Source: Sulfurimonas hongkongensis (GTDB lineage: Bacteria > Campylobacterota > Campylobacteria > Campylobacterales > Sulfurimonadaceae). Taken from it: 64,000 nt of DNA. The notes under the pieces are model-generated. The model had not been told where the DNA came from. It was given only the letters and a program-made list of their open reading frames with translations, and did no database searches. Numbering within the stretch: the stretch's first letter is position 1; each line of letters starts with the position of its first letter. The position numbers and the translations under genes are program-made. The stretch covers positions 1 to 64,000 of the forward strand of contig NZ_AUPZ01000010.1 in the NCBI RefSeq assembly GCF_000445475.1, read 5' to 3'. Below, piece by piece: positions 1 through 64,000 of the stretch.

Positions 1-2
1 CC

Positions 3-485
3 CTTGCAAATGCGGTGGAAGCAAAACTCCATAAACTAAACTACCATACATATCTCTTAGATGGCGATAATATTCGTCATGGGATAAATTCTGATTTGGG
101 GTTTGATGATAAAAGTAGAGTAGAGAACATAAGACGCATCGGCGAAGTAGCAAAACTATTTGTAGATGCAGGAGTAATGGTTCTTAGTGCTTTTATATCG
201 CCATTTAAAGATGATAGAGATAGAGTAAGAGAGTTAGTAGGAGCAGAAGAGTTTATAGAGGTCTTTGTAGATACACCACTAGAAGTTTGTGAGAGTCGTG
301 ATCCAAAAGGTCTGTATAAAAAAGCAAGAGATGGTGAGATACCAAACTTTACAGGAATTAGCTCGCCCTATGAAAAACCAATAAACCCTGAGATACATAT
401 TGTAAATGATAAATCAAATATAGGTGAAAATGTAGAATTAATAATAACTTATTTAAAAAAGAATGGATATATAAATGTTAGGTAA
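3..485 (+). CDS. cysC: Adenylylsulfate (APS) kinase, 5' end outside window
   Basis: C-terminal part of APS kinase, which phosphorylates adenylylsulfate to PAPS in the cytoplasm. The frame is open from base 3 and reads LANAVEAKL, the stretch that normally follows the P-loop GxSGxGKST, so only the N-terminal 35 or so residues are missing. Visible family motifs are [17 protein letters not shown], the [14 protein letters not shown] helix, SAFISPF and the [23 protein letters not shown] segment near the C-terminus. It overlaps the start of the cysQ remnant by 11 bp, as in sulfate-activation or PAPS-recycling operons. The place next to a glycan locus would suit a sulfated-sugar role, but that is inference. 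Confidence 0.93.
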
Positions 486-657
486 AATAGACTTAGAAGA
501 TATAAAGAATATAGCCCTAAAAGCTGGTGATGCTATTATGGAGATATACAATCAAGATTTTACTATAGAGTACAAAGATGACAAATCACCACTAACAGCT
601 GCCGACTTAAAAGCAAATGAGATTATTTGCAGTACTTTAGAAAAACTACCAATTTAA
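475..657 (+). pseudogene. cysQ: Truncated CysQ, 3'(2'),5'-bisphosphate nucleotidase N-terminus
   Basis: Sixty codons match only the N-terminal helix region of the CysQ/inositol monophosphatase family (IALKAGDAIMEIYN, then KDDKSPLTAADLKAN). The metal-binding motifs that should follow (EE in the second segment, DPLDGT, WDxAA) are absent, and translation stops at TAA. Full-length CysQ is about 250-270 aa. The sequence right after the stop is a fragment of a different gene (an antitoxin), so the gene was cut by a deletion or rearrangement, and it should be inactive as a phosphatase. The 11-bp overlap with cysC shows it was once translationally coupled to it. Confidence 0.85.
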
Positions 658-660
658 TAA

Positions 661-754
661 AACTTGGAGATCTACCGCCACCTTAAAACCCAGATTTGAA
701 ACAGTAATGAAAGTACTTCATAGTTTAGGTGTAAATATAAAAGCTAGCGCATAA
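661..754 (+). pseudogene. HigA-like addiction-module antidote, remnant
   Basis: Two reading frames together give NLEIYRHLK, then after a shift of one base PRFETVMKVLHSLGVNIKASA and a stop at 752-754. This is the C-terminus of the COG3636-type HTH antitoxin family (usual form: LY+AL..G.PRFETV.KVL.ALG). The N-terminal HTH part is missing, so it is a fragment. It lies directly after the broken cysQ and before the toxin fragment, which marks a decayed toxin-antitoxin insertion. Confidence 0.7.
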
Positions 755-931
755 GAGTATTGAAATTATGCTCTTATGATTGCAGCTAGTAAAGCTGGGA
801 AGCTTATGTAGTGATAGAATATACAGCTATAGTTCGCCAAGTAGTGCAATCCCACATGAAGTGAAATATTCATTAACGCTACACGATAAAAGAAATCATA
901 GAGAGATATGGCATAGTTGAACTACATAAGC

Positions 932-1047
932 AAAACTAATAAAGCTAGATAGGAGTGTATGAAAAAAGGGGACTTTGGAGACTATAAGCCACTTGAGTGA
1001 TGGAATAAGTGAACTTAGAGACTATGAAATAACTATAGTTTTCTTCC
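932..1047 (+). pseudogene. HigB/RelE-like addiction-module toxin, remnant
   Basis: Frame pieces read KTNKAR, an in-frame TAG, ECMKKGDFGDYKPL, and after a frameshift LSDGISELRDYEITIVF. This is the core of the COG3657 killer protein family (typically ..R..RL..GNFGD.KP.GDGVSELRI..G.GYRVYF). One stop and one frameshift inactivate it, and a family B repeat starts where the last beta strand should be, so the C-terminus is replaced by repeat sequence. Bases 755-931 may hold more of the same wreck, but I cannot assign them. Confidence 0.68.
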
Positions 1048-1134
1048 AGAAGTGGGACTTTTGGGAATGCTAACCAATGGCATTCTCCACTATGTGTCCC
1101 GCAAAAAGACGAGGCTAAAGCCTCACTTCCGAGG
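1047..1134 (-). repeat. Family B palindromic repeat, long form (copy B1)
   Basis: Read on the minus strand it runs GGAAGTGAGGCTTTAGCCTCG, a TTTTGCGGGAC block, CATAGTGGAGAATGCCATTG and a closing GTCCCACTTC. The end arms GAAGTG.. and ..CACTTC are inverted repeats, and GAGGCTTTAGCCTC is an inner palindrome. The same order occurs at 60376-60456 and, without the middle block, at 62429-62486. It has replaced the end of the toxin remnant. Confidence 0.8.
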
Positions 1135-1163
1135 TGCTATTATACTGAGTACTTCTGTTTTGC

Positions 1164-1169
1164 TATAAT
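1164..1169 (+). promoter_or_regulatory. Putative -10 box for the protease gene
   Basis: TATAAT preceded by TTTTGC lies 41 bp before the ATG at 1211. This T-rich, -35-poor form is the usual Campylobacterota sigma-70 promoter. Only a weak purine stretch (AAAGAGA) precedes the start codon. Confidence 0.45.
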
Positions 1170-1210
1170 ACAGCTAGACTCACTTATATAAAAATAAAGA
1201 GATTGCTATC

Positions 1211-2416
1211 ATGGTTGTATCCTTAGATTCATACGAAGACCCTATCTACTCTGTTGATGATGACAGTAGCCTAAATGGAGCTGTGAGAGTCTCTTCAGGT
1301 GGTTATTATGGCACAGGAACGCTACTCTATGGAGGGATGGCGATACTTACCTCTGCTCATCTCTTTTCGCCTAGTAACTTATCGGCAGATGTGGCTTTTC
1401 AAACACCCTCTGGCAGACAAACAATCGCATCCGAGTCCGTAGAGCTCATGCCAGACTATGATGACAATGGCAATAATGATTTAGCTATCGTTTGGCTTGC
1501 AGAACCTGCTCCTTATGATGCATATCGATATGAACTATATAGAAATGATGACGAAATATCAAAAGAGTTTACAGCCGTTGGGTATGGTACTACAGGAACT
1601 GGTGCCACAGGAGAAGATGCAACAATACCTTACGATATTTTACGTCTACAAACAACAAATAGATTTGAAGCAGATGCATCTACTTTAAAGGATGCACTAG
1701 GGAGCATTATGGACTGGACTCCGCTAGAAGATGCTATTTTAGTTGCTGATTTTGATGATGGAACTAACGAGCATGATGCATTGGGTCGTTTAATAGATGA
1801 GATAGACTTAGGAACTGGCAGTAGTGAAGGTATGATAGCTTCTGGAGATAGTGGTGGACCCGCAATAATCGATCAAAAAGTGGCAGGTGTCGCTAGCTAT
1901 GTCTCTAGTTTGAGTAATTATTATGTAGACCCTGATGTAGATTTAGAAACAAATAGCAGTTTTGGAGAAGTTGGTTTTTGGCAGAAAGTGAGTTACTATC
2001 AACAGTGGATAGACCAAAGTTTACGCCAAAATTATACTAATGCTCCGCAAACTTCGCAGGAAGTAGAAAAAGAGATAGCCGAAGGTAGTGCAGGTGAGAT
2101 AACTGTTAATTACTTCTTAGTAGAGTTTATAGGTATGCGAGATGACCCAAATGAGTGGTTAAGTGTAAACTACACAACAAGAGACGGTACAGCAACAGCT
2201 TATCAAGACTACATTCCAACAAGCGGAACACTTATCCTATATCCTGATGAAAATCACGCACAAATCCCTGTGGAAATTCTAGGAGACAACACTATAGAAG
2301 AAGATGAAACCTTTTACCTAGATATTTTCGACCCTATAGGTGCTACCTTTAGCGACGACCAAGTAGTTCTTACAGCTCAAAGAACAATTTTAAATGATGA
2401 CTGGTACTTTGCTTAA
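1211..2416 (+). CDS. Trypsin-like serine protease with C-terminal Calx-beta domain
   Basis: Residues 25-275 form a chymotrypsin-fold protease: catalytic His50 in ILTSAHLF, Asp90 in NNDLAIVWL and Ser214 in SGDSGGPA. All three catalytic residues are present, so it may be active. Residues 290-395 form one Calx-beta domain (GTATAYQDYIPTSGTL, EDETFYLDIFDP), a beta-sandwich typical of secreted adhesins and RTX proteins. No signal peptide is visible, so export may be by a type I route, but no C-terminal secretion signal can be seen either. The protein ends four residues after the Calx-beta domain, and the stop lies directly against a family A repeat. It therefore looks like a longer secreted protein cut short by the insertion. 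Confidence 0.85.
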   Translation: MVVSLDSYEDPIYSVDDDSSLNGAVRVSSGGYYGTGTLLYGGMAILTSAHLFSPSNLSADVAFQTPSGRQTIASESVELMPDYDDNGNNDLAIVWLAEPAPYDAYRYELYRNDDEISKEFTAVGYGTTGTGATGEDATIPYDILRLQTTNRFEADASTLKDALGSIMDWTPLEDAILVADFDDGTNEHDALGRLIDEIDLGTGSSEGMIASGDSGGPAIIDQKVAGVASYVSSLSNYYVDPDVDLETNSSFGEVGFWQKVSYYQQWIDQSLRQNYTNAPQTSQEVEKEIAEGSAGEITVNYFLVEFIGMRDDPNEWLSVNYTTRDGTATAYQDYIPTSGTLILYPDENHAQIPVEILGDNTIEEDETFYLDIFDPIGATFSDDQVVLTAQRTILNDDWYFA

Positions 2417-2543
2417 GATTCCGTGTCAAGCACGGAATGACGGGGCGGTCGTCATCCTGAACCAAGGCCCGTCATCCTGAACCAAGGTCCGTCATCCTGA
2501 ACTTGATTCAGGATCTAGTTAACTAATTGTTCAGAGCACTCAA
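2417..2543 (+). repeat. Family A MITE-like element (copy A1)
   Basis: Begins with the conserved palindrome GATTCCGTGTCAAGCACGGA. It continues with three CGTCATCCTGAAC units carrying the local linker CAAGGYC, then CTTGATTCAGGATCT, and ends in AATTGTTCAGAGCACTCAA, the right tip. The left tip is missing: the palindrome abuts the stop codon of the protease. Confidence 0.85.
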
Positions 2544-2567
2544 TTGGTATTAGAAAATTTAATTTTC

Positions 2568-4763
2568 TTAAATTTTTAGCTTGAAAATCTTAGCCATTGG
2601 ATCTAGTATAACTGGCTCATATAGAGTTTTATCATAGTTCTCAAGTACAAAAAGTTGTATATATGTTGAGTTGAATATTTTTTTCTCTAGTACTAAAAAC
2701 TGATTATAATTTTTCATAAATATAACACTTATGGGGCTATTTTTATCTATGACTTGGATATTTTTTCTTAGTACTCCATCGTTGTCATACTCAGTGACTA
2801 TGAAGCTATTCATAAGCAATTTTTGATTGCCTATCTGGATTTGTCCCATATTTTTGATAATGCTAACACCATTTCCAAGTTCAAGACTCTCTTTTTTGTC
2901 TTGTACGCGGTTTGAGATGTAAAAAAATGGTGTAACTCTTTTTTTCCCACTCATAAGGTCAAGGTTTGAAAAAAGTGCTACAGTTGGAAGTATGCCCAGC
3001 ATCCTATTTGGTAGGTAGAGATAAACATCTCTTGTTTTTGCAGGCAGTTTTATATCTTCATCTAGAGAGTTTAAAAAGTCATTAGTATCCTTGTAGCCAT
3101 AATCTTTTGTCATCTGCTCTATATTGCTACTTAAGAACTTTACATAGTTAGTATGATTTTTATCTAAGCCTTTGTTGGCTTCATTTACTCTAAATCTTTT
3201 TTCAGTATATTCAACATCGAGTCGTGCCATCTTTGCTGCTCTATCTTGAGGAGAGTTTAGCACAAAACTCACAGCAAAATTTACAGCTCCACTGTGTTTT
3301 GCACCATCTATAAGAGTCTTTACATCACTATAGTAACGCAAAGGATAACCATAATCCCACCACGCCACAACATAGTCTTCTCTCTCTGCTATTGTGTGAA
3401 GTTTATCTAGTAGCTTGACTTCATCTTGAGTAAAGACTGTAGGGACTCTGTACTCTATCACATGGGCAATATTTGGATAGAGCGCTCCAAGACTAAAAAG
3501 AGTCATAAAAATATACTTTGAGCTGAGTCTATCTTTTTGTCTAATGAGCTTAGTTGAGAGCCAGTTTGAGACCTCATAGATGATATACCCCAAACCCAAA
3601 GCCATAATAGGAACCGCGTAGATAGTAAACCTAAGCCCGCCACCACTAAAGAGTCCGGGTATTCCATAAGCTAAAACACCAAGACCTACCATAGGAAGAG
3701 CTAGAAGCATTACAGGATGTCTATAAGCAAACCAGATATAACCTATAGTAGCTGCTATAAAAGTGATAGTATGACCGCTTATGCGGTTTGCAAACATCTC
3801 AAAAGGAATCTCCCCAGCCTCTCTTATGGTCTGCATAACTGTAAAAAAGTGAAGACCTAAACCATTAGCATCACTTTTTAGTGCATCTCTAAAGACATAA
3901 CCCTTTAACTTAGCCAAAATAGGGTCAAAACCACCTGTTAAGAAGAAAAGAACTACTGCAAGAGCAAGGATATAGTAGAGATACTTAAAGACTAACTCTC
4001 TTTTGATCTTAAGCACTATATAAAAAGCCAGTACTATCCCAAGGCGTATATATCCATCAAGATTTACCATAGCAAAAAGCATAAAAGAGATAAGCAGTAG
4101 GTTTGTCTCGGGTTTTTGTTTTTTTACATACTGATAAACAGCGTAGATGGCTATAAGAGCTATAAAAGCTGCTTCAAGAGCATAACTTTGTGGATACCAC
4201 CATCTATAAGCTATCGCGTCAAGGGCTGCAATGAGAAAGTACTTATCTTCATTTGTTTTTATAGCCCATATAAGCGACCAAAGTAAAACAGTAGGAAAAA
4301 CTATGGTTAAAGAGTCCGTATCGTAGTAGCCAACCATAGTGCGGTTGTAGTAACTCCAGGCAATACTTGCCACAAGTGCCGCGATAAAACCAACCTCAAG
4401 CCTATCAAACTCTCTTGCTATTAAGATGATGGGGATAACTAAAAGAGAGGCAAAAAAAGCTGGCATATAAAAGATAACCGTCTCAAAAGAAAATGGTAAA
4501 ATCTTGACTATAAAAGCCGTTAAAACACTCAAAGCACTCTCTAGTGGAGATAAGTCATTGGAATTTTCACTCACACCAGCTAAGATATCTCTTGCACCTT
4601 CCGCAAAATAATAGCCATCGTTGGTGTTTATCATAAACTCGTCGTTGAACTTAAACTGCTCTTCATTGCTAAACTGCCCTACCCAGATAAGCCGCACAGC
4701 TATGCTAAAGATAAATGCTAAAAGTATGAGTATAGTTGTTTTTTGGTTTGTCGTTAGTGTCAT
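2568..4763 (-). CDS. pglB: STT3-type oligosaccharyltransferase PglB
   Basis: Membrane enzyme that transfers a lipid-linked oligosaccharide to Asn in D/E-X-N-X-S/T sequons in the periplasm. Residues 1-435 are the multi-spanning membrane part: first-loop acidic residues near D41, the DTD motif at 148-150, and TIRE at 312-315, which matches the catalytic TIxE of external loop 5. The C-terminal periplasmic domain carries WWDYG at 468-472 followed by YPLRYYSDVKTLIDG, as in Campylobacter PglB. At 731 aa it is close to the roughly 713 aa of the family. The five glycosyltransferases upstream on the same strand probably build its glycan donor. No flippase (PglK) or PglA/C/D genes are seen nearby. Confidence 0.95.
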   Translation of the reverse strand: MTLTTNQKTTILILLAFIFSIAVRLIWVGQFSNEEQFKFNDEFMINTNDGYYFAEGARDILAGVSENSNDLSPLESALSVLTAFIVKILPFSFETVIFYMPAFFASLLVIPIILIAREFDRLEVGFIAALVASIAWSYYNRTMVGYYDTDSLTIVFPTVLLWSLIWAIKTNEDKYFLIAALDAIAYRWWYPQSYALEAAFIALIAIYAVYQYVKKQKPETNLLLISFMLFAMVNLDGYIRLGIVLAFYIVLKIKRELVFKYLYYILALAVVLFFLTGGFDPILAKLKGYVFRDALKSDANGLGLHFFTVMQTIREAGEIPFEMFANRISGHTITFIAATIGYIWFAYRHPVMLLALPMVGLGVLAYGIPGLFSGGGLRFTIYAVPIMALGLGYIIYEVSNWLSTKLIRQKDRLSSKYIFMTLFSLGALYPNIAHVIEYRVPTVFTQDEVKLLDKLHTIAEREDYVVAWWDYGYPLRYYSDVKTLIDGAKHSGAVNFAVSFVLNSPQDRAAKMARLDVEYTEKRFRVNEANKGLDKNHTNYVKFLSSNIEQMTKDYGYKDTNDFLNSLDEDIKLPAKTRDVYLYLPNRMLGILPTVALFSNLDLMSGKKRVTPFFYISNRVQDKKESLELGNGVSIIKNMGQIQIGNQKLLMNSFIVTEYDNDGVLRKNIQVIDKNSPISVIFMKNYNQFLVLEKKIFNSTYIQLFVLENYDKTLYEPVILDPMAKIFKLKI

Positions 4764-4841
4764 GGTTTTCTCATTTTATGTTAGTTTTAGATTTATTAGA
4801 TGTTATTTTAAAATAATTTATATTTTATCATAACTCCACCA

Positions 4842-4858
4842 CGGAAGCGAGGTTTTAA
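4842..4858 (+). repeat. Possible family B scrap
   Basis: GGAAGCGAGGTTTTAAC matches the first arm of family B (GGAAGTGAGGCTTTAGC) at 14 of 17 positions. It lies between pglB and repeat A2. It is too short to be certain. Confidence 0.3.
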
Positions 4859-4874
4859 CTTTACAGCTATAGTA

Positions 4875-5072
4875 ATTATCAAAAGAGATCCTGAATCAAG
4901 TTCAGGATGACGGTGGAGGAGTTTAAGATGACATCCCTCGCCGTCATTCCGTGCTTGACACGGAATCTCATTGGTTTTTCAAGAGATCCTGAATCAAAAC
5001 AAGAGAATCGCTTTTTGCTATGCAAAAATGTTTCTTTAGAGCTCAGGATGACAGTGGAGGAGTTTAAGATGA
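4875..5072 (-). repeat. Family A element, composite (copy A2)
   Basis: Two partial elements in the same orientation. The first (about 4875-4973) runs AAAAGAGATCCTGAATC, TTCAGGATGACGG, a linker TGGAGGAGTTTAAGATGAC and the palindrome CCGTGCTTGACACGG. The second (about 4977-5072) starts again with AGAGATCCTGAATC, holds the inner TTTTTGCTATGCAAAAA palindrome and ends with the same GTGGAGGAGTTTAAGATGA linker. The shared linker shows that one was copied from the other locally. Confidence 0.8.
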
Positions 5073-5078
5073 TGGTTT

Positions 5079-5834
5079 TTACTTATATTTTCTAAGACCA
5101 AAATAGATATACTGAGTAAAATAGTAGATGCTCTGAAAAATATTTAATTTTTCTATTTCTCTGTAGATTTTCCATTGGTATTGTGCGGCTTTGAGTTTAT
5201 TTGATGAGACTGAATCTTTTAGTATTCTATATGTGGCTAGAGGCTCTAGTATCCCTTTGGCAGATTTTTCCTCTTTTAAAATCTTAAGCCAAGTTGCATA
5301 ATCTTGTCTTTTTAAAATCAAAGGCATATAAACTTTACCAAGCTTCTTAACATCATATATAGCAGTCAAACATCCCACACTACAAGTCTTTAACATCTCT
5401 TTATATGAGATCTCCCTCTTTGTGATAAAACTTCCTAAGTCATTTTCATCTTCATCTATCAAATCATAAGAACTATATGTAAAAGCCACATCATTTTCAC
5501 GCATAAACTTTACCTGATACTCTAACTTTTGGGGCTTCCATAAGTCATCTGCATCTAAAAAAGCCATATATCTGCCCTCTGCCTCTTCTATAGCTCTATT
5601 TCTTGCAACTGCAGGGCCACTATTTTTGTTTAGTTTGATAAGTTTTATACGGCTATCTCTTTTGATATACTCTTCTATTATTCCGTTTGCCCCATCAGGC
5701 GACATATCATCTACTATTATCATCTCCCAGTTCTTATATGTTTGCGCTAAAACTGAGTCTATAGTTTGAGATATAAATTTCTCTGAGTTATATGATGGGG
5801 TTATTATCGAGACCAAAGACAATTTTGAGTTCAT
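5079..5834 (-). CDS. Family 2 glycosyltransferase
   Basis: GT-A fold inverting glycosyltransferase. It has the N-terminal SIITPSYNSEKF strand-loop, VDDMSPD at about 41-47, GPAVARNRAI and the metal-binding DADD at 94-97 followed by LWKPQKLE. At 251 aa it is a single-domain cytoplasmic enzyme that adds one sugar to a lipid-linked or surface glycan. Its ATG overlaps the stop of the preceding glycosyltransferase by 4 bp, so the two are coupled. The acceptor and the sugar cannot be told from sequence. The LWK..KLEYQV region resembles WbbD/WfaP-type enzymes of O-antigen loci. Confidence 0.88.
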   Translation of the reverse strand: MNSKLSLVSIITPSYNSEKFISQTIDSVLAQTYKNWEMIIVDDMSPDGANGIIEEYIKRDSRIKLIKLNKNSGPAVARNRAIEEAEGRYMAFLDADDLWKPQKLEYQVKFMRENDVAFTYSSYDLIDEDENDLGSFITKREISYKEMLKTCSVGCLTAIYDVKKLGKVYMPLILKRQDYATWLKILKEEKSAKGILEPLATYRILKDSVSSNKLKAAQYQWKIYREIEKLNIFQSIYYFTQYIYFGLRKYK

Positions 5835-6619
5835 TTTACTATCTTCATAAGTGTAGCTACAATTCTTGTCAAAATAAACACCTTTTCATACTCTTTATCT
5901 AACAATAATTTTATATATCTTCTAAGTGTATAAAAGATTGTTTTAATCTCTGTAGAGAGTTTGATTTTTTTTCTACTAGCAGAATCTGCTCTTTCATAGA
6001 CATAATAGCAAGTATCTTTTGAAGTCTTTTTTATTCGTTTTATATTTTTTGATATAGTTGCCATAAACAGAGCATCTTCATTTTTTATAAGATTTATATC
6101 AAATCTTGTATCTTTTATCATATCTCTATGTATCATCTTGGCACAAGGTGATGAAAAGTACTTTCTCATCTTAAACTTGTTGTCCTCACTATCTTTTAGT
6201 TTTACAAAACTTCGTCCTATGTAGTTTTCTTTTAAAACATCTAAGTTTTTTTCAAAGTTATAAATATTGCTTATGCCCATAGTCTTGTTTGATGAAACAT
6301 TTAGTAGATTTTCTAAATAGTTTGCACTTACTAAGTCATCATCATCCACAAACACTATATACTCCTCAGTAGAGACTTCTAGGAGCCTATTTCTAGCATT
6401 TGAAACACTAGGGGTTTGTATATATATGTATCTGTACTCAAAACTTACCTTTGATAACAACTTTAGTACATACTCTTCATAACCCTCTCTCTCTCCATTT
6501 AGTGCGATATATACGCAAAACTTATCTTTTGAGAGTGTCTGTTTCTCAAAAGAGTCAAAACATCTTTTTATATAGCTATCTGGTTTATATGATGGGATTA
6601 GTACTGCTATTTTTTCCAC
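5831..6619 (-). CDS. Family 2 glycosyltransferase
   Basis: The N-terminus IAVLIPSYKPDSYIKRC and a VDDDD metal site at 91-95 identify a GT2 enzyme of 262 aa. NARNRLL sits in the usual place before the acidic motif. The start is GTG, chosen because AAGG lies 6 bp upstream of it. It overlaps the next glycosyltransferase gene by ATGA. The C-terminal 90 residues are Lys/Arg-rich and may contact the membrane. The substrate is unknown. Together with the neighbour at 5079-5834 it forms a two-gene block bounded on both sides by family A repeats. Confidence 0.85.
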   Translation of the reverse strand: MEKIAVLIPSYKPDSYIKRCFDSFEKQTLSKDKFCVYIALNGEREGYEEYVLKLLSKVSFEYRYIYIQTPSVSNARNRLLEVSTEEYIVFVDDDDLVSANYLENLLNVSSNKTMGISNIYNFEKNLDVLKENYIGRSFVKLKDSEDNKFKMRKYFSSPCAKMIHRDMIKDTRFDINLIKNEDALFMATISKNIKRIKKTSKDTCYYVYERADSASRKKIKLSTEIKTIFYTLRRYIKLLLDKEYEKVFILTRIVATLMKIVK

Positions 6620-6654
6620 TGCCTGCCTTTTTAGCTCTATATATATTTGAATGC

Positions 6655-6838
6655 TTTATAAACTAGATTCCGTGTCAAGCACGGAATGACGGCGAGGGAT
6701 GTCATCCTGAACTCCTCCACCGTCATCCTGAACTCCTCCACCGTCATCCTGAACTCTAAAGAAACATTTTTGCATAGCAAAAAGCGATTCTCTTGTTTTG
6801 ATTCAGGATCTCTTTTGATAATTCTCCAAAGCACTCAT
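6655..6838 (+). repeat. Family A element (copy A3)
   Basis: TTTATAAACTA plus the GATTCCGTGTCAAG palindrome, three CGTCATCCTGAAC units with the local linker TCCTCCAC, the inner TTTTTGCATAGCAAAAA palindrome, GATTCAGGATCTCTTTTG and a decayed right tip (CCAAAGCACTCA). The right tip supplies the TGA stop of the glycosyltransferase that ends at 6835. Confidence 0.85.
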
Positions 6839-7539
6839 CTCTTTAAAAAAATTCTCACACTATGTAGTAGTGAGATAATAAAAAAGACTATATTCATATT
6901 TTTTAGTATTATCTTATTTCTACTAAAGAGTTTTTCCCAACTTCTATCCTGATTGCTCTCATATGAAAACCCAGCTTTTGCAAAATAAACTAGATGCTCT
7001 GAATATACAGGTTGTAAGTTTCTTGTACACATTTTAGTCATTTGCTCAAAGTCTGCAACTATAGGATAGCTTATATCAAAGGGTATGAGTTCATCTCTTT
7101 TATAAAATATGCTTTGATGACAAGGTGTGTTATGAGTTAAGTAGATTTTAGTAAAAGGGTCTCTTTTTATTTTTTGTTGCTCCTCATTATAGTAGTAGCA
7201 GCTATTTGTAGTATCGAGGCTATTTAAAGAGTGTAAATCTAAAAAAATCAACCTATCCCCAGCATTTATAAAGTTTATCCACTCTCCACTAGCTCGCTCT
7301 ATCCCCTTGTTCATAGCATCATAAATCCCGCTATCTTTTTTGCTAACCCAATAATCTATAGCATCTTCATACTTCTTGATAATCTTCAAAGTACCATCAG
7401 TTGAGCCACCATCTATGATGATGTACTCTACATGCTCATAAGTCTGGTTTATAATGCTCAAGATAGTCTCTTCTAAGTGCTCTTCGCCATTGTAAACAAC
7501 AGTGATTATGCTTACTAAAGGTCTCTTTAAAATGTTCAT
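6835..7539 (-). CDS. Family 2 glycosyltransferase (WcaA-like)
   Basis: The N-terminal half is a clear GT2 domain: SIITVVYNGEEHLEETI, DGGSTDGT at about 46-53, SGIYDAMNKGI, and INAGD as the metal-site variant. This set is typical of colanic-acid and capsule enzymes that move hexoses. It is 234 aa, near the lower limit for the family. The stop codon comes from the end of repeat A3, so the last residues may have been altered by the insertion. ATGA overlap with the GT4 gene upstream makes it part of one minus-strand transcription unit. Confidence 0.88.
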   Translation of the reverse strand: MNILKRPLVSIITVVYNGEEHLEETILSIINQTYEHVEYIIIDGGSTDGTLKIIKKYEDAIDYWVSKKDSGIYDAMNKGIERASGEWINFINAGDRLIFLDLHSLNSLDTTNSCYYYNEEQQKIKRDPFTKIYLTHNTPCHQSIFYKRDELIPFDISYPIVADFEQMTKMCTRNLQPVYSEHLVYFAKAGFSYESNQDRSWEKLFSRNKIILKNMNIVFFIISLLHSVRIFLKR

Positions 7540-8771
7540 CTCAAAATCTCTTTGTAAAGCTTAATATACTTCCCAGCCACAACAACACTGTCAAACTCTC
7601 TTAGCACTTTTTCTCTTGCATCTGTACAAAGTTTATCGTAGTTTGAGGTATTTAACACCCACTCAATGCCGCAAGCCAAGTCTTCACTCTCAAAAGGTTT
7701 GGCTAGATAGCCATTTTGTTTATGATCAACTATATCTAAAAGTCCACTATGCCCAAACGCCACAACAGGAGTTTTGCATGCCATAGCTTCACTCGCAGTT
7801 TGTCCAAAAGCCTCTTGCAAACTAGGTACTACCATCACATCAACAGCACTATATAGAGTTACTAAACTCACATCATCATGAAGATGCCCTAAATAATGAG
7901 TCTTAAATCCAAAATCAGGTGCACTTTTAGGTTTGCTACTTCCAAATATTACAAACTCTATATCTCTGTCTTTTAACATTTTTAAAGCATCCTTTAGTTC
8001 TTTAAAGCCTTTGTTTATATCGTTTGTAGCACTATTTGCTCCAAAAAGTACTAGCTTTTTATCTTGTGGTAGATTCCAAAGTTCTCTTGCCTTTTCTTTG
8101 TTAAAGGGCTTAAATGTTTTTGTGTCTATAGGGTTTGGTAAGTCTACATGTTTTTTCTCTTTTAAAAGTGTACTGCTTTTTGAGCAGTCATTTAGCCATC
8201 TACTCAAACCCACTATTGTCATATCTTTTTTTAAACCAAAAGCTTTTTGTTTTTTCTTAAAGACTCTTTTGCTTAAATCATTTTCTTTATTGCTTCGAAG
8301 TCTAGGACATGCTCCACACTCATCTTTATACTTTTGACACTCCCACATGATATGACATCCACCAGTAAAAGCCCAATTGTCATGAAGAGACCAAACTATA
8401 GGTGCTTTTATACGAGCTAAATCTTGCACTCTTATCATCCCGCCACATATCCAGTGCAGATGGACAATATCTGGATTTATCTCATTTATCTTATCTACAA
8501 TATTGCTAAATCCAAACCATGATGGGCTAAAGAGTGCTTTACTTCTTTCTTTATAAAATCGCACAGCAAGACTATCTATAAGAGGTCTTAGTCTGTTGAA
8601 ATATTTTGTGATTTTTCTCTGCTGGGCTATAACTCTATAGTCATCACTACTTTTGTTAAGTACAAGCATCTGAGTGTCTACATCTTGAGCTAGCAAAGCG
8701 GTATGGAGTCTATAAGCGGCCCTTGCTGCCCCGCCTTGTGTGTCTGATGTGTTTACTATTAGGATTTTCAT
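7536..8771 (-). CDS. Family 4 glycosyltransferase
   Basis: GT-B fold retaining glycosyltransferase of 411 aa. The N-terminal domain starts MKILIVNTSDTQGGAARAAYRL and holds HLHWICGG and WSLHDNWAFTGGCHIMWECQ, a form common in colanic acid WcaL-like and WbaZ-like enzymes. The C-terminal nucleotide-sugar domain has LVLFGANSA, VVPSLQEAFGQTASEAMAC (the EX7E motif) and TPVVAFGHSGLLDIV. The five Cys around 143-157 (CHIMWECQKYKDECGACP) are a conserved subfamily mark, perhaps for metal binding. It overlaps both neighbours by 4 bp. Confidence 0.9.
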   Translation of the reverse strand: MKILIVNTSDTQGGAARAAYRLHTALLAQDVDTQMLVLNKSSDDYRVIAQQRKITKYFNRLRPLIDSLAVRFYKERSKALFSPSWFGFSNIVDKINEINPDIVHLHWICGGMIRVQDLARIKAPIVWSLHDNWAFTGGCHIMWECQKYKDECGACPRLRSNKENDLSKRVFKKKQKAFGLKKDMTIVGLSRWLNDCSKSSTLLKEKKHVDLPNPIDTKTFKPFNKEKARELWNLPQDKKLVLFGANSATNDINKGFKELKDALKMLKDRDIEFVIFGSSKPKSAPDFGFKTHYLGHLHDDVSLVTLYSAVDVMVVPSLQEAFGQTASEAMACKTPVVAFGHSGLLDIVDHKQNGYLAKPFESEDLACGIEWVLNTSNYDKLCTDAREKVLREFDSVVVAGKYIKLYKEILR

Positions 8772-9706
8772 TTTATGATGTTTTTTCCAGTAAAGATTCT
8801 AGATAGTTTATTTATAACTCTTATTGCAAATGGTTTTTTCTGAGATATAAAAAACTCTTTTATCATCTCAACAGCCGTATGATTTTCTTCTACTTTTGTG
8901 CTAAAATCAACTTGATTGTTCATAGATAAAGCGCTTGTAAAAGAACAATCTTCATCACAATTAACACCACTACCATCATGCCCTATATTTTTCACAAAAG
9001 TTTGAGAAGGATTTAAGCATAGCCCATTTTGTTTAAAAATAGTTGCATACCAAAATATCGCCCATGTATCTAGTTTACCATCTTGGTTAGATACTACTTG
9101 ATCCCAAAAGTTTTTTATTCCCTCTAGGTTAAATCTAGTTATCTCATCTTGTGTAAATTTAGATATTGTTTTTTTTATATCTTTTTCAAAAAACTCCCAT
9201 CTATTGACCCATGTAGCCCAGCCCCAACAGTTCATAACTCTCCATAAAAAAACATCTCCCAACCCATCAGCTTGGATAGGATAGTTCCATCCACTTACAT
9301 GCCAAACTTTTTTTTCATTCATATAAAACTTCAAAGCCTCATTCATAAACTTTAAAAAGTATGGGCTTGTAACCAAATCATCTTCTAAAACTATGATTTT
9401 TCCATACTTATTTACTATCTTAGTTACACCATCTATAATATTTTCTGCCAATCCCCAGTTTTTTTCCCTCTCAATTATAGATACTTTTTTAAATCCATCT
9501 ATAGTCTTTAGATACTCCCGCACCGCATCTACTTTTATAGTAACATCTTCATTTTTAGCAGCATCACTATAGATGAAAAGTTCACTCTCTTTTGCAAACT
9601 CATTTTTTTGCAGAGCCTCTACCATCTCCTTTGTATGCTCTTTTCTACTATAGACAAACAGAACTATAGGAGCTAAATCTATCTTTAAATCACTCTCTTG
9701 CATCAT
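8768..9706 (-). CDS. GNT-I-like/GT2-type sugar transferase
   Basis: 312 aa with a GT-A core: PIVLFVYSRKEHTKEMVEAL at the start, FIYSDAAKNEDV, and the metal site LEDDLVTSPYFLKFMN. It also has WHVSGWNYPI and CWGWATWVNRWEFF, which are marks of the HlpA/GNT-I-like sugar transferases of surface polysaccharide loci. It is the first gene of the minus-strand glycan unit; the ATG pair at 9706/9703 follows AGAGAA. The function is assigned by family only. Confidence 0.78.
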   Translation of the reverse strand: MMQESDLKIDLAPIVLFVYSRKEHTKEMVEALQKNEFAKESELFIYSDAAKNEDVTIKVDAVREYLKTIDGFKKVSIIEREKNWGLAENIIDGVTKIVNKYGKIIVLEDDLVTSPYFLKFMNEALKFYMNEKKVWHVSGWNYPIQADGLGDVFLWRVMNCWGWATWVNRWEFFEKDIKKTISKFTQDEITRFNLEGIKNFWDQVVSNQDGKLDTWAIFWYATIFKQNGLCLNPSQTFVKNIGHDGSGVNCDEDCSFTSALSMNNQVDFSTKVEENHTAVEMIKEFFISQKKPFAIRVINKLSRIFTGKNIIK

Positions 9707-9878
9707 TTCTCTGCTCTTTTTATGAGATATTTAAATTTCAATACTACAAAGTTTCAAATCTTCATACTTCTAATGTTCTATTTTAACACTTTATAATTAA
9801 AAATAGAAGGTTATTATGATATTATGAAGTTCAATAATTGCTTGTTTTTATAAAGCAGTTGAGTATTATGAATAATTA

Positions 9879-10054
9879 TTGAGTTGGATCCTGAATCAAA
9901 ACAAGAGAATCGCTTTTTGCTATGCAAAAATGTTTCTTTAGAGTTCAGGATGACGGAGAATGTTCAGGATGACGGAGAATGTTCGGGATGACGCGTGTCC
10001 CGTCATTCCGTGCTTGACACGGAATCTAGTTTATAGACTAATCAGAGGGTTCAA
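9879..10054 (-). repeat. Family A element (copy A4)
   Basis: Reads on the plus strand GGATCCTGAATCAAAACAAG, the inner TTTTTGCTATGCAAAAA, three TTCAGGATGACGGAGAATG-type units, CCCGTCATTCCGTGCTTGAC and GGAATCTAGTTTATAGACTA, then ATCAGAGGGTTCAA (left tip). It fills most of the 371-bp gap before the DUF2254 gene. The remaining bases, 9707-9878, are AT-rich and hold nothing I can name. Confidence 0.85.
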
Positions 10055-10077
10055 TTAATACCTTGAGGGTTTAAAAA

Positions 10078-11412
10078 ATGAAAATACAAATTCTTAAATA
10101 TTGGGACAGTATTCGTTCTAGTTTTTGGTTTATCCCAATTACTATGGCTATAGGGTCTATGGTATTGGCATTTGTAGCTCTCTCTATTGATATATCAATG
10201 ACGGAGTGGTTGCGTAGTGCTTTTAACTGGAGATTTACCGGTAGTGTGGAGGGTTCTAGTGCTGTGCTTGGAACTATCGCTGGCTCAATGATTACTATCA
10301 CCGGTGTAGTGTTTTCAATGACACTAGTCGCACTCTCTCTTGCTTCATCTCAGTTTGGTCCTCGTATGCTTCGTAACTTTATGCGAGACACTACAACGCA
10401 GGTGGTTCTTGGTACATTTATTGCCACTTTCATCTACTCTTTAATCGTTTTGCGTAATATACGACACACAGAAGAAACTATCGTTTTCACCCCACATTTT
10501 TCTGTTTCACTCGGTGTCACACTCGCGGTAGTAAGCTTAGGAGTGCTGATTTATTTTATCCATCATGTTTCTATTTCTGTTCAGGCTAACGAAATTGTGA
10601 TGCGGGTAAGTAAAGAGTTACTTGAGGGCATTGAAAGCTTGTTTTTAGAAGAAAAAGAAGCCGAGCAAGACAGTACTGAGATGCCAAGAGGATCCTATGA
10701 TAATGGCTTTTTAAAAGTGTTTGAGCGGGATGCTTATCCTGTTGATGCCACCCAAGATGGATATCTACAGTTTATTGATTATGATGCTTTGTTGACGTTG
10801 GCAAAGCAAGAAAATGTTGTCTTGGAGCTAAAGAGACGACCAGGACACTACGCTGTAGCTGGACGACCACTAGTGATGGTTTGGCCTGCTGAGCGAGTGG
10901 ATGACCAACTTATAGTTCAACTTATTGCCGCATTTACTCTAGGCAATCAGCGAATCCCACGCCAAGATATAGAGTGTACAATAAACCAATTGGTAGAAAT
11001 CGCGGTACGAGCTCTTTCTCCGGGGATAAACGACCCATTTACGGCGATGACATGTGTAGATAGACTAGGCTCTGCACTATCTCGTTTGAGCGAGCGTAAG
11101 ATGCCATCACCCTATCGTTATGATGATGAGGGTGAACTTTGGTTGATTACACCTGTTGTAACTTTTTCAGCAATTACGGACGCAGCATTTGACCAAATCA
11201 GACAATATGCTCACTCAAGTGCTGCAGTAACTATTCGCTTGCTAGAGACGATTGCTGTAGTTGTAGAGTCTGCAAATCGCGCAGAAGATAGGGCTGCTCT
11301 TTTGCGTCATGCGGAGATGATTACGAAAGGAGCGCATAAAGGTTTGTTTGAAGCACAAGATCGCCAAGAGGTTGAGCAACGCTACGGAGTGATAATTCAG
11401 CTACTAAAGTGA
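10078..11412 (+). CDS. DUF2254 family membrane protein
   Basis: 444 aa. Four predicted membrane helices lie in residues 15-175 (FWFIPITMAIGSMVLAFVAL; MITITGVVFSMTLVALSLAS; VVLGTFIATFIYSLIV; VSLGVTLAVVSLGVLIYFI). A soluble C-terminal domain holds the family's SPGINDPFTAMTCVDRL motif. The function of DUF2254 is unknown. GAGGG lies 8 bp before the ATG. The gene is clearly richer in G and C (codons such as CGT, GCG, CGG and CGA are frequent) than its neighbours and is flanked by oppositely oriented family A repeats, which suggests acquisition from elsewhere. Confidence 0.9.
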   Translation: MKIQILKYWDSIRSSFWFIPITMAIGSMVLAFVALSIDISMTEWLRSAFNWRFTGSVEGSSAVLGTIAGSMITITGVVFSMTLVALSLASSQFGPRMLRNFMRDTTTQVVLGTFIATFIYSLIVLRNIRHTEETIVFTPHFSVSLGVTLAVVSLGVLIYFIHHVSISVQANEIVMRVSKELLEGIESLFLEEKEAEQDSTEMPRGSYDNGFLKVFERDAYPVDATQDGYLQFIDYDALLTLAKQENVVLELKRRPGHYAVAGRPLVMVWPAERVDDQLIVQLIAAFTLGNQRIPRQDIECTINQLVEIAVRALSPGINDPFTAMTCVDRLGSALSRLSERKMPSPYRYDDEGELWLITPVVTFSAITDAAFDQIRQYAHSSAAVTIRLLETIAVVVESANRAEDRAALLRHAEMITKGAHKGLFEAQDRQEVEQRYGVIIQLLK

Positions 11413-11434
11413 TCCTCTTTTGACATTTCAATGA

Positions 11435-11603
11435 GATTCCGTGTCAAGCACGGAATGACGATGAGAAACATCATCTTGAACATTCTCCGTCATCCTGAAC
11501 ATTCTCCGTCATCCTGAACTCTAAAGAAACATTTTTGCATAGTAAAAAGCGATTCTCTTGTTTTGATTCAGGATCTCTTTTGATAATTGCTCAGAGCATT
11601 CAA
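11435..11603 (+). repeat. Family A element (copy A5)
   Basis: The GATTCCGTGTCAAG palindrome, two or three CATCCTGAACATTCTCCGT units (19 bp, the same linker as A4 and A7), the inner TTTTTGCATAGTAAAAA palindrome (one base off), GATTCAGGATCTCTTTTG and the right tip ATTGCTCAGAGCATTCAA. It is oriented opposite to A4. Confidence 0.85.
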
Positions 11604-11676
11604 ATATGAACAATATAAAAAACAAATTAAGTTTCTTCTTGTATAATCTGCGTATATGGTTACATAAGGATTGATA

Positions 11677-12783
11677 ATGTTAAACTCTCTCTTCTTTCGT
11701 ATGCGTTTAGTACACTACATAGGAATAATCTTACTTATAATAAATGGAACATTGTTTACAGACAACATAATCGGACAGATCATTCAGTATGTCATAGCAC
11801 TTGTTATACTTGTGCATGATTTGGATGAGAAATACAACGGTGTTGATATGACAAAGTCTCTTATAGATCAGCTTGAAAATCTTGAACATGGAGAGAGGAT
11901 TGTTTTAAAAAACAGCTATAACTCAGAACTAAGTAAAGCTGCAGCAAATATGAACAGATTTCAGACAATATTTCTACAAGCTCAAGACACAAATGAAAAA
12001 TCACATACGATAGAACATCTTGTAAAGAAGATAAATAGTGATTATGAAAACACAAATGAAAGTATGATCAACGAGAGAGAGCTTCTTGCCAAGGTAGTAT
12101 CCATAGGCGAAAAATTGAAGATGGTTTTGAGTAATGATTTAGTCGATGCTTCAAGTTCAAAAGAAAATATAATTGAAGTTAGCAAAAATTTAAATAGCAT
12201 TAAAAATGAGATCTCAAGCATAGTGGAACAGCTTCAAGAAGCTTCAAGTACACAAAATATATTGGCTAATAATCTAAGTAGAGTTTCAGAAGATGCAAGC
12301 CAAGTTAAAGAGGTTATTTTAGTAATTGCGGACATCGCAGATCAGACGAACCTTTTAGCCCTTAACGCTGCTATTGAAGCAGCTCGTGCAGGTGAGCATG
12401 GACGCGGATTCGCCGTAGTGGCTGATGAAGTTAGAAAATTAGCCGAGAGAACACAAAAATCACTTACTGAGATAAATGCGACTATTAATGTAGTAAGCCA
12501 ATCCATAAGTGATACAAGCCAGCAGATGAACATGAGTAGCCAAACAGTAGAATCATTAGCAGAACTCTCTACTGATGCATCAAAACGCATGCAGGGCATT
12601 AGCAACGCCATTGGCAATGGAGTCACTTTAGCAGAGGCAACGGTAGATAGCTATACCCAAAACGCTAAAACTACTGAAGAGATTATAGAAAATATTACAA
12701 AAATCGATGAACTTTCAAAAAGAAGCAATGAGAGTGTTAAGGTGATAAAAGAGAGCGTTGAAGAGCTTAGTCAGGTGATTTGA
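11677..12783 (+). CDS. Methyl-accepting chemotaxis protein, no periplasmic domain
   Basis: Two membrane helices (about 9-26 and 32-47) with only a few residues between them, so there is no extracellular ligand domain. A helical cytoplasmic linker (60-200) is followed by the signalling hairpin with the tip [20 protein letters not shown] at about 225-244. It should report to CheA/CheW and sense something in the membrane or cytoplasm. I chose the ATG at 11677 over the TTG at 11671 because AAGGA sits 7 bp upstream of it. A TATAAT box lies at about 11642-11647. Confidence 0.92.
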
Positions 12784-12845
12784 ATGCTATGAATTTTTGT
12801 AAAAGAGTGCCTACACTTTTTTCTTATTAAATCAAAGGAATTAAA

Positions 12846-14141
12846 ATGGGAAGTAATACTAATGCTTTTGGACTTTGGAGTGCTGTTTTATTGGGCATTG
12901 GTTCTATGGTCGGAGCAGGTATTTTTGTCCTTTTGGGCGAGGCGGGAGCAATAGCTGGGAACCTTGTATATATCTCATTTGTATTTGGCGGGATTATTGC
13001 ACTGCTGAGTGGCTACTCTTTAGCAAAACTGGCAACTGCCTATCCCAGCCGCGGAGGGGTAGTTGAATATCTGGTTCAGTGTTACGGAGAGGGAATCTTT
13101 TCTGGTTCTGTCTCTATTTTGTTCTACCTCTCAGCTATGGTTGCCATAGCTATGGTTGCAAAAACATTTGGTACTTATGCTTCAATGATGATTATTGATT
13201 CTGATGCTACAATGTGGTCAAACGTCTTTAGCATAGGAATACTTCTGGCATTTATGCTCATCAATCTTGCAGGAAGTTCACTAATAGTAAGAAGTGAAAA
13301 TGCAATTGTTATTATAAAACTTTCAATTATTGTTATATTTACGATAGTTGTCTTTTTTTATATCGATCCTGAACTTCTATCATTAAAAAATTCACCGCCT
13401 GTTATGAATGTCTTTTCATCCATAGCACTTACTTTTTTTGCTTATGAAGGTTTCCGTGTCATTACAAATACAGCTGAAGATATGGACAATCCGGGTGAGA
13501 CAATACTAAAAGCAATGTTCATTGCTATTGGTCTTGTCATGATTCTTTATGTAGCTGTTGCTTTGGCTGTGTTTGGCAATTTGACTTTACCCAAGATCAT
13601 TACAGCTCAAGACTATGCTTTGGCCGAAGCTGCGAAACCTGCCTTGGGGCAGACAGGATTTACTATTATGGCTGTTGCTGCACTTATCTCAACAGCATCA
13701 TCTATTAATGCAAACCTCTATGCCGTAACCAATGTGACTTATCAAATGGCAAAAAACGGTGAACTGCCGAAAGTATATGAAAGAAATGTATGGCACAGCA
13801 GTGAGGGGTTGATCATTAGTACACTTATACTTGTTGTATTTGTATTGTTTTTCAATTTGAATGAGATAGCAGCTATTGGGTCTATTTCTCTTTTGTTTAT
13901 ACATGCCTTAGTCCATATCGGACATTTACTTAAAATAAAGGAGACTAAAGCTTCAAAAATGTTTGTTGTTTTTGCTATACTGACGATTGCTATGGCTATA
14001 GTTTTGGCTCTTGGTTACACAAGCAGGCATATCCCCAATGTAGGATATTTTATTACGATAGGATTTGTACTCGCCTTTATCATAGAGATAGGTCTTAGAC
14101 TTATTACAAAAAGAGCTGTAAGCAAACAGACACCTACATAA
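12846..14141 (+). CDS. APC-superfamily amino acid permease
   Basis: 431 aa with about 12 membrane helices. The first helix carries GIGSMVGAGIFVLLGEAG, the consensus substrate-binding break of APC transporters (G-S/A-x-I-G-x-G-I-F). FFAYEGFRVITNTAEDMDNP in the middle is the conserved helix 6 to loop region seen in bacterial amino-acid and polyamine carriers. AAAGGA lies 6 bp before the ATG. The substrate cannot be predicted. It follows the chemoreceptor by 62 bp with no terminator I can see, so the two may be co-transcribed. Confidence 0.9.
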   Translation: MGSNTNAFGLWSAVLLGIGSMVGAGIFVLLGEAGAIAGNLVYISFVFGGIIALLSGYSLAKLATAYPSRGGVVEYLVQCYGEGIFSGSVSILFYLSAMVAIAMVAKTFGTYASMMIIDSDATMWSNVFSIGILLAFMLINLAGSSLIVRSENAIVIIKLSIIVIFTIVVFFYIDPELLSLKNSPPVMNVFSSIALTFFAYEGFRVITNTAEDMDNPGETILKAMFIAIGLVMILYVAVALAVFGNLTLPKIITAQDYALAEAAKPALGQTGFTIMAVAALISTASSINANLYAVTNVTYQMAKNGELPKVYERNVWHSSEGLIISTLILVVFVLFFNLNEIAAIGSISLLFIHALVHIGHLLKIKETKASKMFVVFAILTIAMAIVLALGYTSRHIPNVGYFITIGFVLAFIIEIGLRLITKRAVSKQTPT

Positions 14142-14149
14142 AAAAAAGT

Positions 14150-14163
14150 TCCTGACACCCCTA
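14150..14163 (-). repeat. Family C motif, 3' of left cassette
   Basis: On the minus strand AGGGGTGTCAGGAAC. Related copies lie at 14690-14702 (AGGGGTGTCAGGCACC, with GGTG/CACC as a small palindrome) and 15095-15104 (AGGGTGTCACTC). The three copies bracket the two paralogous cassettes. Confidence 0.5.
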
Positions 14164-14177
14164 TTTTTCTTTTTCTG

Positions 14178-14282
14178 TTAGAAGTAGTCTGCTATCTTCC
14201 AGTGGTTCTTATATGCTATAAATGCTAATAATCCTGCTAGTATGAATCCAACAGTATATATTAAAATGCCAATGCTACTCAT
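14178..14282 (-). CDS. 34-aa single-span membrane protein (left cassette, second gene)
   Basis: Reads MSSIGILIYTVGFILAGLLA then FIAYKNHWKIADYF and stop: one hydrophobic helix followed by a basic/aromatic tail. It shares the tail AYKxHWKIADxF and the same position with the 33-aa protein at 14710-14811. Its ATG overlaps the end of the 83-aa gene by 8 bp (ATGAGTAG), so it should be translated by coupling. No known family is recognised. Conservation of frame, size and tail between two copies is the evidence that this short frame is real. Confidence 0.72.
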   Translation of the reverse strand: MSSIGILIYTVGFILAGLLAFIAYKNHWKIADYF

Positions 14283-14526
14283 TTCTTAAATCCTTAATCA
14301 GTAATTCTAATTTATTCAATTTCAAATATGCCAACACAATTCCAAATGATAAAAAAAGGAAAGGCACAAATAATAATAAGCTAACAATAAAGGCTCTATC
14401 GAATATAGATAAACCAAAGCCACCAATAGCACCACTTACAGCCATTAATGTAAATAACTTCTTATATACTATATCAGCCTCTTTAGCAATTATATCGGCT
14501 TTATCTTTTCTCTCCTGTAATATCAT
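14275..14526 (-). CDS. 83-aa two-helix membrane protein (left cassette, first gene)
   Basis: Charged N-terminal helix (ERKDKADIIAKEADIVYKKL), two membrane segments (about 24-42 and 47-66) and an amphipathic end (LKLNKLELLIKDLRNE). It is paralogous to the 80-aa protein at 14804-15046: shared KDKxDIIxKxADIxxKKL, a middle G..S..IV pattern and the terminal KLxxLxxxxKDLxNE. The ATG lies 6 nt after a TATAAT box (14533-14538 on the minus strand) with no Shine-Dalgarno, so the message is probably leaderless. No family is recognised. A membrane-acting toxin, a bacteriocin-like pair or a stress protein are all possible, and I would not choose between them. Confidence 0.75.
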   Translation of the reverse strand: MILQERKDKADIIAKEADIVYKKLFTLMAVSGAIGGFGLSIFDRAFIVSLLLFVPFLFLSFGIVLAYLKLNKLELLIKDLRNE

Positions 14527-14532
14527 GTAGAG

Positions 14533-14538
14533 ATTATA
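14533..14538 (-). promoter_or_regulatory. -10 box 6 nt before the ATG of the 83-aa gene
   Basis: TATAAT, then six bases (CTCTAC), then ATG. Transcription would begin at or next to the start codon. The paralogous gene has the same arrangement at 15053-15058. Confidence 0.55.
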
Positions 14539-14657
14539 CCAAAATAGGAAAAATAATAGAAAGAAGAAATTTATTTCAAGATAACTTGCATTAGGTTAAC
14601 CAAAAAAAGAGTAATAGTAAGGAAAATAAGGATTTGAGAGCATCAAGCAAGCTAAGG

Positions 14658-14672
14658 TAAAACTAAGTTTTA
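14658..14672. repeat. Perfect inverted repeat between the two cassettes
   Basis: TAAAACT-A-AGTTTTA, a 7-bp perfect palindrome around one base, just downstream of the right cassette in the direction of transcription. It could be an operator or a weak terminator stem. Confidence 0.4.
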
Positions 14673-14689
14673 TTCCCATAATGGCATAA

Positions 14690-14702
14690 TGGTGCCTGAC
14701 AC
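14690..14702 (-). repeat. Family C motif, between the cassettes
   Basis: GGGGTGTCAGGCACC on the minus strand, with GGTG..CACC as a small hairpin. It lies 8 bp after the stop of the 33-aa gene, the same relative place as the copy at 14150. Confidence 0.5.
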
Positions 14703-14709
14703 CCCTTTC

Positions 14710-14811
14710 CTAAAAAATATCAGCTATCTTCCAATGTTTTTTATATGCTATATAAGCAACTATAGGTGCAATTAAAAGTGCAAGTGGGAAAAGAAATTGT
14801 AAATCATTCAT
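14710..14811 (-). CDS. 33-aa single-span membrane protein (right cassette, second gene)
   Basis: Reads MNDLQFLFPLALLIAPIVAY then IAYKKHWKIADIF and stop. One membrane helix and the tail AYKKHWKIADIF match the 34-aa protein of the left cassette. The ATG overlaps the stop of the 80-aa gene by 8 bp (ATGAATGA), exactly the overlap length of the other cassette. No known family. Confidence 0.72.
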   Translation of the reverse strand: MNDLQFLFPLALLIAPIVAYIAYKKHWKIADIF

Positions 14812-15046
14812 TATATAAGTCCTTTAATTTTTTTTGTAGATCTCCAAGTTTTATTAAATTGGTAGATATACCTAAAACAGCTATAAAGAAAGCTATTGAC
14901 GATAAAATTGTAACAATTGGATTATCAACTGCTTCACTCATCCCATAAACCCATGTACCTCCAGCTATTGCTAAAAATGCTATAAGCTTCTTGTTTGCAA
15001 TATCAGCTTTTTTGTTTATGATATCCATTTTATCTTTTATCTCCAT
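14804..15046 (-). CDS. 80-aa two-helix membrane protein (right cassette, first gene)
   Basis: Charged start (MEIKDKMDIINKKADIANKK), two hydrophobic segments (about 20-36 and 42-62) and an amphipathic end LGDLQKKLKDLYNE. It is the paralogue of the 83-aa protein. The second Met (residue 7) is not taken as the start because the KDK before it is conserved in the paralogue. The ATG is 6 nt after TATAAT (15053-15058) and has no ribosome binding site, so it is a leaderless candidate. Function unknown. Confidence 0.75.
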   Translation of the reverse strand: MEIKDKMDIINKKADIANKKLIAFLAIAGGTWVYGMSEAVDNPIVTILSSIAFFIAVLGISTNLIKLGDLQKKLKDLYNE

Positions 15047-15094
15047 GTCAGAATTATATCATTTTTTTGTAACTTGTTAGTTTTTTATAAAAGA

Positions 15095-15104
15095 GTGACA
15101 CCCT
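15095..15104 (-). repeat. Family C motif, 5' of right cassette
   Basis: AGGGTGTCAC on the minus strand, upstream of the right cassette promoter. It is shorter and less well matched than the other two copies. Confidence 0.35.
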
Positions 15105-15124
15105 CCCACTTCCAAAGCTTTCAC

Positions 15125-16912
15125 CTACTTTTTTATCTCACCACTTATAATCATTTTTATCTTTTTTACAAAGTCTTCTAGTTCGTCTTCTCTAATACGA
15201 AGTAGTGCATCGAAGTCTAGTTGGGCTATGTGGTTTACTACTTGGTTATAAAACTCTTTATCGCTTAGTAGTCTTGTGGCGATTGCTATGTACTCTTCTT
15301 GTGACGAAGCAATAAGTTCATCTAACCCTAGTCTTCTCATCACTGCACTTGCTAGTCGGTTGTAGGCTTTTGTACCTTCGTATGTAACAACAGGTTTTCC
15401 AACATGCAGAGCATCCATTATTGAATTGAATCCACCAAATGGATATGAGTCAAGACATATGGTTGAAGAGTTTAGTTTATCCATGTAGTCATTATTAGGC
15501 ATGGGTCTATTAACTTCAGTTTCTTCCCCTAGCTTTGTTTTTAAAAATCTTGATGTAGTTAAAAATGATTGGTTTCTTATAATAGCACTTCCTGGTACAA
15601 ACATAAACTTAGGATTTATTCCGCTAACTTCATTACTTTGCGTATTTATAGCTTCTAGTGCATCTAGTATTTGACTATTTATCTTATAGAAACTACCTAA
15701 AAATACTATCTTTTTTTCATCAAAAGTATTTACACTGCTTGGTATGTAGTTATTTTTTATAGGGATAGCTCCTATGCCTTTTATCAGTACAAGCTTTTCA
15801 TCATAGTTTTCTTCTGCTAAGTCGGCTCTCTCTGTATCTTCGCCACCTATAAAGAAGTCTATTGTAGAACCAAAGGTGCTTACAGGGTGTCCATACATTG
15901 TAGCTTGTAGCGGAGCAATTCTTACATTTGAGAGGAATCGGCTCTCTGTATCCATCCCTATATCTGCATATAGAACTAAAGAGTAATCATTAACCGATAT
16001 CTCTGAAACATTTATAGTTCCAGTTTGTTTTTCTCTTTTAATAAGAATGATTTTTTTAAATATTGACTCATCAATATCTTTAGCGTTGTCATCGCCTAAA
16101 GCGAGAAGTGTTAACTCAAAATGCTTTGAAAGTGCCTCAATATATGGAAAAAGTGATCTATACACGGCACTGCTTGATTTCCATCTTGAAGAAACTATTG
16201 CAATTTGAGGTTTTTTCTTCTTAGGTTTGTTTTTGATATCTATACCTATTAGACTCTGCATTGAAGAGTTAAAACTTCGTTTATAGTTTCTATCTAAAAT
16301 ATTATCGATATAGGTACAATTAAAATATCCCGTACTACTAGTTAGAGTGATGTTTATTTTTTTAGGTACATGAAGCAGATGCTTACTCATTTTAGTTTGC
16401 AACTCTCTTGTTATGGGATGGTTATCATTCATAAACACTCCATACCAGTTACTAACTATATTTTCTAAAGACTCTTGTTTGTAAAGCTCTTTGTATAGAA
16501 CTTCTACACTACACTTTGCATTGTAAAGCACTAACAATTTAACGAGACTGTTTGGTGCTTCTTTTAATATTTTCACAAAACAATCAGTAGAACCAAAAGA
16601 AGATATTTCAAAAATATTTGCAATAGTCCTGTTTACCAACATGAGTCTAGAGATTAAGCCTTCATCTTCTATAGTGTAGCTCTCTTGCGTTAAGTAAAAG
16701 CCAATATTTTTGCATAAAGTGTTGATAAATATATATGTTTGCTTATCTATTTGTAAAAAACAGTTTTTACTATCACTTAAGGCAGAGAGGATTTCAATCA
16801 TTTTTACTGTAAGTTCATCATAGTTGTTATTTAGATAAAGTTTCATCCACTCTCTATTGTCAATCCTACACTCTTGTAAAGTCAACTCTCTGATATCATA
16901 TTTCTTACTCAT
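15125..16912 (-). CDS. OGT/SPINDLY-like (GT41-type) protein glycosyltransferase
   Basis: 595 aa. Residues 1-230 are mostly helical with no clear family. Residues 240-590 resemble the catalytic part of O-GlcNAc transferase/HMW1C-like enzymes: IAPLQATMYGHPVSTFGSTIDFFIGG, KIVFLGSFYKIN, FMFVPGS, and CLDSYPFGGFNSIMDALHVGKPVVTYEGTKAYNRLASAVMRRLGL, which is the UDP-sugar site of the family. Such enzymes glycosylate proteins in the cytoplasm. The gene begins 2 bp after the methyltransferase gene and both lie just downstream of the RTX/S-layer-like gene, so that surface protein is a natural candidate acceptor (inference). Confidence 0.82.
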   Translation of the reverse strand: MSKKYDIRELTLQECRIDNREWMKLYLNNNYDELTVKMIEILSALSDSKNCFLQIDKQTYIFINTLCKNIGFYLTQESYTIEDEGLISRLMLVNRTIANIFEISSFGSTDCFVKILKEAPNSLVKLLVLYNAKCSVEVLYKELYKQESLENIVSNWYGVFMNDNHPITRELQTKMSKHLLHVPKKINITLTSSTGYFNCTYIDNILDRNYKRSFNSSMQSLIGIDIKNKPKKKKPQIAIVSSRWKSSSAVYRSLFPYIEALSKHFELTLLALGDDNAKDIDESIFKKIILIKREKQTGTINVSEISVNDYSLVLYADIGMDTESRFLSNVRIAPLQATMYGHPVSTFGSTIDFFIGGEDTERADLAEENYDEKLVLIKGIGAIPIKNNYIPSSVNTFDEKKIVFLGSFYKINSQILDALEAINTQSNEVSGINPKFMFVPGSAIIRNQSFLTTSRFLKTKLGEETEVNRPMPNNDYMDKLNSSTICLDSYPFGGFNSIMDALHVGKPVVTYEGTKAYNRLASAVMRRLGLDELIASSQEEYIAIATRLLSDKEFYNQVVNHIAQLDFDALLRIREDELEDFVKKIKMIISGEIKK

Positions 16913-16914
16913 AC

Positions 16915-18087
16915 TTAAACTTCTTTTACTCTTGCATTTTCTACTACTAGTATCTTTTCGTAAGAGATGCCTCTTCTTTGTATCTCTGCTGCTATATCTT
17001 TTGCTCTCCAGTTTGTAGTTATGAGTATGATGTCACAAGGCTTATCTACAAGGGTAGATGAGTGAGTTATAAGCTGACCTGTTCCTGGTACATAGCGACC
17101 ACACTTTCTCTCATCAGAGTCTACTACTATAGGATACTTATCACAGCTAAGCTCAAAGCTGTTTATAAAACTAGCACCCTTTCCAGTTGCTCCCCAAAGA
17201 GCTATAGTTTTTTTATTATCAACAAGTGCTTGTAGTGTTGTATGTACATTTTGTTTTTGAGAGAGGAGTGAATTATAGATGTGTTTGGCACTTTTATGTA
17301 TAGCAATGTTTTTAGAGACTTGTGCGGCTGTTACGACTACTTCCTCTTGGTACATTGCACTAAACTCTAGTATATCAAATCCACTAAGTTCAAAAAGAGA
17401 TCTAAAGCTTAGAGCTGTAAAATTGCTTACATGTTCATACAAGTAATCTGCCACTCGAAACTGATTTAGTGCGTTTTGAATATTGGGGACTTCTGCTATA
17501 AAAATAGGAGTAATTTCACAAAGTGAAGCGTGATAAGATATATGCTCTACAAACTCTTTTGGATGTGAGAGATGTTCTATAACATGGCGACAAATTATAA
17601 TATCAGGCTTATAGTGCTTCATATCACGCTCTGCTAAAAAGTAGTCTTTTTTTATTTCAAGACCTTTGTCTTTTGCTGTTTGTGCTTCTATACCTGGCTC
17701 AAACCCGATATATCTAGCATCTGGCTCTATTGTCTTTAGTGCTTCTAAAAAACCTCCATCACCACAGCCAATATCTACTATACATTTGCCTTTGAGTCCA
17801 TAACTAGAAGCAAGCTTAGCTACATCTAAGATATGCAACTGCCAATCATTGCCAGAGTTGTACATAAGGTTTGAATCTTCTTCATAAGGTATCTTATAGT
17901 AGTCAAAGGCTATGTTGTAGACATGGCTACAAGAGAGACAGATGTGAAAGTCAAGTTCGTATGTTGGTGCCTCAAGAGCTTTTTCTTTGCTTTTTGGTAG
18001 GTTTAGTGCCGCTAAGGGCTGCTTTGCTGGCGCATAGAGTCGCTCTAGCAAAGAGCTACCGCATACTCTACAATGATGTTTTGTCAA
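16915..18087 (-). CDS. SAM-dependent C-methyltransferase with zinc-binding N-terminus
   Basis: 390 aa in three parts: an N-terminal Cys-rich zinc region (HCRVCGSSLL near residue 5 and HICLSCSHVYN near 50), a class I SAM methyltransferase domain (IVDIGCGDGGFLEAL, RHVIEHLSHPKEFV), and a C-terminal domain with ALWGATGKGASF as in sugar C-methyltransferases (Methyltransf_13/12/14 architecture). These enzymes methylate nucleotide-bound deoxysugars. It starts at TTG, 7 bp after AAGGA. It sits in a likely operon with the OGT-like gene, so it may tailor the sugar used there. The substrate is unknown. Confidence 0.85.
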   Translation of the reverse strand: MTKHHCRVCGSSLLERLYAPAKQPLAALNLPKSKEKALEAPTYELDFHICLSCSHVYNIAFDYYKIPYEEDSNLMYNSGNDWQLHILDVAKLASSYGLKGKCIVDIGCGDGGFLEALKTIEPDARYIGFEPGIEAQTAKDKGLEIKKDYFLAERDMKHYKPDIIICRHVIEHLSHPKEFVEHISYHASLCEITPIFIAEVPNIQNALNQFRVADYLYEHVSNFTALSFRSLFELSGFDILEFSAMYQEEVVVTAAQVSKNIAIHKSAKHIYNSLLSQKQNVHTTLQALVDNKKTIALWGATGKGASFINSFELSCDKYPIVVDSDERKCGRYVPGTGQLITHSSTLVDKPCDIILITTNWRAKDIAAEIQRRGISYEKILVVENARVKEV

Positions 18088-18264
18088 ATAAATTTCCTTT
18101 TAATTAACATAGCTATTGAACTGTCTGTTTGGTTTGATAACTATAATAATTTTAAATAAAATAATAAATTTTTGAAACGATGCTTTAACTTCGTCTGTTT
18201 TGGTTGTGCGAGGTTAAAATCTCGATTTAGATGTTTAGTCTCAAAAATAAGAAATTTGGTAAAA

Positions 18265-18300
18265 AAAAGCCCCGCTAACTCTTAAGAGAAAGCGAGGCTG
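18265..18300 (-). terminator. Intrinsic terminator of the RTX/S-layer-like gene
   Basis: On the minus strand AGCCTCGCT, a loop TTCTCTTAAGAGTT, AGCGGGGCT (one G-T pair) and a run of eight T. It lies about 60 bp after the stop at 18362. Confidence 0.75.
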
Positions 18301-18361
18301 AAAGCTTTTGGGCTTTTGTCTACATTACGCCTCAGTAGAGGTGCAACGAGAAGTAATTGGA

Positions 18362-21187
18362 TTAAGCGATGTCTGCAGTTGTAATTACTCCACCATCATT
18401 AATCATACCGATAAGTTCGATATTGTCAGCTTGAACACCATCAGCATCACCTGTTACTAAGTAAGCGTATGATTCATAAACTACAGTACCTGTACCGTAA
18501 GCAGTTCCAACATATGTAGTAGAAGACTCATCATTGATAACTACAACATATTTTTCGCCGTCTTGTGCACCAAGGCCTGCATCTATAAATGCTGCTACTT
18601 CGTCATTAATTGTATCTTGAGTGTAGCCATTTTTTGTATCTACTACGAATGTAGTAATTTTTGCTGAACCAGTTCCATCACTACTATCTGCAAATACATA
18701 TACACCTTTATCAGTTGCATCAGCTACTTTTGCAGCATTTGCAGCAAGACCAACTTTTGCAGCAGTAGAGTCTATACCTGTTAGGTTGTTAAAGTTAACA
18801 AGCTCTTCACCTGTACCTGTTGCAAGCTCAACATAATCAACTCCGCCGTTGTTTGAAAAGTTGAAGATAGCTCTATCATCAACTGCATCATTACCCGTCA
18901 ATAGAACGAAATCATCAAATGAACCACCTGTTACAGTTATATCTGTAGAATCATCGCTGTTATCAGTTACATCAAATGTTACTGTTTGGCTATCTCCTAG
19001 TTGAACAATATCAGTTAATTTGTTCTCTGTTACTATATCACTACCACCATTTTCAAGTTTGAATGAAGCTCCAAGAGTACCATCTCCGATTGTGTATTGA
19101 CCAGCTGTTGAAGTAACATTGTTAAGATTTACATTTAAGTCATCAGTTATAGCACCAGCTACAACAATTTTATCAGAACCTACTGTGAAGTCTTTAACAG
19201 TTGCCAATGAGCTAGCACCAGCTTGAATATTTACAGTGTCTTCACCAGCACCTGTTGTGACAGTTGCTGATTCATTAGCTAGTATGATAACTGAGTCATC
19301 TAAGTCACCTAGTTTGTTTGTAGAAGTATCAAGTAATGCTACATCTTTTAATCTCAATGAGCTTGAAAAATCTGTAGCAGTTAATGCAGAACCACCATTT
19401 TTAAGTGTAATGCCATACTCATTTGCTTCAACTGTACCGACTGTAGCTGCATCTGCGAAAATATAAGCACCCGCTGTTGGAGCATCTACATCTGTAACAT
19501 CAAACGCAACAGTTAATGCCGCTGTAGGTGCAGTAAGTTCAATAATATCTGTACCCATTACAAAGTCTTTTACTACAACGCCTGTAAGATTGTCATCAAG
19601 CTTAATAACATCCGCGCCAGCACCTAGAGTTACAGTATCGTTTCCTGCAACAGTTATAGTGTCATCACCAGCACCTAAGTCGATTGTAGCAGCGTTAACA
19701 GATGAAGTTACAGTATCGTCACCGTTACCTGCAGTCACCTCTGTTCCAGCTTTTGCAGCAGTAATGTCGATAGTGTCATCGCCGTCACCTGCTTGAACAT
19801 CATAGATTTGAGTTAAAGCTGTAGTAATAGTGTCATTACCTTTACCACCAACGATAGTGATGTCGTCATGTGCACCAGCGATAGCACCGATTGTTAAATC
19901 ACCAGTTAAGTTTGTAGCAGCGATTACTTGATCTGCTGCAGCTACTGTGATTGTAGTAAATTCGATATCTTCACTACCTTGAACAACCATAACATCTGTA
20001 GTTGCATCAAAAGTCACATCATTAACTGACATTGTAGTCTCATCAAAACCATTTTCATCTAAGTCTAGGTCAATTGCTTCATCTGGAGTAGCTTCAACGA
20101 TGATAGTACCTACTGTTGCGTCTGCAATGATAGAGTTTGCTGTTTGAGCTTCAGAGATATTTAATACTAATGTACCTTGAGTGAATGCAGTTTTATTTTC
20201 ATCACCATGGTCAAGAGCTACTGTTAAGTTACCTGCAGCTAAATCTGAAGTTAGGTCTAGTTTTGTGTTTTCATTCAGTGTGATTCCAGCAGCACCTGCG
20301 ATATTAGTTGATAACTCAACTGTATCTACTTTTGCTCTTGAGAAGTCATTACCAGCAGTGAAAGCTGTTGCAGCTAAAGTCTCGATTTCAAGAGTTGTTG
20401 TACCTGTAGAAGTTGAAGTGATAAGTGTACCGTCATATTGTCGAACAGTAGCAACTAAAGTACCAGACAATGCAACACCGTCAGTAACAACTAAAGTAAC
20501 ATCTTTATCGCCTGTTAGGAACATTTTCTCAGCGTTGATATTAGTTGCATCTGAAAGTGTAATTTCACTATCTGCAGTTGTAGCATTGATAGTGATGTCT
20601 AACTCAGCATTATCTGCAGCAACACCAGCATCTAAAGTTAAGTCACCAGCAACATTTAGAGTTACAGCATCGTTAGCACTTGCTAAAGTTGCTAAAGTTA
20701 CAGTTTTCTCAGCTGCTACAGTTGCATCATAAATATCAGCTCCTGCTGCTTGACCTGTGAGGTTTAAGTTAGCTGAACCAGCGTCAACAGTTACAGTATC
20801 TCTTGTTCCTGAAGCTAATGAAGTGATATCAAGGGTAGCAATATTGTCTTTTGCAACAATTTTTGCAACATTTAATGAGTTTGCACCAATTATAGTAGCA
20901 GTACCACCAGCGATGTCTGTGTTAAAGTTAGCTACTTGAGCATTACTTACATTTGTAAAGTCAAAACCTGTAGCCACATATTTACCATCAATGTTTAGTG
21001 TTTCAACATTTTGGATTCTTGCTTTTGTAGCGTTTGTATTTACAGAAGCGTTAAGTACATCACTATCGTCTGTTGATGAATCAAGAATAATGTCATCATC
21101 TTGAAGTGAACCAAGCTCAGTAGCGTCAAATAGGTCATTTTTATCAGTACCGTTGATTACTTCATCGTCAACACTTTTAGTAAGCAT
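18362..21187 (-). CDS. Large Asp/Thr-rich RTX/S-layer-like surface protein
   Basis: 941 aa from the ATG at 21187: acidic, rich in Ala/Thr/Asp, no Cys. It starts MLTKSVDDEVINGTDKNDLFD with no Sec signal. Near the centre are hemolysin-type calcium repeats (GGKGNDTIT, AGDGDDTID, AGNGDDTVT, LGAGDDTIT, LGAGADVI), and further GAGEDTV-like units follow. The rest is repeated beta-rich sequence like RsaA/Campylobacter S-layer proteins. This points to type I secretion and a surface layer or adhesin. A GTG 22 codons upstream (21253) has AAGGAG before it, but that extension would add the only two Cys, so I prefer the ATG, preceded by GAGGG. A strong terminator follows. No secretion genes are in the window. 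Confidence 0.82.
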   Translation of the reverse strand: MLTKSVDDEVINGTDKNDLFDATELGSLQDDDIILDSSTDDSDVLNASVNTNATKARIQNVETLNIDGKYVATGFDFTNVSNAQVANFNTDIAGGTATIIGANSLNVAKIVAKDNIATLDITSLASGTRDTVTVDAGSANLNLTGQAAGADIYDATVAAEKTVTLATLASANDAVTLNVAGDLTLDAGVAADNAELDITINATTADSEITLSDATNINAEKMFLTGDKDVTLVVTDGVALSGTLVATVRQYDGTLITSTSTGTTTLEIETLAATAFTAGNDFSRAKVDTVELSTNIAGAAGITLNENTKLDLTSDLAAGNLTVALDHGDENKTAFTQGTLVLNISEAQTANSIIADATVGTIIVEATPDEAIDLDLDENGFDETTMSVNDVTFDATTDVMVVQGSEDIEFTTITVAAADQVIAATNLTGDLTIGAIAGAHDDITIVGGKGNDTITTALTQIYDVQAGDGDDTIDITAAKAGTEVTAGNGDDTVTSSVNAATIDLGAGDDTITVAGNDTVTLGAGADVIKLDDNLTGVVVKDFVMGTDIIELTAPTAALTVAFDVTDVDAPTAGAYIFADAATVGTVEANEYGITLKNGGSALTATDFSSSLRLKDVALLDTSTNKLGDLDDSVIILANESATVTTGAGEDTVNIQAGASSLATVKDFTVGSDKIVVAGAITDDLNVNLNNVTSTAGQYTIGDGTLGASFKLENGGSDIVTENKLTDIVQLGDSQTVTFDVTDNSDDSTDITVTGGSFDDFVLLTGNDAVDDRAIFNFSNNGGVDYVELATGTGEELVNFNNLTGIDSTAAKVGLAANAAKVADATDKGVYVFADSSDGTGSAKITTFVVDTKNGYTQDTINDEVAAFIDAGLGAQDGEKYVVVINDESSTTYVGTAYGTGTVVYESYAYLVTGDADGVQADNIELIGMINDGGVITTADIA

Positions 21188-21478
21188 ACAACCCTCACCC
21201 AAAAAAAAGCCTACCTTACAAACCCTAAATATCTCAATCTTCAAAATAATCACCCCTAAACTCTCCTTCTCACCTGCAAATCATCAGCAAATAAAAAAAC
21301 TATTTACTCTTTTTTATGCTTTTAAACATATAAAAACAAAATATAAAAATTATAGAAGAGTACTTGTATATGGGCTTTAGTAGGTAGTTTTATGCTAAGA
21401 TTTTATAGTTGTTTTTGTCTGTAATTTGTTAGTTGATTTATGATGGTTTAATAAAAAATCAAGAAAATTTTAGTGGTC

Positions 21479-21495
21479 ACCACCTAGATGGTGGT
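21479..21495. repeat. Interlocked palindromes at the 3' end of the integrase gene
   Basis: ACCACC-TAGAT-GGTGGT overlaps GTGGT-C-ACCAC (21473-21483), so one arm is shared by two inverted repeats, 8 bp beyond the integrase stop codon. It could be an integrase or excisionase site or a terminator stem. The rest of 21254-21502 is AT-rich leader and spacer. Confidence 0.45.
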
Positions 21496-21502
21496 ATAAC
21501 CT

Positions 21503-22642
21503 CTAAAAAAGTCTTGCTGCACAAGAAGCGGCAGAGTGTAGAGACTCGTTTGAGAGATGAGCATATCTTTGCGTCATCTTTGCTGTTTTGTGTCCTAAAA
21601 GAACTTGTACTTCATAGAGACTTCTTTTAGCATTAACAAGTGCAGAGGCGTAGGTGTGTCTTAGGTCGTGCATTCTAACCTCTGGCAATCCTGCTTTTTT
21701 TCTTGCAGTATTCCAACTATTGTAGATGGTGATGTAGGGTTTATTGGTTACTTTAGAGGGAAAGAGATATTTGGACTCTTTGGGAATTTGTTTTAGCAGA
21801 GAGTGTAGTTCTTGCGTTATGGGTAGTACTCTCTTTTTACCATTTTTTGTGATTGGGATTGTCCATAGCATCTGAGTCTCATCAAAGTGACTCCACTGGG
21901 CTTTTAAAACTTCTCCTCTTCTTGCTCCACTAAGTAGAAGCATGGGGATGATGTATTTTAGGTGTAGATTCTCACTTACATTTACTGCGGATATAAGCCT
22001 TTTTGTCTCTGCTTTTGTTAAAAATCTTTCTCTCTCATTGTTCTCTTGGAAGTGTTTTATCCCTGTGACTGGGTTGTAGGGAGCTTGTAGGAGTTCATAC
22101 TCATATGCAAGAGTATATGCTTGAGAGAGAAAAACAAGGAGCTTGTTTGCGGTTGCGGGTTGGAGCTTCTTTTTGCTAAGCATCTCTGAATGAAGCTTCA
22201 TAAGATCTACTTTTTTGACATTTTGCATGGTTGTAGAGCCTAGAGTTGGCAAAATATGGTTTCTAAAGATGCTCTCATTTGCCGCATAGCTTTTGATGTG
22301 CTTTTGTATGTATGGAAGATAAAAGTCATGAAAAAAATTTACTATAGTAAGAGAGTCTGACTTCTCTACCATTATAGAAGTTACGTTGTCTTGTATATGC
22401 TCTTTTTTTAGCAAAACTATAATTTCTCTAGCCTCATTTGCTGAGAGTATATCTGCACAACCTATCTTACGTGAGGTTCTTTTTGCATTTTTGGAGTAAC
22501 TAAAGTAAAAAGTTTTTCTACCTGTTTGTCTTACTTCTAAACTAAAACCGCTTAATTTTATGTCGTAATAGACCTCTTTTGTCTTTGTTTGGGGCGGTTC
22601 TACTTTTGCTATGAACCTGCTGGTGATGTTTACTTTTGGCAT
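21503..22642 (-). CDS. Tyrosine recombinase, phage/island-type integrase
   Basis: 379 aa. The N-terminal arm-binding domain (FSLEVRQTGRKTFYFSY, DUF4102-like) is followed by a core-binding SAM-like domain (about 95-180) and the catalytic domain with Arg in LLLSGARRGEVLKA, HDLRHTYAS (His, Arg), LGHKTAKMTQRYAHL (second His and the nucleophile Tyr). The catalytic set is complete. AAGGA lies 6 bp before the ATG. No tRNA, excisionase, relaxase or phage gene is beside it, so it is an orphan integrase of a decayed or very small island. Confidence 0.93.
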   Translation of the reverse strand: MPKVNITSRFIAKVEPPQTKTKEVYYDIKLSGFSLEVRQTGRKTFYFSYSKNAKRTSRKIGCADILSANEAREIIVLLKKEHIQDNVTSIMVEKSDSLTIVNFFHDFYLPYIQKHIKSYAANESIFRNHILPTLGSTTMQNVKKVDLMKLHSEMLSKKKLQPATANKLLVFLSQAYTLAYEYELLQAPYNPVTGIKHFQENNERERFLTKAETKRLISAVNVSENLHLKYIIPMLLLSGARRGEVLKAQWSHFDETQMLWTIPITKNGKKRVLPITQELHSLLKQIPKESKYLFPSKVTNKPYITIYNSWNTARKKAGLPEVRMHDLRHTYASALVNAKRSLYEVQVLLGHKTAKMTQRYAHLSNESLHSAASCAARLF

Positions 22643-22723
22643 GATTGTTCCTTTTTTAGATACTTAGTCGTGAATACGAGATTGAGTACTATATAATATT
22701 GATTTGAATGTCAATACAAAGTA

Positions 22724-22942
22724 TTGAACCCTCTGATTAATTTATAAACTAGATTCCGTGTCAAGCACGGAATGACGGGACACGCGTCATCCTGAACAAA
22801 CAAACCGTCACTCTGAACAAACAAACCGTCATCCTGAACAAACAAACCGCCATCCTGAACAAACAAACCGTCATCCTGAACAAACAAACCGTCATCCTGA
22901 ACTTGATTCAGGATCTACCTTAATAATTGTTCAGAGCACTCT
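22724..22942 (+). repeat. Family A element (copy A6), complete with both tips
   Basis: Left tip TTGAACCCTCTGATTAAT, then TTATAAACTA, the GATTCCGTGTCAAG palindrome, and about six CATCCTGAAC units with the local linker AAACAAACCGT (21-bp period). CTTGATTCAGGATCT follows and AATTGTTCAGAGCACTC is the right tip. The tips are imperfect inverted repeats of each other. This is the best copy for defining the element. Confidence 0.88.
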
Positions 22943-22977
22943 ATTATAATTTGACATAAGTATTACAGGAGTGAAAA

Positions 22978-23232
22978 ATGAAAGAAGAAGAAATCTATAT
23001 GAAGCTTTTTCAATACTTAAGATCAACTTTTTTTAAATGCAAGAGAGAAAACGTTCCAGTTATGCTGCTCTTGGCTAAATGCTTTGCAAAAGAAGAGTTA
23101 GTAGATTTTTTATCATCTGCACAACTTTTGAAGTTTTCGCGTAGTTGAAGAGAGGATATGATAGAGGCTTACTTGGTTTTAAAATATCCAGAGAAATTAA
23201 TTTGTGGGAGTGTTAATAATTTGATTGTTTAG
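22978..23232 (+). pseudogene. Small gene interrupted by an in-frame TGA
   Basis: AGGAG lies 6 bp before the ATG. The frame encodes 56 residues (MKEEEIYMKLFQYLRSTFFK to LLKFSRS), stops at TGA (23146-23148), and then continues in the same frame for 27 more codons (REDMIEAYLVLKYPEKLICG..) to TAG at 23230. The simplest reading is a TGG-to-TGA change in a gene of about 84 codons. The last codons run into AGGATCTCTTTTGA, a scrap of family A, so the 3' end was also altered by an insertion. The first 56 codons could still be made. No family recognised. Confidence 0.5.
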
Positions 23233-23317
23233 GATCTCTTTTGACCATCTTTTTATATCTTCTAGTGTTTACAAATTAACTTTAAAGCTCATCGATATTT
23301 GCTATAGATAGATGTGC

Positions 23318-23338
23318 TATAATCTGTTTTTTTAAAGG
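23318..23338 (+). promoter_or_regulatory. Promoter and ribosome-binding site of the EamA transporter
   Basis: TATAAT at 23318-23323 and AAAGG at 23334-23338. They fix the start of translation just downstream, where no ATG, GTG or TTG is in frame. Confidence 0.5.
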
Positions 23339-23345
23339 CTTCATT

Positions 23346-24218
23346 ATTTTACTCGCTCATATCTATCTCTCTATCGCTACGATTTTAATTGCTAGCTCTT
23401 TTTTGGTCTCAGCAGAACTCTCAGGAGTCATTGACTCCATCTCTATCACTTTGTACAGATTTCTTATAGCGCTCATCGTTTTATCTCTGATTTTTATAAA
23501 AAAGGAGTATCGCCAAAAACTTGCTTCTACCTTTTGGAGAGGCACTGTTGTAGGTGTTTTTTACGCTTTGTACTTTATTGGCATGTTTAAAGCGCTTGAG
23601 ACAACCACTGTTTTAAACATAAGCACTCTTTATACTCTGATCCCTTTTATTACTGCGATTTTATGTATCTTCTTCTTTAAAGAGAAGATAAGTAAAAAGC
23701 AACTCTTGGTTTATCTTGTTGCTATGGTTGGCACTAGCATTGTTGTTTTTAAAGCAGATATAGCTCTGTTTTTGAGTTTTTCACTTAACTCTGGAGATGC
23801 GATATTTTTACTAGCTTCTATCTCCATGGCACTTTATTCTATATTTTTAAAGGCACTACATAGAAAAGGTGACAAGGCTTTGGTCTTTGTTTTTAGTACA
23901 CTCTTAGGTGGATCTATAGCAATGTTTTTATCGATGCAAATTTTAAATATCCCTCTTGAGTGGCACAAAATAGAGGGTGAACTCTTTTACTATGTACTTT
24001 ACCTAGCACTTGCTACTACCATTTTAACACTTTTTTTATACCAAAAAAGTGCAGCACTGCTTGGTTCTAAAAAACTTATGGCGTATCTCTATTTGAGTCC
24101 AGCTATAGTTGCGATAATGTCGTACTTTTGGCACGACACATCTATAAGTTTTAGTGTTTTTGTAGGGATTTTAATCTCGCTTTTTGCTACTGTTATTTTA
24201 CTAAAAGAAAAAGTATAA
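23346..24218 (+). CDS. EamA/DMT-family transporter
   Basis: About ten membrane helices in two EamA halves, a layout usual for metabolite exporters (about 290 aa). The first helix is ILLAHIYLSIATILIASSFL. It would be lost if translation began at the TTG at 23403, yet it is coding-like and required for the fold. AAAGG at 23334-23338 points to ATT at 23343 or 23346 as start, a rare codon, or to a mutated start. YRFLIALIVLSLIFIKKE and LGSKKLMAYLYLSPAIVAIMSYFWHD are family-typical. Substrate unknown. Confidence 0.8.
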   Translation: MLLAHIYLSIATILIASSFLVSAELSGVIDSISITLYRFLIALIVLSLIFIKKEYRQKLASTFWRGTVVGVFYALYFIGMFKALETTTVLNISTLYTLIPFITAILCIFFFKEKISKKQLLVYLVAMVGTSIVVFKADIALFLSFSLNSGDAIFLLASISMALYSIFLKALHRKGDKALVFVFSTLLGGSIAMFLSMQILNIPLEWHKIEGELFYYVLYLALATTILTLFLYQKSAALLGSKKLMAYLYLSPAIVAIMSYFWHDTSISFSVFVGILISLFATVILLKEKV

Positions 24219-24220
24219 AA

Positions 24221-24610
24221 TTGAGTGCTTTGAGCAATCATCAAAAGAGATCCTGAATCAAGTTCAGGATGACGGAGAATGTTCAGGATGACGGAGAATG
24301 TTCAGGATGACGGAGAATGTTCAGGATGACGGAGAATGTTCAGGATGACGGAGAATGTTCAGGATGATGGAGAATGTTCAGGATGACGGAGAATGTTCAG
24401 GATGACGGAAAATGTTCAGGATGATGTTTCTCATTGTCATTCCGTGCTTGACACGGAATCTCGCTGGAATCTCATGAGATCCTCCAATCAAAACAAGAGA
24501 ATCGCTTTTTGCTATGCAAAAATGTTTCTTTAGAGTTCAGGATGACAGGCTGATTGTTCAGGATGACAGGCTGATTGTTCAGGATGACGCATCTTTTGTC
24601 ATTCCAAGTA
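24221..24610 (-). repeat. Family A element, largest (copy A7) with a nine-unit tandem array
   Basis: Starts with the tip TTGAGTGCTTTGAGCAATC, AAAAGAGATCCTGAATC, then about nine units of TTCAGGATGACGGAGAATG (19 bp) from 24259 to 24430. The palindrome CCGTGCTTGACACGG follows, then a second partial element with the inner TTTTTGCTATGCAAAAA and two units with another linker (TTCAGGATGACAGGCTGATTG). It fills nearly the whole 475-bp gap between the EamA gene and ppsA. Confidence 0.88.
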
Positions 24611-24693
24611 GAGTTTGGTCTAGGAGAAGTAGCGTAAAGTATATAATACGGTTATAATATATACGCAAACACCTTTTTTATGGAGATAAAGTC

Positions 24694-27081
24694 ATGAGAT
24701 ATATTCGTTTTTTTAATTCACTTACTATAAACGATATCGCGATTGTTGGCGGTAAAAATGCTTCTCTTGGTGAGATGTATAAGATGCTAACACCAAAAGG
24801 GATAAATGTTCCTGATGGTTTTGCAACAACGAGTGAGGCCTACTGGTTACTTTTAGAAGAGAACAACATAAAACAAAAGATAGAAGAAGCTCTTAGCGGT
24901 TTAGATATCTCAGACACTCTAAACCTACAAAAACGCGGTCTTGAAGTTCGCAGACTTATTTTAAACTCAAAACTGCCTAAAATACTTGAAGATGAACTCA
25001 CAGAGGCTTATGCTACTCTCTCAAAAGAGTATAACTCAGATGCAGTTGATGTAGCTGTTCGCTCTTCTGGAACGGCAGAAGATTTGCCAGACGCCTCTTT
25101 TGCTGGACAACAAGAGACTTTTTTAAATATCTCTTCGCCAGAGGCACTACTTCAAAGCGTACATAAGTGTTTTGCTTCACTCTTTACCGATCGTGCTATT
25201 AGCTACAGAGAGAGTCGTGGATTTAACCACTTTAAGGTTGCTCTCTCAGTTGGAGTACAAAAGATGGTACGAAGTGATAACTCTTCAAGTGGTATCATGT
25301 TTACTATAGACACAGAAACAGGTTCAGAGGATTTAATCCTTATAAACTCCATCTGGGGTTTGGGCGAAAATGTTGTTAGTGGACGTGTAAATGCAGATGA
25401 GTTTTTTGTCTTTAAACCTACTCTTAGAAATGGTATAAACACTATTATAAAACGCTCTTTAGGTAGCAAAAAAGAGAAGATGCTCTACGGTGAGTATGGA
25501 GTTAAAACGCTAAACATAGAAACCTCTCAAGCTGAACAAAACAGTTTTTCTATAACAGATGATGAAGTTATGGATTTAGCAAAACAAGCACTAATTATAG
25601 AAGACCATTACAAACGACCTATGGATATAGAGTGGGCAAAAGACGCAAACGACGGCAAACTCTACATAGTCCAAGCACGACCTGAGACTGTTCAAAGTAA
25701 AGAGCAAGACCCAGCATGCATAAAAAAGTACTCTCTAAATATCACTCCAGATGCAAAGATACTCACACAAGGGCGAGCAGTCGGAGAGAAGATTGGCATC
25801 GGCAAAGTCAACATCATAAACAATACCTCTGAATTTGCTCACTTTAAGGAGGGAGATGTGCTAGTCGCTGATACTACAAACCCTGATTGGGAACCTATCA
25901 TGAAAAAGGCTTCTGCTGTTGTTACAAACAGAGGAAGTCGTACCTGTCATGCAGCTATTGTAGCTAGAGAGATTGGAGTACCTGCGGTTGTCGGATGTAC
26001 TAACGCCACAGATGTTTTACAAAACGATGTTAGTGTTACCGTTAGTTGTATCCAAGGGGATGAGGGTTATATCTATGAGGGAGAACTCTCTTATGAGACA
26101 GAGATTATAGATATGAGTTCACTCAAAGATACAAAAACAAAACTCTATATGAATATAGGCAATCCAGCAGAAGCTTTTAACTTTGCAAAGATGCCAAATG
26201 ACGGTGTCGGGCTTGCACGTATGGAGTTCATAATGAGCCACTCCATCAACGCTCATCCAATGGCTTTAGTAAATATGCAAAAGGGAGGTTCTGTAAAAGA
26301 TGAGAAAAAGATTCGCTCCTTTATGTCTCCATACACAGATGCAAAGAAGTTTTTCCTAGATAAACTAAGCGAGGGTGTTAGTACTATTGCCGCTGCTTTT
26401 TACCCAAAACCAGTTATCATCCGAACAAGTGATTTTAAAAGCAACGAGTATAGAAATATGCTTGGTGGTTTAGAGTATGAAGCTTTTGAAGAAAACCCTA
26501 TGATAGGCTTTCGTGGAGCTAGTAGATATTATGATGATAGCTACAAAGAAGCCTTTGAGTGGGAGTGTAAGGCGATAAAGAGTGCAAGAGATGATATGGG
26601 ACTAACAAACATAAAGATTATGATTCCATTTGTAAGAACTCCCGAGGAAGGAAAAAAAGTTATAAGCATTATGAACTCAAAAGGTTTAGTTCAAGGCGAA
26701 AATGGACTTGAGATCTACGCAATGTGTGAAATACCGGCAAATGTCATACTAGCAGATGAGTTTTTAAAAGTCTTTGATGGTTATAGCATCGGCTCAAATG
26801 ATTTAACACAACTAGTTCTAGGAGTTGACAGAGAAAGTGCCTTGATAGCCCATATATTTGATGAGAGAAATGAGGCAGTTAAGCGTATGTTACAAATGGC
26901 TATAGAGGCTTGTAAAAAGGCTAATAAGTACATTGGCATCTGCGGTCAAGCTCCATCTGACTATCCTGAAATAACAGAGTTTTTAGTCAAACACGGTATT
27001 GATTCCATCTCCTTAAATCCTGATTCTATTTACAAGATGCATAAGATTGTAAGTGATTTGGAGAGTAGGCTAAGAGAGTAA
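24694..27081 (+). CDS. ppsA: Phosphoenolpyruvate synthase
   Basis: Makes PEP from pyruvate with ATP hydrolysis to AMP, feeding gluconeogenesis in an autotroph or heterotroph. 795 aa, the normal length. The N-terminal ATP-grasp domain has VGGKNASLGEM, VAVRSSGTAEDLPDASFAGQQETFLN and DIEWAKD..LYIVQARPET. The central phosphohistidine domain has VVTNRGSRTCHAAIVAREIGVP, whose His is the phosphorylated residue. The C-terminal PEP-binding TIM barrel has GLARMEFI, ENPMIGFRGASRY and YSIGSNDLTQLVLGVDR. GGAG precedes the ATG by 8 bp. Confidence 0.97.
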   Translation: MRYIRFFNSLTINDIAIVGGKNASLGEMYKMLTPKGINVPDGFATTSEAYWLLLEENNIKQKIEEALSGLDISDTLNLQKRGLEVRRLILNSKLPKILEDELTEAYATLSKEYNSDAVDVAVRSSGTAEDLPDASFAGQQETFLNISSPEALLQSVHKCFASLFTDRAISYRESRGFNHFKVALSVGVQKMVRSDNSSSGIMFTIDTETGSEDLILINSIWGLGENVVSGRVNADEFFVFKPTLRNGINTIIKRSLGSKKEKMLYGEYGVKTLNIETSQAEQNSFSITDDEVMDLAKQALIIEDHYKRPMDIEWAKDANDGKLYIVQARPETVQSKEQDPACIKKYSLNITPDAKILTQGRAVGEKIGIGKVNIINNTSEFAHFKEGDVLVADTTNPDWEPIMKKASAVVTNRGSRTCHAAIVAREIGVPAVVGCTNATDVLQNDVSVTVSCIQGDEGYIYEGELSYETEIIDMSSLKDTKTKLYMNIGNPAEAFNFAKMPNDGVGLARMEFIMSHSINAHPMALVNMQKGGSVKDEKKIRSFMSPYTDAKKFFLDKLSEGVSTIAAAFYPKPVIIRTSDFKSNEYRNMLGGLEYEAFEENPMIGFRGASRYYDDSYKEAFEWECKAIKSARDDMGLTNIKIMIPFVRTPEEGKKVISIMNSKGLVQGENGLEIYAMCEIPANVILADEFLKVFDGYSIGSNDLTQLVLGVDRESALIAHIFDERNEAVKRMLQMAIEACKKANKYIGICGQAPSDYPEITEFLVKHGIDSISLNPDSIYKMHKIVSDLESRLRE

Positions 27082-27087
27082 TAGTTC

Positions 27088-29652
27088 TCAAAGCTTAGCT
27101 CTTAGGACTCTCTCTATCTCCATAACAACAATAAGAATTATGGCTACAAACAATAAAGTTCCCCACATTTTTAGACTAACGGGTTGAATATTTAAAATAG
27201 ACTGCATAAAAGGGTTGTGCATAGATGCTATATGTATAGCTTGTGCAAAGATGACTGATATCCATAAAAATCTGTTTTTGCTATGGTCTATTTTAAAGAT
27301 AGAGTAATTTTCACTACGAGAGTTAAATACGTGTACATTCTCAAAAAGAACCATCAAAAGCAGCGTTAAGTTTCTTGCATTGTCCTCTTCATAACCAAAC
27401 TCAAGTAGTGTATAAAAAACTGCAAAGGCTGATATACCCATATATAAACCACCAACTACAACTCTGCTAATCATTATTTTGTTAAAGATAGGTTCTTTTG
27501 GATCACGAGCTTTTCTCTTTAGCACGCCAGGTTCCGCCTTTTCAAGTCCAAGAGCTACATCTTGAATACCGTTTGTTACTAGGTTTAGCCATAAAAGTTG
27601 CACTGGCAAAAGAGGAATAGGTGTAAAAAATATTATCGAGAGTACTATAAGAATTATCTCTGCAAAACCTGTAGATATGAGAAGATGAATAACTTTTCTT
27701 ATATTATCATAAGCAACTCTACCTTCTTCTATACCGTTGACAATAGAACCAAAGGAATCATCACTCAAAATCAAGTCACTTGACTCTCTTGCAACATCAG
27801 TCCCACTTTTACCCATAGATATACCTATGTTAGCAAACTTAAGTGCTGGAACATCATTTACACCATCTCCTGTAACAGCTACGAAGTGACCTAACTCTTG
27901 AAAAGTTTTTACGATGAGTTGTTTTTGTTCAGGTGAAACTCTTGCAAAAACGCGCTTTTGAGCAATTTCCTCTTTTGGAGCACCTCTTTCTTGCCAGCGG
28001 GAGATTTCTAAGCCATCAATTACTTCATCATTATCTATGGCTATATTTAGCTCTTTTGCTATATAAAATGCAGTATTTGGATGATCGCCAGTTACCATTA
28101 TCACACCTATACCAGCATTTTGAGCTGTAGTTACAGCATCTGCCACTCCATCTCTGAGTGGGTCAATAATCGCAGCAAAGCCTAGATAAGTATATCCGCT
28201 TTTAGAAATTTTCTTTTCATCACTAACTTTATAGCCTAAAGCTATATTTCTAAAACCTTTTGCTGCCCATAAATCTACCTGCTCATTAAAAGATTTTTTA
28301 TCTTCATCTCTGAGGTCACACTTAGAGAGTATAATCTCTGGTGAACCTTTTATAAAATGTACTGTTTTAGCATCAATTTTATATGCAACACCTGAAAATT
28401 TATTCTGCGGTTCGTATGGCATTATATCGATAAGCGTGGCTCTGTTTTTTAGTTCATTTAATGATTTATTTATATTTAACGCATATCTTGCCAAAGCGAC
28501 ATCAACCTGATCACCCATAAAACTAAACTCATCATCTACAATCTCATAGTTTGATTCGTTACATAAAATAGAGCAATAAAGAACTTCTTCATTTATAAAC
28601 TCATTTGCCTTGTAAGCTTTATCAGGTGCTACAAAATGTTCAACACTAAGGCGATTTTGCGTCATAGTGCCTGTCTTATCACTAGCTATCAAAGTACAAG
28701 AACCAAGCCCCTCTATGGCTGATAGTTTTCGTACAATGACATTACGCTTACTCATTGAAGAGCTAGCTACACTAAGCGCAACAGTAATAGCTACTGGAAG
28801 ACCTTCAGGAATAGTTGAGACCGCCATAGCTACACTAAGAAAAAATATCTCCTTAAGTGATACTTCTTGATAAATCCCCATGAAAACGAGTAACAATACT
28901 ATAACACCTATAATTTTGGCTATATTTAATGAAAACTTTTCCATTCTTAAAACTAAGGGTGGTTTTGTTGTACCATCAGAAGCTAGAAATGAAGCGATTT
29001 TACCCACCTCTGTCTGATTAGCAACTGCTGTAACTACACCAGTTCCACGACCTTTTGTAACCATAGAACCTGCAAAAAGCATATTTTTTCTATCACCGAT
29101 AGGCTCATTTGTATCTGTTGAAATATAAGAAGCATCTTTATTTACATCTATGGACTCTCCTGTTAAAAGAGATTCATCCAAATATAAATCAATGGCATCT
29201 ATAAGACGTACATCTGTAGGCACTTTTACGCCTGACTCGAAAAAGACTATATCACCAACTGTTACATCTTCACTTAGTAGTTTTACGTGTTTAGAGTCTC
29301 TAAGCACACTTACGTAAGTCTTTAAAACTTTTTTAAGAGCATCTGCTTTTTGACCCGCTGTATACTCTTGGTATGCTCCGATTATTGCATTAATTAAAAG
29401 TACAGCTAAGATAAATCCTGCATCAGTAAACTCTTTAATTGCAAAAGAGACTATCGCAGCTATTAAAAGTACATAAATTATCGGACTTTTAAACTGCTCT
29501 AAAAGAATGATGGGAAGGGTTCGTTTTTTAGCATCTGGTAGGGAGTTCTTTCCGTAGTGTTGAATGCGTTGTTTTGCCTCACTACTTGATAATCCATCAG
29601 ATGTACAATCTAAGTCTTTTAAGCTTTGTTCAGCAGTTTTAGTATAGAACAT
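27088..29652 (-). CDS. P-type (class II) cation-transporting ATPase
   Basis: 854 aa. It has an N-terminal cation-ATPase domain, an actuator with LLTGES, helix M4 PEGLPVAIT, phosphorylation site ASDKTGTMTQ, nucleotide domain and hinge VTGDGVNDVPAL, and C-terminal helices with LLWLNLVTNGIQDVALGLE. The layout is that of PMR1/SERCA-like Ca2+ or Na+ pumps. In M6 the SERCA motif NLVTDG reads NLVTNG, so one Ca2+-ligand Asp is replaced by Asn and calcium specificity should not be assumed. It faces ppsA with only 6 bp between stops. The ATG lacks a clear Shine-Dalgarno. Confidence 0.9.
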   Translation of the reverse strand: MFYTKTAEQSLKDLDCTSDGLSSSEAKQRIQHYGKNSLPDAKKRTLPIILLEQFKSPIIYVLLIAAIVSFAIKEFTDAGFILAVLLINAIIGAYQEYTAGQKADALKKVLKTYVSVLRDSKHVKLLSEDVTVGDIVFFESGVKVPTDVRLIDAIDLYLDESLLTGESIDVNKDASYISTDTNEPIGDRKNMLFAGSMVTKGRGTGVVTAVANQTEVGKIASFLASDGTTKPPLVLRMEKFSLNIAKIIGVIVLLLVFMGIYQEVSLKEIFFLSVAMAVSTIPEGLPVAITVALSVASSSMSKRNVIVRKLSAIEGLGSCTLIASDKTGTMTQNRLSVEHFVAPDKAYKANEFINEEVLYCSILCNESNYEIVDDEFSFMGDQVDVALARYALNINKSLNELKNRATLIDIMPYEPQNKFSGVAYKIDAKTVHFIKGSPEIILSKCDLRDEDKKSFNEQVDLWAAKGFRNIALGYKVSDEKKISKSGYTYLGFAAIIDPLRDGVADAVTTAQNAGIGVIMVTGDHPNTAFYIAKELNIAIDNDEVIDGLEISRWQERGAPKEEIAQKRVFARVSPEQKQLIVKTFQELGHFVAVTGDGVNDVPALKFANIGISMGKSGTDVARESSDLILSDDSFGSIVNGIEEGRVAYDNIRKVIHLLISTGFAEIILIVLSIIFFTPIPLLPVQLLWLNLVTNGIQDVALGLEKAEPGVLKRKARDPKEPIFNKIMISRVVVGGLYMGISAFAVFYTLLEFGYEEDNARNLTLLLMVLFENVHVFNSRSENYSIFKIDHSKNRFLWISVIFAQAIHIASMHNPFMQSILNIQPVSLKMWGTLLFVAIILIVVMEIERVLRAKL

Positions 29653-29672
29653 AAGGCAGTCTTATACCAACG

Positions 29673-29726
29673 TCATTTCTTTTTTTTCTTAGAAATTTTT
29701 TCTAACTTATCTTTTTTCTTATCCAT
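29673..29726 (-). CDS. Possible 17-aa Lys-rich peptide
   Basis: ATG at 29726 preceded by AAGGA, reading MDKKKDKLEKISKKKKK and stop, upstream of the P-type ATPase gene on the same strand. Nine or more Lys in 17 residues is striking, but in AT-rich DNA it could be chance. Treat as a weak candidate leader or basic peptide. Confidence 0.2.
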   Translation of the reverse strand: MDKKKDKLEKISKKKKK

Positions 29727-29914
29727 GATTCTATTTCCTTTATTTACCTGTATCCTAAATCAAATTAACTTAATTTAACCTATATTCTACGGGCAATGTA
29801 AGTATATCTTCTATCTTACTCTTTTTACACTTCATGAGACTCCACACCAAGTGCAAAATATTATAATTTTCACATTAATTTTCTAAAAGGATGAGAGTAA
29901 GTATCAAAATCTGC

Positions 29915-29920
29915 TATAAT
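29915..29920 (+). promoter_or_regulatory. -10 box 7 nt before the ATG at 29928
   Basis: TATAAT preceded by CTGC and followed by TTCATTT then ATG. It is the likely promoter of the zinc cluster. I do not see a convincing Zur palindrome here. Confidence 0.5.
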
Positions 29921-29927
29921 TTCATTT

Positions 29928-30197
29928 ATGAAACTAAGACTGCTGATATCATTTTTATTTATCATTGCTACAACTGTTACTGCTATACATGAGTTAGAAC
30001 ATATTGGTCATGAACATGATAGCTCTACATGTCAAGTTTGTATAGTTGACAATCACTCGGTTTCAGCTGATATCATCGATGATTTCACTGAGATAGAGAT
30101 TGTAAAATTTAGCGAAATTAGTTCCACTCTTTTAGTCAAACTCACACATACAAAAGATCACTCATACCAGACTCGCGCACCTCCATTTAACTCCTAA
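29928..30197 (+). CDS. Small exported His-rich protein, start of zinc cluster
   Basis: 89 aa with a signal-peptide-like N-terminus (MKLRLLISFLFIIATTVTA), then HELEHIGHEHDSSTCQVC, a string of His, acidic residues and a CxxC that could bind Zn or Cu. It resembles the small metal-locus proteins grouped as DUF2946, but the match is only by composition. TATAAT ends 7 nt before the ATG and there is no ribosome binding site, so this message may also be leaderless. It precedes the His-rich barrel protein by 55 bp. Confidence 0.65.
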   Translation: MKLRLLISFLFIIATTVTAIHELEHIGHEHDSSTCQVCIVDNHSVSADIIDDFTEIEIVKFSEISSTLLVKLTHTKDHSYQTRAPPFNS

Positions 30198-30252
30198 AAC
30201 AAAAAAATTACAATTATTACAACTATAAAAAATTATACTAATTAGGACAGTT

Positions 30253-31536
30253 ATGAAAAAAATACTACTATCAAGCACGCTTTGTGCAGTTATGGCTTTT
30301 GGTGCGGCAGATGTGCTGCCAAGTGAAAAAAGAACTTTTGCTCAGTCAAAGTTTATACCAGATATCTCTTTAATTATGGATATGTCTTATGTAAATAGAA
30401 GCGTAGATGACAATGAGGCCCAACATCTTGAGGTGCCAGGGGTTGCTCATGGACTCTTAGGCTCTCACTCCCACGGTTCAGACAATCACGCAACTTACAA
30501 TGCAAGCAATGGCTTTAACCTAAACTATGCAGAGCTTGTTCTCTCAAGCTCTGTTGATCCATTTTTTACTATGGATGGAGTTTTTCACTTTAGCGAAAAT
30601 GGAGTAGAGATAGAAGAGCTTTTCTTTACATCTACAGCTTTGGGCTATGGTACAAGAGTAAAGGGTGGAAAGTTTAACTCAAACTTTGGTTATCTAAATG
30701 AGCAACACCATCACTACTGGGATTTTGCAGATATGCCTCTCGTTTATGAGTCTTTTTTAGGGATGCATGGTATCAATGAAAAAGGAGTCCAGCTACAATG
30801 GACAGCTCCAACCTCTACTTACTTGATGCTAGGAGCCGAGATCCTTCAAGGCGAAAATGAGCAGATGTTTGGAAATGAGGAGATAGACTTAACCAAGATA
30901 AACGCTACTGCATCTTTAGAAAAAACAAGTGCAGCAGATGCGCCATCACTCTTTGTTACCTATGCTAAAACATCTTTTGATATCCAAGACACTACAATCT
31001 TAGCAGGACTCTCTTATGCTTGGGGAGAATCAAGAATAGACCATACTGAAGATGAAGAGAGCCCTCACGCAATTAGTGCTGACTCTAAGATATATGGAGC
31101 TGACTTGGTTATCAAGCACTATTTTGACTCTTACAGCTCCCTAAAGTGGCAAAGTGAGTGGATGATGCGTGATATGGATGGAATTTTGTATGCAAATTCG
31201 GGAGGAGCTTTTAAAGCCTCAGATCTGACTAAAAAGCAAGCAGGACTATACTCTCAACTTGTTTATGCGTATAATCAAAACTGGAAGGTTGGCGCTAGAT
31301 ATGATACTATCTATCAAAATGATGTTAAAGTAAATGGACAAGATAGAAATATGCCAACTAACATGGACAAGTACTCTGCAATGCTAGAGTACTCAACAAG
31401 TGAGTTTGCAAGATTTAGGCTACAGTATGACCATAATAACGCTCTGTTCAATGAAGATAATGTTAGGCAAAATATAGATACTATTATCTTTCAAGTAAAC
31501 ATCTCCATAGGTGCTCACGGAGCGCATAGTTTTTAA
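30253..31536 (+). CDS. His-rich outer-membrane beta-barrel, probable zinc-uptake protein
   Basis: 427 aa with a Sec signal (MKKILLSSTLCAVMAFGAA), then beta-strand alternation to a C-terminal strand. HGLLGSHSHGSDNHATYN near residue 80 and EQHHHYWDF near 155 are exposed His clusters fit for zinc. It belongs to the set often annotated as zinc-regulated outer-membrane receptor, but it has no TonB box or plug domain, so it is more porin-like. AGGA lies 5 bp before the ATG. It sits just before znuA, separated by repeat A8. Confidence 0.78.
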   Translation: MKKILLSSTLCAVMAFGAADVLPSEKRTFAQSKFIPDISLIMDMSYVNRSVDDNEAQHLEVPGVAHGLLGSHSHGSDNHATYNASNGFNLNYAELVLSSSVDPFFTMDGVFHFSENGVEIEELFFTSTALGYGTRVKGGKFNSNFGYLNEQHHHYWDFADMPLVYESFLGMHGINEKGVQLQWTAPTSTYLMLGAEILQGENEQMFGNEEIDLTKINATASLEKTSAADAPSLFVTYAKTSFDIQDTTILAGLSYAWGESRIDHTEDEESPHAISADSKIYGADLVIKHYFDSYSSLKWQSEWMMRDMDGILYANSGGAFKASDLTKKQAGLYSQLVYAYNQNWKVGARYDTIYQNDVKVNGQDRNMPTNMDKYSAMLEYSTSEFARFRLQYDHNNALFNEDNVRQNIDTIIFQVNISIGAHGAHSF

Positions 31537-31538
31537 TT

Positions 31539-31660
31539 TAATCCTCTGATTAAGTTATAAACTAGATTCCGTGTCAAGCACGGAATGACGGTAAGGCCAT
31601 TGAGTCCAATACGGTAAGGCCATTGAGTCCAATACGGTAAGGCCATTGAGGCCAATGAAG
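31539..31660 (+). repeat. Family A left half fused to a 23-bp tandem repeat (copy A8)
   Basis: Left tip AATCCTCTGATTAAG, TTATAAACTA and the GATTCCGTGTCAAG palindrome, then three copies of GGTAAGGCCATTGAGTCCAA plus TAC (23-bp period, from 31590) in place of the usual CATCCTGAAC units. The right half is absent. GCCTTGCTCTGCAAGGC (31675-31691) is a separate small hairpin just before the znuA ribosome binding site. Confidence 0.8.
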
Positions 31661-31709
31661 CTAGCCTTGCTCTGCAAGGCAGAAATAATAGTCTGCAAAA
31701 GGAACAAGA

Positions 31710-32582
31710 ATGAATAAATTTTTACTACTACTATTACCATTATCGCTTTTTGCTCATCTAAATATCGCAGTTAGTTATCCATATATTGGGGCTATAACAA
31801 AAGCTGTTGGTGGTGATCATATAAATAGCATAGTTTTGGCAAAAGGGAACTGGGATCCACACTTTGTGGTTCCTCGTCCTTCGCTTATCTCAAAAGTGAG
31901 AAACGCAGATGCGCTTATTATGAATGGTGCTCAGTTAGAGATTGGTTGGTTACCTCCTCTAATGGATAGAGCTGCAAACCCTAAAGTAAAGGTAGGCGCT
32001 AGCACATTTTTAAATCTCTCTCATCATGTAGAACTTTTGCATAAGCCAGCTACAGTTGACCGCTCAGGTGGAGATGTGCATCCTGATGGAAATCCTCACT
32101 TTCATCTAAATCCAAAAAACATTCTCACACTTGCAAAAACAATAGAGGAGTTTTTAATCTCAATAGACAAAGATCATAGCAGTGTTTATAAGAAAAACTA
32201 CATAGAGTTTGAGAAAATGTGGAGTGCTAAGATAGAGGAGTGGAAGCTTAAGATGGCAGATAAAAAGGGCAAAAAGGTTATACAGTTTCATGATAATCTA
32301 GCTTATTTTAACGATGCTTATGGACTCATAAACATTGGAACCATCGAGCCATTGCCGGGGATACCGCCATCATCAAGACACACTATTGGGCTTATCGAAC
32401 TTATAAAACAAGAGAAGCCTTGTTGCATCTTGCACGATGTATATCACTCAACAAAAACTGCTAAGTTTATATCATCAAAGAGTGGGATTGAGATAGTGTT
32501 AATGCCTCATGATATTGAAGCATTAGAGAGCATACAAGACTTAAGCTCACTCTTTGACTACCTAACAAGTGCTATAAAATGA
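31710..32582 (+). CDS. znuA: Zinc ABC transporter, periplasmic binding protein
   Basis: 290 aa, cluster A-I metal-binding protein. A signal peptide (MNKFLLLLLPLSLFA) is followed by IAVSYPYIGAITKAVGGD, ligand His in WDPHFVVPRPS, the short His loop GDVHPDGNPHFHLNPKN, VIQFHDNLAYF and a late acidic ligand in VLMPHDIEALES. The spacing fits Zn or Mn, and the upstream His-rich proteins favour Zn. AAGGA lies 6 bp before the ATG. It overlaps znuB by 4 bp. The ABC ATPase partner is not next to it. Confidence 0.88.
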   Translation: MNKFLLLLLPLSLFAHLNIAVSYPYIGAITKAVGGDHINSIVLAKGNWDPHFVVPRPSLISKVRNADALIMNGAQLEIGWLPPLMDRAANPKVKVGASTFLNLSHHVELLHKPATVDRSGGDVHPDGNPHFHLNPKNILTLAKTIEEFLISIDKDHSSVYKKNYIEFEKMWSAKIEEWKLKMADKKGKKVIQFHDNLAYFNDAYGLINIGTIEPLPGIPPSSRHTIGLIELIKQEKPCCILHDVYHSTKTAKFISSKSGIEIVLMPHDIEALESIQDLSSLFDYLTSAIK

Positions 32583-33334
32583 GTGATATTTTACTAGTTC
32601 CCATAGCTCTAGTTATCGTGCTTGTTATGATGCACTCTTGGTTTGGTATGGGCATTTTAAAGCGTGGCATCATCTTTACAGATTTGGCCATCGCTCAGTT
32701 TGCAGCTCTTGGCTCTTCTGTTAGCCTTGGCTATTTTCATGAAGAGTATTTTTATCTGCTCACTCTAAGCTTCGCTCTTCTTAGTGCTTTTCTGATAGCC
32801 ATAGCCTCTCAAAAAAAGTTACAACTTGAGGCTTTTATAGGACTTCTCTATGTGCTTGGAGCTAGTGGGATTATGATGGTCTTATCTCACTCTGCTGAGG
32901 GGATGGAGCATTTCAAGTCACTGCTTGCTAGTGATATATTATTTACTCCACCATCAGAGGTTCTAAAGAGTACGCTTATTTATGCTCTTATCGCCCTTGT
33001 TTTATGGAAGATTTATCCGAAAACAAGTGGCTTTTTAAAAGAGCTGATGTTTTTTTCACTATTGGCTCTTACAGTTACCTCTTCAGTTTCACTAGCTGGT
33101 GTTTTAGTGGTTTTTGTTTTACTTATTGCACCTGCTTTGGTCTCTTTATCACTAAAGTTAAAACGAGTCTATCTTGGTAGTTTTGTCTTTGGTTGGTTTT
33201 TTAGCATAAGTGCAATTCTTATCTCTTACTACTATGATTTGCCAACTGGATATAGCATTGTCTTTTTGGGTGCACTACTGAGTTGCGTTATAATCCTCTT
33301 TAGTTCAAAAAAAGCGAGCGACAATGATATTTAG
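32579..33334 (+). CDS. znuB: Zinc/manganese ABC transporter permease
   Basis: 251 aa ABC-3 family permease with about seven or eight membrane helices. GIIFTDLAIAQFAALGSSV is the family signature at the second helix, and SSVSLAGVLVVFVLLIAPAL is the EAA-like contact region. ATGA overlap with znuA shows coupling. It should form the membrane channel of the zinc importer with an ATPase coded elsewhere. It overlaps the rhodanese-like gene by 11 bp. Confidence 0.9.
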   Translation: MSDILLVPIALVIVLVMMHSWFGMGILKRGIIFTDLAIAQFAALGSSVSLGYFHEEYFYLLTLSFALLSAFLIAIASQKKLQLEAFIGLLYVLGASGIMMVLSHSAEGMEHFKSLLASDILFTPPSEVLKSTLIYALIALVLWKIYPKTSGFLKELMFFSLLALTVTSSVSLAGVLVVFVLLIAPALVSLSLKLKRVYLGSFVFGWFFSISAILISYYYDLPTGYSIVFLGALLSCVIILFSSKKASDNDI

Positions 33335-33629
33335 TGATGAGTGGACACAAAAAGAGTTTTTAGAGAACAAAAAGCTTCTTGAGGAGCAGGGTATAAAGGT
33401 CTTGCTAATCGATACTATTTTATCTCCTATAGATAAAGTTGACACCGTAGTCTATAATCCATTTCTTTTAAAAGAGGAGCCTGAGGGGAGTGTTTTTGTC
33501 TTTTACTGCGACACAGGAAAGGCAACCCTTGATAGGCTCGAAGAGTACAGAGCTAAGTTTCCTAAGCATCACTGCATCTCACTAAAAGGTGGACGCGGTT
33601 ACTGGCGAAAAAATATGACACTACTTTAG
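33324..33629 (+). CDS. Degenerate rhodanese-like protein at the end of the znu operon
   Basis: 101 aa, cytoplasmic. FVFYCDTGKATLDRLEEYRA followed by ISLKGGRGYW matches the end of a rhodanese domain (C-x4-R/T active loop, then L.GG...W), with Cys in the active position of CDTGKAT. The N-terminal 40 residues lack the first rhodanese motif. It may be a persulfide- or thiol-handling accessory of the zinc cluster. The call rests on short motifs only. It overlaps znuB by 11 bp and converges with the diguanylate cyclase gene by 4 bp. Confidence 0.55.
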   Translation: MIFSDEWTQKEFLENKKLLEEQGIKVLLIDTILSPIDKVDTVVYNPFLLKEEPEGSVFVFYCDTGKATLDRLEEYRAKFPKHHCISLKGGRGYWRKNMTLL

Positions 33630-34651
33630 TACTTTACACTCACCATATTTCTTCCATTTTCTTTTGAGATATAGAGTGCTTCATCTGCCTTTTTTATAAC
33701 CGCATCTGAGTTTTTATCTTTTGATCTATACTGAGAAACCCCGAAACTACAGGTTAGTTTTTTGATTATAGGAAACTCATGCTCTTGTATAGCAACTCTT
33801 AATTTTTGAGCTACTATATAGGCTTGATCCATGTCTGATTTAGGGCATATTATGAGAAACTCTTCTCCACCCCAGCGACCTAAAACATCTGTTTGTCTTA
33901 TTTTTGAGTTTAAAATCTCCACAACACTTATAAGGATTTTATCTCCAACATCGTGTCCATAGTTGTCGTTGATAAGTTTAAATTTGTCTATATCTATGAT
34001 AATAACCGAGTAAATCTCTCCATATCTGTTAGCTCTTTGTGTCTCTTTTGCTAAGATATTTTCTAGATGGAGTCTGTTATATGTTTGTGTTAGTTTATCT
34101 GTTATAGAGAGCTTTTGAGCATATTTTTTATCTGTAATATCTTGACGAATAGCACTATAACCCTCTATCTCTCCATACTTGTTTATGATGGGTGTGATGG
34201 TTACTTCTATCCAGTAAGCTTTGCCCGCTTTGTTTATGTTTTTAAGTTCACCTTTATATACTTCACCTTGAGTTATAGTTTGCCAAAGTTTCTTAAAGAC
34301 TGCTCTTGGAGTGTCTGGATGTTTAAAAATTCTGTGATTTTTTCCTATTAGCTCTTCTTTTGTGTAACCTGTTAGTTTGCATAGTGCCTCGCTAACATAA
34401 GTAATATTACCTTTTTTATCGCTATAAGAGATAAGCACATGCTTGTCTATGATGTCTATGTTTTGTTGTAGATTTTTTGAGTACTCTTCAATGATGCTGT
34501 ATCTGTATAGAACAAATATAAGCGCTAAAACTATAAAACCTAAAATAAGCCAATATGTAAGCGAAGAACCACTCTCCTCTACACCGGCATATAGAGGAGA
34601 AAGTATTAAAAATAGTAATCCAATTTTATAAATAAAAATATTTTCTCTCAT
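33626..34651 (-). CDS. Membrane-bound PAS-GGDEF diguanylate cyclase
   Basis: 341 aa. A signal or membrane segment (about 8-22), a second helix (30-48), a PAS domain (about 60-175: SYSDKKGNITYVSEALCKLTGY, then IGKNHRIFKHPDTP) and GGDEF domain with the intact catalytic motif RWGGEEF, plus TDKLTQTYNRLHL at its start. It should make cyclic di-GMP. No RxxD inhibitory site can be placed with certainty before the motif. TACAAT ends 5 nt upstream of the ATG with no ribosome binding site, another leaderless candidate. Confidence 0.9.
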   Translation of the reverse strand: MRENIFIYKIGLLFLILSPLYAGVEESGSSLTYWLILGFIVLALIFVLYRYSIIEEYSKNLQQNIDIIDKHVLISYSDKKGNITYVSEALCKLTGYTKEELIGKNHRIFKHPDTPRAVFKKLWQTITQGEVYKGELKNINKAGKAYWIEVTITPIINKYGEIEGYSAIRQDITDKKYAQKLSITDKLTQTYNRLHLENILAKETQRANRYGEIYSVIIIDIDKFKLINDNYGHDVGDKILISVVEILNSKIRQTDVLGRWGGEEFLIICPKSDMDQAYIVAQKLRVAIQEHEFPIIKKLTCSFGVSQYRSKDKNSDAVIKKADEALYISKENGRNMVSVKY

Positions 34652-34788
34652 GTACTATTGTACATCTTATTATCATAAAATCACTTTAACTTTATCTTGA
34701 TTTTGCATAATTGTCTCTAAAAAAGGCAAAACAGAGCAAGCTCACTATAATTTTGCTATAATTCCAAAATTTTTACAAAAGGCGTGAG

Positions 34789-35598
34789 ATGGAGATATCA
34801 AAATATATTGATATGATGCTTGTTTATTTGAGCCAGTATGGCTTAAAAGTCATTGCCGCTATACTCATTTTTTTTATTGGAAAATGGGCAATTAAAAAGC
34901 TTACAGCATTAAGTAAAAGTCTCCTAATAAAAGCAAAAGTTGATGATACCTTAGTAGAGTTTGCAGATAGTATTATGTACTTTTCGCTGCTTGTGGTTGT
35001 GGTACTTAGCTCTTTAAATGCTCTAGGGATAGACACAACTTCTTTTCTTGCGATACTCGGTGCCGCATCTTTGGCAGTTGGTTTAGCACTTAAAGACTCA
35101 CTCTCAAATATTGGTTCGGCAGTCCTTATCATAGTCTTTCGCCCATTTAAGGTTGGGGACTTTATAGATGCTGGAGGGGCTAGTGGAACGGTAGAAGATA
35201 TAAATCTCTTCTCAACAACCATCTCGCCTGCTGATAATAGAACCATCACGGTACCAAACTCAGCTATTACAAAATCAAACATAACCAACTACTCAAAAAA
35301 AAGTACTCGCCGACTTAGTCATACTTTTGGCATTGGTTATGATGATGATTTGAAGCTTGCAAAAGAGATTTTGATGCAGATTATGCTGGATGATAAGCGA
35401 ATCTTAAGAGAGCCTGCTCCATTTGTAGCAGTTAGCGAACTAGCAGATTCTAGCATAAATCTTATTTTTCGTGCATGGACAAAAACAGAGGACTATTGGA
35501 GCGTGTATTATGATTCATTAGAGACAGTAAAACTTACATTTGATGAGAAGGGTATATCCATACCTTATCCTCAATTAGATGTTCACACTCAAAGATAA
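34789..35598 (+). CDS. mscS: Small-conductance mechanosensitive channel MscS
   Basis: 269 aa, inner membrane heptamer that releases solutes on hypo-osmotic shock. Three helices; the pore-lining TM3 reads LGAASLAVGLALKDSLSNIGS, with the Gly/Ala pattern of MscS. FRPFKVGDFIDAGGASGTVEDINLFST is the beta domain, and a conserved alpha/beta C-terminus ends SIPYPQLDVH. AAGGCG precedes the ATG by 6 bp, and two TATAAT boxes lie at about 34746 and 34757. The next gene starts 9 bp after its stop. Confidence 0.95.
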   Translation: MEISKYIDMMLVYLSQYGLKVIAAILIFFIGKWAIKKLTALSKSLLIKAKVDDTLVEFADSIMYFSLLVVVVLSSLNALGIDTTSFLAILGAASLAVGLALKDSLSNIGSAVLIIVFRPFKVGDFIDAGGASGTVEDINLFSTTISPADNRTITVPNSAITKSNITNYSKKSTRRLSHTFGIGYDDDLKLAKEILMQIMLDDKRILREPAPFVAVSELADSSINLIFRAWTKTEDYWSVYYDSLETVKLTFDEKGISIPYPQLDVHTQR

Positions 35599-35607
35599 AG
35601 GAAAGAT

Positions 35608-36495
35608 TTGAAGAAAATTGTACTAGGTTTAGTAGTGACAAGTTCGCTCATTATAGCATCACAAGAGGGTATAAGTGAAGAAGAGTTAAAGGCTAGGATA
35701 GTCGAGGCAAAGGCAGAAAAAAAAGCAATTATAGATAAGATAAATAGCTTACAATCACAGCTTCCATATACAAAACTTGTAGCCCGTGCAGAGTTAGGAC
35801 TTATGCAAACTAAAGGAAATACAAATACTGATACATTTAATTTAGATTTGAATGTAAAAAAGGGTTGGAGCAGATTGCATCTTGTAGAGTTTTCTATTGA
35901 TGCTCAGTATGCAACAGATGATAATGTTGAGACTAAAAATAAATATACAACTGAGCTAGGGTATAGCTACTTGTTAACAAGTAGACTATCTGCAACGTAT
36001 TTATTTGGGTTTAAACAAGATAAATTTTCAGGTTATAACTATCAGCTCTATACAGGTCCAGGTCTTAAATATACTTTTATAAAAAAAGAGAACCATAAAC
36101 TTACCTTTGAGGGGAGTGTGCTTTTTTCAGAGGATAGCGTAGAAGATACTGAGTATGATGCAACTGGTGCTACCATATCCTATCCAAACCCTGATAATAT
36201 TGCAGTGGCAAGAGTTGAGAATGGAGAGATAGATAGATATGGTTCATACAGAATCAAAGGTGTTTATGGTTGGCAAGTCTTTTCAAACTTAAAATTTGAT
36301 CAAGATATCTCATATAGATCAGAGATTGAAGACTCTAGCGTATTTTTTGTTACTTCAAAGAGTGCACTCTCTAGCAAATTTAACTCTACTTTTTCAGCAG
36401 GTATAAGCTACAAAGTTGACTATGTAAACTCTCCGCCAGAGGGCAAAAAAAACACAGATAAAACTTTCACTGTTAACGTGATTATGGACTATTAG
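35608..36495 (+). CDS. DUF481 outer-membrane protein (YdiY-like)
   Basis: 295 aa. Starts at TTG with AAAGGA 5-6 bp upstream, a signal peptide (MKKIVLGLVVTSSLIIAS), a short coiled region (EEELKARIVEAKAEKKAIID) and then a beta-barrel of the DUF481 family: GLMQTKGNTNTDTFNLDL, DAQYATDDNVETKNKYTTEL, YQLYTGPGLKYTF, ending in a C-terminal strand FTVNVIMDY with a terminal aromatic. These proteins are salt-induced or of unknown role. It lies 9 bp after mscS, probably one transcript, which fits an osmotic-stress pair. Confidence 0.85.
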   Translation: MKKIVLGLVVTSSLIIASQEGISEEELKARIVEAKAEKKAIIDKINSLQSQLPYTKLVARAELGLMQTKGNTNTDTFNLDLNVKKGWSRLHLVEFSIDAQYATDDNVETKNKYTTELGYSYLLTSRLSATYLFGFKQDKFSGYNYQLYTGPGLKYTFIKKENHKLTFEGSVLFSEDSVEDTEYDATGATISYPNPDNIAVARVENGEIDRYGSYRIKGVYGWQVFSNLKFDQDISYRSEIEDSSVFFVTSKSALSSKFNSTFSAGISYKVDYVNSPPEGKKNTDKTFTVNVIMDY

Positions 36496-36536
36496 TGGGG
36501 TTTTTTACTCCTGACTTTTTTGTAGCTCTAACAAGA

Positions 36537-36756
36537 GATTCCGTGTCAAGCACGGAATGACGGTGGGGAGGCATCATCCTGAGATAGATTCATCATCATC
36601 CTGAGCTAGATTCATCATCATCCTGAACTTGATTCATCGTCATCCTGAACTTGATTCATCGTCATCCTGAGCCAGACTCATCGTTATCCTAAATTCTAAA
36701 GAAACATTTTTGCATAGCAAAAAGCGATTCTATTGTCTTGATTGGGGATCTATTTT
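36537..36756 (+). repeat. Family A element (copy A9)
   Basis: The GATTCCGTGTCAAG palindrome, then five or six CATCCTGA units with the local linker YWAGATTCATCRT (21-22 bp period), AAATTCTAAAGAAACATTTTT, the inner TTTTTGCATAGCAAAAA palindrome and a decayed GATTGGGGATCT end. It fills most of the 271-bp gap before the MFS gene. Confidence 0.82.
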
Positions 36757-36766
36757 AGTTTTACAA

Positions 36767-37879
36767 CTAGATTTTACTGCTAGTTAGAGTTTTTCTGCTC
36801 CATAGATAGATAAACCAAGATGCCAAAAGTGCTATAAAAGTTGAACTTAAAAAGAGGTATCTTGGGAACAGCTCATAAACATATCCAGCATACAAAGCAC
36901 CCACAAACCCACCTAAACCATAAGTGATGCCAGAGAAGAACTGTTGCGCTAGAGCCTTGTGCTTATAGAGATAAAACAAGTAGCTGATGGCCGCGGAGTG
37001 AAAGAGCGCAAAGCTAAGAGCGTGGAGTAGTTGAGATAAGAAGAGCATCACAAGATTTTGTGGAAACAAGAATAGTAAAAACCATCTCAGAGCAGTTGCA
37101 AAAGTTGTGATTTTTAAGATCAAAAGCAGATTTTTACGCAAAAATCTAGCTTGATAATAGAGCATAACTATTTCTGCTAGTACACCAAAACTCCAAAGAT
37201 ATATGGTCATATCTAAAGAGATGCCATGATCTGTTTCATAGATAGTAAAAAAGTTGTAAAAGGGACCAAAACTAACTTGCATAAGCGTTAGCCCCAGCCA
37301 TAACTTCCAGTCAGTCAAAAGGTTTATGTCATTTGTTTGTTGTGCATATTCTTTTGTATTTGTAGAAGTGCTCCTAGCTATGACAAAAGCCACAAGAGCA
37401 GTTAAAGAAGCAAATACAAGCAAATAATTTAGGGCAATCTGTGGGGAACTCAAGTACTTAACCAAAACAAGTGCAACAAAGATAAAACCAATAGAGCCAA
37501 AGAGCCTAATCTTTCCATAGCGCTCTTTTTTCATAGTATCTAGGGAGATAACTTCAACAAAAGGTAAAATAACACTAAGCCCCATTCCAAGACCAATATT
37601 TGAGAACAAGAGTCCATAAAAAGTATCTATGCAAAAATAAAAAGAGATGCTACTTACTAACATGATAAAGATAGCAAGATTAAATGTTTTGTTGTTTAGT
37701 TTTAAACCTTTAACAAAGGCAAAGGGGAGCAAAAATCTAACAAGAGGCCCAGCTGCAAAAATAATACCTATTTCACTTGGACTGTAGCTTAGTATAGAGA
37801 GAACTTTAGGTAAAAATATAATATATACTCCAATAATTGCAAAGTATAAAAAGTAAAATAGAGAGAGTATAAATTGCAT
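36767..37879 (-). CDS. MFS transporter (HcaT/LacY-like)
   Basis: 370 aa, about 12 helices, in the PF12832 MFS_1_like branch, which includes the phenylpropionate and nucleoside permeases. FLPKVLSILSYSPSEIGIIFA forms the first loop and second helix, and KERYGKIRLFGSIGFI is the helix 4 region typical of the group. AAGGAACG precedes the ATG by about 8 bp. It is transcribed divergently from the PAS gene. Substrate unknown. Confidence 0.82.
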   Translation of the reverse strand: MQFILSLFYFLYFAIIGVYIIFLPKVLSILSYSPSEIGIIFAAGPLVRFLLPFAFVKGLKLNNKTFNLAIFIMLVSSISFYFCIDTFYGLLFSNIGLGMGLSVILPFVEVISLDTMKKERYGKIRLFGSIGFIFVALVLVKYLSSPQIALNYLLVFASLTALVAFVIARSTSTNTKEYAQQTNDINLLTDWKLWLGLTLMQVSFGPFYNFFTIYETDHGISLDMTIYLWSFGVLAEIVMLYYQARFLRKNLLLILKITTFATALRWFLLFLFPQNLVMLFLSQLLHALSFALFHSAAISYLFYLYKHKALAQQFFSGITYGLGGFVGALYAGYVYELFPRYLFLSSTFIALLASWFIYLWSRKTLTSSKI

Positions 37880-37911
37880 TTTTTAGAGACGTTCCTTGAT
37901 TGAGATTAAAC

Positions 37912-37937
37912 ATTATATCCAAGATATATGCTATAAT
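37912..37937. promoter_or_regulatory. Divergent promoter pair
   Basis: ATTATA at 37912-37917 is a TATAAT box on the minus strand for the MFS gene, and TATAAT at 37932-37937 serves the PAS gene. The two boxes are 14 bp apart, so the two polymerases probably exclude each other. Confidence 0.5.
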
Positions 37938-37988
37938 ATTTTTGATACAAGTCAACCAACAAAATTACACAGAAGGGAGAGACTTTTT

Positions 37989-38474
37989 ATGATAAAAGAG
38001 TTAAAAGAAGATGATTTTATTGTCTCAAAAACTGATCTAAAGGGTCGTTTAACCTATACTAATAAAATATTTATAGATATATCTGAATATAGTGAATCAG
38101 AACTGCTGGGCAAGCCGCATAATATTTTAAGACATCCTGATATGCCAAAGGCTATTTTTAAATATTTATGGGAGACAATACCTCAAAAAAAAGAGGTATT
38201 TGCTTTTATTATAAATAGAACAAAAAATGATAATGCTTACTGGGTCTATGCTAATATTACTGCATCGATTGATGAAAAAGGTAATATCATAGGCTACTAC
38301 TCAGTTAGAAGAAAACCAAATCCAAAAGCACTTGAGTCCATCATTGAACTATACAAAAAGATGATAGAAGTTGAGAAAAGTAGTGGTGTTGATGCTTCGT
38401 TTGAAGTTTTGACTGATATCTTAAAAGAAAAAGGAGTAAGTTACGATGAATACATCATCTCCCTTCAAGGATAA
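37989..38474 (+). CDS. PAS-domain energy-taxis sensor (CetB/Aer-like)
   Basis: 161 aa from the ATG at 37989, which follows an AAGGGAGAG ribosome site. The frame is open upstream, but the -10 box lies inside that stretch. One PAS domain ([20 protein letters not shown], then [21 protein letters not shown], then [12 protein letters not shown]) of the FAD-binding Aer/CetB type, with no membrane segment. In Campylobacter the PAS protein CetB pairs with the receptor CetA to sense redox state. Here it overlaps the receptor gene by 29 bp, which supports the same pairing (inference). Confidence 0.82.
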
Positions 38475-39882
38475 TAGAACCATATTACTATTTGTCGCAC
38501 TCCTTGGTGTGGCTATTTACGCTTTGATAATATCTGAGTACATCCTAGCTGGAGTTATGATAGCTACTCTAGTGATAGGAGCTTTTGCTCCTTGGAGTAA
38601 ATCTGATGAATCCTATGATGTGATCGTAGAAGATATTCAAAGAGTTTTAAAAAATGCAGCTCTTGGTAATCTTGAAGATAGAGTAACAAACATTCCTGAT
38701 AATAATTCTTCAATTTCAAAAAGAGCTTGGGCTTTAAACGATGTCCTAGATCAACTCGAAGCGTTTATGAGAGACACTAAGACAACGATAGAAAATGCTT
38801 CTGTTGGAAAGACTTATAGAAAAACTTATTCAGCAGGCTTGCATGGGATATTTCGTTCTACTTCAAGTAGCTTAAATGTTGCAATAACTTCAATAGCAAA
38901 GGGTTATGAGACAAAGATAAGAGGAGAGTTAGCACAAAAACTAAGCACACTAGGTGGTGGTATTAGTGCTGGTCTTAATGTTATACAAGAGGATATAAAT
39001 ACTTCTCAAGTAGATGCGAATGAGATAGTTGAAGTTGCTCATAAAACCGCAGAAGAGTCATCAAAAAGCCTTACAAGTGTTGTCGATATCGGTCAAAGAC
39101 TTAGTTCTCTTTTAGAGCTCATCGGCTCAAGTCATGAGGGTATTGTTAGTCTTGAGGGTCGCTCAAAGGAGATCTCAGAGGTTGTGCGTCTTATAAAAGA
39201 TATAGCAGACCAAACAAATTTGCTAGCCCTAAATGCGGCTATTGAGGCTGCTCGTGCAGGTGAGCATGGACGAGGTTTTGCCGTAGTTGCAGATGAGGTA
39301 AGGAAACTTGCCGAGAGAACTCAAAAAGCAACAACTGAGATAGAGATAAATATCTCAACCTTGCAACAAGATGCAAATGATATGAGAGTAAATTCTGATA
39401 ATATTTCACAAATTGCACAAGACTCAACCGATGTTATACATGAGTTTAAGGGAACTTTCACAGAGCTAAATTCTCTAGCTGAACACTCATCGGCATTAGC
39501 AGTTAAGATTCAAAATCGTCTCTTTACAACTCTAGTTAAAGTTGATCACATCATCTTTAAGTCAAATGCTTACTCAACTGTACTTGAATCAGACAAAACA
39601 AGAACTTTTGCAGATCATAAAAATTGTCGCATGGGTAAATGGTATGCACAAACAGGAGAGGAGAGATTTGGGCATACTAAAGCATTTAAAGAGATGGAAG
39701 CACCTCATGCTCAGGTCCATGATTCAGTCTTTAAAAATTTAGAGTTTGTTAAAAATGGGACAACACTGAAATTTGACAACCCTAAAGCTATTTTAGAAAA
39801 CTTTGAGACTATGGAAGAAGCATCTGAAGAGCTCTACACTAAGCTTGACAATATGATAGAAGAGTTTTATGAGAAAGAGTAA
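38446..39882 (+). CDS. Methyl-accepting chemotaxis protein with CZB domain (CetA-like partner)
   Basis: 478 aa. Two membrane helices close together (about 14-32 and 35-49), a HAMP-like linker ([11 protein letters not shown]), the signalling hairpin with tip [20 protein letters not shown] at about 248-267, and a C-terminal chemoreceptor zinc-binding (CZB) domain: [31 protein letters not shown] (the His/Cys/His/His zinc set). CZB domains sense zinc or oxidants such as HOCl in other bacteria. With the overlapping PAS gene it forms a two-protein receptor that could join redox and zinc inputs. Confidence 0.92.
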
Positions 39883-39980
39883 ATATTTACTTTATGTTAA
39901 CTTATAATAAATATAATCTCATATCTCAATTGTGTTTCCCCCTTTCATAATCGAGACAAAGAAACTCCTATAAATTTTTT

Positions 39981-40022
39981 AAACAGACTAAGTTTGCTTC
40001 CCCTTTTTTCCTTAGTCTGTTT
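39981..40022 (+). terminator. Intrinsic terminator after the PAS/receptor operon
   Basis: AAACAGACTAAG, an 18-nt pyrimidine loop, CTTAGTCTGTTT and then TTG-TTT. It is a perfect 12-bp stem and works in both directions by sequence. Confidence 0.75.
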
Positions 40023-40043
40023 TGTTTATGATAAACTTCTGAT

Positions 40044-41543
40044 ATGATAATCCTAACAACACTCAACTCAAGATATACTCACAGCTCATTTGGACTAAGA
40101 TACCTCTATGCAAACCTAAAAGAGTTACGCAAAGATGCAAAGATAGTCGAGTTTAGTATCAATGACTCCATACAAACAATAGCTGAAAAACTACTTTTGT
40201 ACTCTCCAAAAATCATAGGTATAGGTGTCTATATCTGGAATGCTAAAGAGGTACATGAACTAATTGACATCATAAAAAAAGTCTCACCTGAGATAAAGAT
40301 AGTATTAGGCGGACCAGAGGTCACGCATGAGCCTTTTAGAGTCAACTTTGATGCAGCAGACTTTATAGTTCAAGGCGAGGGAGATATCGCCTTTTATAAG
40401 CTTTGTAGAGATATAGTAGATAATAAACCACCACAAAGAGTTATAAAGATGGCTCTACCATCGCTAAAGGAGCTTTGTCTTCCTTATGAGCACTACACAG
40501 ATGATGATATAAAAAACCGTTATCTATATGTAGAGATCTCAAGAGGCTGTCCTTTCGAGTGTGAGTTTTGCCTCTCATCAATGGATGAGCGTGTTCGTGC
40601 TTTTGATTTAGATGCGGTTATGATGGAGTTTGAAAAACTTTGGCAAAGAGGAGCTAGGGCTTTTAAGTTTGTAGATAGAACTTTTAACCTAAATATGAAG
40701 AGTGCAAATAGGATTTTAGACTTCTTTTTAGCAAAAGATGAACCTTACTTTGCACACTTTGAAGTTATACCTGATCATTTTCCTGCATCTATAAAAGAGA
40801 AAATCAAGCTCTTTAACAAAGGTGCCCTACAACTTGAAATTGGCATACAAACACTTAACCTTGAAGTAGCAAAAAATATCTCAAGACAGCTCAAACTAGA
40901 TAAGATAAAAGAGAATATCTCATTTTTAGAACATGAGACAGATGCTCATATCCATCTTGACTTGATAGTCGGACTTCCTGGTGAGAGCTTAGAGAGCTTT
41001 GGTGCAAATCTTGATGAGCTAGTAGCATTGAGTAGTTGCGAGATACAGATAGGCATACTTAAAAAGCTCTCTGGAACCTTTATAAATAGGCACGACATAG
41101 AGCAGGGAATGGTCTATAGCGACACTCCGCCGTACGATATACTAAAAAACAATAAGCTTACTTTTTTTGATATTCAGATCATGAAAAGATTTGCTAGATT
41201 TTGGGACTTACTTTATAATAGCTCAAACTTTAATGAGAGTGTAAAGCTTCTTTGGATGGACTCTAATGAGGTCTTTAAAAACTTTTATAACTTTAGTCTA
41301 TGGATATATACTCAAACAGATTCTACATACAAAATCTCGCTTCAAAGGCAAGGTGAGCTGCTCTTTACATATCTTAAAGATGAGAAAAAACTAAGTGATA
41401 AACTTATAGCATCTAAAATGATAAAAGATATGATGAAACTAAAAGGGCGAGCGATACCAGCTTACTTAAAACCTTATGAAAAAGAAAATAAAATAGATGC
41501 TAAAGAGGGAACTACTGGGTTTAATAAGAGACAAAATAGATAA
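40044..41543 (+). CDS. B12-binding radical SAM protein (DUF4080 type)
   Basis: 499 aa. The N-terminal cobalamin-binding Rossmann domain (about 1-130: LGGPEVTHEPF, VQGEGDIAFYKL) is followed by a radical SAM domain with the 4Fe-4S motif RGCPFECEFC near residue 173, VDRTFNLN and LDLIVGLPGES, and a C-terminal DUF4080 region. Such enzymes methylate or rearrange unactivated carbons; the substrate is unknown. The ATG has no clear ribosome site. Dependence on cobalamin links it functionally to the B12 operon at 56.9-64 kb. Confidence 0.87.
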   Translation: MIILTTLNSRYTHSSFGLRYLYANLKELRKDAKIVEFSINDSIQTIAEKLLLYSPKIIGIGVYIWNAKEVHELIDIIKKVSPEIKIVLGGPEVTHEPFRVNFDAADFIVQGEGDIAFYKLCRDIVDNKPPQRVIKMALPSLKELCLPYEHYTDDDIKNRYLYVEISRGCPFECEFCLSSMDERVRAFDLDAVMMEFEKLWQRGARAFKFVDRTFNLNMKSANRILDFFLAKDEPYFAHFEVIPDHFPASIKEKIKLFNKGALQLEIGIQTLNLEVAKNISRQLKLDKIKENISFLEHETDAHIHLDLIVGLPGESLESFGANLDELVALSSCEIQIGILKKLSGTFINRHDIEQGMVYSDTPPYDILKNNKLTFFDIQIMKRFARFWDLLYNSSNFNESVKLLWMDSNEVFKNFYNFSLWIYTQTDSTYKISLQRQGELLFTYLKDEKKLSDKLIASKMIKDMMKLKGRAIPAYLKPYEKENKIDAKEGTTGFNKRQNR

Positions 41544-41571
41544 ACCATACCAATAGAGATATTTTTCTTCC

Positions 41572-41637
41572 TTACCTCGCTTAACATTAAGAATTGCTTT
41601 TGTATAATTTTAAAATAAATAAAAACAGCGAGGGTAA
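41572..41637 (+). promoter_or_regulatory. Promoter and inverted repeat before the chemoreceptor at 41642
   Basis: TATAAT at about 41603-41608. TTACCTCGCT (41572-41581) and AGCGAGGGTAA (41627-41637) are near-perfect inverted repeats on either side of it, and the second arm contains the ribosome binding site GAGGG. The first arm lies upstream of the expected transcript, so it may be an operator rather than an RNA stem. Confidence 0.4.
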
Positions 41638-41641
41638 CATT

Positions 41642-43627
41642 ATGTCCACAATTAGTTTAAGTAAACAGATAAGTATAGGATTTGCAATTATCCTATTAGC
41701 AATGGTCATTATGGGAATAATCGCCATTAGTAGTATGTCTAGTGCTATTAGTAACTCAGAAAGGCTCAGTGATGAGTATATCGCAGAAGTTGATGTTGCT
41801 ACATCTTTAGAGAGAAACTTTGCAAAAGCAAGAATCGATACCTCTAAACTTCTATATTCAGAAGATTTAGCATTTAAAAAAGAAGCAGATAAAACTATGG
41901 TGCTTATGTTTGAAAAACTAGATGAACTTAAAAATATTTCTAGTAAATACCCAAGCTTAACAGTTTTGGCAAAAGACCTTCCAATAATAGAATCAAGACT
42001 AAATGAATACAAAGTTGATGCTCAAGAGGTTGAGCGACTCTTTACTCAAAAAGAAGATATACAAAAAGAGCTTGATGAAAAAGCAAAAGTTTTTACTCAG
42101 CAGACAGAAAAAATGTTTGAAAATCAAAAAAAGCAGATTGAGCAAGCAAGAAAAACAGATAAAAATATGCAAGTACAAGTAGAGAGACTTTTAATGGCTA
42201 ATGATGCGTACGATCGAGGTCAAGAACTTCGTTTAGCTAGCTTTAGATCTGCTGCTATGAACGATATTACTATCTTACAAGAAGCACTTAAAGATTTTGA
42301 TAGGGTTTTAGAACCTATACAAAAGCTTCGCAAAGGTGCAAAGGATATGGAGTCTTATAAAAAAGTTGAAGCAGCTACCATCTCTTATAAAGATAATCTT
42401 GAAGCTATTGTAAAAATAAATATTGAAGTTGAGTCAATCAAAAAGAAAATTTCAAAAACTGCACTAGAAGCTGTTAAGATTGTAGATGAAGTTAGCAATG
42501 CGGGATTTGATGGTACGAAAAACATGGCAAAAGAGAGTATAGATGCCTTAAATGGTTCAAAATCTATGATGATCTTAATTTTGATTATTGCTATTATGGT
42601 TAGTTTAGGCGTCGCTTGGTATATAATAACCTCAGGAATCAATAAGCCACTGCGTAAGTTTAAAGATACGATGTTAAAGATTACAAATGAGCATAACTTA
42701 ACCATCAAAGTTGATACAGATGCACCAGCAGAGATTCGTGATATAGCGGTTAGTTTTAATGAGTTTACCCATCAACTCCACGATCTCATTGATAACACTA
42801 AACGCTCTTCAAATGAAAATGCATCTATAGCACATGAACTCTCTACAACTGCTCTAGGCGTTGGAGGAAATGTTGAAAAATCAGTTGTTGTTACTCAAGA
42901 AGCAAACCAAAGAGCGTTGCAGATTGAAGAAGAGATACAGTCTTCTATAGTAGACGCCCAAGAGAGCAAAAAAGAGATAATTAGAGCAAATGAGAACTTA
43001 AATACTGCGCGCAATGAGATGAAAGCAATGAACGCAAAAGTACAAGAAACAGCACATACAGAAGTTGAGCTCTCACACAAGATGACAACACTCTCTCAGG
43101 ATGCAAATGAAGTAAAAAATGTTTTAGAAGTTATTAGCGATATTGCAGACCAAACAAATCTTTTAGCGCTTAATGCCGCTATAGAGGCTGCTCGTGCAGG
43201 CGAGCATGGTCGTGGTTTTGCAGTTGTTGCTGATGAAGTTAGAAAGTTGGCTGAGAGAACTCAAAAATCATTAGTAGAGATCAATGCAACTATAAATGTA
43301 ATAGTGCAGTCAATCCTTGAAGCAAGTACACAAATAAGCGACAATTCAGAAGATATTCAAGCTCTAGCAACATCTGCTTCTGAAGTTGAGGCAAAAATAA
43401 ACGAGAGTGTCTCTATTGTAAACCTTGCAGTTGTGGCTAATGATAAAACTGTACGCGATTTTGAATCAACTGGTAAAAATGTTGAAGATATAGCTCAAAA
43501 AGTCTCTTCTATTAATGAGATCTCCATCACAAATGCTAGAAATGTTGAGGAGATAGCAGCAGCAGCTGAACATCTAAACAATATGACAGAAGAGCTTAAT
43601 AATAAACTCGAAATCTTTAGGTCTTAA
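41642..43627 (+). CDS. Methyl-accepting chemotaxis protein with helical periplasmic domain
   Basis: 661 aa from the ATG at 41642, which has GAGGG 7 bp upstream. The in-frame TTG at 41594 is rejected because the TATAAT box lies after it. Membrane helix about 10-30, an all-helical periplasmic sensor of about 270 residues (HBM/4HB-like, rich in Lys/Glu heptads), a second membrane helix (about 308-330), HAMP, and the signalling hairpin with tip [20 protein letters not shown]. Helical HBM sensors bind organic acids in other bacteria; the ligand here is unknown. Confidence 0.92.
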
Positions 43628-45393
43628 GTACCAAGTATAAAATCATCCTTGCACTCTTTGGGGTGCAAGGAGTCACTACTCTCTAAATACTCAATAAAAG
43701 AGTCTATAGTTTTTGGGATGATTAAAATATCATCCTCTTGTTTTACAAATTTTATCTGCCTAAGAGAGTCTTTAAAAATACTAGGTGCTATAAAGAGGCA
43801 TATAGGGTTTATGGATTTTTTAGCAAACTCTTCTAAGTGCCTGCTGATGGGCCAGATCTCCATCATCGTTTGAGTCCTTCCCTCAGACATTGTAACCTCC
43901 ACTAAGACACCTTTACTATCTTCAAAACACTCAATATCGCCTTGATTTCCTTGTCCACCAGCAGTTGATGTTGGAATACCTTCATCATCACAAGGATAGT
44001 TTGGGATGACTTTAACTTTAGCAAACTTATGTTTTATGGCAATAGCAGTTAAAAATTCGAGTCTTGTAGGGTTGGTTAAATATTTTAAAATATTATGTTT
44101 TGAGAGACTATTTTTTTGTAGTATCAGCAACTCACTCTTTAGTGTTTGCCAGTCAAAATCAGCAACCCATTTTTCTAAGTATTTATTGTTTTGCTCTATA
44201 CTGACTTTTTTATTTTCAAATGAGATTAGGTTATCATCAATCTCTGCCATATAGTTGAAGTACTCTTTTTCTGTAGTATAGAGAGTGTATGAGGAGTATT
44301 TTTTTAATATATATGTGATGGTCTCTAACTCGTTTTTATTGATATCAATAAAGCGTCCACCACCTCTTAGAGAGACTAGTCCTGTTAGTCTCATCTTTCT
44401 TATAAACTCATCAGGATACTCATTCATGATGGAGCTTGGCTTAAACTTTTTAAAATCCCCTTGCATGATCTCATCGGTACAAATATCGATAATAACTTCC
44501 CAACTTGGCTGATATTTGTACTCTAATCTAAGCTTAACTATTCTCTCATAAAGCTCTTGAGCGTTATTGTTTTTCCAAAATATTATTAGGGGTAATTCCA
44601 GTTTTGATATACCCGCGGAGTTAAATCTCTCATCGCTGTTTAGTTTGAGTATAGTCTCAAGCAGTAGGATTAGAGGGATATTGTCATTTAAAACTCTTAC
44701 AAAGGGATTTTTTCTTTGGTATTTTGCAAAGGAGTGGATAAAGGCTTGTTTTTCAAACTCTGGATGATTTTCTGAGACTATTATAAAGCCATCAACTATC
44801 TCCACTTCAAAAACACTAGCTAATTTTAAACCTATTTTTGAAAACTCGATTTGTAAGTTTTGTTTAAAATATACAAAACCCAACTCTTTAGTAAAGTCAA
44901 AAACTGTAGCAAATCTTGAAGCCCAACCACTATCAAAATCTGCTTCTTTATGATCTTGTGGATTTGCATCTAGTAGGTGCAAAACTTCTTTATCGCTTAA
45001 GATCTCATTAGCAAACTCTCCTCTATTTGTGCCTTCTTGTTTTGATTTTATAGTTGGGGTGACTTCTCTAGTGGGGCGATAAAGTCCATATCTTACAAGC
45101 TCTCCCATTATTGTCTTTGCAAGTTCATTTGTTAAGACTTCTTTGTCAAACTTTTTTAAAACATATAGTAAGCTTTTAACTCGGCTTGGGTTTCTAACGG
45201 TAGTAGTAAAAAGTAGAGGCTTGTATTGTGGTTTTCTTTTTGCCATCAGGACTCCTTTATTTTGTTCTTTATAAATATCAAGTAAATCCTTGCCTGATAT
45301 GTTGTATTTTAAAGAGATGTCTTTATCGCTCATATCAATACTATCTAAAAGTATGTTTTTTTTATTCTCTTTAGTTAAAGCCGTCTTACTCAT
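43624..45393 (-). CDS. AlwI-family type IIS restriction endonuclease
   Basis: 589 aa, matching the AlwI/BspD6I/MlyI family (recognition GGATC or GAGTC with cut outside). The N-terminus has an HTH-like segment ([21 protein letters not shown]). The C-terminal catalytic part has [43 protein letters not shown] and [21 protein letters not shown], the PD-(D/E)xK-like core of the family. Its ATG overlaps the upstream methyltransferase stop by 8 bp (ATGAGTAA). Both companion genes are adenine methyltransferases, as expected for an asymmetric site. It converges with the chemoreceptor gene with a 4-bp overlap. Confidence 0.85.
43647..43670. terminator. Hairpin at the convergent end of the receptor and the restriction gene
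   Basis: CCTTGCAC, an 8-nt loop, GTGCAAGG. It lies inside the last codons of the restriction gene, 20 bp past the chemoreceptor stop. There is no T run after it, so it is a weak candidate terminator. Confidence 0.35.
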
Positions 45394-46291
45394 AGTTCAT
45401 CACTAAGACTTCTTCAATCTTTTTGATGGAGTTATCATGATAACTAATGTAGTTGCTTTTGACTTTTTTAACAAAGTATTTGCTCATCCACTCAACAAAA
45501 ATGGTGTTTACTCTTCCTTTGTAGTGCGTGATATTTGAGATGGCAAACTTGATGTTTTTTTTATCCAAATCATCTAAAAGCTCAAGAAGCTCCATCTCTT
45601 TCTCTTCACTCCAGATTTTATTGTATTCACTAAAAGTGATTAGGTATGGAGGGTCTAAATATATGAAGTCTTTATCTTTAAAAGTGTGCTTTTGTACAAA
45701 TATTTTAAAGTCTAGATTGTGAAACTCAATATTTTTGTCTTTTGAAAAATCGGAGTAATTTTTTAGAGCCAAAAGAACATTTTTGTTAAAGTCCACATTT
45801 CCTACAGGTACATTAAAATCGCCCTTTGAGTTAAATCTTATCATTCTGTTAAATCCATAAATCAACAACAAATACAGAAGCAAATCACTCTTTTTTTTTA
45901 GTTTGTTAAAATCATTTTTTAGTTTCGCATATCCCTCTTTGTTAAAGTGTGCATAGTATGTTTTTTTGTGCTTTTGTTTAAGCTCCTGTGGAACAATATC
46001 TTCTAAAAAAGATCTTGAGAGATTGTACTTTTTAATGTAGCTCAAAAGCTCTTCTATAAACCCATCTCTGATGGAATTTTTTTGTAAAAATAGATGAAGT
46101 TTATATACATTAGTATCTATATCATTTAAAATGTAGTTCTTAGCTTTAGTGTTTAGAAAAACTGTTCCGCCACCAACAAATGGCTCCACAAAAGTCTCTA
46201 TATCTTTAGGAAAGTACTCTTTTATCTCTTTTATGAGTCTATATTTGTCTCCAACATAAAACATCGGAGAGCGTATGATATCAAGAGTCAT
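45386..46291 (-). CDS. Adenine-specific DNA methyltransferase (Dam family) 1
   Basis: 301 aa, D12-class N6-adenine methyltransferase. RSPMFYVGDKYRLIKEIKEYFP at the start is the Dam-type motif X, FVEPFVGGGTVFLN is the SAM-binding motif I, and YLDPPYLITFSEY is the catalytic DPPY motif IV. Together with the second methyltransferase it would protect the two different strands of a non-palindromic site. It overlaps the following restriction gene by 8 bp and the preceding methyltransferase by ATGA. Confidence 0.92.
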   Translation of the reverse strand: MTLDIIRSPMFYVGDKYRLIKEIKEYFPKDIETFVEPFVGGGTVFLNTKAKNYILNDIDTNVYKLHLFLQKNSIRDGFIEELLSYIKKYNLSRSFLEDIVPQELKQKHKKTYYAHFNKEGYAKLKNDFNKLKKKSDLLLYLLLIYGFNRMIRFNSKGDFNVPVGNVDFNKNVLLALKNYSDFSKDKNIEFHNLDFKIFVQKHTFKDKDFIYLDPPYLITFSEYNKIWSEEKEMELLELLDDLDKKNIKFAISNITHYKGRVNTIFVEWMSKYFVKKVKSNYISYHDNSIKKIEEVLVMNYE

Positions 46292-47397
46292 CTCTTGGCC
46301 TTAGTTACAAACAAGAACTCTCTATGGTTACTAAAGTCCGTTTTTCCAGTGTTAAATTGTTGATGCTCTTTTTCAAAGACTTTAGTCTCTCCAATGGAGT
46401 TTAAAACCTCTTGTATCTCTTCTAGCGTGATTTTATTTTTAGAGGAGTTGCTTTTAGAGGTATAGGTGTTGTTGTAAGATACTACAAAGTACTTTGCATC
46501 TATATCACTAACTAGTTCATATAGTTTTTGTTTGGCTTGAACTTTACAATACTCACTCATATTTTCAGGCTCTGGTTTTAAGGCAACGCCGTGAAGTTTT
46601 GGTTTATCCCACTTAGTTAAGGTCTCTAAAACATGGTAAAAACGACTATATTGTCTAGAGTTGTATGGTGGATCGATATAGACTATGTCAGTTGTTATTC
46701 TCTTTGCCAGCTTATTTGCATCCTCTTTAAAGATTTGTACCTCTGCTTTTACATCTAAAGGTTCTATGAGCTTTATAAGAAACTTATCTTCAATGGAACT
46801 CTTTTTAAAGTAAGCATCGTAGTGACCTACTGTATTTGCAATTCTATCTAAGGAGTAGATCAAAGAAGCGAGCAAGATGGCGTACTCTTTTGGAGTTAAG
46901 TTTTTTTTGTTTTTTTGGATATCTGCTCTAATAAATCCAATGATTTTTGATGAGTTATGGCTAAAATATTTACCCCCAAAATTATCTGAGAAGTAGTTGT
47001 CCTCTAAGTCATCAGGGTTTAGGTTGTTGTACCCGTTTATGATATTGTCTAGTCTGTCTGCATCATACTCTTTATTGTCAAAAAAAGCACTATAAATGAT
47101 GTTGTTTGAGTGTAAGAAGTCGTTTATGATAACATTTTTATAGTGTTTTATCGCTACAGATGAGACGATTGCAGTTCCTGCAAAGATATCTGTGAAAGTC
47201 TTACTATTAGGGCACTCTTTTTGCACAATGGTGAAGATCCAATCTAAGAGTTTTTGTTTATTTCCTATATATCTTCTGTTTTGTATCTGATGGTGAGTAG
47301 TTTTTGATAAAGGTTCAGCACTCTTTAGGAGCGGTTTTTTTCTAGGTTTTTCAACTAGTGGTGTATTTTTTATTTTAGCCATAGTTATAATATACAT
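46288..47397 (-). CDS. Adenine-specific DNA methyltransferase (D12 class) 2
   Basis: 369 aa. The first 35 residues are a basic leader (PLVEKPRKKPLLKSAEPLSK). The Dam-like core follows: NRRYIGNKQKLLDWI, FTDIFAGTAIVSSVA (SAM motif), YIDPPYNSRQYSRFYHVLE (catalytic). It is not close to methyltransferase 1, which fits modification of the opposite strand sequence (for example GGATC and GATCC). First gene of the R-M operon. The ATG at 47397 has AAGGA only 2 bp before it, and a second Met follows at codon 6, so the exact start is uncertain. Confidence 0.9.
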   Translation of the reverse strand: MYIITMAKIKNTPLVEKPRKKPLLKSAEPLSKTTHHQIQNRRYIGNKQKLLDWIFTIVQKECPNSKTFTDIFAGTAIVSSVAIKHYKNVIINDFLHSNNIIYSAFFDNKEYDADRLDNIINGYNNLNPDDLEDNYFSDNFGGKYFSHNSSKIIGFIRADIQKNKKNLTPKEYAILLASLIYSLDRIANTVGHYDAYFKKSSIEDKFLIKLIEPLDVKAEVQIFKEDANKLAKRITTDIVYIDPPYNSRQYSRFYHVLETLTKWDKPKLHGVALKPEPENMSEYCKVQAKQKLYELVSDIDAKYFVVSYNNTYTSKSNSSKNKITLEEIQEVLNSIGETKVFEKEHQQFNTGKTDFSNHREFLFVTKAKR

Positions 47398-47582
47398 TTC
47401 CTTGATTTGTTATCAAAATAAAAGATTTTTTATAGAGCTTGGGATTATATCAACTATGTTGCCAAAAGCAGATTAAAAAGAAAAAAATCACTTTTGAACT
47501 TTATAAGTAATCAAATTTTACACTATAAGAAATGCAAGACTAAGCTCTTGTGATATTTCATACCTTGCCCAAGAAGTTTTGA

Positions 47583-47588
47583 TATAAT
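47583..47588 (+). promoter_or_regulatory. -10 box 5 nt before the lapG ATG
   Basis: TATAAT preceded by TTTTGA, followed by CATCT and ATG at 47594, with no Shine-Dalgarno. The rest of 47398-47582 is AT-rich with nothing else I can name. Confidence 0.5.
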
Positions 47589-47593
47589 CATCT

Positions 47594-48232
47594 ATGAGCA
47601 AGTTTAAAATCTTTTTTTTTATATCACTACTATTCGTTCATTTCTCATTACTTTGGGCTGAGCCATATGTAGATGCCACGCTTTTAGAGAAGATCACTAA
47701 AAAGTACAATTTTTTTGCAAAGAAAAGATTTCTCTATCTTCAAAAAAGTCTTGATGCCGTAAAAAATAAAAGCGATATAAAAAAGTTAGAAAAAGTAAAC
47801 TCATTTTTCAATAAAGTAAAGTACTCTCCGGATATGAAAATATATGGTAAGCCAGACTATTGGGCTACTCCGTGGGAATTTTTAGGACGAGATAGAGGAG
47901 ATTGTGAAGACTATGTTATTTCTAAATATTTCGCTCTTTTGTATCTTAAAGTAGACGCTAAAAAACTTTTTTTTACCTATGTTCGTTCAAGCAAATTTAA
48001 AGAGGCTCATATGGTTTTGACTTATTTTGAGACACCTCGGAGTGAACCACTTGTCTTGGATAACAACAATTTTAAAGTTCTAAAAGCTTCACAAAGAAAA
48101 GACTTAACACCGATCTACCACTTCAATGGAGAGAGTCTATATAGAGTAGAAACAGGTAAAGAAATTAAAAACCAAAAATCCCACAAAAAATTTGACGAAC
48201 TAAAACTAAAGATGAAAAGGAAAAAAATATGA
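47594..48232 (+). CDS. lapG: LapG-like periplasmic cysteine protease (BTLCP)
   Basis: 212 aa with a signal peptide (FKIFFFISLLFVHFSLLWA). The bacterial transglutaminase-like cysteine protease domain has catalytic Cys104 in GRDRGDCEDYV, His139 in KEAHMVL and Asp156 in PLVLDNN. LapG clips the N-terminus of large RTX adhesins (at a TAAG or PAAG site in other bacteria), releasing cells from biofilm when cyclic di-GMP falls. ATGA overlap with the lapD-like gene makes the pair an operon. No adhesin with a retention module is in the window. Confidence 0.88.
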   Translation: MSKFKIFFFISLLFVHFSLLWAEPYVDATLLEKITKKYNFFAKKRFLYLQKSLDAVKNKSDIKKLEKVNSFFNKVKYSPDMKIYGKPDYWATPWEFLGRDRGDCEDYVISKYFALLYLKVDAKKLFFTYVRSSKFKEAHMVLTYFETPRSEPLVLDNNNFKVLKASQRKDLTPIYHFNGESLYRVETGKEIKNQKSHKKFDELKLKMKRKKI

Positions 48233-50154
48233 CACTATTTAAACAGATAGCATTTATGCTATCAATATTTTTGCTTATATTTCTAGCAACAGTTTTAACT
48301 CTAAACTTTAAAAGTGCAAACAATTCAGTTCAAGAGAGACTATATGAAGATGCTAAGAATAGTGCAACTTCACTCAGCCTTTCATTAGGGAGCGCAAATG
48401 GCGACATCTCTATAATGACAACTATGATAAATGCTAACTTTGATAGTGGAAACTACCGTCGCATAGTACTTAAGGATGTTGATGAAGCTCTTATATATGA
48501 TAGAGAGCTTCAAAGAGATACCATTGATGTGCCATCTTGGTTTTTAGAGCTTGTAAATATCGAAGCACCAGTTGCATCAGCAAATGTTTCGTCTGGATGG
48601 AATCAAGTTGGAATCTTGAGTGTTCAAAGTGATGACTCATACGCATACAAACAACTATATACAATCTTGATAGATTTACTTATCTCTTCTAGTATCATTT
48701 TTATCATTGGACTTATTGTGCTAAACCTTCTGTTAGTCGCGATTCTAAAGCCTTTAAAAGGTGTACAGAAACAAGCTGAAGCTATTATTAGAAATGAGTT
48801 TATTATTCAACAAAGCATACCATCAACAGTAGAGTTTAAAGATGTGGTTTTGGGCATGAATAACATGGTCTCAAAAGTAAAAGCCATGCTTGCTAAAGCT
48901 AGTCAAGAGCTAAAATATCAAAAAGAGCTAGAGTATATAGATAAGGTTACAGGTCTTAAAAACAGAAAATATCTCATAGATAAACTTCCAGAGTATCTCA
49001 AGGTTGATGCAGCTTCAAAAGGTGGCATAAATATGATGATATCTATAAGTGGAATGATAGAAGCAAATGAACAAATAGGGCACAAAGAGGTAGATAAACT
49101 ACTCTTATCAATGGCAAACATATTCGATGCACATGCTACTAACTATGAAAATTCCATTGTTTCTAGAATGAATGGTACGGAGTTTTCTATCTTACTTCCT
49201 GATTGTTTAGAAAAAGATGGGTTAATACTAGCAAAAAATATCTACAACTCATGCCAAAAAATAACAAAAGGATTTGAGCTAGATGCAAGCCTTACTTATA
49301 TCTCTTTAGGTTTGTATGAGTATAACTACAAAGATAGTATAGGAGAACTTCTCTCACAATCTGACAACGCTTTAACACAAGCAAAGTTTAGTGATATCAA
49401 AATCTATCTAGCAAAAGCACAAACTACAGTTGATGTTATGGGCAAAGATGCGTGGAGGGAACTTATAAAAGATGCTGTTAAAGACAAGCATATTAGCTTT
49501 GCCCCATATAAAGTAGTAGATGCTAAGAGAAAAAAAATAGTACACAATATCTTAAGCATAAATCTAAAAATAGATAAAGAGACAATATACTATTATGGTC
49601 AGTTTATGGCCCCCGCGAACCAAGCGGGGCTAAGTTCTAAAATATATGATAATGTACTTGATATGATGTTTAAAACTCCAGATATCTCTCTTAAAAACTT
49701 GGTATGTTCACTTAGGCTTCCGTATGATTACCTCGTAGAAGAGGGCACTTTTGATAAAATGCATAAACTCTTTTTTACACATGCCAAGGCTCTTCCTTTT
49801 AGGCTTATAGTTGAGGTGCCAGATAAGTTTATGCATCAAAACTCTATTATAGTTAAAAACTATAAAGCCTTGTTTGATAAATATAACATCGATATGGGGG
49901 TTTTTGAGTTTATTGGGGAGAGTGTAGATTATCAATATTTACAAGAGTTTAGACCTGTCTATATTAAGGCACAGGGCGATTTCTTTTTAACTCAAAGTAA
50001 TCAAGCCCTAGTCGCGCTTAGGCTTATAACCGATACTATGGGTATCTCTTTAATCGCATCTGGGGTTATGCAAATGGATATGTTAAAAAGACTCCTTGAC
50101 AAAGATATAAATATTGTTCAAGGAAAGGTGTCTGAAATGATAAAGCTATTATAA
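48229..50154 (+). CDS. lapD: LapD-like cyclic di-GMP receptor with degenerate GGDEF and EAL domains
   Basis: 641 aa: a first membrane helix (about 6-26), a periplasmic LapD/MoxY domain (27-145) with GWNQVGILSVQS, the conserved LapG-docking Trp region, a second helix (about 148-174), HAMP, GGDEF and EAL. The GGDEF signature is NGTEF and the EAL glutamate motif is not present, so both are catalytically dead and the EAL domain probably serves as the cyclic di-GMP receptor. It holds LapG inactive at high cyclic di-GMP. It is coupled to lapG by ATGA. Confidence 0.88.
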   Translation: MTLFKQIAFMLSIFLLIFLATVLTLNFKSANNSVQERLYEDAKNSATSLSLSLGSANGDISIMTTMINANFDSGNYRRIVLKDVDEALIYDRELQRDTIDVPSWFLELVNIEAPVASANVSSGWNQVGILSVQSDDSYAYKQLYTILIDLLISSSIIFIIGLIVLNLLLVAILKPLKGVQKQAEAIIRNEFIIQQSIPSTVEFKDVVLGMNNMVSKVKAMLAKASQELKYQKELEYIDKVTGLKNRKYLIDKLPEYLKVDAASKGGINMMISISGMIEANEQIGHKEVDKLLLSMANIFDAHATNYENSIVSRMNGTEFSILLPDCLEKDGLILAKNIYNSCQKITKGFELDASLTYISLGLYEYNYKDSIGELLSQSDNALTQAKFSDIKIYLAKAQTTVDVMGKDAWRELIKDAVKDKHISFAPYKVVDAKRKKIVHNILSINLKIDKETIYYYGQFMAPANQAGLSSKIYDNVLDMMFKTPDISLKNLVCSLRLPYDYLVEEGTFDKMHKLFFTHAKALPFRLIVEVPDKFMHQNSIIVKNYKALFDKYNIDMGVFEFIGESVDYQYLQEFRPVYIKAQGDFFLTQSNQALVALRLITDTMGISLIASGVMQMDMLKRLLDKDINIVQGKVSEMIKLL

Positions 50155-50238
50155 AAAAATATTATTCTTTTATGTCTTTGTAATGTTACCGAGTGTACTA
50201 TAGCTTAGATAACAAAAAACTCAAATAGGTAGGTGCCA

Positions 50239-51360
50239 ATGTTTTTTAAAGATACAAAAAAGTTAGAAGCAGACTTAAGAGCTAAAGATCTAGAGATAAA
50301 GAGTTTAAAAGAAGCATTGCAAAAGGCTGATGATAGAGTAATAGAATTACAAAAAGGCATAAGTAAAGATAGTGAGAGTGAAGTTATGAATGACCTTATA
50401 AAAGCACTAACTACGGGCCTAACAAACTCATGCGAACACGATTTAAAAGAGTTACAGTCAAACTTGGCTGATAATCTATCAAGCTTACAAGAGATAGAGC
50501 ATGAGAGCTGTAGCAATGAAGAAGATATGAGTGAGTGTTCTACTGATGTAGTTGAGATGACAGGTACGATGAACTCACTTTTAGAGCATATTGCAAGTAC
50601 GTTTGATCAAGTAAGTACGCTCAACTCAAATGTAGAGAACATTTCAGAAGTTATCACTCTCATAAAAGACATCTCAGACCAAACAAATCTACTAGCTCTA
50701 AATGCTGCCATTGAAGCAGCACGTGCAGGCGAGCATGGTCGTGGTTTTGCAGTTGTTGCTGATGAAGTTAGAAAACTAGCAGAGAGAACTCAAAAGGCTA
50801 CAAGCGAAGTTGAGATAACAGTCCAAAGCCTAAAACAAAATACTCAAGAAGTTCATGAACACTCTAAGTCTATGGAAGAGTTGAGTCAAAGTGCGAACAA
50901 CCAGATGATAGTATTTCACCAAAAAACGGACGATTTAACCATAGCATCAAGAAAGATAGAAGAAGAGACTATAAATATCACGTATGAAATCTTTGTAGTT
51001 TTAACTAAACTAGACCATCTGCTCTTTAAAGCAAATGGTTATAAAACAATCTTTGATGGAAAAACAAGTGCTGAATTTGTTAGTGACAAAGAGTGCAGAC
51101 TTGGCAAATGGTATCTAGAGGGTATTGGAAAAGAGAAGTTTGGAAAAGCAGAGAGTTACGCTAAACTAGCTGAACCTCACAAAGATGTACATGATAACAT
51201 ACACAAAGCTATAGAGTGTGTGAAAAACGGCACCTGCACACAAGAAGCGGAGAATGTTAAAACATACTTCCAAAATGCCCAAGAAGCATCTAAATTAGTT
51301 ATGAAAATCTTAGATGATTTGCTTGTGGAAGAAAAAACTTATAGAGTAGGCAAGAACTAG
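50239..51360 (+). CDS. Soluble chemoreceptor with C-terminal CZB domain
   Basis: 373 aa with no membrane helix. The N-terminal coiled coil ([20 protein letters not shown]) is followed by the signalling hairpin (tip [20 protein letters not shown] at about 150-169) and a CZB domain: [35 protein letters not shown] (zinc ligands His, Cys, His, His). It is a cytoplasmic zinc- or oxidant-responsive receptor, similar to Helicobacter TlpD. I chose the ATG at 50239 over the GTG at 50233 because AGGTAGGTG lies at the right distance from it. Confidence 0.92.
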
Positions 51361-51800
51361 ACTCTTCGTGAGTTTAGTCCTTTTGTTATAGCTTCGTTTA
51401 TCTCTTTTTTATACTCAGGATTGAGTCTACGAAGATTCTTATCAAAGTTTATAATTATATCTTTGCTTGAGTTTGGATGTCTGCATATTGTAAATAAAAA
51501 ATCCATATAAACATCGAAATCTGGATGTGGCCTAGCCCCTAGCTTTGGATGAATGTTCCCATGATGCTTTATGACCAGTGCTAGGGCCTGTTCTAACTCT
51601 TTAGTTGTTGACTTTTTATTTTTGACTATTGATCTTAGATATGCTAAGTCAGTTTTTTGAGCTTGCCTTTGTGGTGTAGCTGAGTTTCTAATATTTGCTT
51701 GCTTTTTCTTTTTATCAGATGGCAAGAATAGTAGAAAGATTAAGATTGCTAAGATGGCGACTAAGCCAAGGATAGATTGTAGAAGTGGTGTTATCTCCAT
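51357..51800 (-). CDS. Small membrane-anchored protein, conserved-looking, unknown
   Basis: 147 aa: one N-terminal membrane helix (about 8-26, [20 protein letters not shown]), a basic linker ([12 protein letters not shown]) and a soluble helical domain with [27 protein letters not shown] and a His/Pro-rich middle ([20 protein letters not shown]). AAGGT lies 7 bp before the ATG. I do not recognise the family. It converges with the CZB receptor by 4 bp and is divergent from the helicase gene. Confidence 0.7.
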
Positions 51801-51984
51801 AAATTATGACCTTGATATTTTTATAAATGTATTATATCGGCTTTTTACTACATAATACTTTGCTTAACAATCAATCTTGGCTAAACTCGTAAAAAGTAAC
51901 TTATCTTATACCAAAAACAAATGAGAGGAGGCTTCAAGATAACGTAACTCTTTTGTGTTTACTCATTTAAAGCTACAATCACAC

Positions 51985-54777
51985 ATGGCAAAGAAAAACA
52001 AAAAAAACAGTAAAATAAACCAAAGAATCAAAGATTTTTTTGATGGAGACCCCTTTGATGTAGGGGTCGAGAGAGTTAGTAGCGAGACTTTGAGTGATCT
52101 TTTTAACACTCTTGGCATCTATGATATAGACCACTCAAAAGAGATGCTACTAAAAGCTATTCGCATGATTTGGAGCGAGGCTGATTCTGGTTTTCGCTCA
52201 GATATCCTAAACTTTTTTGCAAGAGATAACAAAATCTACAAATCATCTAGACCAAAAGAGCAACACCTAGAGAGAGAAGATAAAATCGACTCACTTATAG
52301 ATGAGTTGGACGCAACGCTAGAAGAAGCCGCATACCTAAGAGATGCCTTTAAAGATATAAGAAGTAAAAAGATAACCATTGAGAAGATGGAGTCAAAGCT
52401 AAAGCATATTCGCTTTGAGATAAAAAGAGCTAGACTTCAAAAAGCACTTGATGGCATCTTTGATACAAACAACTCACTAGAGTTTAACGCTTCACTTCAC
52501 TATATTTTGTACGCTCAAAGTTTTCATAAAATCATGACACTAAGTACAAAAACTTATAGCGATGAGTATATACAAAATAGTGATGATGAAGAGATTATAA
52601 GAGAGATAGAAGAAGATAAAGAGCGTATTGTAGAGGCAAAGCAAAAAGAGGTAAATCTTTTTATAAAAAACCTACCACAAGAGCATCTCTACCTAAGTCA
52701 AAAAGATATAACAACTGCACTTAGAGCGTCACCTCCAAAGTATAAAACATCTTACCCTCCACTAAAAGAGAGTCTACTTCAAAGTGTTATAGAAAAAGAG
52801 TTGAATCTTGTAAGTTTAGAGTTGCACAAAGAAGAGCTTTTAGTTAGAGTATCTGAGAGTTTTTTACCTCCATACTCAGATATTGAACATAACTATATAC
52901 TTGAGCTTCACATAGAGTTAGATTCGCTTTTAAGAGATATATGGCAGAGTAAAGAGCTAGACTTTAGCCAAACCATAAAAGACGCCTCAGCTCATCAAGA
53001 AGAAGATTTCTTAAACTCTCTAAAATCTTTAATCCAAGAGTGTAGAGAGTATGCTTCACTACTGCATCTCTCTCAAGAAGAGTTACACAAAAGAGTCTAT
53101 AAAGACTTGTTAGAGAGACTTGATGGCTCACTAAATCTTAACCCAAAAGTAGCAAGAAAAACACTCAAAGCATTTATCGGTTCTACTCATGATGAGATAG
53201 TTAAGATGCAAAGACAGGCACTCTTAGCACAAACTATCCGTGATTTTAAAAATCTTTTTGCTATGGCAAGGGGTATGAGAAGAAAACTAACGCTTCATAT
53301 AGGACCAACAAATAGTGGAAAAACATATACTGCTATGAAAAAGCTTGAAGTAGCAGATACTGGGTACTATCTCGCACCTCTAAGGCTCTTAGCACTAGAA
53401 GGGTATGAGGGTTTAAAGTCTGATGGTATTAGTGCCTCTCTTATAACAGGAGAAGAGCAGATTTTAGATCCTGAGGCTACGCATATAAGCTCAACGATAG
53501 AGATGCTAAATTTTGATGTGGATGTTGATGTTTGTGTTATAGATGAGGTTCAGATGATAGGAGATCGTGATCGGGGCTGGGCGTGGGCAAATGCCATCAT
53601 CGGGGCACCTGCAAAAGAGGTCATTATGACAGGCTCATCAAACTCTAAGGCTGCCATTATCGCACTAGCTGAGTACTTAGGTGAAGAGCTTGAGATAATT
53701 GAGTTTGAGAGAAAAAATCCTCTCACACTCCTTGAGACTCCAACTCATCCAAAAGATGTGCAAAGCTCAACTGCCATCATCGCTTTTAGCAGAAGAGATG
53801 TGCTAAGACTAAAGCAAGAGTTCTCAAACACCTTTAGTGTAAGTGTAGTCTATGGAAATCTCTCTCCAGAAGTAAGACGAGAAGAAGCTCGTCGTTTTAG
53901 ATCTAAAGAGACACAAATTCTTATCGCTACAGATGCTATAGCTATGGGGATGAATCTTCCCATCAAGACTATACTTTTTTCAAAAGCAACAAAGTTTGAT
54001 GGAGTAAATGATAGAAATCTTGTAGCCTCAGAGATACAACAAATCTCTGGAAGAGCTGGTCGTTATGGGTTAAATGAAGAGGGTTTTGTAGGAGCGCTAA
54101 ACATTGAAGCTCTAAATATTGTAAGTAAAAACTTTTATAAAAAGGCAAAAGAGATAACTATACCTTTTAATGTGATGGCAAATCTAGAGCATATAAAACT
54201 AGTTTCACACATCTTAGAAGAGAACTCACTTAGTGAGATTTTAAAGTTTTTTGTAAAAAATATGGAGTTTAATGGCCCTTTTCGAGCTTACAACTTAGAT
54301 GATATGCTTGAAGCTGCTTTTATAGTAGATGCTTACAATTTAGATATCGCTACGAAGTATCATCTCTCCTGTGCGCCACTTACTCTAAAGTCTCCTTATA
54401 TTATCGCAGCTTTTGAGAGCTATATCTTAGCGCTAGAGAAAAAAATCCCAGTTACTTACACACCCCCACAACTAAATAGATCATATGCCACTACAGCACA
54501 AGAGCTTTTAATAGCTGAGGATATGGTAAAAGAGATATCACTCTATTTGTGGCTTAGTTATCGTTTTGAGGAGTACTTTTTAGATGCCCAGCTAGCCCGT
54601 AAGACAAGAGGCATCCTAAATAGATATATAGAAGAGTCATTGCAACAGACTCACTTTGTACAAAACTGTAGAATATGCTCAGCCACACTACCTAAAAATT
54701 CTAAGTACAATATATGTCAGGCGTGCTTTAAGAAGAACTATACAAGGAAGTCATATAGAGGAAAAAGAAGAGGCTAA
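51985..54777 (+). CDS. SUV3-like ATP-dependent RNA helicase with zinc ribbon
   Basis: 930 aa from the ATG at 51985. The N-terminal 430 residues are helical and charged, with no recognised domain. The helicase core has GPTNSGKTYTAM (Walker A, about 438), VIDEVQMIGDRDRGWAW (DEVQ box, about 518), TGSSNS and QISGRAGRYG (motif VI), close to mitochondrial SUV3 helicases. The C-terminus has CRICSATLPKNSKYNICQAC, a zinc ribbon. SUV3-type helicases act in RNA decay. TACAAT ends 5 nt before the ATG with no ribosome site, so it is a possible leaderless start; an in-frame GTG at 51955 is the alternative. Confidence 0.85.
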   Translation: MAKKNKKNSKINQRIKDFFDGDPFDVGVERVSSETLSDLFNTLGIYDIDHSKEMLLKAIRMIWSEADSGFRSDILNFFARDNKIYKSSRPKEQHLEREDKIDSLIDELDATLEEAAYLRDAFKDIRSKKITIEKMESKLKHIRFEIKRARLQKALDGIFDTNNSLEFNASLHYILYAQSFHKIMTLSTKTYSDEYIQNSDDEEIIREIEEDKERIVEAKQKEVNLFIKNLPQEHLYLSQKDITTALRASPPKYKTSYPPLKESLLQSVIEKELNLVSLELHKEELLVRVSESFLPPYSDIEHNYILELHIELDSLLRDIWQSKELDFSQTIKDASAHQEEDFLNSLKSLIQECREYASLLHLSQEELHKRVYKDLLERLDGSLNLNPKVARKTLKAFIGSTHDEIVKMQRQALLAQTIRDFKNLFAMARGMRRKLTLHIGPTNSGKTYTAMKKLEVADTGYYLAPLRLLALEGYEGLKSDGISASLITGEEQILDPEATHISSTIEMLNFDVDVDVCVIDEVQMIGDRDRGWAWANAIIGAPAKEVIMTGSSNSKAAIIALAEYLGEELEIIEFERKNPLTLLETPTHPKDVQSSTAIIAFSRRDVLRLKQEFSNTFSVSVVYGNLSPEVRREEARRFRSKETQILIATDAIAMGMNLPIKTILFSKATKFDGVNDRNLVASEIQQISGRAGRYGLNEEGFVGALNIEALNIVSKNFYKKAKEITIPFNVMANLEHIKLVSHILEENSLSEILKFFVKNMEFNGPFRAYNLDDMLEAAFIVDAYNLDIATKYHLSCAPLTLKSPYIIAAFESYILALEKKIPVTYTPPQLNRSYATTAQELLIAEDMVKEISLYLWLSYRFEEYFLDAQLARKTRGILNRYIEESLQQTHFVQNCRICSATLPKNSKYNICQACFKKNYTRKSYRGKRRG

Positions 54778-54791
54778 AAGCCTCTCTTTTT
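54769..54791. terminator. Bidirectional terminator built over the helicase stop codon
   Basis: AGAGGCT-AAA-AGCCTCT-CTTTTT. The stem contains the TAA stop of the helicase gene. On the other strand the same stem is followed by TCTTTTTC, so it can also end transcription of the facing chemoreceptor gene. Confidence 0.8.
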
Positions 54792-56382
54792 AACTCTTGA
54801 ATTGATCTATTGTAGATTGTAGAGAGTGAGCTATTTTTACTAATCTTTCTAAGTCATTTTCTATACTTGAGATACTAGTATTGTTTGCAGTTGAGAGGAC
54901 ATCTATCTTGTGAATCTCTTCTATAATCTCTTCAACACTTTTTGAGATGACTATAGTGTCACGAGCGGATTTATCTGCAACCTTAGTTGATGTATCTATC
55001 GCATTAGAAGTTGTAGAGATCTTCTGCTCAACATCATTGGAGATACTAAGAAGACTCTCTATACTTTTTGCATTTACATGCATCTTATCGCTTACATCAT
55101 TGATGGATTGAACGATAGTTCCTACGCTAATATCTATCTCTGTTAGTGACTTCTGAGTTCTCTCAGCTAGTTTTCTTACCTCATCTGCAACTACTGCAAA
55201 ACCTCGCCCATGCTCACCTGCTCGAGCTGCTTCAATAGCAGCATTAAGAGCTAGTAGGTTTGTTTGCTCAGCTATCTCTTTTATAACATTTAGCACATCT
55301 TTTACTTGATCAGCATCACTTCTAAGTCCTACAAGTTCGCTAGATAGTTCATTCTCTGTCTCAACAAAAGAGTTTACTTCTTTGCCTAGAACTGATAAAG
55401 ATTCTCTAGCAGTTCCAAGTTCATCATGTGCCTCTTTAACATTTTTTTGAGTCTCTTCTGAGGCTTGCATGTTTTCAATAAGAAGATCTTTTATAGATAG
55501 ACTTTTTGTGTTTGTGTTAGCTACAATAGCCCGCTCTTGAGCTGTGCTCTCACGGATCACATGGCTAGACTGCTCAATTTCAGATGCAATGGAGGTGTTT
55601 TTTTCACCAAGAGATTTTATCTCGTTAATAGTGCTTTGAACCATCTCTATAAATTTGTTCACCTCATCTGCAGTCTCTCCAAACTCATCTTCATTTCTAT
55701 GGCTTAGCCTTTTAGTTAAGTCTTTATCTCCGCCAACTAGCTCTGAGATGCGCTCTTTTAAGTTTGATAGAGGTCCAAAAATCTCTCTTTTGAAAAATAT
55801 ACTCGCAGCAATGGTAAATAAAACAGCACCAATTATGAGCGCAACTAAAAGAGTAGTCTCTGTAGCTGCATTTTGTGCATCGTTTTTATCGAGTGAGACA
55901 ACTAAATCAACTGCACCTAAGACATAACCCTCTTCTATATTGTAGTGACAGGTGAGACATTTTTGCTCAGCTATTACAGGTTTTATAAGGCGAATCGTGT
56001 GATGACCATCTTCATTTGTTTCTATAACTCTGTTGTTTTTACTGCTAATAACTTCTCTAACAGTAGCATCTTTAGTAAACTCTTCACCTGGGGCATAAAC
56101 ATCTATAACCGCTTGCGATTTAGCTACAACTAAGCTCTCTATGCCCTCTATGTTTCTTGCATCCTCAATAGCATCTTCTACAATTTTAGGATCACCCATC
56201 ATCATACTAGTAGTCATAGTCTGTAGTATTGACTCGCTTAGCATCGCAAGGGACTCTTTTGCTGTTTTTTCCGAGAGTTGTTGAAGAGTTGTAGATAAGT
56301 AGTAAGTTATACCAAATAGCCCAAGGACACTTAGGGCTACAATGGAAGTTATAACTTTAGATTTGACAGTTTTTAGCATCAT
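54790..56382 (-). CDS. Chemoreceptor with a CxxCH (heme c-like) periplasmic sensor
   Basis: 530 aa from the ATG at 56382, which follows AGGA. Membrane helix about 10-31, a periplasmic domain (about 35-175) with [20 protein letters not shown] (CxxCH near residues 142-146) and [10 protein letters not shown], a second helix (about 178-197), HAMP, and the hairpin with tip [21 protein letters not shown] CxxCH motif outside the membrane is the covalent heme c attachment site, as in DUF3365/Tll0287-like sensors, so this may be a redox or gas (NO, O2) receptor. Heme binding is inferred from the motif alone. Confidence 0.88.
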
Positions 56383-56659
56383 GATTTCCTGAACATTTGT
56401 TTGTATTATCATTATAGCAGAAAAAGTGCTTAAAAATTCTTTATAGCATGTTATAAAATATTATAATATTTAATTTAATATTAAAATGCCCAGAAGCTTT
56501 TCTATACCTAAAAAGCATCGAGAAAGTGCTTATATTTTGATCGTTTCATCTTTTTACAGATGGTGAGTAAATGTCTTATTTTGATAAGAAGTTTATCACT
56601 TTTTAGCTAAAAATAATTGTTTTATAGCCTTTTTACTATAAACAAGAGATAATAGCACT

Positions 56660-56930
56660 ATGAATAAAAAAATATTGACAATTTTGGCCTTTTGTAGCAC
56701 GCTAGTAGCTAATATAGCGGCCTTGTATTATGGACAGAAAATGATGCAATAAAGTCTTTTAATGCTTCTTTTGAGTTATCGCTAAGAGAGGTAGAGATGG
56801 ATATGCGAGTGTTGAGATGAAAGAGGCTGGGTTTGAAAAGATTACAGCATCCTACTCTCAAAAGGGCGATGGCATTAAATGTGATGAGATAATCCACACA
56901 ACAACACTAAGTATAGAAATTAAACCCTAA
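56660..56930 (+). pseudogene. Broken gene for a small exported protein
   Basis: Three frames give MNKKILTILAFCSTLVANIA (signal peptide), then DAIKSFNASFELSLREVE, then DGYASVEMKEAGFEKITASY and SQKGDGIKCDEIIHTTTLSI ending EIKP and stop. At least two frameshifts separate the parts. The whole would have been about 85-90 residues with a cleavable signal. No family recognised. It converges with the btuC gene, overlapping its end by 3 bp. Bases 56413-56659 before it are very AT-rich and hold the receptor promoter region and nothing else I can support. Confidence 0.55.
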
Positions 56931-57892
56931 CCCTTACTTCTACTAATGATGAGATATATAAAAAATGGTCCACCTATTAGTGCTGTTATGATACCAATAG
57001 GTAGTTCACTTTGAGATGGGATAGCCCTTGTTATAGTGTCGCAAAAAACTAAGAAAAATCCACCAAACAGAGCCGTTTTTGTGATGCGTTTGTTTATCGG
57101 CTCTTTATAAAGTTTTGCAACTATATGAGGAACTATAAGCCCTACAAAGCCGATAGGTCCACTCACACTTACAAGAACACCAATAGCAAAAGATGAGATA
57201 AGAAGAAGTAAAAGTGTGACTTTTTTTGTATCAACTCCTCTTAGTTTTGCCCCCTCATCAGAGATGCTAAGAAGTTGTAGTTCGTGTCTGTAAGCAAAAA
57301 TAGATACAAATAAAAAAATAGCTATGATGCTAAGAGTTACGGGATGTACCCAGCCGATGATGGAGAGTGAACCCATGCTAAAACGAAGAAGCATATCGTT
57401 TTGCAACGCACTTCCTAGATAAAAAATTATCATTAGTGCAGATGTGTAAAAGAGTGAGAGGGCAATTCCTAGAAGCAGAAGTGACTCAAAATGAGAGTGC
57501 TTTAAAAACCTTGCTAAGTAGAGAAGTAAAAGTACACTCAGCATCGCCCCGAAAAAACCAAAGAGGCTGATGGAAGCGATGCCAAAAGCCAAGCTTCCAA
57601 GACCGAGTTTTATGGCAATTCCAGCACCTAAAATTGCACCGCTTGAGACTCCAAGAGTGTAGGGCGTCATAAGTGCATTTCTAAAGAGAGATTGGTATAA
57701 AAGCCCACAAAGGGACAGTATGGCTCCAGCTGCAAATGCAAAGATAACACGAGGGAGTCTTAGCTCAAAAAAGATAGAGTGTGCGAGAGTGTCATTTTTA
57801 AAAACTTCACTAAAGTCAAGATAGATAGCACCAACAAAACCAGAGACTAAAAGCACAAACAGTAAAAAAGTCCAGATAAAAAATCTAATCAT
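56927..57892 (-). CDS. btuC: FecCD-family ABC permease, vitamin B12 type
   Basis: 321 aa with about ten membrane helices. RLPRVIFAFAAGAILSLCGLLYQSLFRN and GVSSGAILGAGIAI are the FecCD family signatures, and SVSGPIGFVGLIVPHIVAKL is the conserved ATPase-contact region. I take the ATG at 57892 because it overlaps the ATPase gene by 8 bp (ATGATTAG), the same style as elsewhere in this operon; the longer frame to 57925 adds a polar tail. It forms the channel of the cobalamin importer with the btuD-like and btuF-like genes. Siderophore use is the alternative, but the cob genes argue for B12. Confidence 0.88.
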   Translation of the reverse strand: MIRFFIWTFLLFVLLVSGFVGAIYLDFSEVFKNDTLAHSIFFELRLPRVIFAFAAGAILSLCGLLYQSLFRNALMTPYTLGVSSGAILGAGIAIKLGLGSLAFGIASISLFGFFGAMLSVLLLLYLARFLKHSHFESLLLLGIALSLFYTSALMIIFYLGSALQNDMLLRFSMGSLSIIGWVHPVTLSIIAIFLFVSIFAYRHELQLLSISDEGAKLRGVDTKKVTLLLLLISSFAIGVLVSVSGPIGFVGLIVPHIVAKLYKEPINKRITKTALFGGFFLVFCDTITRAIPSQSELPIGIITALIGGPFFIYLIISRSKG

Positions 57893-58682
57893 ATCGCACC
57901 GCCAAACCATCAAAGCTGGTTCCATAAAGCTCTTCTAGTCTAGCCTCATTATAAAACTCATCATATTTTTCATAGTAAGAGGCACTAAAATCTTTTAAAA
58001 AAAGCGTTGGCGAGTTGATGTAAGATGCAAGCTCTAAATCATGTGTGATTAGGATGATTTGGTGATACTCTTTTAAGCCTTTTATATGTTTGGCTATTGT
58101 TTTTGCATTCTTTGGATCAAGGTTTGCAGTTGGCTCATCAAGGATAATGATTCTGCTCTGTGCTACAAGTGAAGATGCCAAGGAGACAAGCTGTGCTTCA
58201 CCAGAACTAAGAGAGCTAAGAGGGTGAGAGGCAAGGTGTGAGATATTTAAAAACTCTAGGGTGTTTTTAGCTATCTTCTTATCATTGCTAGAGTAGTCAA
58301 AAAAACTGTCTTTGTAGGTAAATCTACTCAAAAGCACAAACTCTTCTACGCTTATAAACTCATCATAAACTTCTAGTTTAGTAGGTATATAAGTAAGCAG
58401 TTTCGCTCTTTGCTTTAGAGACAACTCTTTAATGTTTCGCCCATCTATATAAATCTCTCCATCATATTGGGTAAGCCCACAAATAGCTCTTGCAAGTGTA
58501 CTTTTTCCACTACCATTTGCCCCTAAGATATTTAGATGCCCATCTATTTTAAGTGAAATATTATCTAGTATAACTTTATCATGATATTTAATGCTTAGTG
58601 AGTCTAGTTTTATCATCTCTTTAAGTTTACTTTCACACTCCGCATCAGTATGGTCTATATTTTTAAAAGTCTCTTCAAGCAT
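57885..58682 (-). CDS. btuD: ABC transporter ATPase, vitamin B12 type
   Basis: 265 aa. Walker A GANGSGKST at about 54-62, signature LSSGEAQLV, Walker B RIIILDEPTANLDP, and switch His in ITHDLEL. It starts 8 bp inside the cobC gene (ATGCTTGA); the first 23 residues before MIKLDSLSIKY are extra and acidic. It powers the permease next to it. The family also includes FecE and FhuC, so the B12 assignment rests on the operon. Confidence 0.87.
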   Translation of the reverse strand: MLEETFKNIDHTDAECESKLKEMIKLDSLSIKYHDKVILDNISLKIDGHLNILGANGSGKSTLARAICGLTQYDGEIYIDGRNIKELSLKQRAKLLTYIPTKLEVYDEFISVEEFVLLSRFTYKDSFFDYSSNDKKIAKNTLEFLNISHLASHPLSSLSSGEAQLVSLASSLVAQSRIIILDEPTANLDPKNAKTIAKHIKGLKEYHQIILITHDLELASYINSPTLFLKDFSASYYEKYDEFYNEARLEELYGTSFDGLAVRYD

Positions 58683-59235
58683 GATTTTTATCTTTTTTAT
58701 CTACTATCTTATCATATGAAACAAAGGATGCGTAAGGCACACAGAGACAAAAGGCCTCTTCTAGGCTTATGCCTTTTAGTAGATGCAAAAATGTTTTTAT
58801 GACTCCGCTGTGAGTAACTACTAAAACATTCTCTTTTTTTAGTGCTGGGAGATACTCGAAAAAAAACTTTTCAACTCTTGAGATAAACTCCTCTATAGGT
58901 TCGCCACCAAGTGCATCTGTCCACTGTTTGAAGTTTATATACTTTAAGTTTGTAGAAATCTCATCAAAACTCATGCCTTCATATTCGCCCCATGACTTCT
59001 CTCTTAGCTCTTTAGTGTAGATGGCATTATCGCCCTTTATAAACTCTTTTAAAGTCTCTTTTGCTCTTTTTAAATCTGAGCAATATATAGCATCAAACTC
59101 AGACGCCTTAAAGTGCTTTTCTAGCTCTTTGGCATCTGCATAACCTTTGGAAGATAGGCCAATATCTATGTGACCGTTATAGCATCCTATATATTTTTCC
59201 TCAACTTCTGCATGGCGAACTAAAGTGATAGTCAT
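58675..59235 (-). CDS. cobC: Histidine phosphatase, alpha-ribazole phosphatase type
   Basis: 186 aa of the phosphoglycerate-mutase-like superfamily. LVRHAEVEEKYIGCYNGHID carries the phosphorylated His8 in RHAE (RHGE in most members), CSDLKRAKET is the second Arg site, WGEYEGM the third, and VVTHSGVIKTFLH the last His. CobC removes the phosphate from alpha-ribazole-5'-phosphate or from adenosylcobalamin phosphate in the last steps of B12 assembly. It lies 4 bp over the cobS stop, in the proper pathway context. Confidence 0.85.
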   Translation of the reverse strand: MTITLVRHAEVEEKYIGCYNGHIDIGLSSKGYADAKELEKHFKASEFDAIYCSDLKRAKETLKEFIKGDNAIYTKELREKSWGEYEGMSFDEISTNLKYINFKQWTDALGGEPIEEFISRVEKFFFEYLPALKKENVLVVTHSGVIKTFLHLLKGISLEEAFCLCVPYASFVSYDKIVDKKDKNHA

Positions 59236-59954
59236 GAAGCGATGCCAAGTAAGATGGCATTTAGTAGGATAAGTTCAGTTACTTCTATAGTAAAACCGTA
59301 GATATCTCCACTAAAACCACCATATCTCTTTACAAAAAAAGATTTGATAACAAACAAAACAAACAAACTTAAAACAAACAAACCAAGCGTTTGGATGCTA
59401 AGAAGTGCTACATAGATAAAAGCCATGAAGGCTTGAGAGCTTTTTAGTTCCTCTTTTGCTAAAGTTCCCATGCCATTTTGAGAGATATAGGGAAAAAGAT
59501 AGATGGCTAAAACAGCGTTAAAACGAGAAAGAAGAAGAACTACAGGCAGAAGATAAAAAGCATCAAAGACAGATAAAGATGAAGCTTTTAGGATTAAAAA
59601 AGTAGCAGTAAAAATCATACCCATTCCACCAGTATTTGGATCTTTCATAACTTCTATGGCTTTTTCTTTTGAGACAAAAAGCCCATCTATGGTGTCACTT
59701 AATCCATCTAGATGCAAGGCTCCTGTGAGGATAACCCAAAGAGTAAAGATGATGATGCCTAGATGCAAGTCTGGTAAATGTCCATCTAAAAGTGCGTGAG
59801 CGCCCCATAAAATGAGACCTAGTAAAAAACCAACAAGAGGGTAAAACAAAACTGCATAACCGTTGATGCCTCTGTTAAAATCGTGAACTTTGAAAAAGGG
59901 AACACTTGTAAGCATTGAGACAGCAAGGGAGAAACCTTTAAAAAAGTTTTTCAT
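59232..59954 (-). CDS. cobS: Adenosylcobinamide-GDP ribazoletransferase
   Basis: 240 aa from the ATG at 59954, chosen because it overlaps cobU by ATGA and matches the usual start (MKNFFKGFSLAVSMLTSVPF). Six or so membrane helices. The family motif LHLDGLSDTIDGLF (Asp residues for Mg and substrate) lies at about 80-93, and DPNTGGMGMIF is the second conserved piece. It joins alpha-ribazole to adenosylcobinamide-GDP at the membrane. Confidence 0.92.
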   Translation of the reverse strand: MKNFFKGFSLAVSMLTSVPFFKVHDFNRGINGYAVLFYPLVGFLLGLILWGAHALLDGHLPDLHLGIIIFTLWVILTGALHLDGLSDTIDGLFVSKEKAIEVMKDPNTGGMGMIFTATFLILKASSLSVFDAFYLLPVVLLLSRFNAVLAIYLFPYISQNGMGTLAKEELKSSQAFMAFIYVALLSIQTLGLFVLSLFVLFVIKSFFVKRYGGFSGDIYGFTIEVTELILLNAILLGIAS

Positions 59955-60529
59955 TTTATCCTCGTAGAGATGCCAGCAATGGTATGGTAAACCTCGTCGC
60001 ATCTGCTTGCTATGAGTTGGGACAATTTCCCGCTTGCATCTATAAAATCGCGTGCTAGTTTGTTATCAGGTATAACTGAGCATCCAACATCATTTATAAC
60101 AAAGACTACTCTTTGCTCAAGTTGTAAAATTTGCTCAATCTCCTTTTGCATATCTTCAAAGTTAAAGCCATGATAAAACATATTGTTTATCCACATGCTA
60201 ACACACTCAACTAACACAGGGTTTTTGTTAGTTTTAATGGCTTCAAAAATCTTAAGAGGCTCTTCTATAGTTACAAAGTCATCGCCTCTACTAAGTTTAT
60301 GAGCATCTATGCGTTCTTTCATGCCTGCATCTATAAACTCTGTTGTAGCAAGATATATAGGTTTGTTGGCATTTGGAGGTGAGGCTTTAGCCTCGCTTAT
60401 TTGCGGTACACATAGTGGAGAATGCCATTGGTTAGCGTTGGCTGAAGTCTCACTTTTGATATTTAGTATATAGTTTTGGGCGTTTATAGATTTGCCACTT
60501 TTTATACCACCGATAAATAGAGTTTTCAT
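59951..60529 (-). CDS. cobU: Adenosylcobinamide kinase/guanylyltransferase with a repeat-encoded insert
   Basis: 192 aa. P-loop GGIKSGKS at 7-14, YLATTEF, the guanylylated His in ERIDAHKLSR at 77, and ECVSMWINNMF. In Salmonella CobU (181 aa) the active His is at 46, so here it is displaced by about 31 residues. The extra stretch, residues 26-55 (SETSANANQWHSPLCVPQIS and EAKASPPNAN), is encoded by family B repeat copy B2 at 60376-60456, inserted in frame between the P-loop helix and the next strand. The rest of the gene is intact, so the enzyme is probably still made. It phosphorylates and guanylylates cobinamide during B12 salvage. Confidence 0.9.
   Translation of the reverse strand: MKTLFIGGIKSGKSINAQNYILNIKSETSANANQWHSPLCVPQISEAKASPPNANKPIYLATTEFIDAGMKERIDAHKLSRGDDFVTIEEPLKIFEAIKTNKNPVLVECVSMWINNMFYHGFNFEDMQKEIEQILQLEQRVVFVINDVGCSVIPDNKLARDFIDASGKLSQLIASRCDEVYHTIAGISTRIK
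60376..60456 (+). repeat. Family B repeat inside cobU (copy B2)
   Basis: GGAGGTGAGGCTTTAGCCTCG, TTGCGGTACACATAGTGGAG, AATGCCATTGGTTAGCGTTG and GAAGTCTCACTTTTG. It matches copy B1 (read on the opposite strand) along its whole length, including the non-palindromic middle CATAGTGGAGAATGCCATTG. Its length keeps the cobU frame open and it has no stop in that frame. Confidence 0.88.
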
Positions 60530-60532
60530 TTT

Positions 60533-61588
60533 TTACATCCCATATATTAGAAGCTCGATTTTCTCTAAAAGTTCCCTGTTTGTTATACCGTTTGCATTGG
60601 CGTAAGCAAGTGCTCCGCCTGCTCCTGCACCCTCTTTTGCCTCCCCCTTATCGTACAGCTTTAGTACTTCTATCTCTGCATCTGCGAAAGAAAAACTTGT
60701 ATAAATGGCGTGAGGAGCGTAGCTAAGATGCGAGAGTATATGCTTGATGTCTGAGTCTTTGTCATTTACCACCCACGAGGTAGTTGCAAGTGTGATATTT
60801 TCACTTTTAACGCGCATCAAAACATCCTCTTTGAGTGCATCTGCTACGAGCAGACAAGCCGCCATCTGCGTTCCTCCTGCTAAAATAACATGAAATCTTC
60901 TTGAAGCTTCGAGTAAAAAACCAGCACAAAAGATAAGCATATTATCGCTAACTAAAGAGAGTTTTTCAAAGTTGTTCATCTCATCATTTATAAGCAAAAG
61001 AGCCGCATCTATAGTTTTTTCTTTAATAGAATCAGGAGAATCTAAAAAGCTTGAAGAAAAATCATCTCTACAATCATATCCTAAGGCAAGAGCAGTAGTT
61101 GCGGCTGTTGTTGTCCCACTTGGAGTGCTCTCTGCTAAGATGAGGTAGTTTCCCTTTAGCTCGTAGTTTTTTCCTGCAATCATTCCTTTCTCAAACACAG
61201 CTCTTGCATCTATTCCTGCTCCAGATGCAATCGAGTCTGATGGAGAGATGTTAAAGTTTAAAAGGGGAGTATTTTGAGGGATGACATCTAAACCAAGGTT
61301 TAAAACTTCAATGCTTGAGTATGGAGTTAGGTTATGAACCGCTCTTGTGATAAGGGCTGGAGTTGGAACACCCTTTGGAGTCTCCGCCAGTTCTGGCATG
61401 GAAAATACTTTTTCATTTGTTATAAACTCGGCATCTAGAGTTGGAGTCAGAGGGATTTTACCAGGTATTCCAGCTTGAGTGATGCCCTCTATCTCGCAAG
61501 TTCTTGTAACAGATGCAGCTAGCAAGAAGTCAGCTTTTCCCTTTGGAAGTGAGTCTGGTTCATTTGTAAATATATTTAATGTCTGCAT
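60533..61588 (-). CDS. cobT: Nicotinate-nucleotide:DMB phosphoribosyltransferase-like (CobT, TIGR00303 type)
   Basis: 351 aa. It has the CobT-like stretches PTPALITRAVH, FNISPSDSIASGAGIDARAV, LILAESTPSGTTTAATTALAL and HVILAGGTQMAACLLVADAL. This is the branch seen in archaea and cyanobacteria rather than the enterobacterial CobT. It makes alpha-ribazole-5'-phosphate (or an analogue with another lower base) for CobS. The separate catalytic Glu of classical CobT is not obvious here. Stop and next start are 3 bp apart, in the B12 operon. Confidence 0.82.
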   Translation of the reverse strand: MQTLNIFTNEPDSLPKGKADFLLAASVTRTCEIEGITQAGIPGKIPLTPTLDAEFITNEKVFSMPELAETPKGVPTPALITRAVHNLTPYSSIEVLNLGLDVIPQNTPLLNFNISPSDSIASGAGIDARAVFEKGMIAGKNYELKGNYLILAESTPSGTTTAATTALALGYDCRDDFSSSFLDSPDSIKEKTIDAALLLINDEMNNFEKLSLVSDNMLIFCAGFLLEASRRFHVILAGGTQMAACLLVADALKEDVLMRVKSENITLATTSWVVNDKDSDIKHILSHLSYAPHAIYTSFSFADAEIEVLKLYDKGEAKEGAGAGGALAYANANGITNRELLEKIELLIYGM

Positions 61589-61591
61589 ATT

Positions 61592-62419
61592 TCAATCTCC
61601 TGCATTATAATTTTTGTGCATCTCGTTTGAGAGAACTTTTATGGTGAGTGCTATACGATGAGATGGAATGTGTAGATAGTCTTCATCAACAACAGAGATA
61701 TTACCGTTTTTTGAAGCTTTTGTAGGGATAGCATGCCAAGCTTTGAGCGCCTTTTTTACATCTACATTTGGCTCGGTTGCATGTGAGTGAAGTATGATAA
61801 TCTGCTCAGGGTTTAGTGCTATGATGTTTTCATAGTTTAAGACTGGTTGGCTTGTAGATGTTGCAGTGTAAGCGTTTGTATTTCCGCTAAGCTTGATGAT
61901 ATCTTCAAAAAAGATATCTTTTCCAGCAATATAGGTCGATGAACTCAACTCTTCTCTAAGACCATAAACTATCATAACGCTATGAGGGTTTTGACTTCTA
62001 TGCGCTTTTTTTACAGCATCATCTATATCTTTTATAAGTTTTTTTGCCTCATTTGAGTCTATAGTTTTGGCTAGTTTTTCTATAGAGTTTTTTATATCTG
62101 TTATAGTTTTTAGCCTTAGTGTTAGTGTTGTTATACCAAAGTGTTTTAGTTTTTTGAGTGTGTTTTGGTTAAAATCTTCTCCGATGACTATGCTAGGATT
62201 TAACTCTAAAATCTTCTCTAGGTGTGGACTTGAGTAGTTTCCCACAATGGGGAGTTTTTGTGCCTCTTTTGGGTACAAAGAGTAGCTAGAGGTTCCTACA
62301 AGCTTATCGCCTTTTTGAAGTGCATAGACTATCTCTGTGATGGATGGGCTAAGAGAGATGACCCTCTCTGTCGCGCTTAATGTTAAGAGTGATAGTAGTA
62401 TGAGTATTAATATTCTCAT
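61592..62419 (-). CDS. btuF: Periplasmic cobalamin-binding protein, BtuF-like
   Basis: 275 aa with a signal peptide (MRILILILLSLLTLSA), then class III binding protein lobes: ERVISLSPSITEIVYAL, KLVGTSSYSLYPKEAQKLPI, VGNYSSPHLEKILELNPSIV, and a helical bridge (about 105-135). This is the TroA/BtuF superfamily that delivers B12 or metal chelates to FecCD permeases. Position between btuB and the cob genes favours B12. The gene is followed by cobT after 3 bp. Confidence 0.87.
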   Translation of the reverse strand: MRILILILLSLLTLSATERVISLSPSITEIVYALQKGDKLVGTSSYSLYPKEAQKLPIVGNYSSPHLEKILELNPSIVIGEDFNQNTLKKLKHFGITTLTLRLKTITDIKNSIEKLAKTIDSNEAKKLIKDIDDAVKKAHRSQNPHSVMIVYGLREELSSSTYIAGKDIFFEDIIKLSGNTNAYTATSTSQPVLNYENIIALNPEQIIILHSHATEPNVDVKKALKAWHAIPTKASKNGNISVVDEDYLHIPSHRIALTIKVLSNEMHKNYNAGD

Positions 62420-62428
62420 GTTTTAATA

Positions 62429-62486
62429 TCTCGGAAGTGAGGCTTCAGCCTCGCCCTTTTTGCGGGACTAAAGTCCCACTTCCCAA
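62429..62486 (+). repeat. Family B repeat, short form (copy B3)
   Basis: CGGAAGTGAGGCTTCAGCCT, CGCCCTTTTTGCGGGAC, TAAAGTCCCACTTCCC. It is the same as B1/B2 but without the CATAGTGGAGAATGCCATTG middle. It lies between the btuB-like and btuF-like genes. I see no B12-box (GCCACTG) of a cobalamin riboswitch in this gap. Confidence 0.82.
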
Positions 62487-62530
62487 AGAAAGACAGAGTT
62501 AATATAAGAGCTTTGATGAGCCTCTCCTTT

Positions 62531-64000
62531 TTAGTATATTAGTTTAAATCCAGCCAAAGCTGTTGTTGTGAAGTTTACAGGGTAGATGGCATCATCATAT
62601 ATCCATAAACCATTTTTTTGGTTAAAAAGATTGTTTATTTTAGCAAAAACTTCCCAAGACTCTTTTGTATAAGTGATAGAGATATCTGTACTCATGTAAG
62701 CATCTTGCTTTTGAGAGAAGTTGTTGTTAAAGTCATCTGCAGCGTAAGCTTTAGAGCGGTAACTTTGAGTTAGATAGATAGTTGTAGGTTTATTTGGAGT
62801 GTAGCTTAGTGTAGCTTTTATGTTGTGGTTAGAGACACCTGGGAGTTTGTTGCCTGAGTAGTCACTCTCTCCCTCTTTTTCTTCATCAATGATAGCTTGA
62901 ACATAGTTATAGTTTAGTGCTACGCTAAACTCTGGGTTAATGATATATTTATCATACAAATCAACTCCATATTTGTATGACTTGTCTATATTTGTATTTT
63001 TAAATGTAATGGGTTGCATATAAATCTCATCTTTTAAATCAGCATAATAGAGGGAGATTTTAAACTTATTGCTCTTACTTATGTTGTTATAGCCAAGAGA
63101 GTATGTATCGACTTTTGCAGGTTCTATAAAATCATTAAAAGTTCCATTAAAGCTGAAAAATCTATCAATATCAGGAGCTTGAAATGAGTGAGTGTAGTTT
63201 ACAAAGATAGAACTCTCTTTATCGATTAGGTAGTTATATCCTAACTCCGCGCCATGAAGATTGTCATCTTGCTTTAAGTTAGTTATGCCACTATCGTAAA
63301 CATACTCTACATTTTCAAACCTGTAGCCTGCTTTAAAGCTTGAGTTGCCTACTCTGTAGTTAGTCATAGTGTAAGCAGCTTTGTTATTTTTACTAGTTGT
63401 GTTATTTGAGCTTTTTCTATCGCCATCAAAGCCATCAACACCAACTTTAAGAGATAAATCATCGCTAGCATAATTGATAGATGCCAAGAGTGACCTGTAC
63501 TCATAATTTGCTTCATATGGCCAAGAAGGAGGTAGGTAGATGGACTTCTTTTTCTCTTGTGAGGCATTTGCCTTTAGTGATAGTTTATCATTTATAAAGT
63601 ACTCAACCCCAGCATCTAGAGCATCGCTATCGTATTGTTGATGAGAGATACTTCCAAAACCCTTTTGCATTGGGTTGTTATCATATTGATCTTTTGTCAT
63701 AGCTCCAGCGTAAAAAACATCTGTTCTTGTAAATGCAGCTCCAAGACTTAGCTCTAAATCATCAGTAACTCTGTAAGAGAGGTTTAGACTAGCTGTTGAG
63801 AACTTATTTTTATCTCTATTTCCATCGCTGTCTATCTCTCTTGTTCCACTGTTTTTTTGTGCTTCACCACTTGCTGAGATAGATAGTTTTTCATCTGTGT
63901 GACCTACGAAAAAAGAGGCATCAGCCACACCGTAAGCCCCTAGATAAAAAGAGACTTCTTTGTCATTGTTTTGCTTTGTAACGATGTTGATAACACCAGC
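62531..64000 (-). CDS. btuB: TonB-dependent receptor, B12 type, N-terminus outside window
   Basis: 490 residues of the outer-membrane barrel; the frame is open to the window edge, where AGVINIVTKQNN is the end of the plug domain (usual GAINIVTK). The barrel has alternating strands (LSASGEAQKNSGTREIDSDG, YRVTDDLELSLGAAFTRTD, FKAGYRFENVEYVYD) and the TonB-receptor C-terminus NPEFSVALNYNY..LPGVSNHNIKATLSYTP..VFAKINNLFNQK..FTTTALAGFKLIY with a terminal aromatic. It is the first visible gene of the B12 operon and should bring cobalamin or cobinamide across the outer membrane. The N-terminal TonB box lies outside. Confidence 0.88.
   Translation of the reverse strand, partial: AGVINIVTKQNNDKEVSFYLGAYGVADASFFVGHTDEKLSISASGEAQKNSGTREIDSDGNRDKNKFSTASLNLSYRVTDDLELSLGAAFTRTDVFYAGAMTKDQYDNNPMQKGFGSISHQQYDSDALDAGVEYFINDKLSLKANASQEKKKSIYLPPSWPYEANYEYRSLLASINYASDDLSLKVGVDGFDGDRKSSNNTTSKNNKAAYTMTNYRVGNSSFKAGYRFENVEYVYDSGITNLKQDDNLHGAELGYNYLIDKESSIFVNYTHSFQAPDIDRFFSFNGTFNDFIEPAKVDTYSLGYNNISKSNKFKISLYYADLKDEIYMQPITFKNTNIDKSYKYGVDLYDKYIINPEFSVALNYNYVQAIIDEEKEGESDYSGNKLPGVSNHNIKATLSYTPNKPTTIYLTQSYRSKAYAADDFNNNFSQKQDAYMSTDISITYTKESWEVFAKINNLFNQKNGLWIYDDAIYPVNFTTTALAGFKLIY

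Follow-up and report, generated by a model that had tools for sequence, protein, structure and literature searches.

Introduction

RAYTs are common, mostly low-copy "domesticated" transposases. TnpA-REP (RAYT) genes and their repeats have been described together as REPtrons and TIRtrons, and one group of the enzymes, TnpAY1 subclass 2.1, corresponds to Bertels group 1 and includes most TIRYTs (PMC6006769, PMC3733652, PMC8266576). The main survey identified no REP for this subclass (PMC6006769), and inverted repeats with the motif GGGGWSAS have been reported around many such genes (PMC3733652). In the open-access literature searched, no description was found of protein-coding cassettes, passenger genes or toxins between RAYT repeats.

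A stretch of 64,000 nt from Sulfurimonas hongkongensis, referred to here as the window, contains two small units, each composed of a gene A and a gene B for predicted membrane proteins. Related units form arrays that resemble REPtrons and TIRtrons in having a class 2.1-like HUH/Y1 gene between short, G-rich, near-palindromic repeats, and the array motif GGGTGTCA is similar to GGGGWSAS, the motif reported for the surroundings of TIRYT genes. The arrays differ from REPtrons in that their repeats are in direct orientation, bound promoter-bearing protein-coding cassettes in dense rows, and are not scattered genome-wide in hundreds of copies. Unlike canonical REPs, the array repeats AAGGGTGTCAGGCACCATT lack the GT[AG]G (GTAG or GTGG) hairpin foot. 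The HUH/Y1 TnpA-REP gene stands beside the repeats in related arrays, but not in the genome of the window. The arrays can thus be described as a REPtron/TIRtron-like system with passenger cassettes, the cassettes being the new part. The probability that the A/B unit is a cassette of a RAYT-associated array is estimated at about 0.85, and it is rather probable that the window holds a small remnant of such an array. If RAYT repeats bound mobile cassettes, they would offer a second way, besides integrons, to line up swappable small genes.

Organization of the two units

The elements of the locus follow one another in the order REP0 - unit 1 - REP1 - box 2 - unit 2 - REP2 (Table 1). An initial annotation of the same DNA had read four frames in two minus-strand units, all of which were recovered where it had placed them. 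The motifs it had listed as common to each pair also stood: A1 and A2 are 41% identical and have KDKxDIIxKxADI, KKL and KDLxNE in common, while B1 and B2 are 42% identical with AYKxHWKIADxF in common. The two A/B overlaps are indeed of equal length, though of differing sequence, and both A genes start 6 nt after TATAAT, as had been noted. The pattern TGNTATAATN6ATG occurs twice in the 64 kb, exactly at both A starts, against 0.09 occurrences expected in shuffles. REP1 is the only exact GGTGTCAGGCACC copy in the genome of the window, and a related locus (L068) carries GGTGTCAGGCACTC at the place of the shortened REP0. The initial annotation lacked the three same-strand repeats bounding the units; it also made no mention of cassette arrays, of further gene-pair families built alike or of a link to a RAYT transposase.

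Table 1. Features of the A/B locus, numbered from the first nucleotide of the window
Feature	Positions	Strand
REP0, shortened repeat GGGTGTCACTC upstream of unit 1	15093-15103	minus
Extended -10 element TGATATAAT, 6 nt before A1 ATG, predicted leaderless promoter	15053-15061	minus
Gene A1, 80 aa, predicted two-helix membrane hairpin	14804-15046	minus
A1/B1 overlap ATGAATGA, 8 nt	14804-14811	minus
Gene B1, 33 aa, one predicted span, C-terminal KKHWKIADIF	14710-14811	minus
REP1, GGTGTCAGGCACC directly after unit 1	14691-14703	minus
Box 2, TAACCTAATGC, conserved left-end motif of cassettes	14588-14598	minus
Extended -10 element TGGTATAAT, 6 nt before A2 ATG	14533-14541	minus
Gene A2, 83 aa, predicted two-helix hairpin (AlphaFold2 pLDDT 89.5)	14275-14526	minus
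A2/B2 overlap ATGAGTAG, 8 nt	14275-14282	minus
Gene B2, 34 aa, one predicted span, C-terminal KNHWKIADYF	14178-14282	minus
REP2, degenerate repeat GGTGTCAGGAACT after unit 2	14147-14159	minus

A and B as a gene pair

The initial annotation had asked whether B homologues always stand beside a partner of about 80 aa. B homologues with conserved residues were found, and in the loci fetched from Sulfurimonas and other Campylobacterota A immediately precedes B in 51 of 55 B matches, a rate drawn from A-enriched loci, since these had been selected for holding A. Among the 43 units with settable starts, the A/B overlap is exactly -8 in 39, and it is kept across six sequences (ATGAATGA, ATGAGTAG, ATGGATAA, ATGAGTGA, ATGTTTGA and ATGGGTAG). 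In 30 of these 43 units the ATG of A follows a TATAAT-like element at a distance of 6 nt, and in three more at 7 nt; a Shine-Dalgarno-like sequence precedes A in none of the 43. This combination suggests that A transcripts are probably leaderless; the conserved "leader" noted earlier thus keeps its position and is re-read as an extended -10 element of a leaderless mRNA.

A comparison of substitution rates had also been proposed. The 53 pairs of relatives whose A proteins are 70% identical or more yield pooled dN/dS values of 0.085 (A) and 0.104 (B), thus about 0.1 in both frames, a pattern that indicates purifying selection on both genes. The distance matrices of A and B correlate (r = 0.73), and none of 2000 shuffles exceeded 0.16; as the A/B pairs are not independent, this value gives a direction and not a p-value. 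Judged by these distances, A and B diverge together. A chance origin of the window units is rejected on the grounds of homologues of the same plan in many genomes, a dN/dS near 0.1 and the -8 overlap kept through six sequences. It is practically certain that A and B form a real, co-selected gene pair. Of the "real two-component membrane system" claimed at the outset, the co-inherited membrane-protein genes are borne out, and a complex between their products is likely.

Distribution and age of the two subtypes

The A profile matches 23 of 200 genomes of the same family, mostly from the same genus, and a broader profile matches 17 of 397 genomes of the phylum. The 15 A loci from named records are metagenome-assembled genomes (MAGs) of Sulfurimonas, Sulfuricurvum, Helicobacteraceae and other Campylobacterota. 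The distribution is patchy, with several copies possible in one genome; many relatives are MAGs, in which the arrays are often cut at contig ends. Relatives of A were found neither in plasmids nor in phages nor in IMG/VR, and a phage or plasmid origin has been rejected for this reason.

The window proteins gave no significant match in Pfam, PADLOC or PHROGs, which agrees with the initial annotation, where no family had been recognised, and an A homologue had no match in NCBIfam. For the small proteins of the arrays as a whole, a known family was rejected, as searches of Pfam, NCBIfam, PADLOC and PHROGs returned weak matches alone; the best of them, DUF6722, concerned one neighbouring family and fell below its cut-off. 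The A/B units are self-contained gene cassettes, members of a family that is widespread and as yet without a name.

The two units had been described earlier as a duplicated cassette. Units in two other genomes (G109 and G069) have an A gene 93% identical to that of unit 1, which also has a close relative in a third genome (G133); for the A gene of unit 2, units at two further loci (L041 and L044) reach 87% identity. Both A subtypes occur within one array in G133. Since the relatives of A1 and A2 recur elsewhere, and together in G133, local duplication is rejected; these comparisons indicate that the window units are old subtypes set side by side.

Conservation and predicted topology

The conserved columns of A lie at its N-terminus (ERKDKADIIAK..D..YKK) and those of B at its C-terminus (K.HWKIAD.F), and the membrane segments of both proteins are variable in sequence. 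According to the positive-inside rule, A is predicted to be N-in/C-in and B to be N-out/C-in. Residues 2-6 of B are free of K and R in 39 of 39 sequences, and its last 13 residues contain 2.5 K/R on average. AlphaFold2, run with 23 sequences, models A2 as two long helices (3-40 and 46-82; mean pLDDT 89.5). This confident hairpin has no Foldseek match in the PDB at E <= 0.001, so the fold gives no function.

A hairpin paired with a single-span protein might be a small accessory complex that modulates a larger membrane enzyme or transporter, in the manner of CydX or CioY. Small single-span subunits do occur in the phylum, CioY being one of 34 aa (PMC11955535), and the cytoplasmic ends of A and B are the most conserved, as would be expected for docking to a partner. 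Such a role is nevertheless unlikely, as a patchy, multi-copy and cassette-borne distribution is unlike that of a core-complex subunit and no constant third gene stands beside the pair.

Repeats and cassette arrays

The cassette measures about 430 bp and consists of an extended -10 element, A, B and then, just after B and on the same strand, a short repeat that is nearly palindromic (GGTGTCAGGCACC or a variant). Relatives carry such cassettes in one-directional rows; G159 (L037), for instance, has four units within 2.3 kb, and L041 has four within 1.9 kb. GTGTCA occurs on the same strand within 100 nt after B at 29 of 53 distinct sites, and TGTCAGGCA was found on the opposite strand after B at none of the 53; about a third of the units have no recognisable repeat. 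When all cassette families are taken together, 45 of 74 cases show a same-strand repeat no more than 220 nt upstream, and none shows one on the opposite strand. Of 75 cassettes, 20 have a second motif, TAACATAATGC or a variant of it, at 51-85 nt ahead of the ATG, about 0.006 being expected per cassette.

The exact 11-mer GTGTCAGGCAC is present in 55 of 200 genomes, where it clusters in the arrays, with 0-15 copies per genome among the matches listed; a reversed control pattern is nearly absent. Spacers are more alike within a genome than between genomes (mean alignment scores of 18.1 and 8.6; shuffle maximum 10.7). No Rfam family matched the arrays, and a known RNA element has been rejected on this basis. 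At two places (L068:8338-8537 and L081:2966-3370) an A gene without its 5' half is joined to the spacer/promoter, with B intact.

Other gene pairs of the same plan

The arrays also hold other two-gene families, in which gene 1, about 50-85 aa long and containing hydrophobic spans, precedes a gene 2 of about 25-39 aa. The pairs start 5-7 nt after a TATAAT-like element, and a repeat often follows gene 2. Two loci, L070 and L068, present rows of different two-gene cassettes for small membrane proteins between same-strand repeats, including at least four gene 1 families with one architecture.

The family designated II (MAKLDEIKE...) matches 38 of 200 genomes, spread over 19 of 47 genera, and had no match in plasmids or IMG/VR. 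The genome of the window is among the 38: its pair (L121, G000:C19:16758-16982) comprises a gene 1 of 76 aa and a gene 2 of 29 aa, with TATAAT 6 nt before the ATG. In the loci inspected, family II is always followed by a small frame with one span, and TATAAT is present in several of them. Profile comparison relates families II and IV (96%), links I and IV weakly (89%) and does not convincingly link I and II (47%); on these scores the gene 1 families are likely to form one superfamily. Pairs of 50-85 aa and about 30 aa thus constitute a large set of membrane proteins across Campylobacterota, for which the libraries searched hold no convincing family model.

The RAYT-like transposase of the arrays

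The arrays often contain or adjoin a gene that matches NF047646 (REP_Tyr_transpos) with an E-value of 2.4e-18 and 66.4 bits, under the cut-off of 80. Its product has the motifs NHYH and YIERNP and a C-terminal helix-turn-helix-like stretch, features that fit TnpAY1 subclass 2.1 (PMC6006769). Same-strand copies of the cassette repeat flank this RAYT-like gene. Twelve genomes have both A/B and a RAYT-like HUH transposase, and in 9 of them the two are no more than 5 kb apart, whereas random placement gave on average 0.09 such genomes and at most 3; the distances were entered by hand from search tables. No class 2.1-like RAYT was detected in the genome of the window, just a different Y1 variant of 466 aa. 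With this gene missing and one exact repeat left, the window array is probably orphaned.

Two near-identical A/B cassettes occur 9 kb apart in G115. Their identity extends from about 60 nt before TATAAT to just after GGTGCCAGGCACCATTTT, the flanks beyond being unrelated, and the next cassette, of another family, opens with an upstream segment that is almost identical. When unit 1 of the window is compared with units in three other genomes, the similarity reaches from about 40 nt ahead of the promoter as far as the stop codon of B, past which they have just the repeat in common. The same arrangement might have arisen differently, if the A/B pairs were accessory chromosomal genes, the repeats ordinary REP-like insertions downstream of them, and the arrays shuffled by homologous recombination between repeats, without RAYT transposition. 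The homogenised spacers within genomes, the several units without a repeat and the truncated A genes fused to spacers all agree with recombination, and RAYT transposition is deduced rather than observed. The sharp ends of the G115 cassettes between unrelated flanks, the strict same-strand orientation of the repeats and a RAYT proximity far above chance nonetheless make this explanation doubtful.

IS200/IS605-type enzymes move DNA between two hairpins. By analogy, the RAYT would cut the single-stranded hairpins of the repeats and then move or copy the cassettes, and the odds lean slightly towards its moving them. Repeat-bounded cassettes beside an unusual transposase hint at an undescribed way to collect small gene modules.

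Comparison with integrons

Rows of small one-directional cassettes, with repeats that are alike within and different between genomes, recall integrons, and the units might belong to a Sulfurimonas integron, either as its cassettes or as an attC cluster without an integrase. Homologues of the integron integrase above the curated TIGR02249 cut-off do exist in Sulfurimonas, and the likeness of spacers within a genome recalls attC sites. The arrays differ, however, in having no adjacent IntI, a RAYT gene inside them and a promoter for each cassette, which is unusual for integron cassettes. Their spacer is the short GGTGTCAGGCACC repeat, in which inspection by eye found no attC-like RYYYAAC...GTTRRRY ends. 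As integrase and units are on different contigs in the genome of the window and about 0.9 Mb apart in G115, with no integrase at the array head, an integron origin was rejected as very improbable. The genome of the window has integrase homologues at G000:C14:45368-46312 and G000:C7:5447-6430, one with an internal TGA, and several other Sulfurimonas genomes also have one.

Neighbours of related transposases in other bacteria

Ten plasmid records match the G159 transposase, and nine of them were examined as a pilot, with no background rate for the neighbours. Classical toxin-antitoxin modules stand close beside the transposase in R. rubrum (PhD-Doc), Iodobacter (HipBA) and two Skermanella (MazEF). 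In R. rubrum, GGGGTCTGACC bounds the series [DUF6447][PhD-Doc][RAYT]. On the plasmid of Pseudoalteromonas sp. THAF3 (L128/L136), the RAYT match comes after seven direct copies of GGGTCAGAGTT, and an Imm26 gene lies in the same repeat array as the transposase; the copies bound Imm26 and hypothetical genes, between a SpvB/TcaC-type gene and the Y1 transposase. The P. aeruginosa plasmid NZ_CP116719.1 (L131) has toxin/immunity genes close beside the transposase and ten copies of GGGACAGATTT, in both orientations, running through them; small toxin-domain and immunity genes are interleaved there with class 2.1-like Y1 transposases. The Legionella and Sporomusa records show no toxin-antitoxin or immunity genes beside the transposase, and the Acetoanaerobium record is unannotated. 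These few cases, read with no background rate, point to conflict genes as typical cargo.

Possible functions of the A/B pair

The mRNA would start at the ATG of A, and B would be made by translational coupling through the 8-nt overlap. In the membrane, A would adopt an N-in/C-in hairpin and B would lie as a single N-out/C-in span, and the two may join in a membrane complex; that they bind each other is likely. One partner might then disturb the membrane and the other restrain it. Of the roles considered, one in toxin-antitoxin-like action or in immunity or defence against phages is the likeliest, though a tentative proposal, put at somewhat less than even odds. Like toxin-antitoxin and toxin-immunity pairs, A and B are two small, coupled, patchily distributed and multi-copy genes. 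They are adjacent, overlap and diverge together, and would be co-expressed; several neighbours of class 2.1-like RAYTs elsewhere are classical modules of this type. In contrast to the known systems, neither A nor B has a significant sequence match to a known toxin or antitoxin family, and both are membrane proteins, which sets them apart from most type II pairs.

A broader proposal, held with still less confidence, is that class 2.1 RAYTs run an integron-like, integrase-independent cassette system that builds conflict-gene arrays in several phyla. The transposases would move or capture promoter-bearing modules between short single-strand hairpins, and the conflict genes would comprise toxin-antitoxin and toxin/immunity modules as well as membrane pairs of the A/B type. 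If this were true, it would provide a function for a large group of supposedly domesticated transposases.

Surroundings of the locus in the window

A gene of 595 aa (15125-16912, minus strand) adjoins the array. It has no match in 80 genomes of the same genus at E 1e-60, and a comparison with empty sites through this flanking gene failed for that reason; its absence from these genomes suggests a strain-specific island. No tRNA gene was found within the 64-kb window. Two other frames lie near the array on the minus strand, one of 379 aa (21503-22642) that reads like a phage-type tyrosine integrase and one of 963 aa (18362-21253) that is repetitive and Asp-rich. On opposite strands, small frames that read VIPCLTRNL and FRVKHGMT (9960-10058 and 11397-11517) hint at a dispersed palindromic repeat of another kind.

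Follow-up and report, generated by a model that had tools for sequence, protein, structure and literature searches.

The cobU gene of Sulfurimonas hongkongensis contains, in frame and free of stop codons, an 84-nt copy of a dispersed palindromic repeat, which encodes residues ~24-52 of the protein. This insert is very probably a copy of a short, non-autonomous REP-like element which forms a disordered loop in a functional enzyme and is carried along as a near-neutral passenger; its mobility mechanism, translation, the retained CobU activity and neutrality are the parts that we infer. The window, i.e., the whole stretch of 64,000 nt which was analysed, contains the following features of the cob cluster and the repeat family:

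59951-60529, minus strand: cobU, adenosylcobinamide kinase / adenosylcobinamide-phosphate guanylyltransferase, 192 aa including the insert (PF02283, E = 2e-41)
60375-60458, minus strand: composite palindromic repeat copy in cobU, inverted arm pair plus nested core hairpin, in frame
60375-60396, plus strand: single repeat arm within the cobU copy, GGAGGTGAGGCTTTAGCCTCGC, one mismatch to the arm consensus
59232-60002, minus strand: cobS, cobalamin-5-phosphate synthase (PF02654, E = 6e-44), overlapping the 3' end of cobU
58675-59235, minus strand: histidine phosphatase family gene in cobC-like position, next in the cob cluster (PF00300, E = 9e-40)
1047-1130, plus strand: second full composite copy (B1), intergenic, no long ORF across it
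62433-62483, no strand assigned: bare outer element of 51 nt, inverted arm pair without the nested core hairpin, intergenic

The repeat is organized on three levels. The arm (consensus GGAAGTGRGRCTTYAGYCYCGC) has 22 nt: GGAA is followed by two half-stems, the first of 8 nt, which enclose a loop of 2 nt. Two inverted arms, with GGAA facing outward at each end, form the outer element of 50 nt, and in the composite of 83-84 nt a core hairpin (GGAATGCTAACCAATGGCATTCTCC) is nested in the loop of one arm. The commonest element lengths are 83, 84 and 50 nt; since most elements have 83 or 50 nt, i.e., 2 modulo 3, preservation of the reading frame acts as a filter and is not built in. The nesting can be seen at an orthologous site in the gene of a bifunctional aldolase/short-chain dehydrogenase (aldolase/SDR). 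In G192, a different species, this site is occupied by the bare outer element; S. hongkongensis has this element at identical codons, but with the core nested in its loop. The same contrast between both genomes is present in cobU.

Allowing up to three mismatches, 51 arm matches were found in the genome compared to 0 for a reversed-pattern control, hence the repeat occurs far beyond chance. Arm and core matches together give 52 sites, and the cobU copy has 24 DNA matches in the genome, itself counted. It had been described in an earlier note as nearly identical to B1; the match is real (E = 7e-22), but comprises 72 of 84 positions (86% identity), and B1 ends at 1130 instead of 1134. The RNA hairpin energy of the cobU copy is -21.3 kcal/mol, compared to -28 to -36 kcal/mol for most intergenic copies and -16.8 kcal/mol for one of them. 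This weaker hairpin could reflect simple ageing or coding-driven decay. Target-site duplications were not found in 37 copies, the flanks of which match for 2-9 nt about as shuffled pairs do.

Alignment to insert-free relatives gives a net gain of 28 codons (+84 nt) in CobU. That the copy is in frame and stop-free had been claimed before and was confirmed for the 192-aa ORF; the extra residues are indeed encoded by the repeat, but they number 28 net at ~24-52, not 30 at 26-55 as formerly stated. The Pfam CobU match starts at residue 54 and reaches 141.7 bits, above the curated cut-off of 27; this domain, the P-loop and the histidine assign the protein to CobU. P-loop residues and H77 are invariant across 28 aligned CobU sequences. 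As proposed earlier, residue 77 is the conserved histidine: it aligns with His46 of 1C9K, which is known as the guanylylated residue, and is found at position 49 in the insert-free relatives. The draft genome assembly (2.30 Mb, 28 contigs, reported 100% complete, 0.18% contamination) contains a single CobU match, and the second intact cobU considered in the earlier note was not found in it.

An AlphaFold2 model was calculated on a 28-sequence input (mean pLDDT 81). Residues 29-51, located between helix 13-29 and strand 58-61, have a pLDDT < 50, and the rest is mostly confident. The model reproduces the location suggested before, namely a loop between the P-loop helix and the next strand. Its best Foldseek matches are solved CobU structures (8YKC, TM 0.73-0.78). 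The CobU fold is predicted to be intact despite the insert; residues 29-51, which link helix 1 to the following strand, are predicted to be disordered, and the ~28 extra residues are probably floppy. We propose that a non-autonomous REP-like palindromic element, dispersed through a Sulfurimonas clade, landed in cobU between the codons of the P-loop helix and the next strand, and that the reading frame of the landed copy happened to be stop-free. At the protein surface, the resulting residues would form a loop distant from the catalytic residues; hence CobU would stay functional and the insertion could persist near-neutrally.

Of the 151 genomes of the family, 77 have a CobU hit, as do 90 of the 135 in the genus. 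The insert is absent in 32 of 33 aligned CobU relatives from this family, in which helix 1 joins KPxYLATTEF (or equivalent) directly and which mostly have a length of 164-167 aa versus 192 aa; natural CobU length variation as the cause of the insert is thereby ruled out. The lone exception is G192 (L086), in which the insertion at the same spot consists of a bare outer element (GGAAGTGTGACTTCTGCCCTGCAAATAGGCGAGGCTAAAGCCTCACTTCC) and a further arm, and the inserted residues differ strongly from those of S. hongkongensis. No aligned relative has the same residues encoded by non-repeat DNA, the case raised against a repeat origin in the earlier note: 32 lack them, and the G192 insertion is also a repeat. 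Simple shared ancestry of the cobU insertion in S. hongkongensis and G192 was rejected, as neither tree gives such a grouping; the CobU tree does not separate S. hongkongensis, G192 and G087, and the MnmG tree pairs G192 with the insert-free G201 and S. hongkongensis with G173. CobU of G173 (G173:C42:28777-29193) is divergent and no match spans the insert there. This species is the nearest by MnmG (94%), yet its CobU is only 66% identical, which suggests, as far as sequence identities can tell, an exchange of cobU in the lineage of either S. hongkongensis or G173.

The earlier note had named a B12 salvage enzyme as host, which is correct for cobU, but at least three more conserved genes of the genome are hosts as well. 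In total, 4 of the 52 sites are in frame inside long conserved ORFs; besides cobU these are:

C15, L058:3203-4918: bifunctional aldolase/short-chain dehydrogenase (NF006197 above cut-off), insert GSGTFGDANQWHSPLCVPQTGEAEASLP
C7, L102:1501-1522: MnmG/GidA, repeat-derived GSEALASP
C10, L154:1501-1522: ManC, repeat-derived GEVKTSLP

Comparison with homologues identified the repeats in these three genes as insertions. A share of 4 in 52 at a coding density of 88%, measured within the window only, fits removal or avoidance of most coding insertions. The inserts of the unrelated proteins CobU and aldolase/SDR use a common peptide frame, ..ANQWHSPLCVPQ..(S/G)EA..AS.P, which is also that of GSEALASP in MnmG and GEVKTSLP in ManC; the copies of G165 and G201 use another strand or frame. 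Repeat-derived residues were also observed in PriA of G053 (L209:1501-1522) and in a UvrD-like helicase/nuclease of G201 (L127:1499-1566).

For all four genes, another species has an insertion in the same loop. Besides the cobU insertion of G192, these are insertions in the aldolase of G173 and G192 and one of opposite orientation in that of G165; in MnmG, G192 has an outer element plus an arm and G087 a different arm (GSETLVP), and in ManC, G173 has GSETSAS in opposite orientation. Some may be shared by descent, i.e., those in the aldolase of S. hongkongensis and G173 and those in MnmG of G087 and G192, the latter two having common junctions. Opposite orientations and different units point to several separate insertion events. 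The 10 nt ahead of the second arm in MnmG of G192 (L194:1485-1516), AGAAAACCTC, also precede the aldolase element; they were possibly copied along with the repeat or occur there by chance.

The aldolase linker forms a natural comparative series. Among 25 species, 15 have exactly 30 codons between fixed motifs and no repeat; in the remaining ten, the linker comprises 41-74 codons. Nine of these, with 43-74 codons, were expanded by two unrelated repeat families (four by the arm/core family, five by CGTC-type REPs), and the linker of 41 codons was assigned to neither. Repeats elsewhere in the aldolase genes of the 25 species were not found, nor did any of 500 shuffled linkers give a repeat hit. 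The CGTC-type REPs are in frame in the linkers of five other Sulfurimonas species (L064, L066, L068, L080, L083) and encode peptides like RHSVLDTES or HSELDSES. This series can be used to study which positions of a protein admit selfish DNA, if the inserts are neutral, and whether the places in which they survive are set by target choice or by selection. Loops and linkers of CobU, aldolase/SDR, MnmG and ManC might even be real landing sites, used repeatedly and across species by several unrelated repeat families due to a shared DNA target or replication feature and not by tolerance alone, with mobile repeats thus steadily supplying disordered linkers in a free-living genus; we consider this idea speculative and rather improbable.

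Between S. hongkongensis and G173, dN is 0.28 inside the aldolase insert and 0.06 in the rest of the gene, and dN/dS is 0.46 versus 0.25. By these substitution rates, the insert is weakly constrained filler. An alternative to a near-neutral passenger is that the insert of CobU gained a function, e.g., in regulation, localisation or partner binding, and that its amino acid sequence is under selection. The repeat-derived residues at the same CobU position in a different species, G192, and the peptide frame shared by most coding arm copies (GSE.../GEA...) would agree with a gained function. However, in the aldolase, which has the one comparable orthologous insert, substitutions accumulate faster in the inserted codons than elsewhere in the gene. 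Moreover, disorder is predicted for the CobU insert, and the residues inserted in G192 are quite different. All this makes selection on the peptide unlikely.

Lower still is the probability that cobU is a decaying pseudogene and the in-frame repeat the first step of its loss. About one third of the genus genomes are without a cobU hit, hence the gene is dispensable in the genus, but cobU of S. hongkongensis has neither a stop nor a frameshift, all invariant residues are kept and the cob gene neighbourhood is intact according to Pfam hits on the neighbours. Pairwise dN/dS values (Nei-Gojobori) outside the insert are 0.065-0.12, spanning also the time before the insertion, and according to these ratios this part of cobU is under purifying selection.

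Two other explanations are hardly credible. Removal of the repeat as an intervening sequence from mRNA or protein, giving a mature CobU without insert, could be imagined for a palindromic element, as excised elements are known in general, but no Rfam family matched anywhere in the whole window, the insert of only ~28 residues contains no splicing domain by Pfam, and an open frame, needless if the repeat were cut from the RNA, is kept. An assembly or binning artefact could be suspected in a draft of 28 contigs, as assemblers err at repeats, but the halves of cobU are collinear on either side of the 84-nt repeat, G192 independently has a repeat at the same cobU codons, and G173 has the aldolase insertion as well.

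Regarding the spread of the putative REP-like element, tagged inverted hairpins and the lack of a target duplication would be consistent with movement as single strands by Y1 transposases, as for REPs. The sole Y1 gene found in the genome is:

L208:1462-2847 (= G000:C21:8522-9904): gene of a Y1 (RAYT-like) protein, 461 aa

The protein consists of an N-terminal Y1 domain and a long C-terminal part without assigned family, has close relatives in ~25 genus genomes and matches the REP-associated transposase model weakly, below the cut-off. No arms were found beside this gene. No full-length relative of the Y1 gene was hit in the complete genome G087 (8 arms) or in G113 (27 arms), and many genomes, e.g., G064, G093 and G109, have the gene and zero arms. 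Thus, a RAYT was rejected as mobiliser, as the Y1 gene is neither adjacent to arms nor tracks arm number across the genus. At least one arm (≤ 2 mismatches) is present in 37 of 135 genus genomes, most genomes having zero; high counts were obtained for G192 (42), G000 (41), G190 (39) and G113 (27). An exact 21-nt piece of the core, searched in 84,980 species, was found only in Sulfurimonas MAGs and one MAG labelled Helicobacteraceae.

Rickettsia palindromic elements (RPEs) are dispersed palindromic repeats which occur intergenically and in frame in unrelated conserved genes, where they encode a peptide insert (PMC2229807, PMC10969869); for one guanylate kinase with an RPE, both synthesis and activity were demonstrated (PMC2229807, also reviewed in PMC10969869). 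The parallel to RPEs drawn in the earlier note is right when compared by description: the Sulfurimonas repeat is a dispersed multi-copy palindromic repeat with intergenic copies and in-frame copies in unrelated conserved genes, the orthologues of which exist without it. It differs in unit size (22/50/83 nt versus ~105-150 nt), in its nested hairpin design, in its coding share (4 of 52 sites versus nearly half of the RPEs in R. conorii) and in its occurrence in a free-living genus of the phylum Campylobacterota. The parallel is not the only one, as GTAG and CGTC REPs inside ORFs have already been listed for several species and phyla, including REPs at about the same site in recB of X. campestris and X. 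oryzae; CGTC and GTAG repeats were reported in Sulfurovum, and REPs nested in other palindromes were described (all PMC3733652). The Sulfurimonas repeat resembles these REPs, which are stem-loops of 20-40 nt, form inverted dimers and are mostly intergenic with few copies in ORFs (PMC3733652), but its arm starts with GGAAGTG, i.e., a GGAA head in place of a GTAG or CGTC tag. An inverted pair of tagged hairpin arms is shared with REPINs and BIMEs, which are mobilised by RAYTs, but neither linkage nor co-occurrence with a RAYT gene was observed. Classical MITEs (Correia/NEMIS, ERIC, QMITE1) are likewise small non-autonomous inverted-repeat elements for which in-frame gene fusion is possible, and the 37 copies lack the target-site duplication of DDE-type MITEs. 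The search of open-licence literature yielded no publication about protein-coding palindromic repeats of Sulfurimonas. In-frame palindromic repeats as such are already known; the Sulfurimonas case is a new one, extending protein-coding palindromic repeats to a free-living genus of Campylobacterota, and its particular value is a comparative series in which fixed protein loops received insertions repeatedly and from more than one repeat family. The cobU insert is a further example of a little-studied route from selfish DNA to protein.

The window also contains a second, unrelated palindromic family of the CGTC-REP type (CGTCATTCCGTGCTTGACACGGAATC and CGTCATCCTGAACTTGATTCAGGATC), some of it arranged in tandem at a spacing of 19, 21 or 22 nt, as well as diverged repeats of ~227 nt (D2 family):

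2388-2554, 4871-5076, 6637-6849, 9859-10065, 11406-11614, 22723-22954, 24216-24605, 31528-31591, 36508-36777: copies of the CGTC-REP type
12292-12518, 39160-39386, 43100-43326, 50629-50855, 55136-55317: D2 repeats

In an ORF scan of the window, no CGTC-type copy was found inside a long ORF. One ORF at a D2 repeat was read (11671-12783) and resembles a methyl-accepting chemotaxis protein, hence the D2 repeats are probably paralogous signalling domains.
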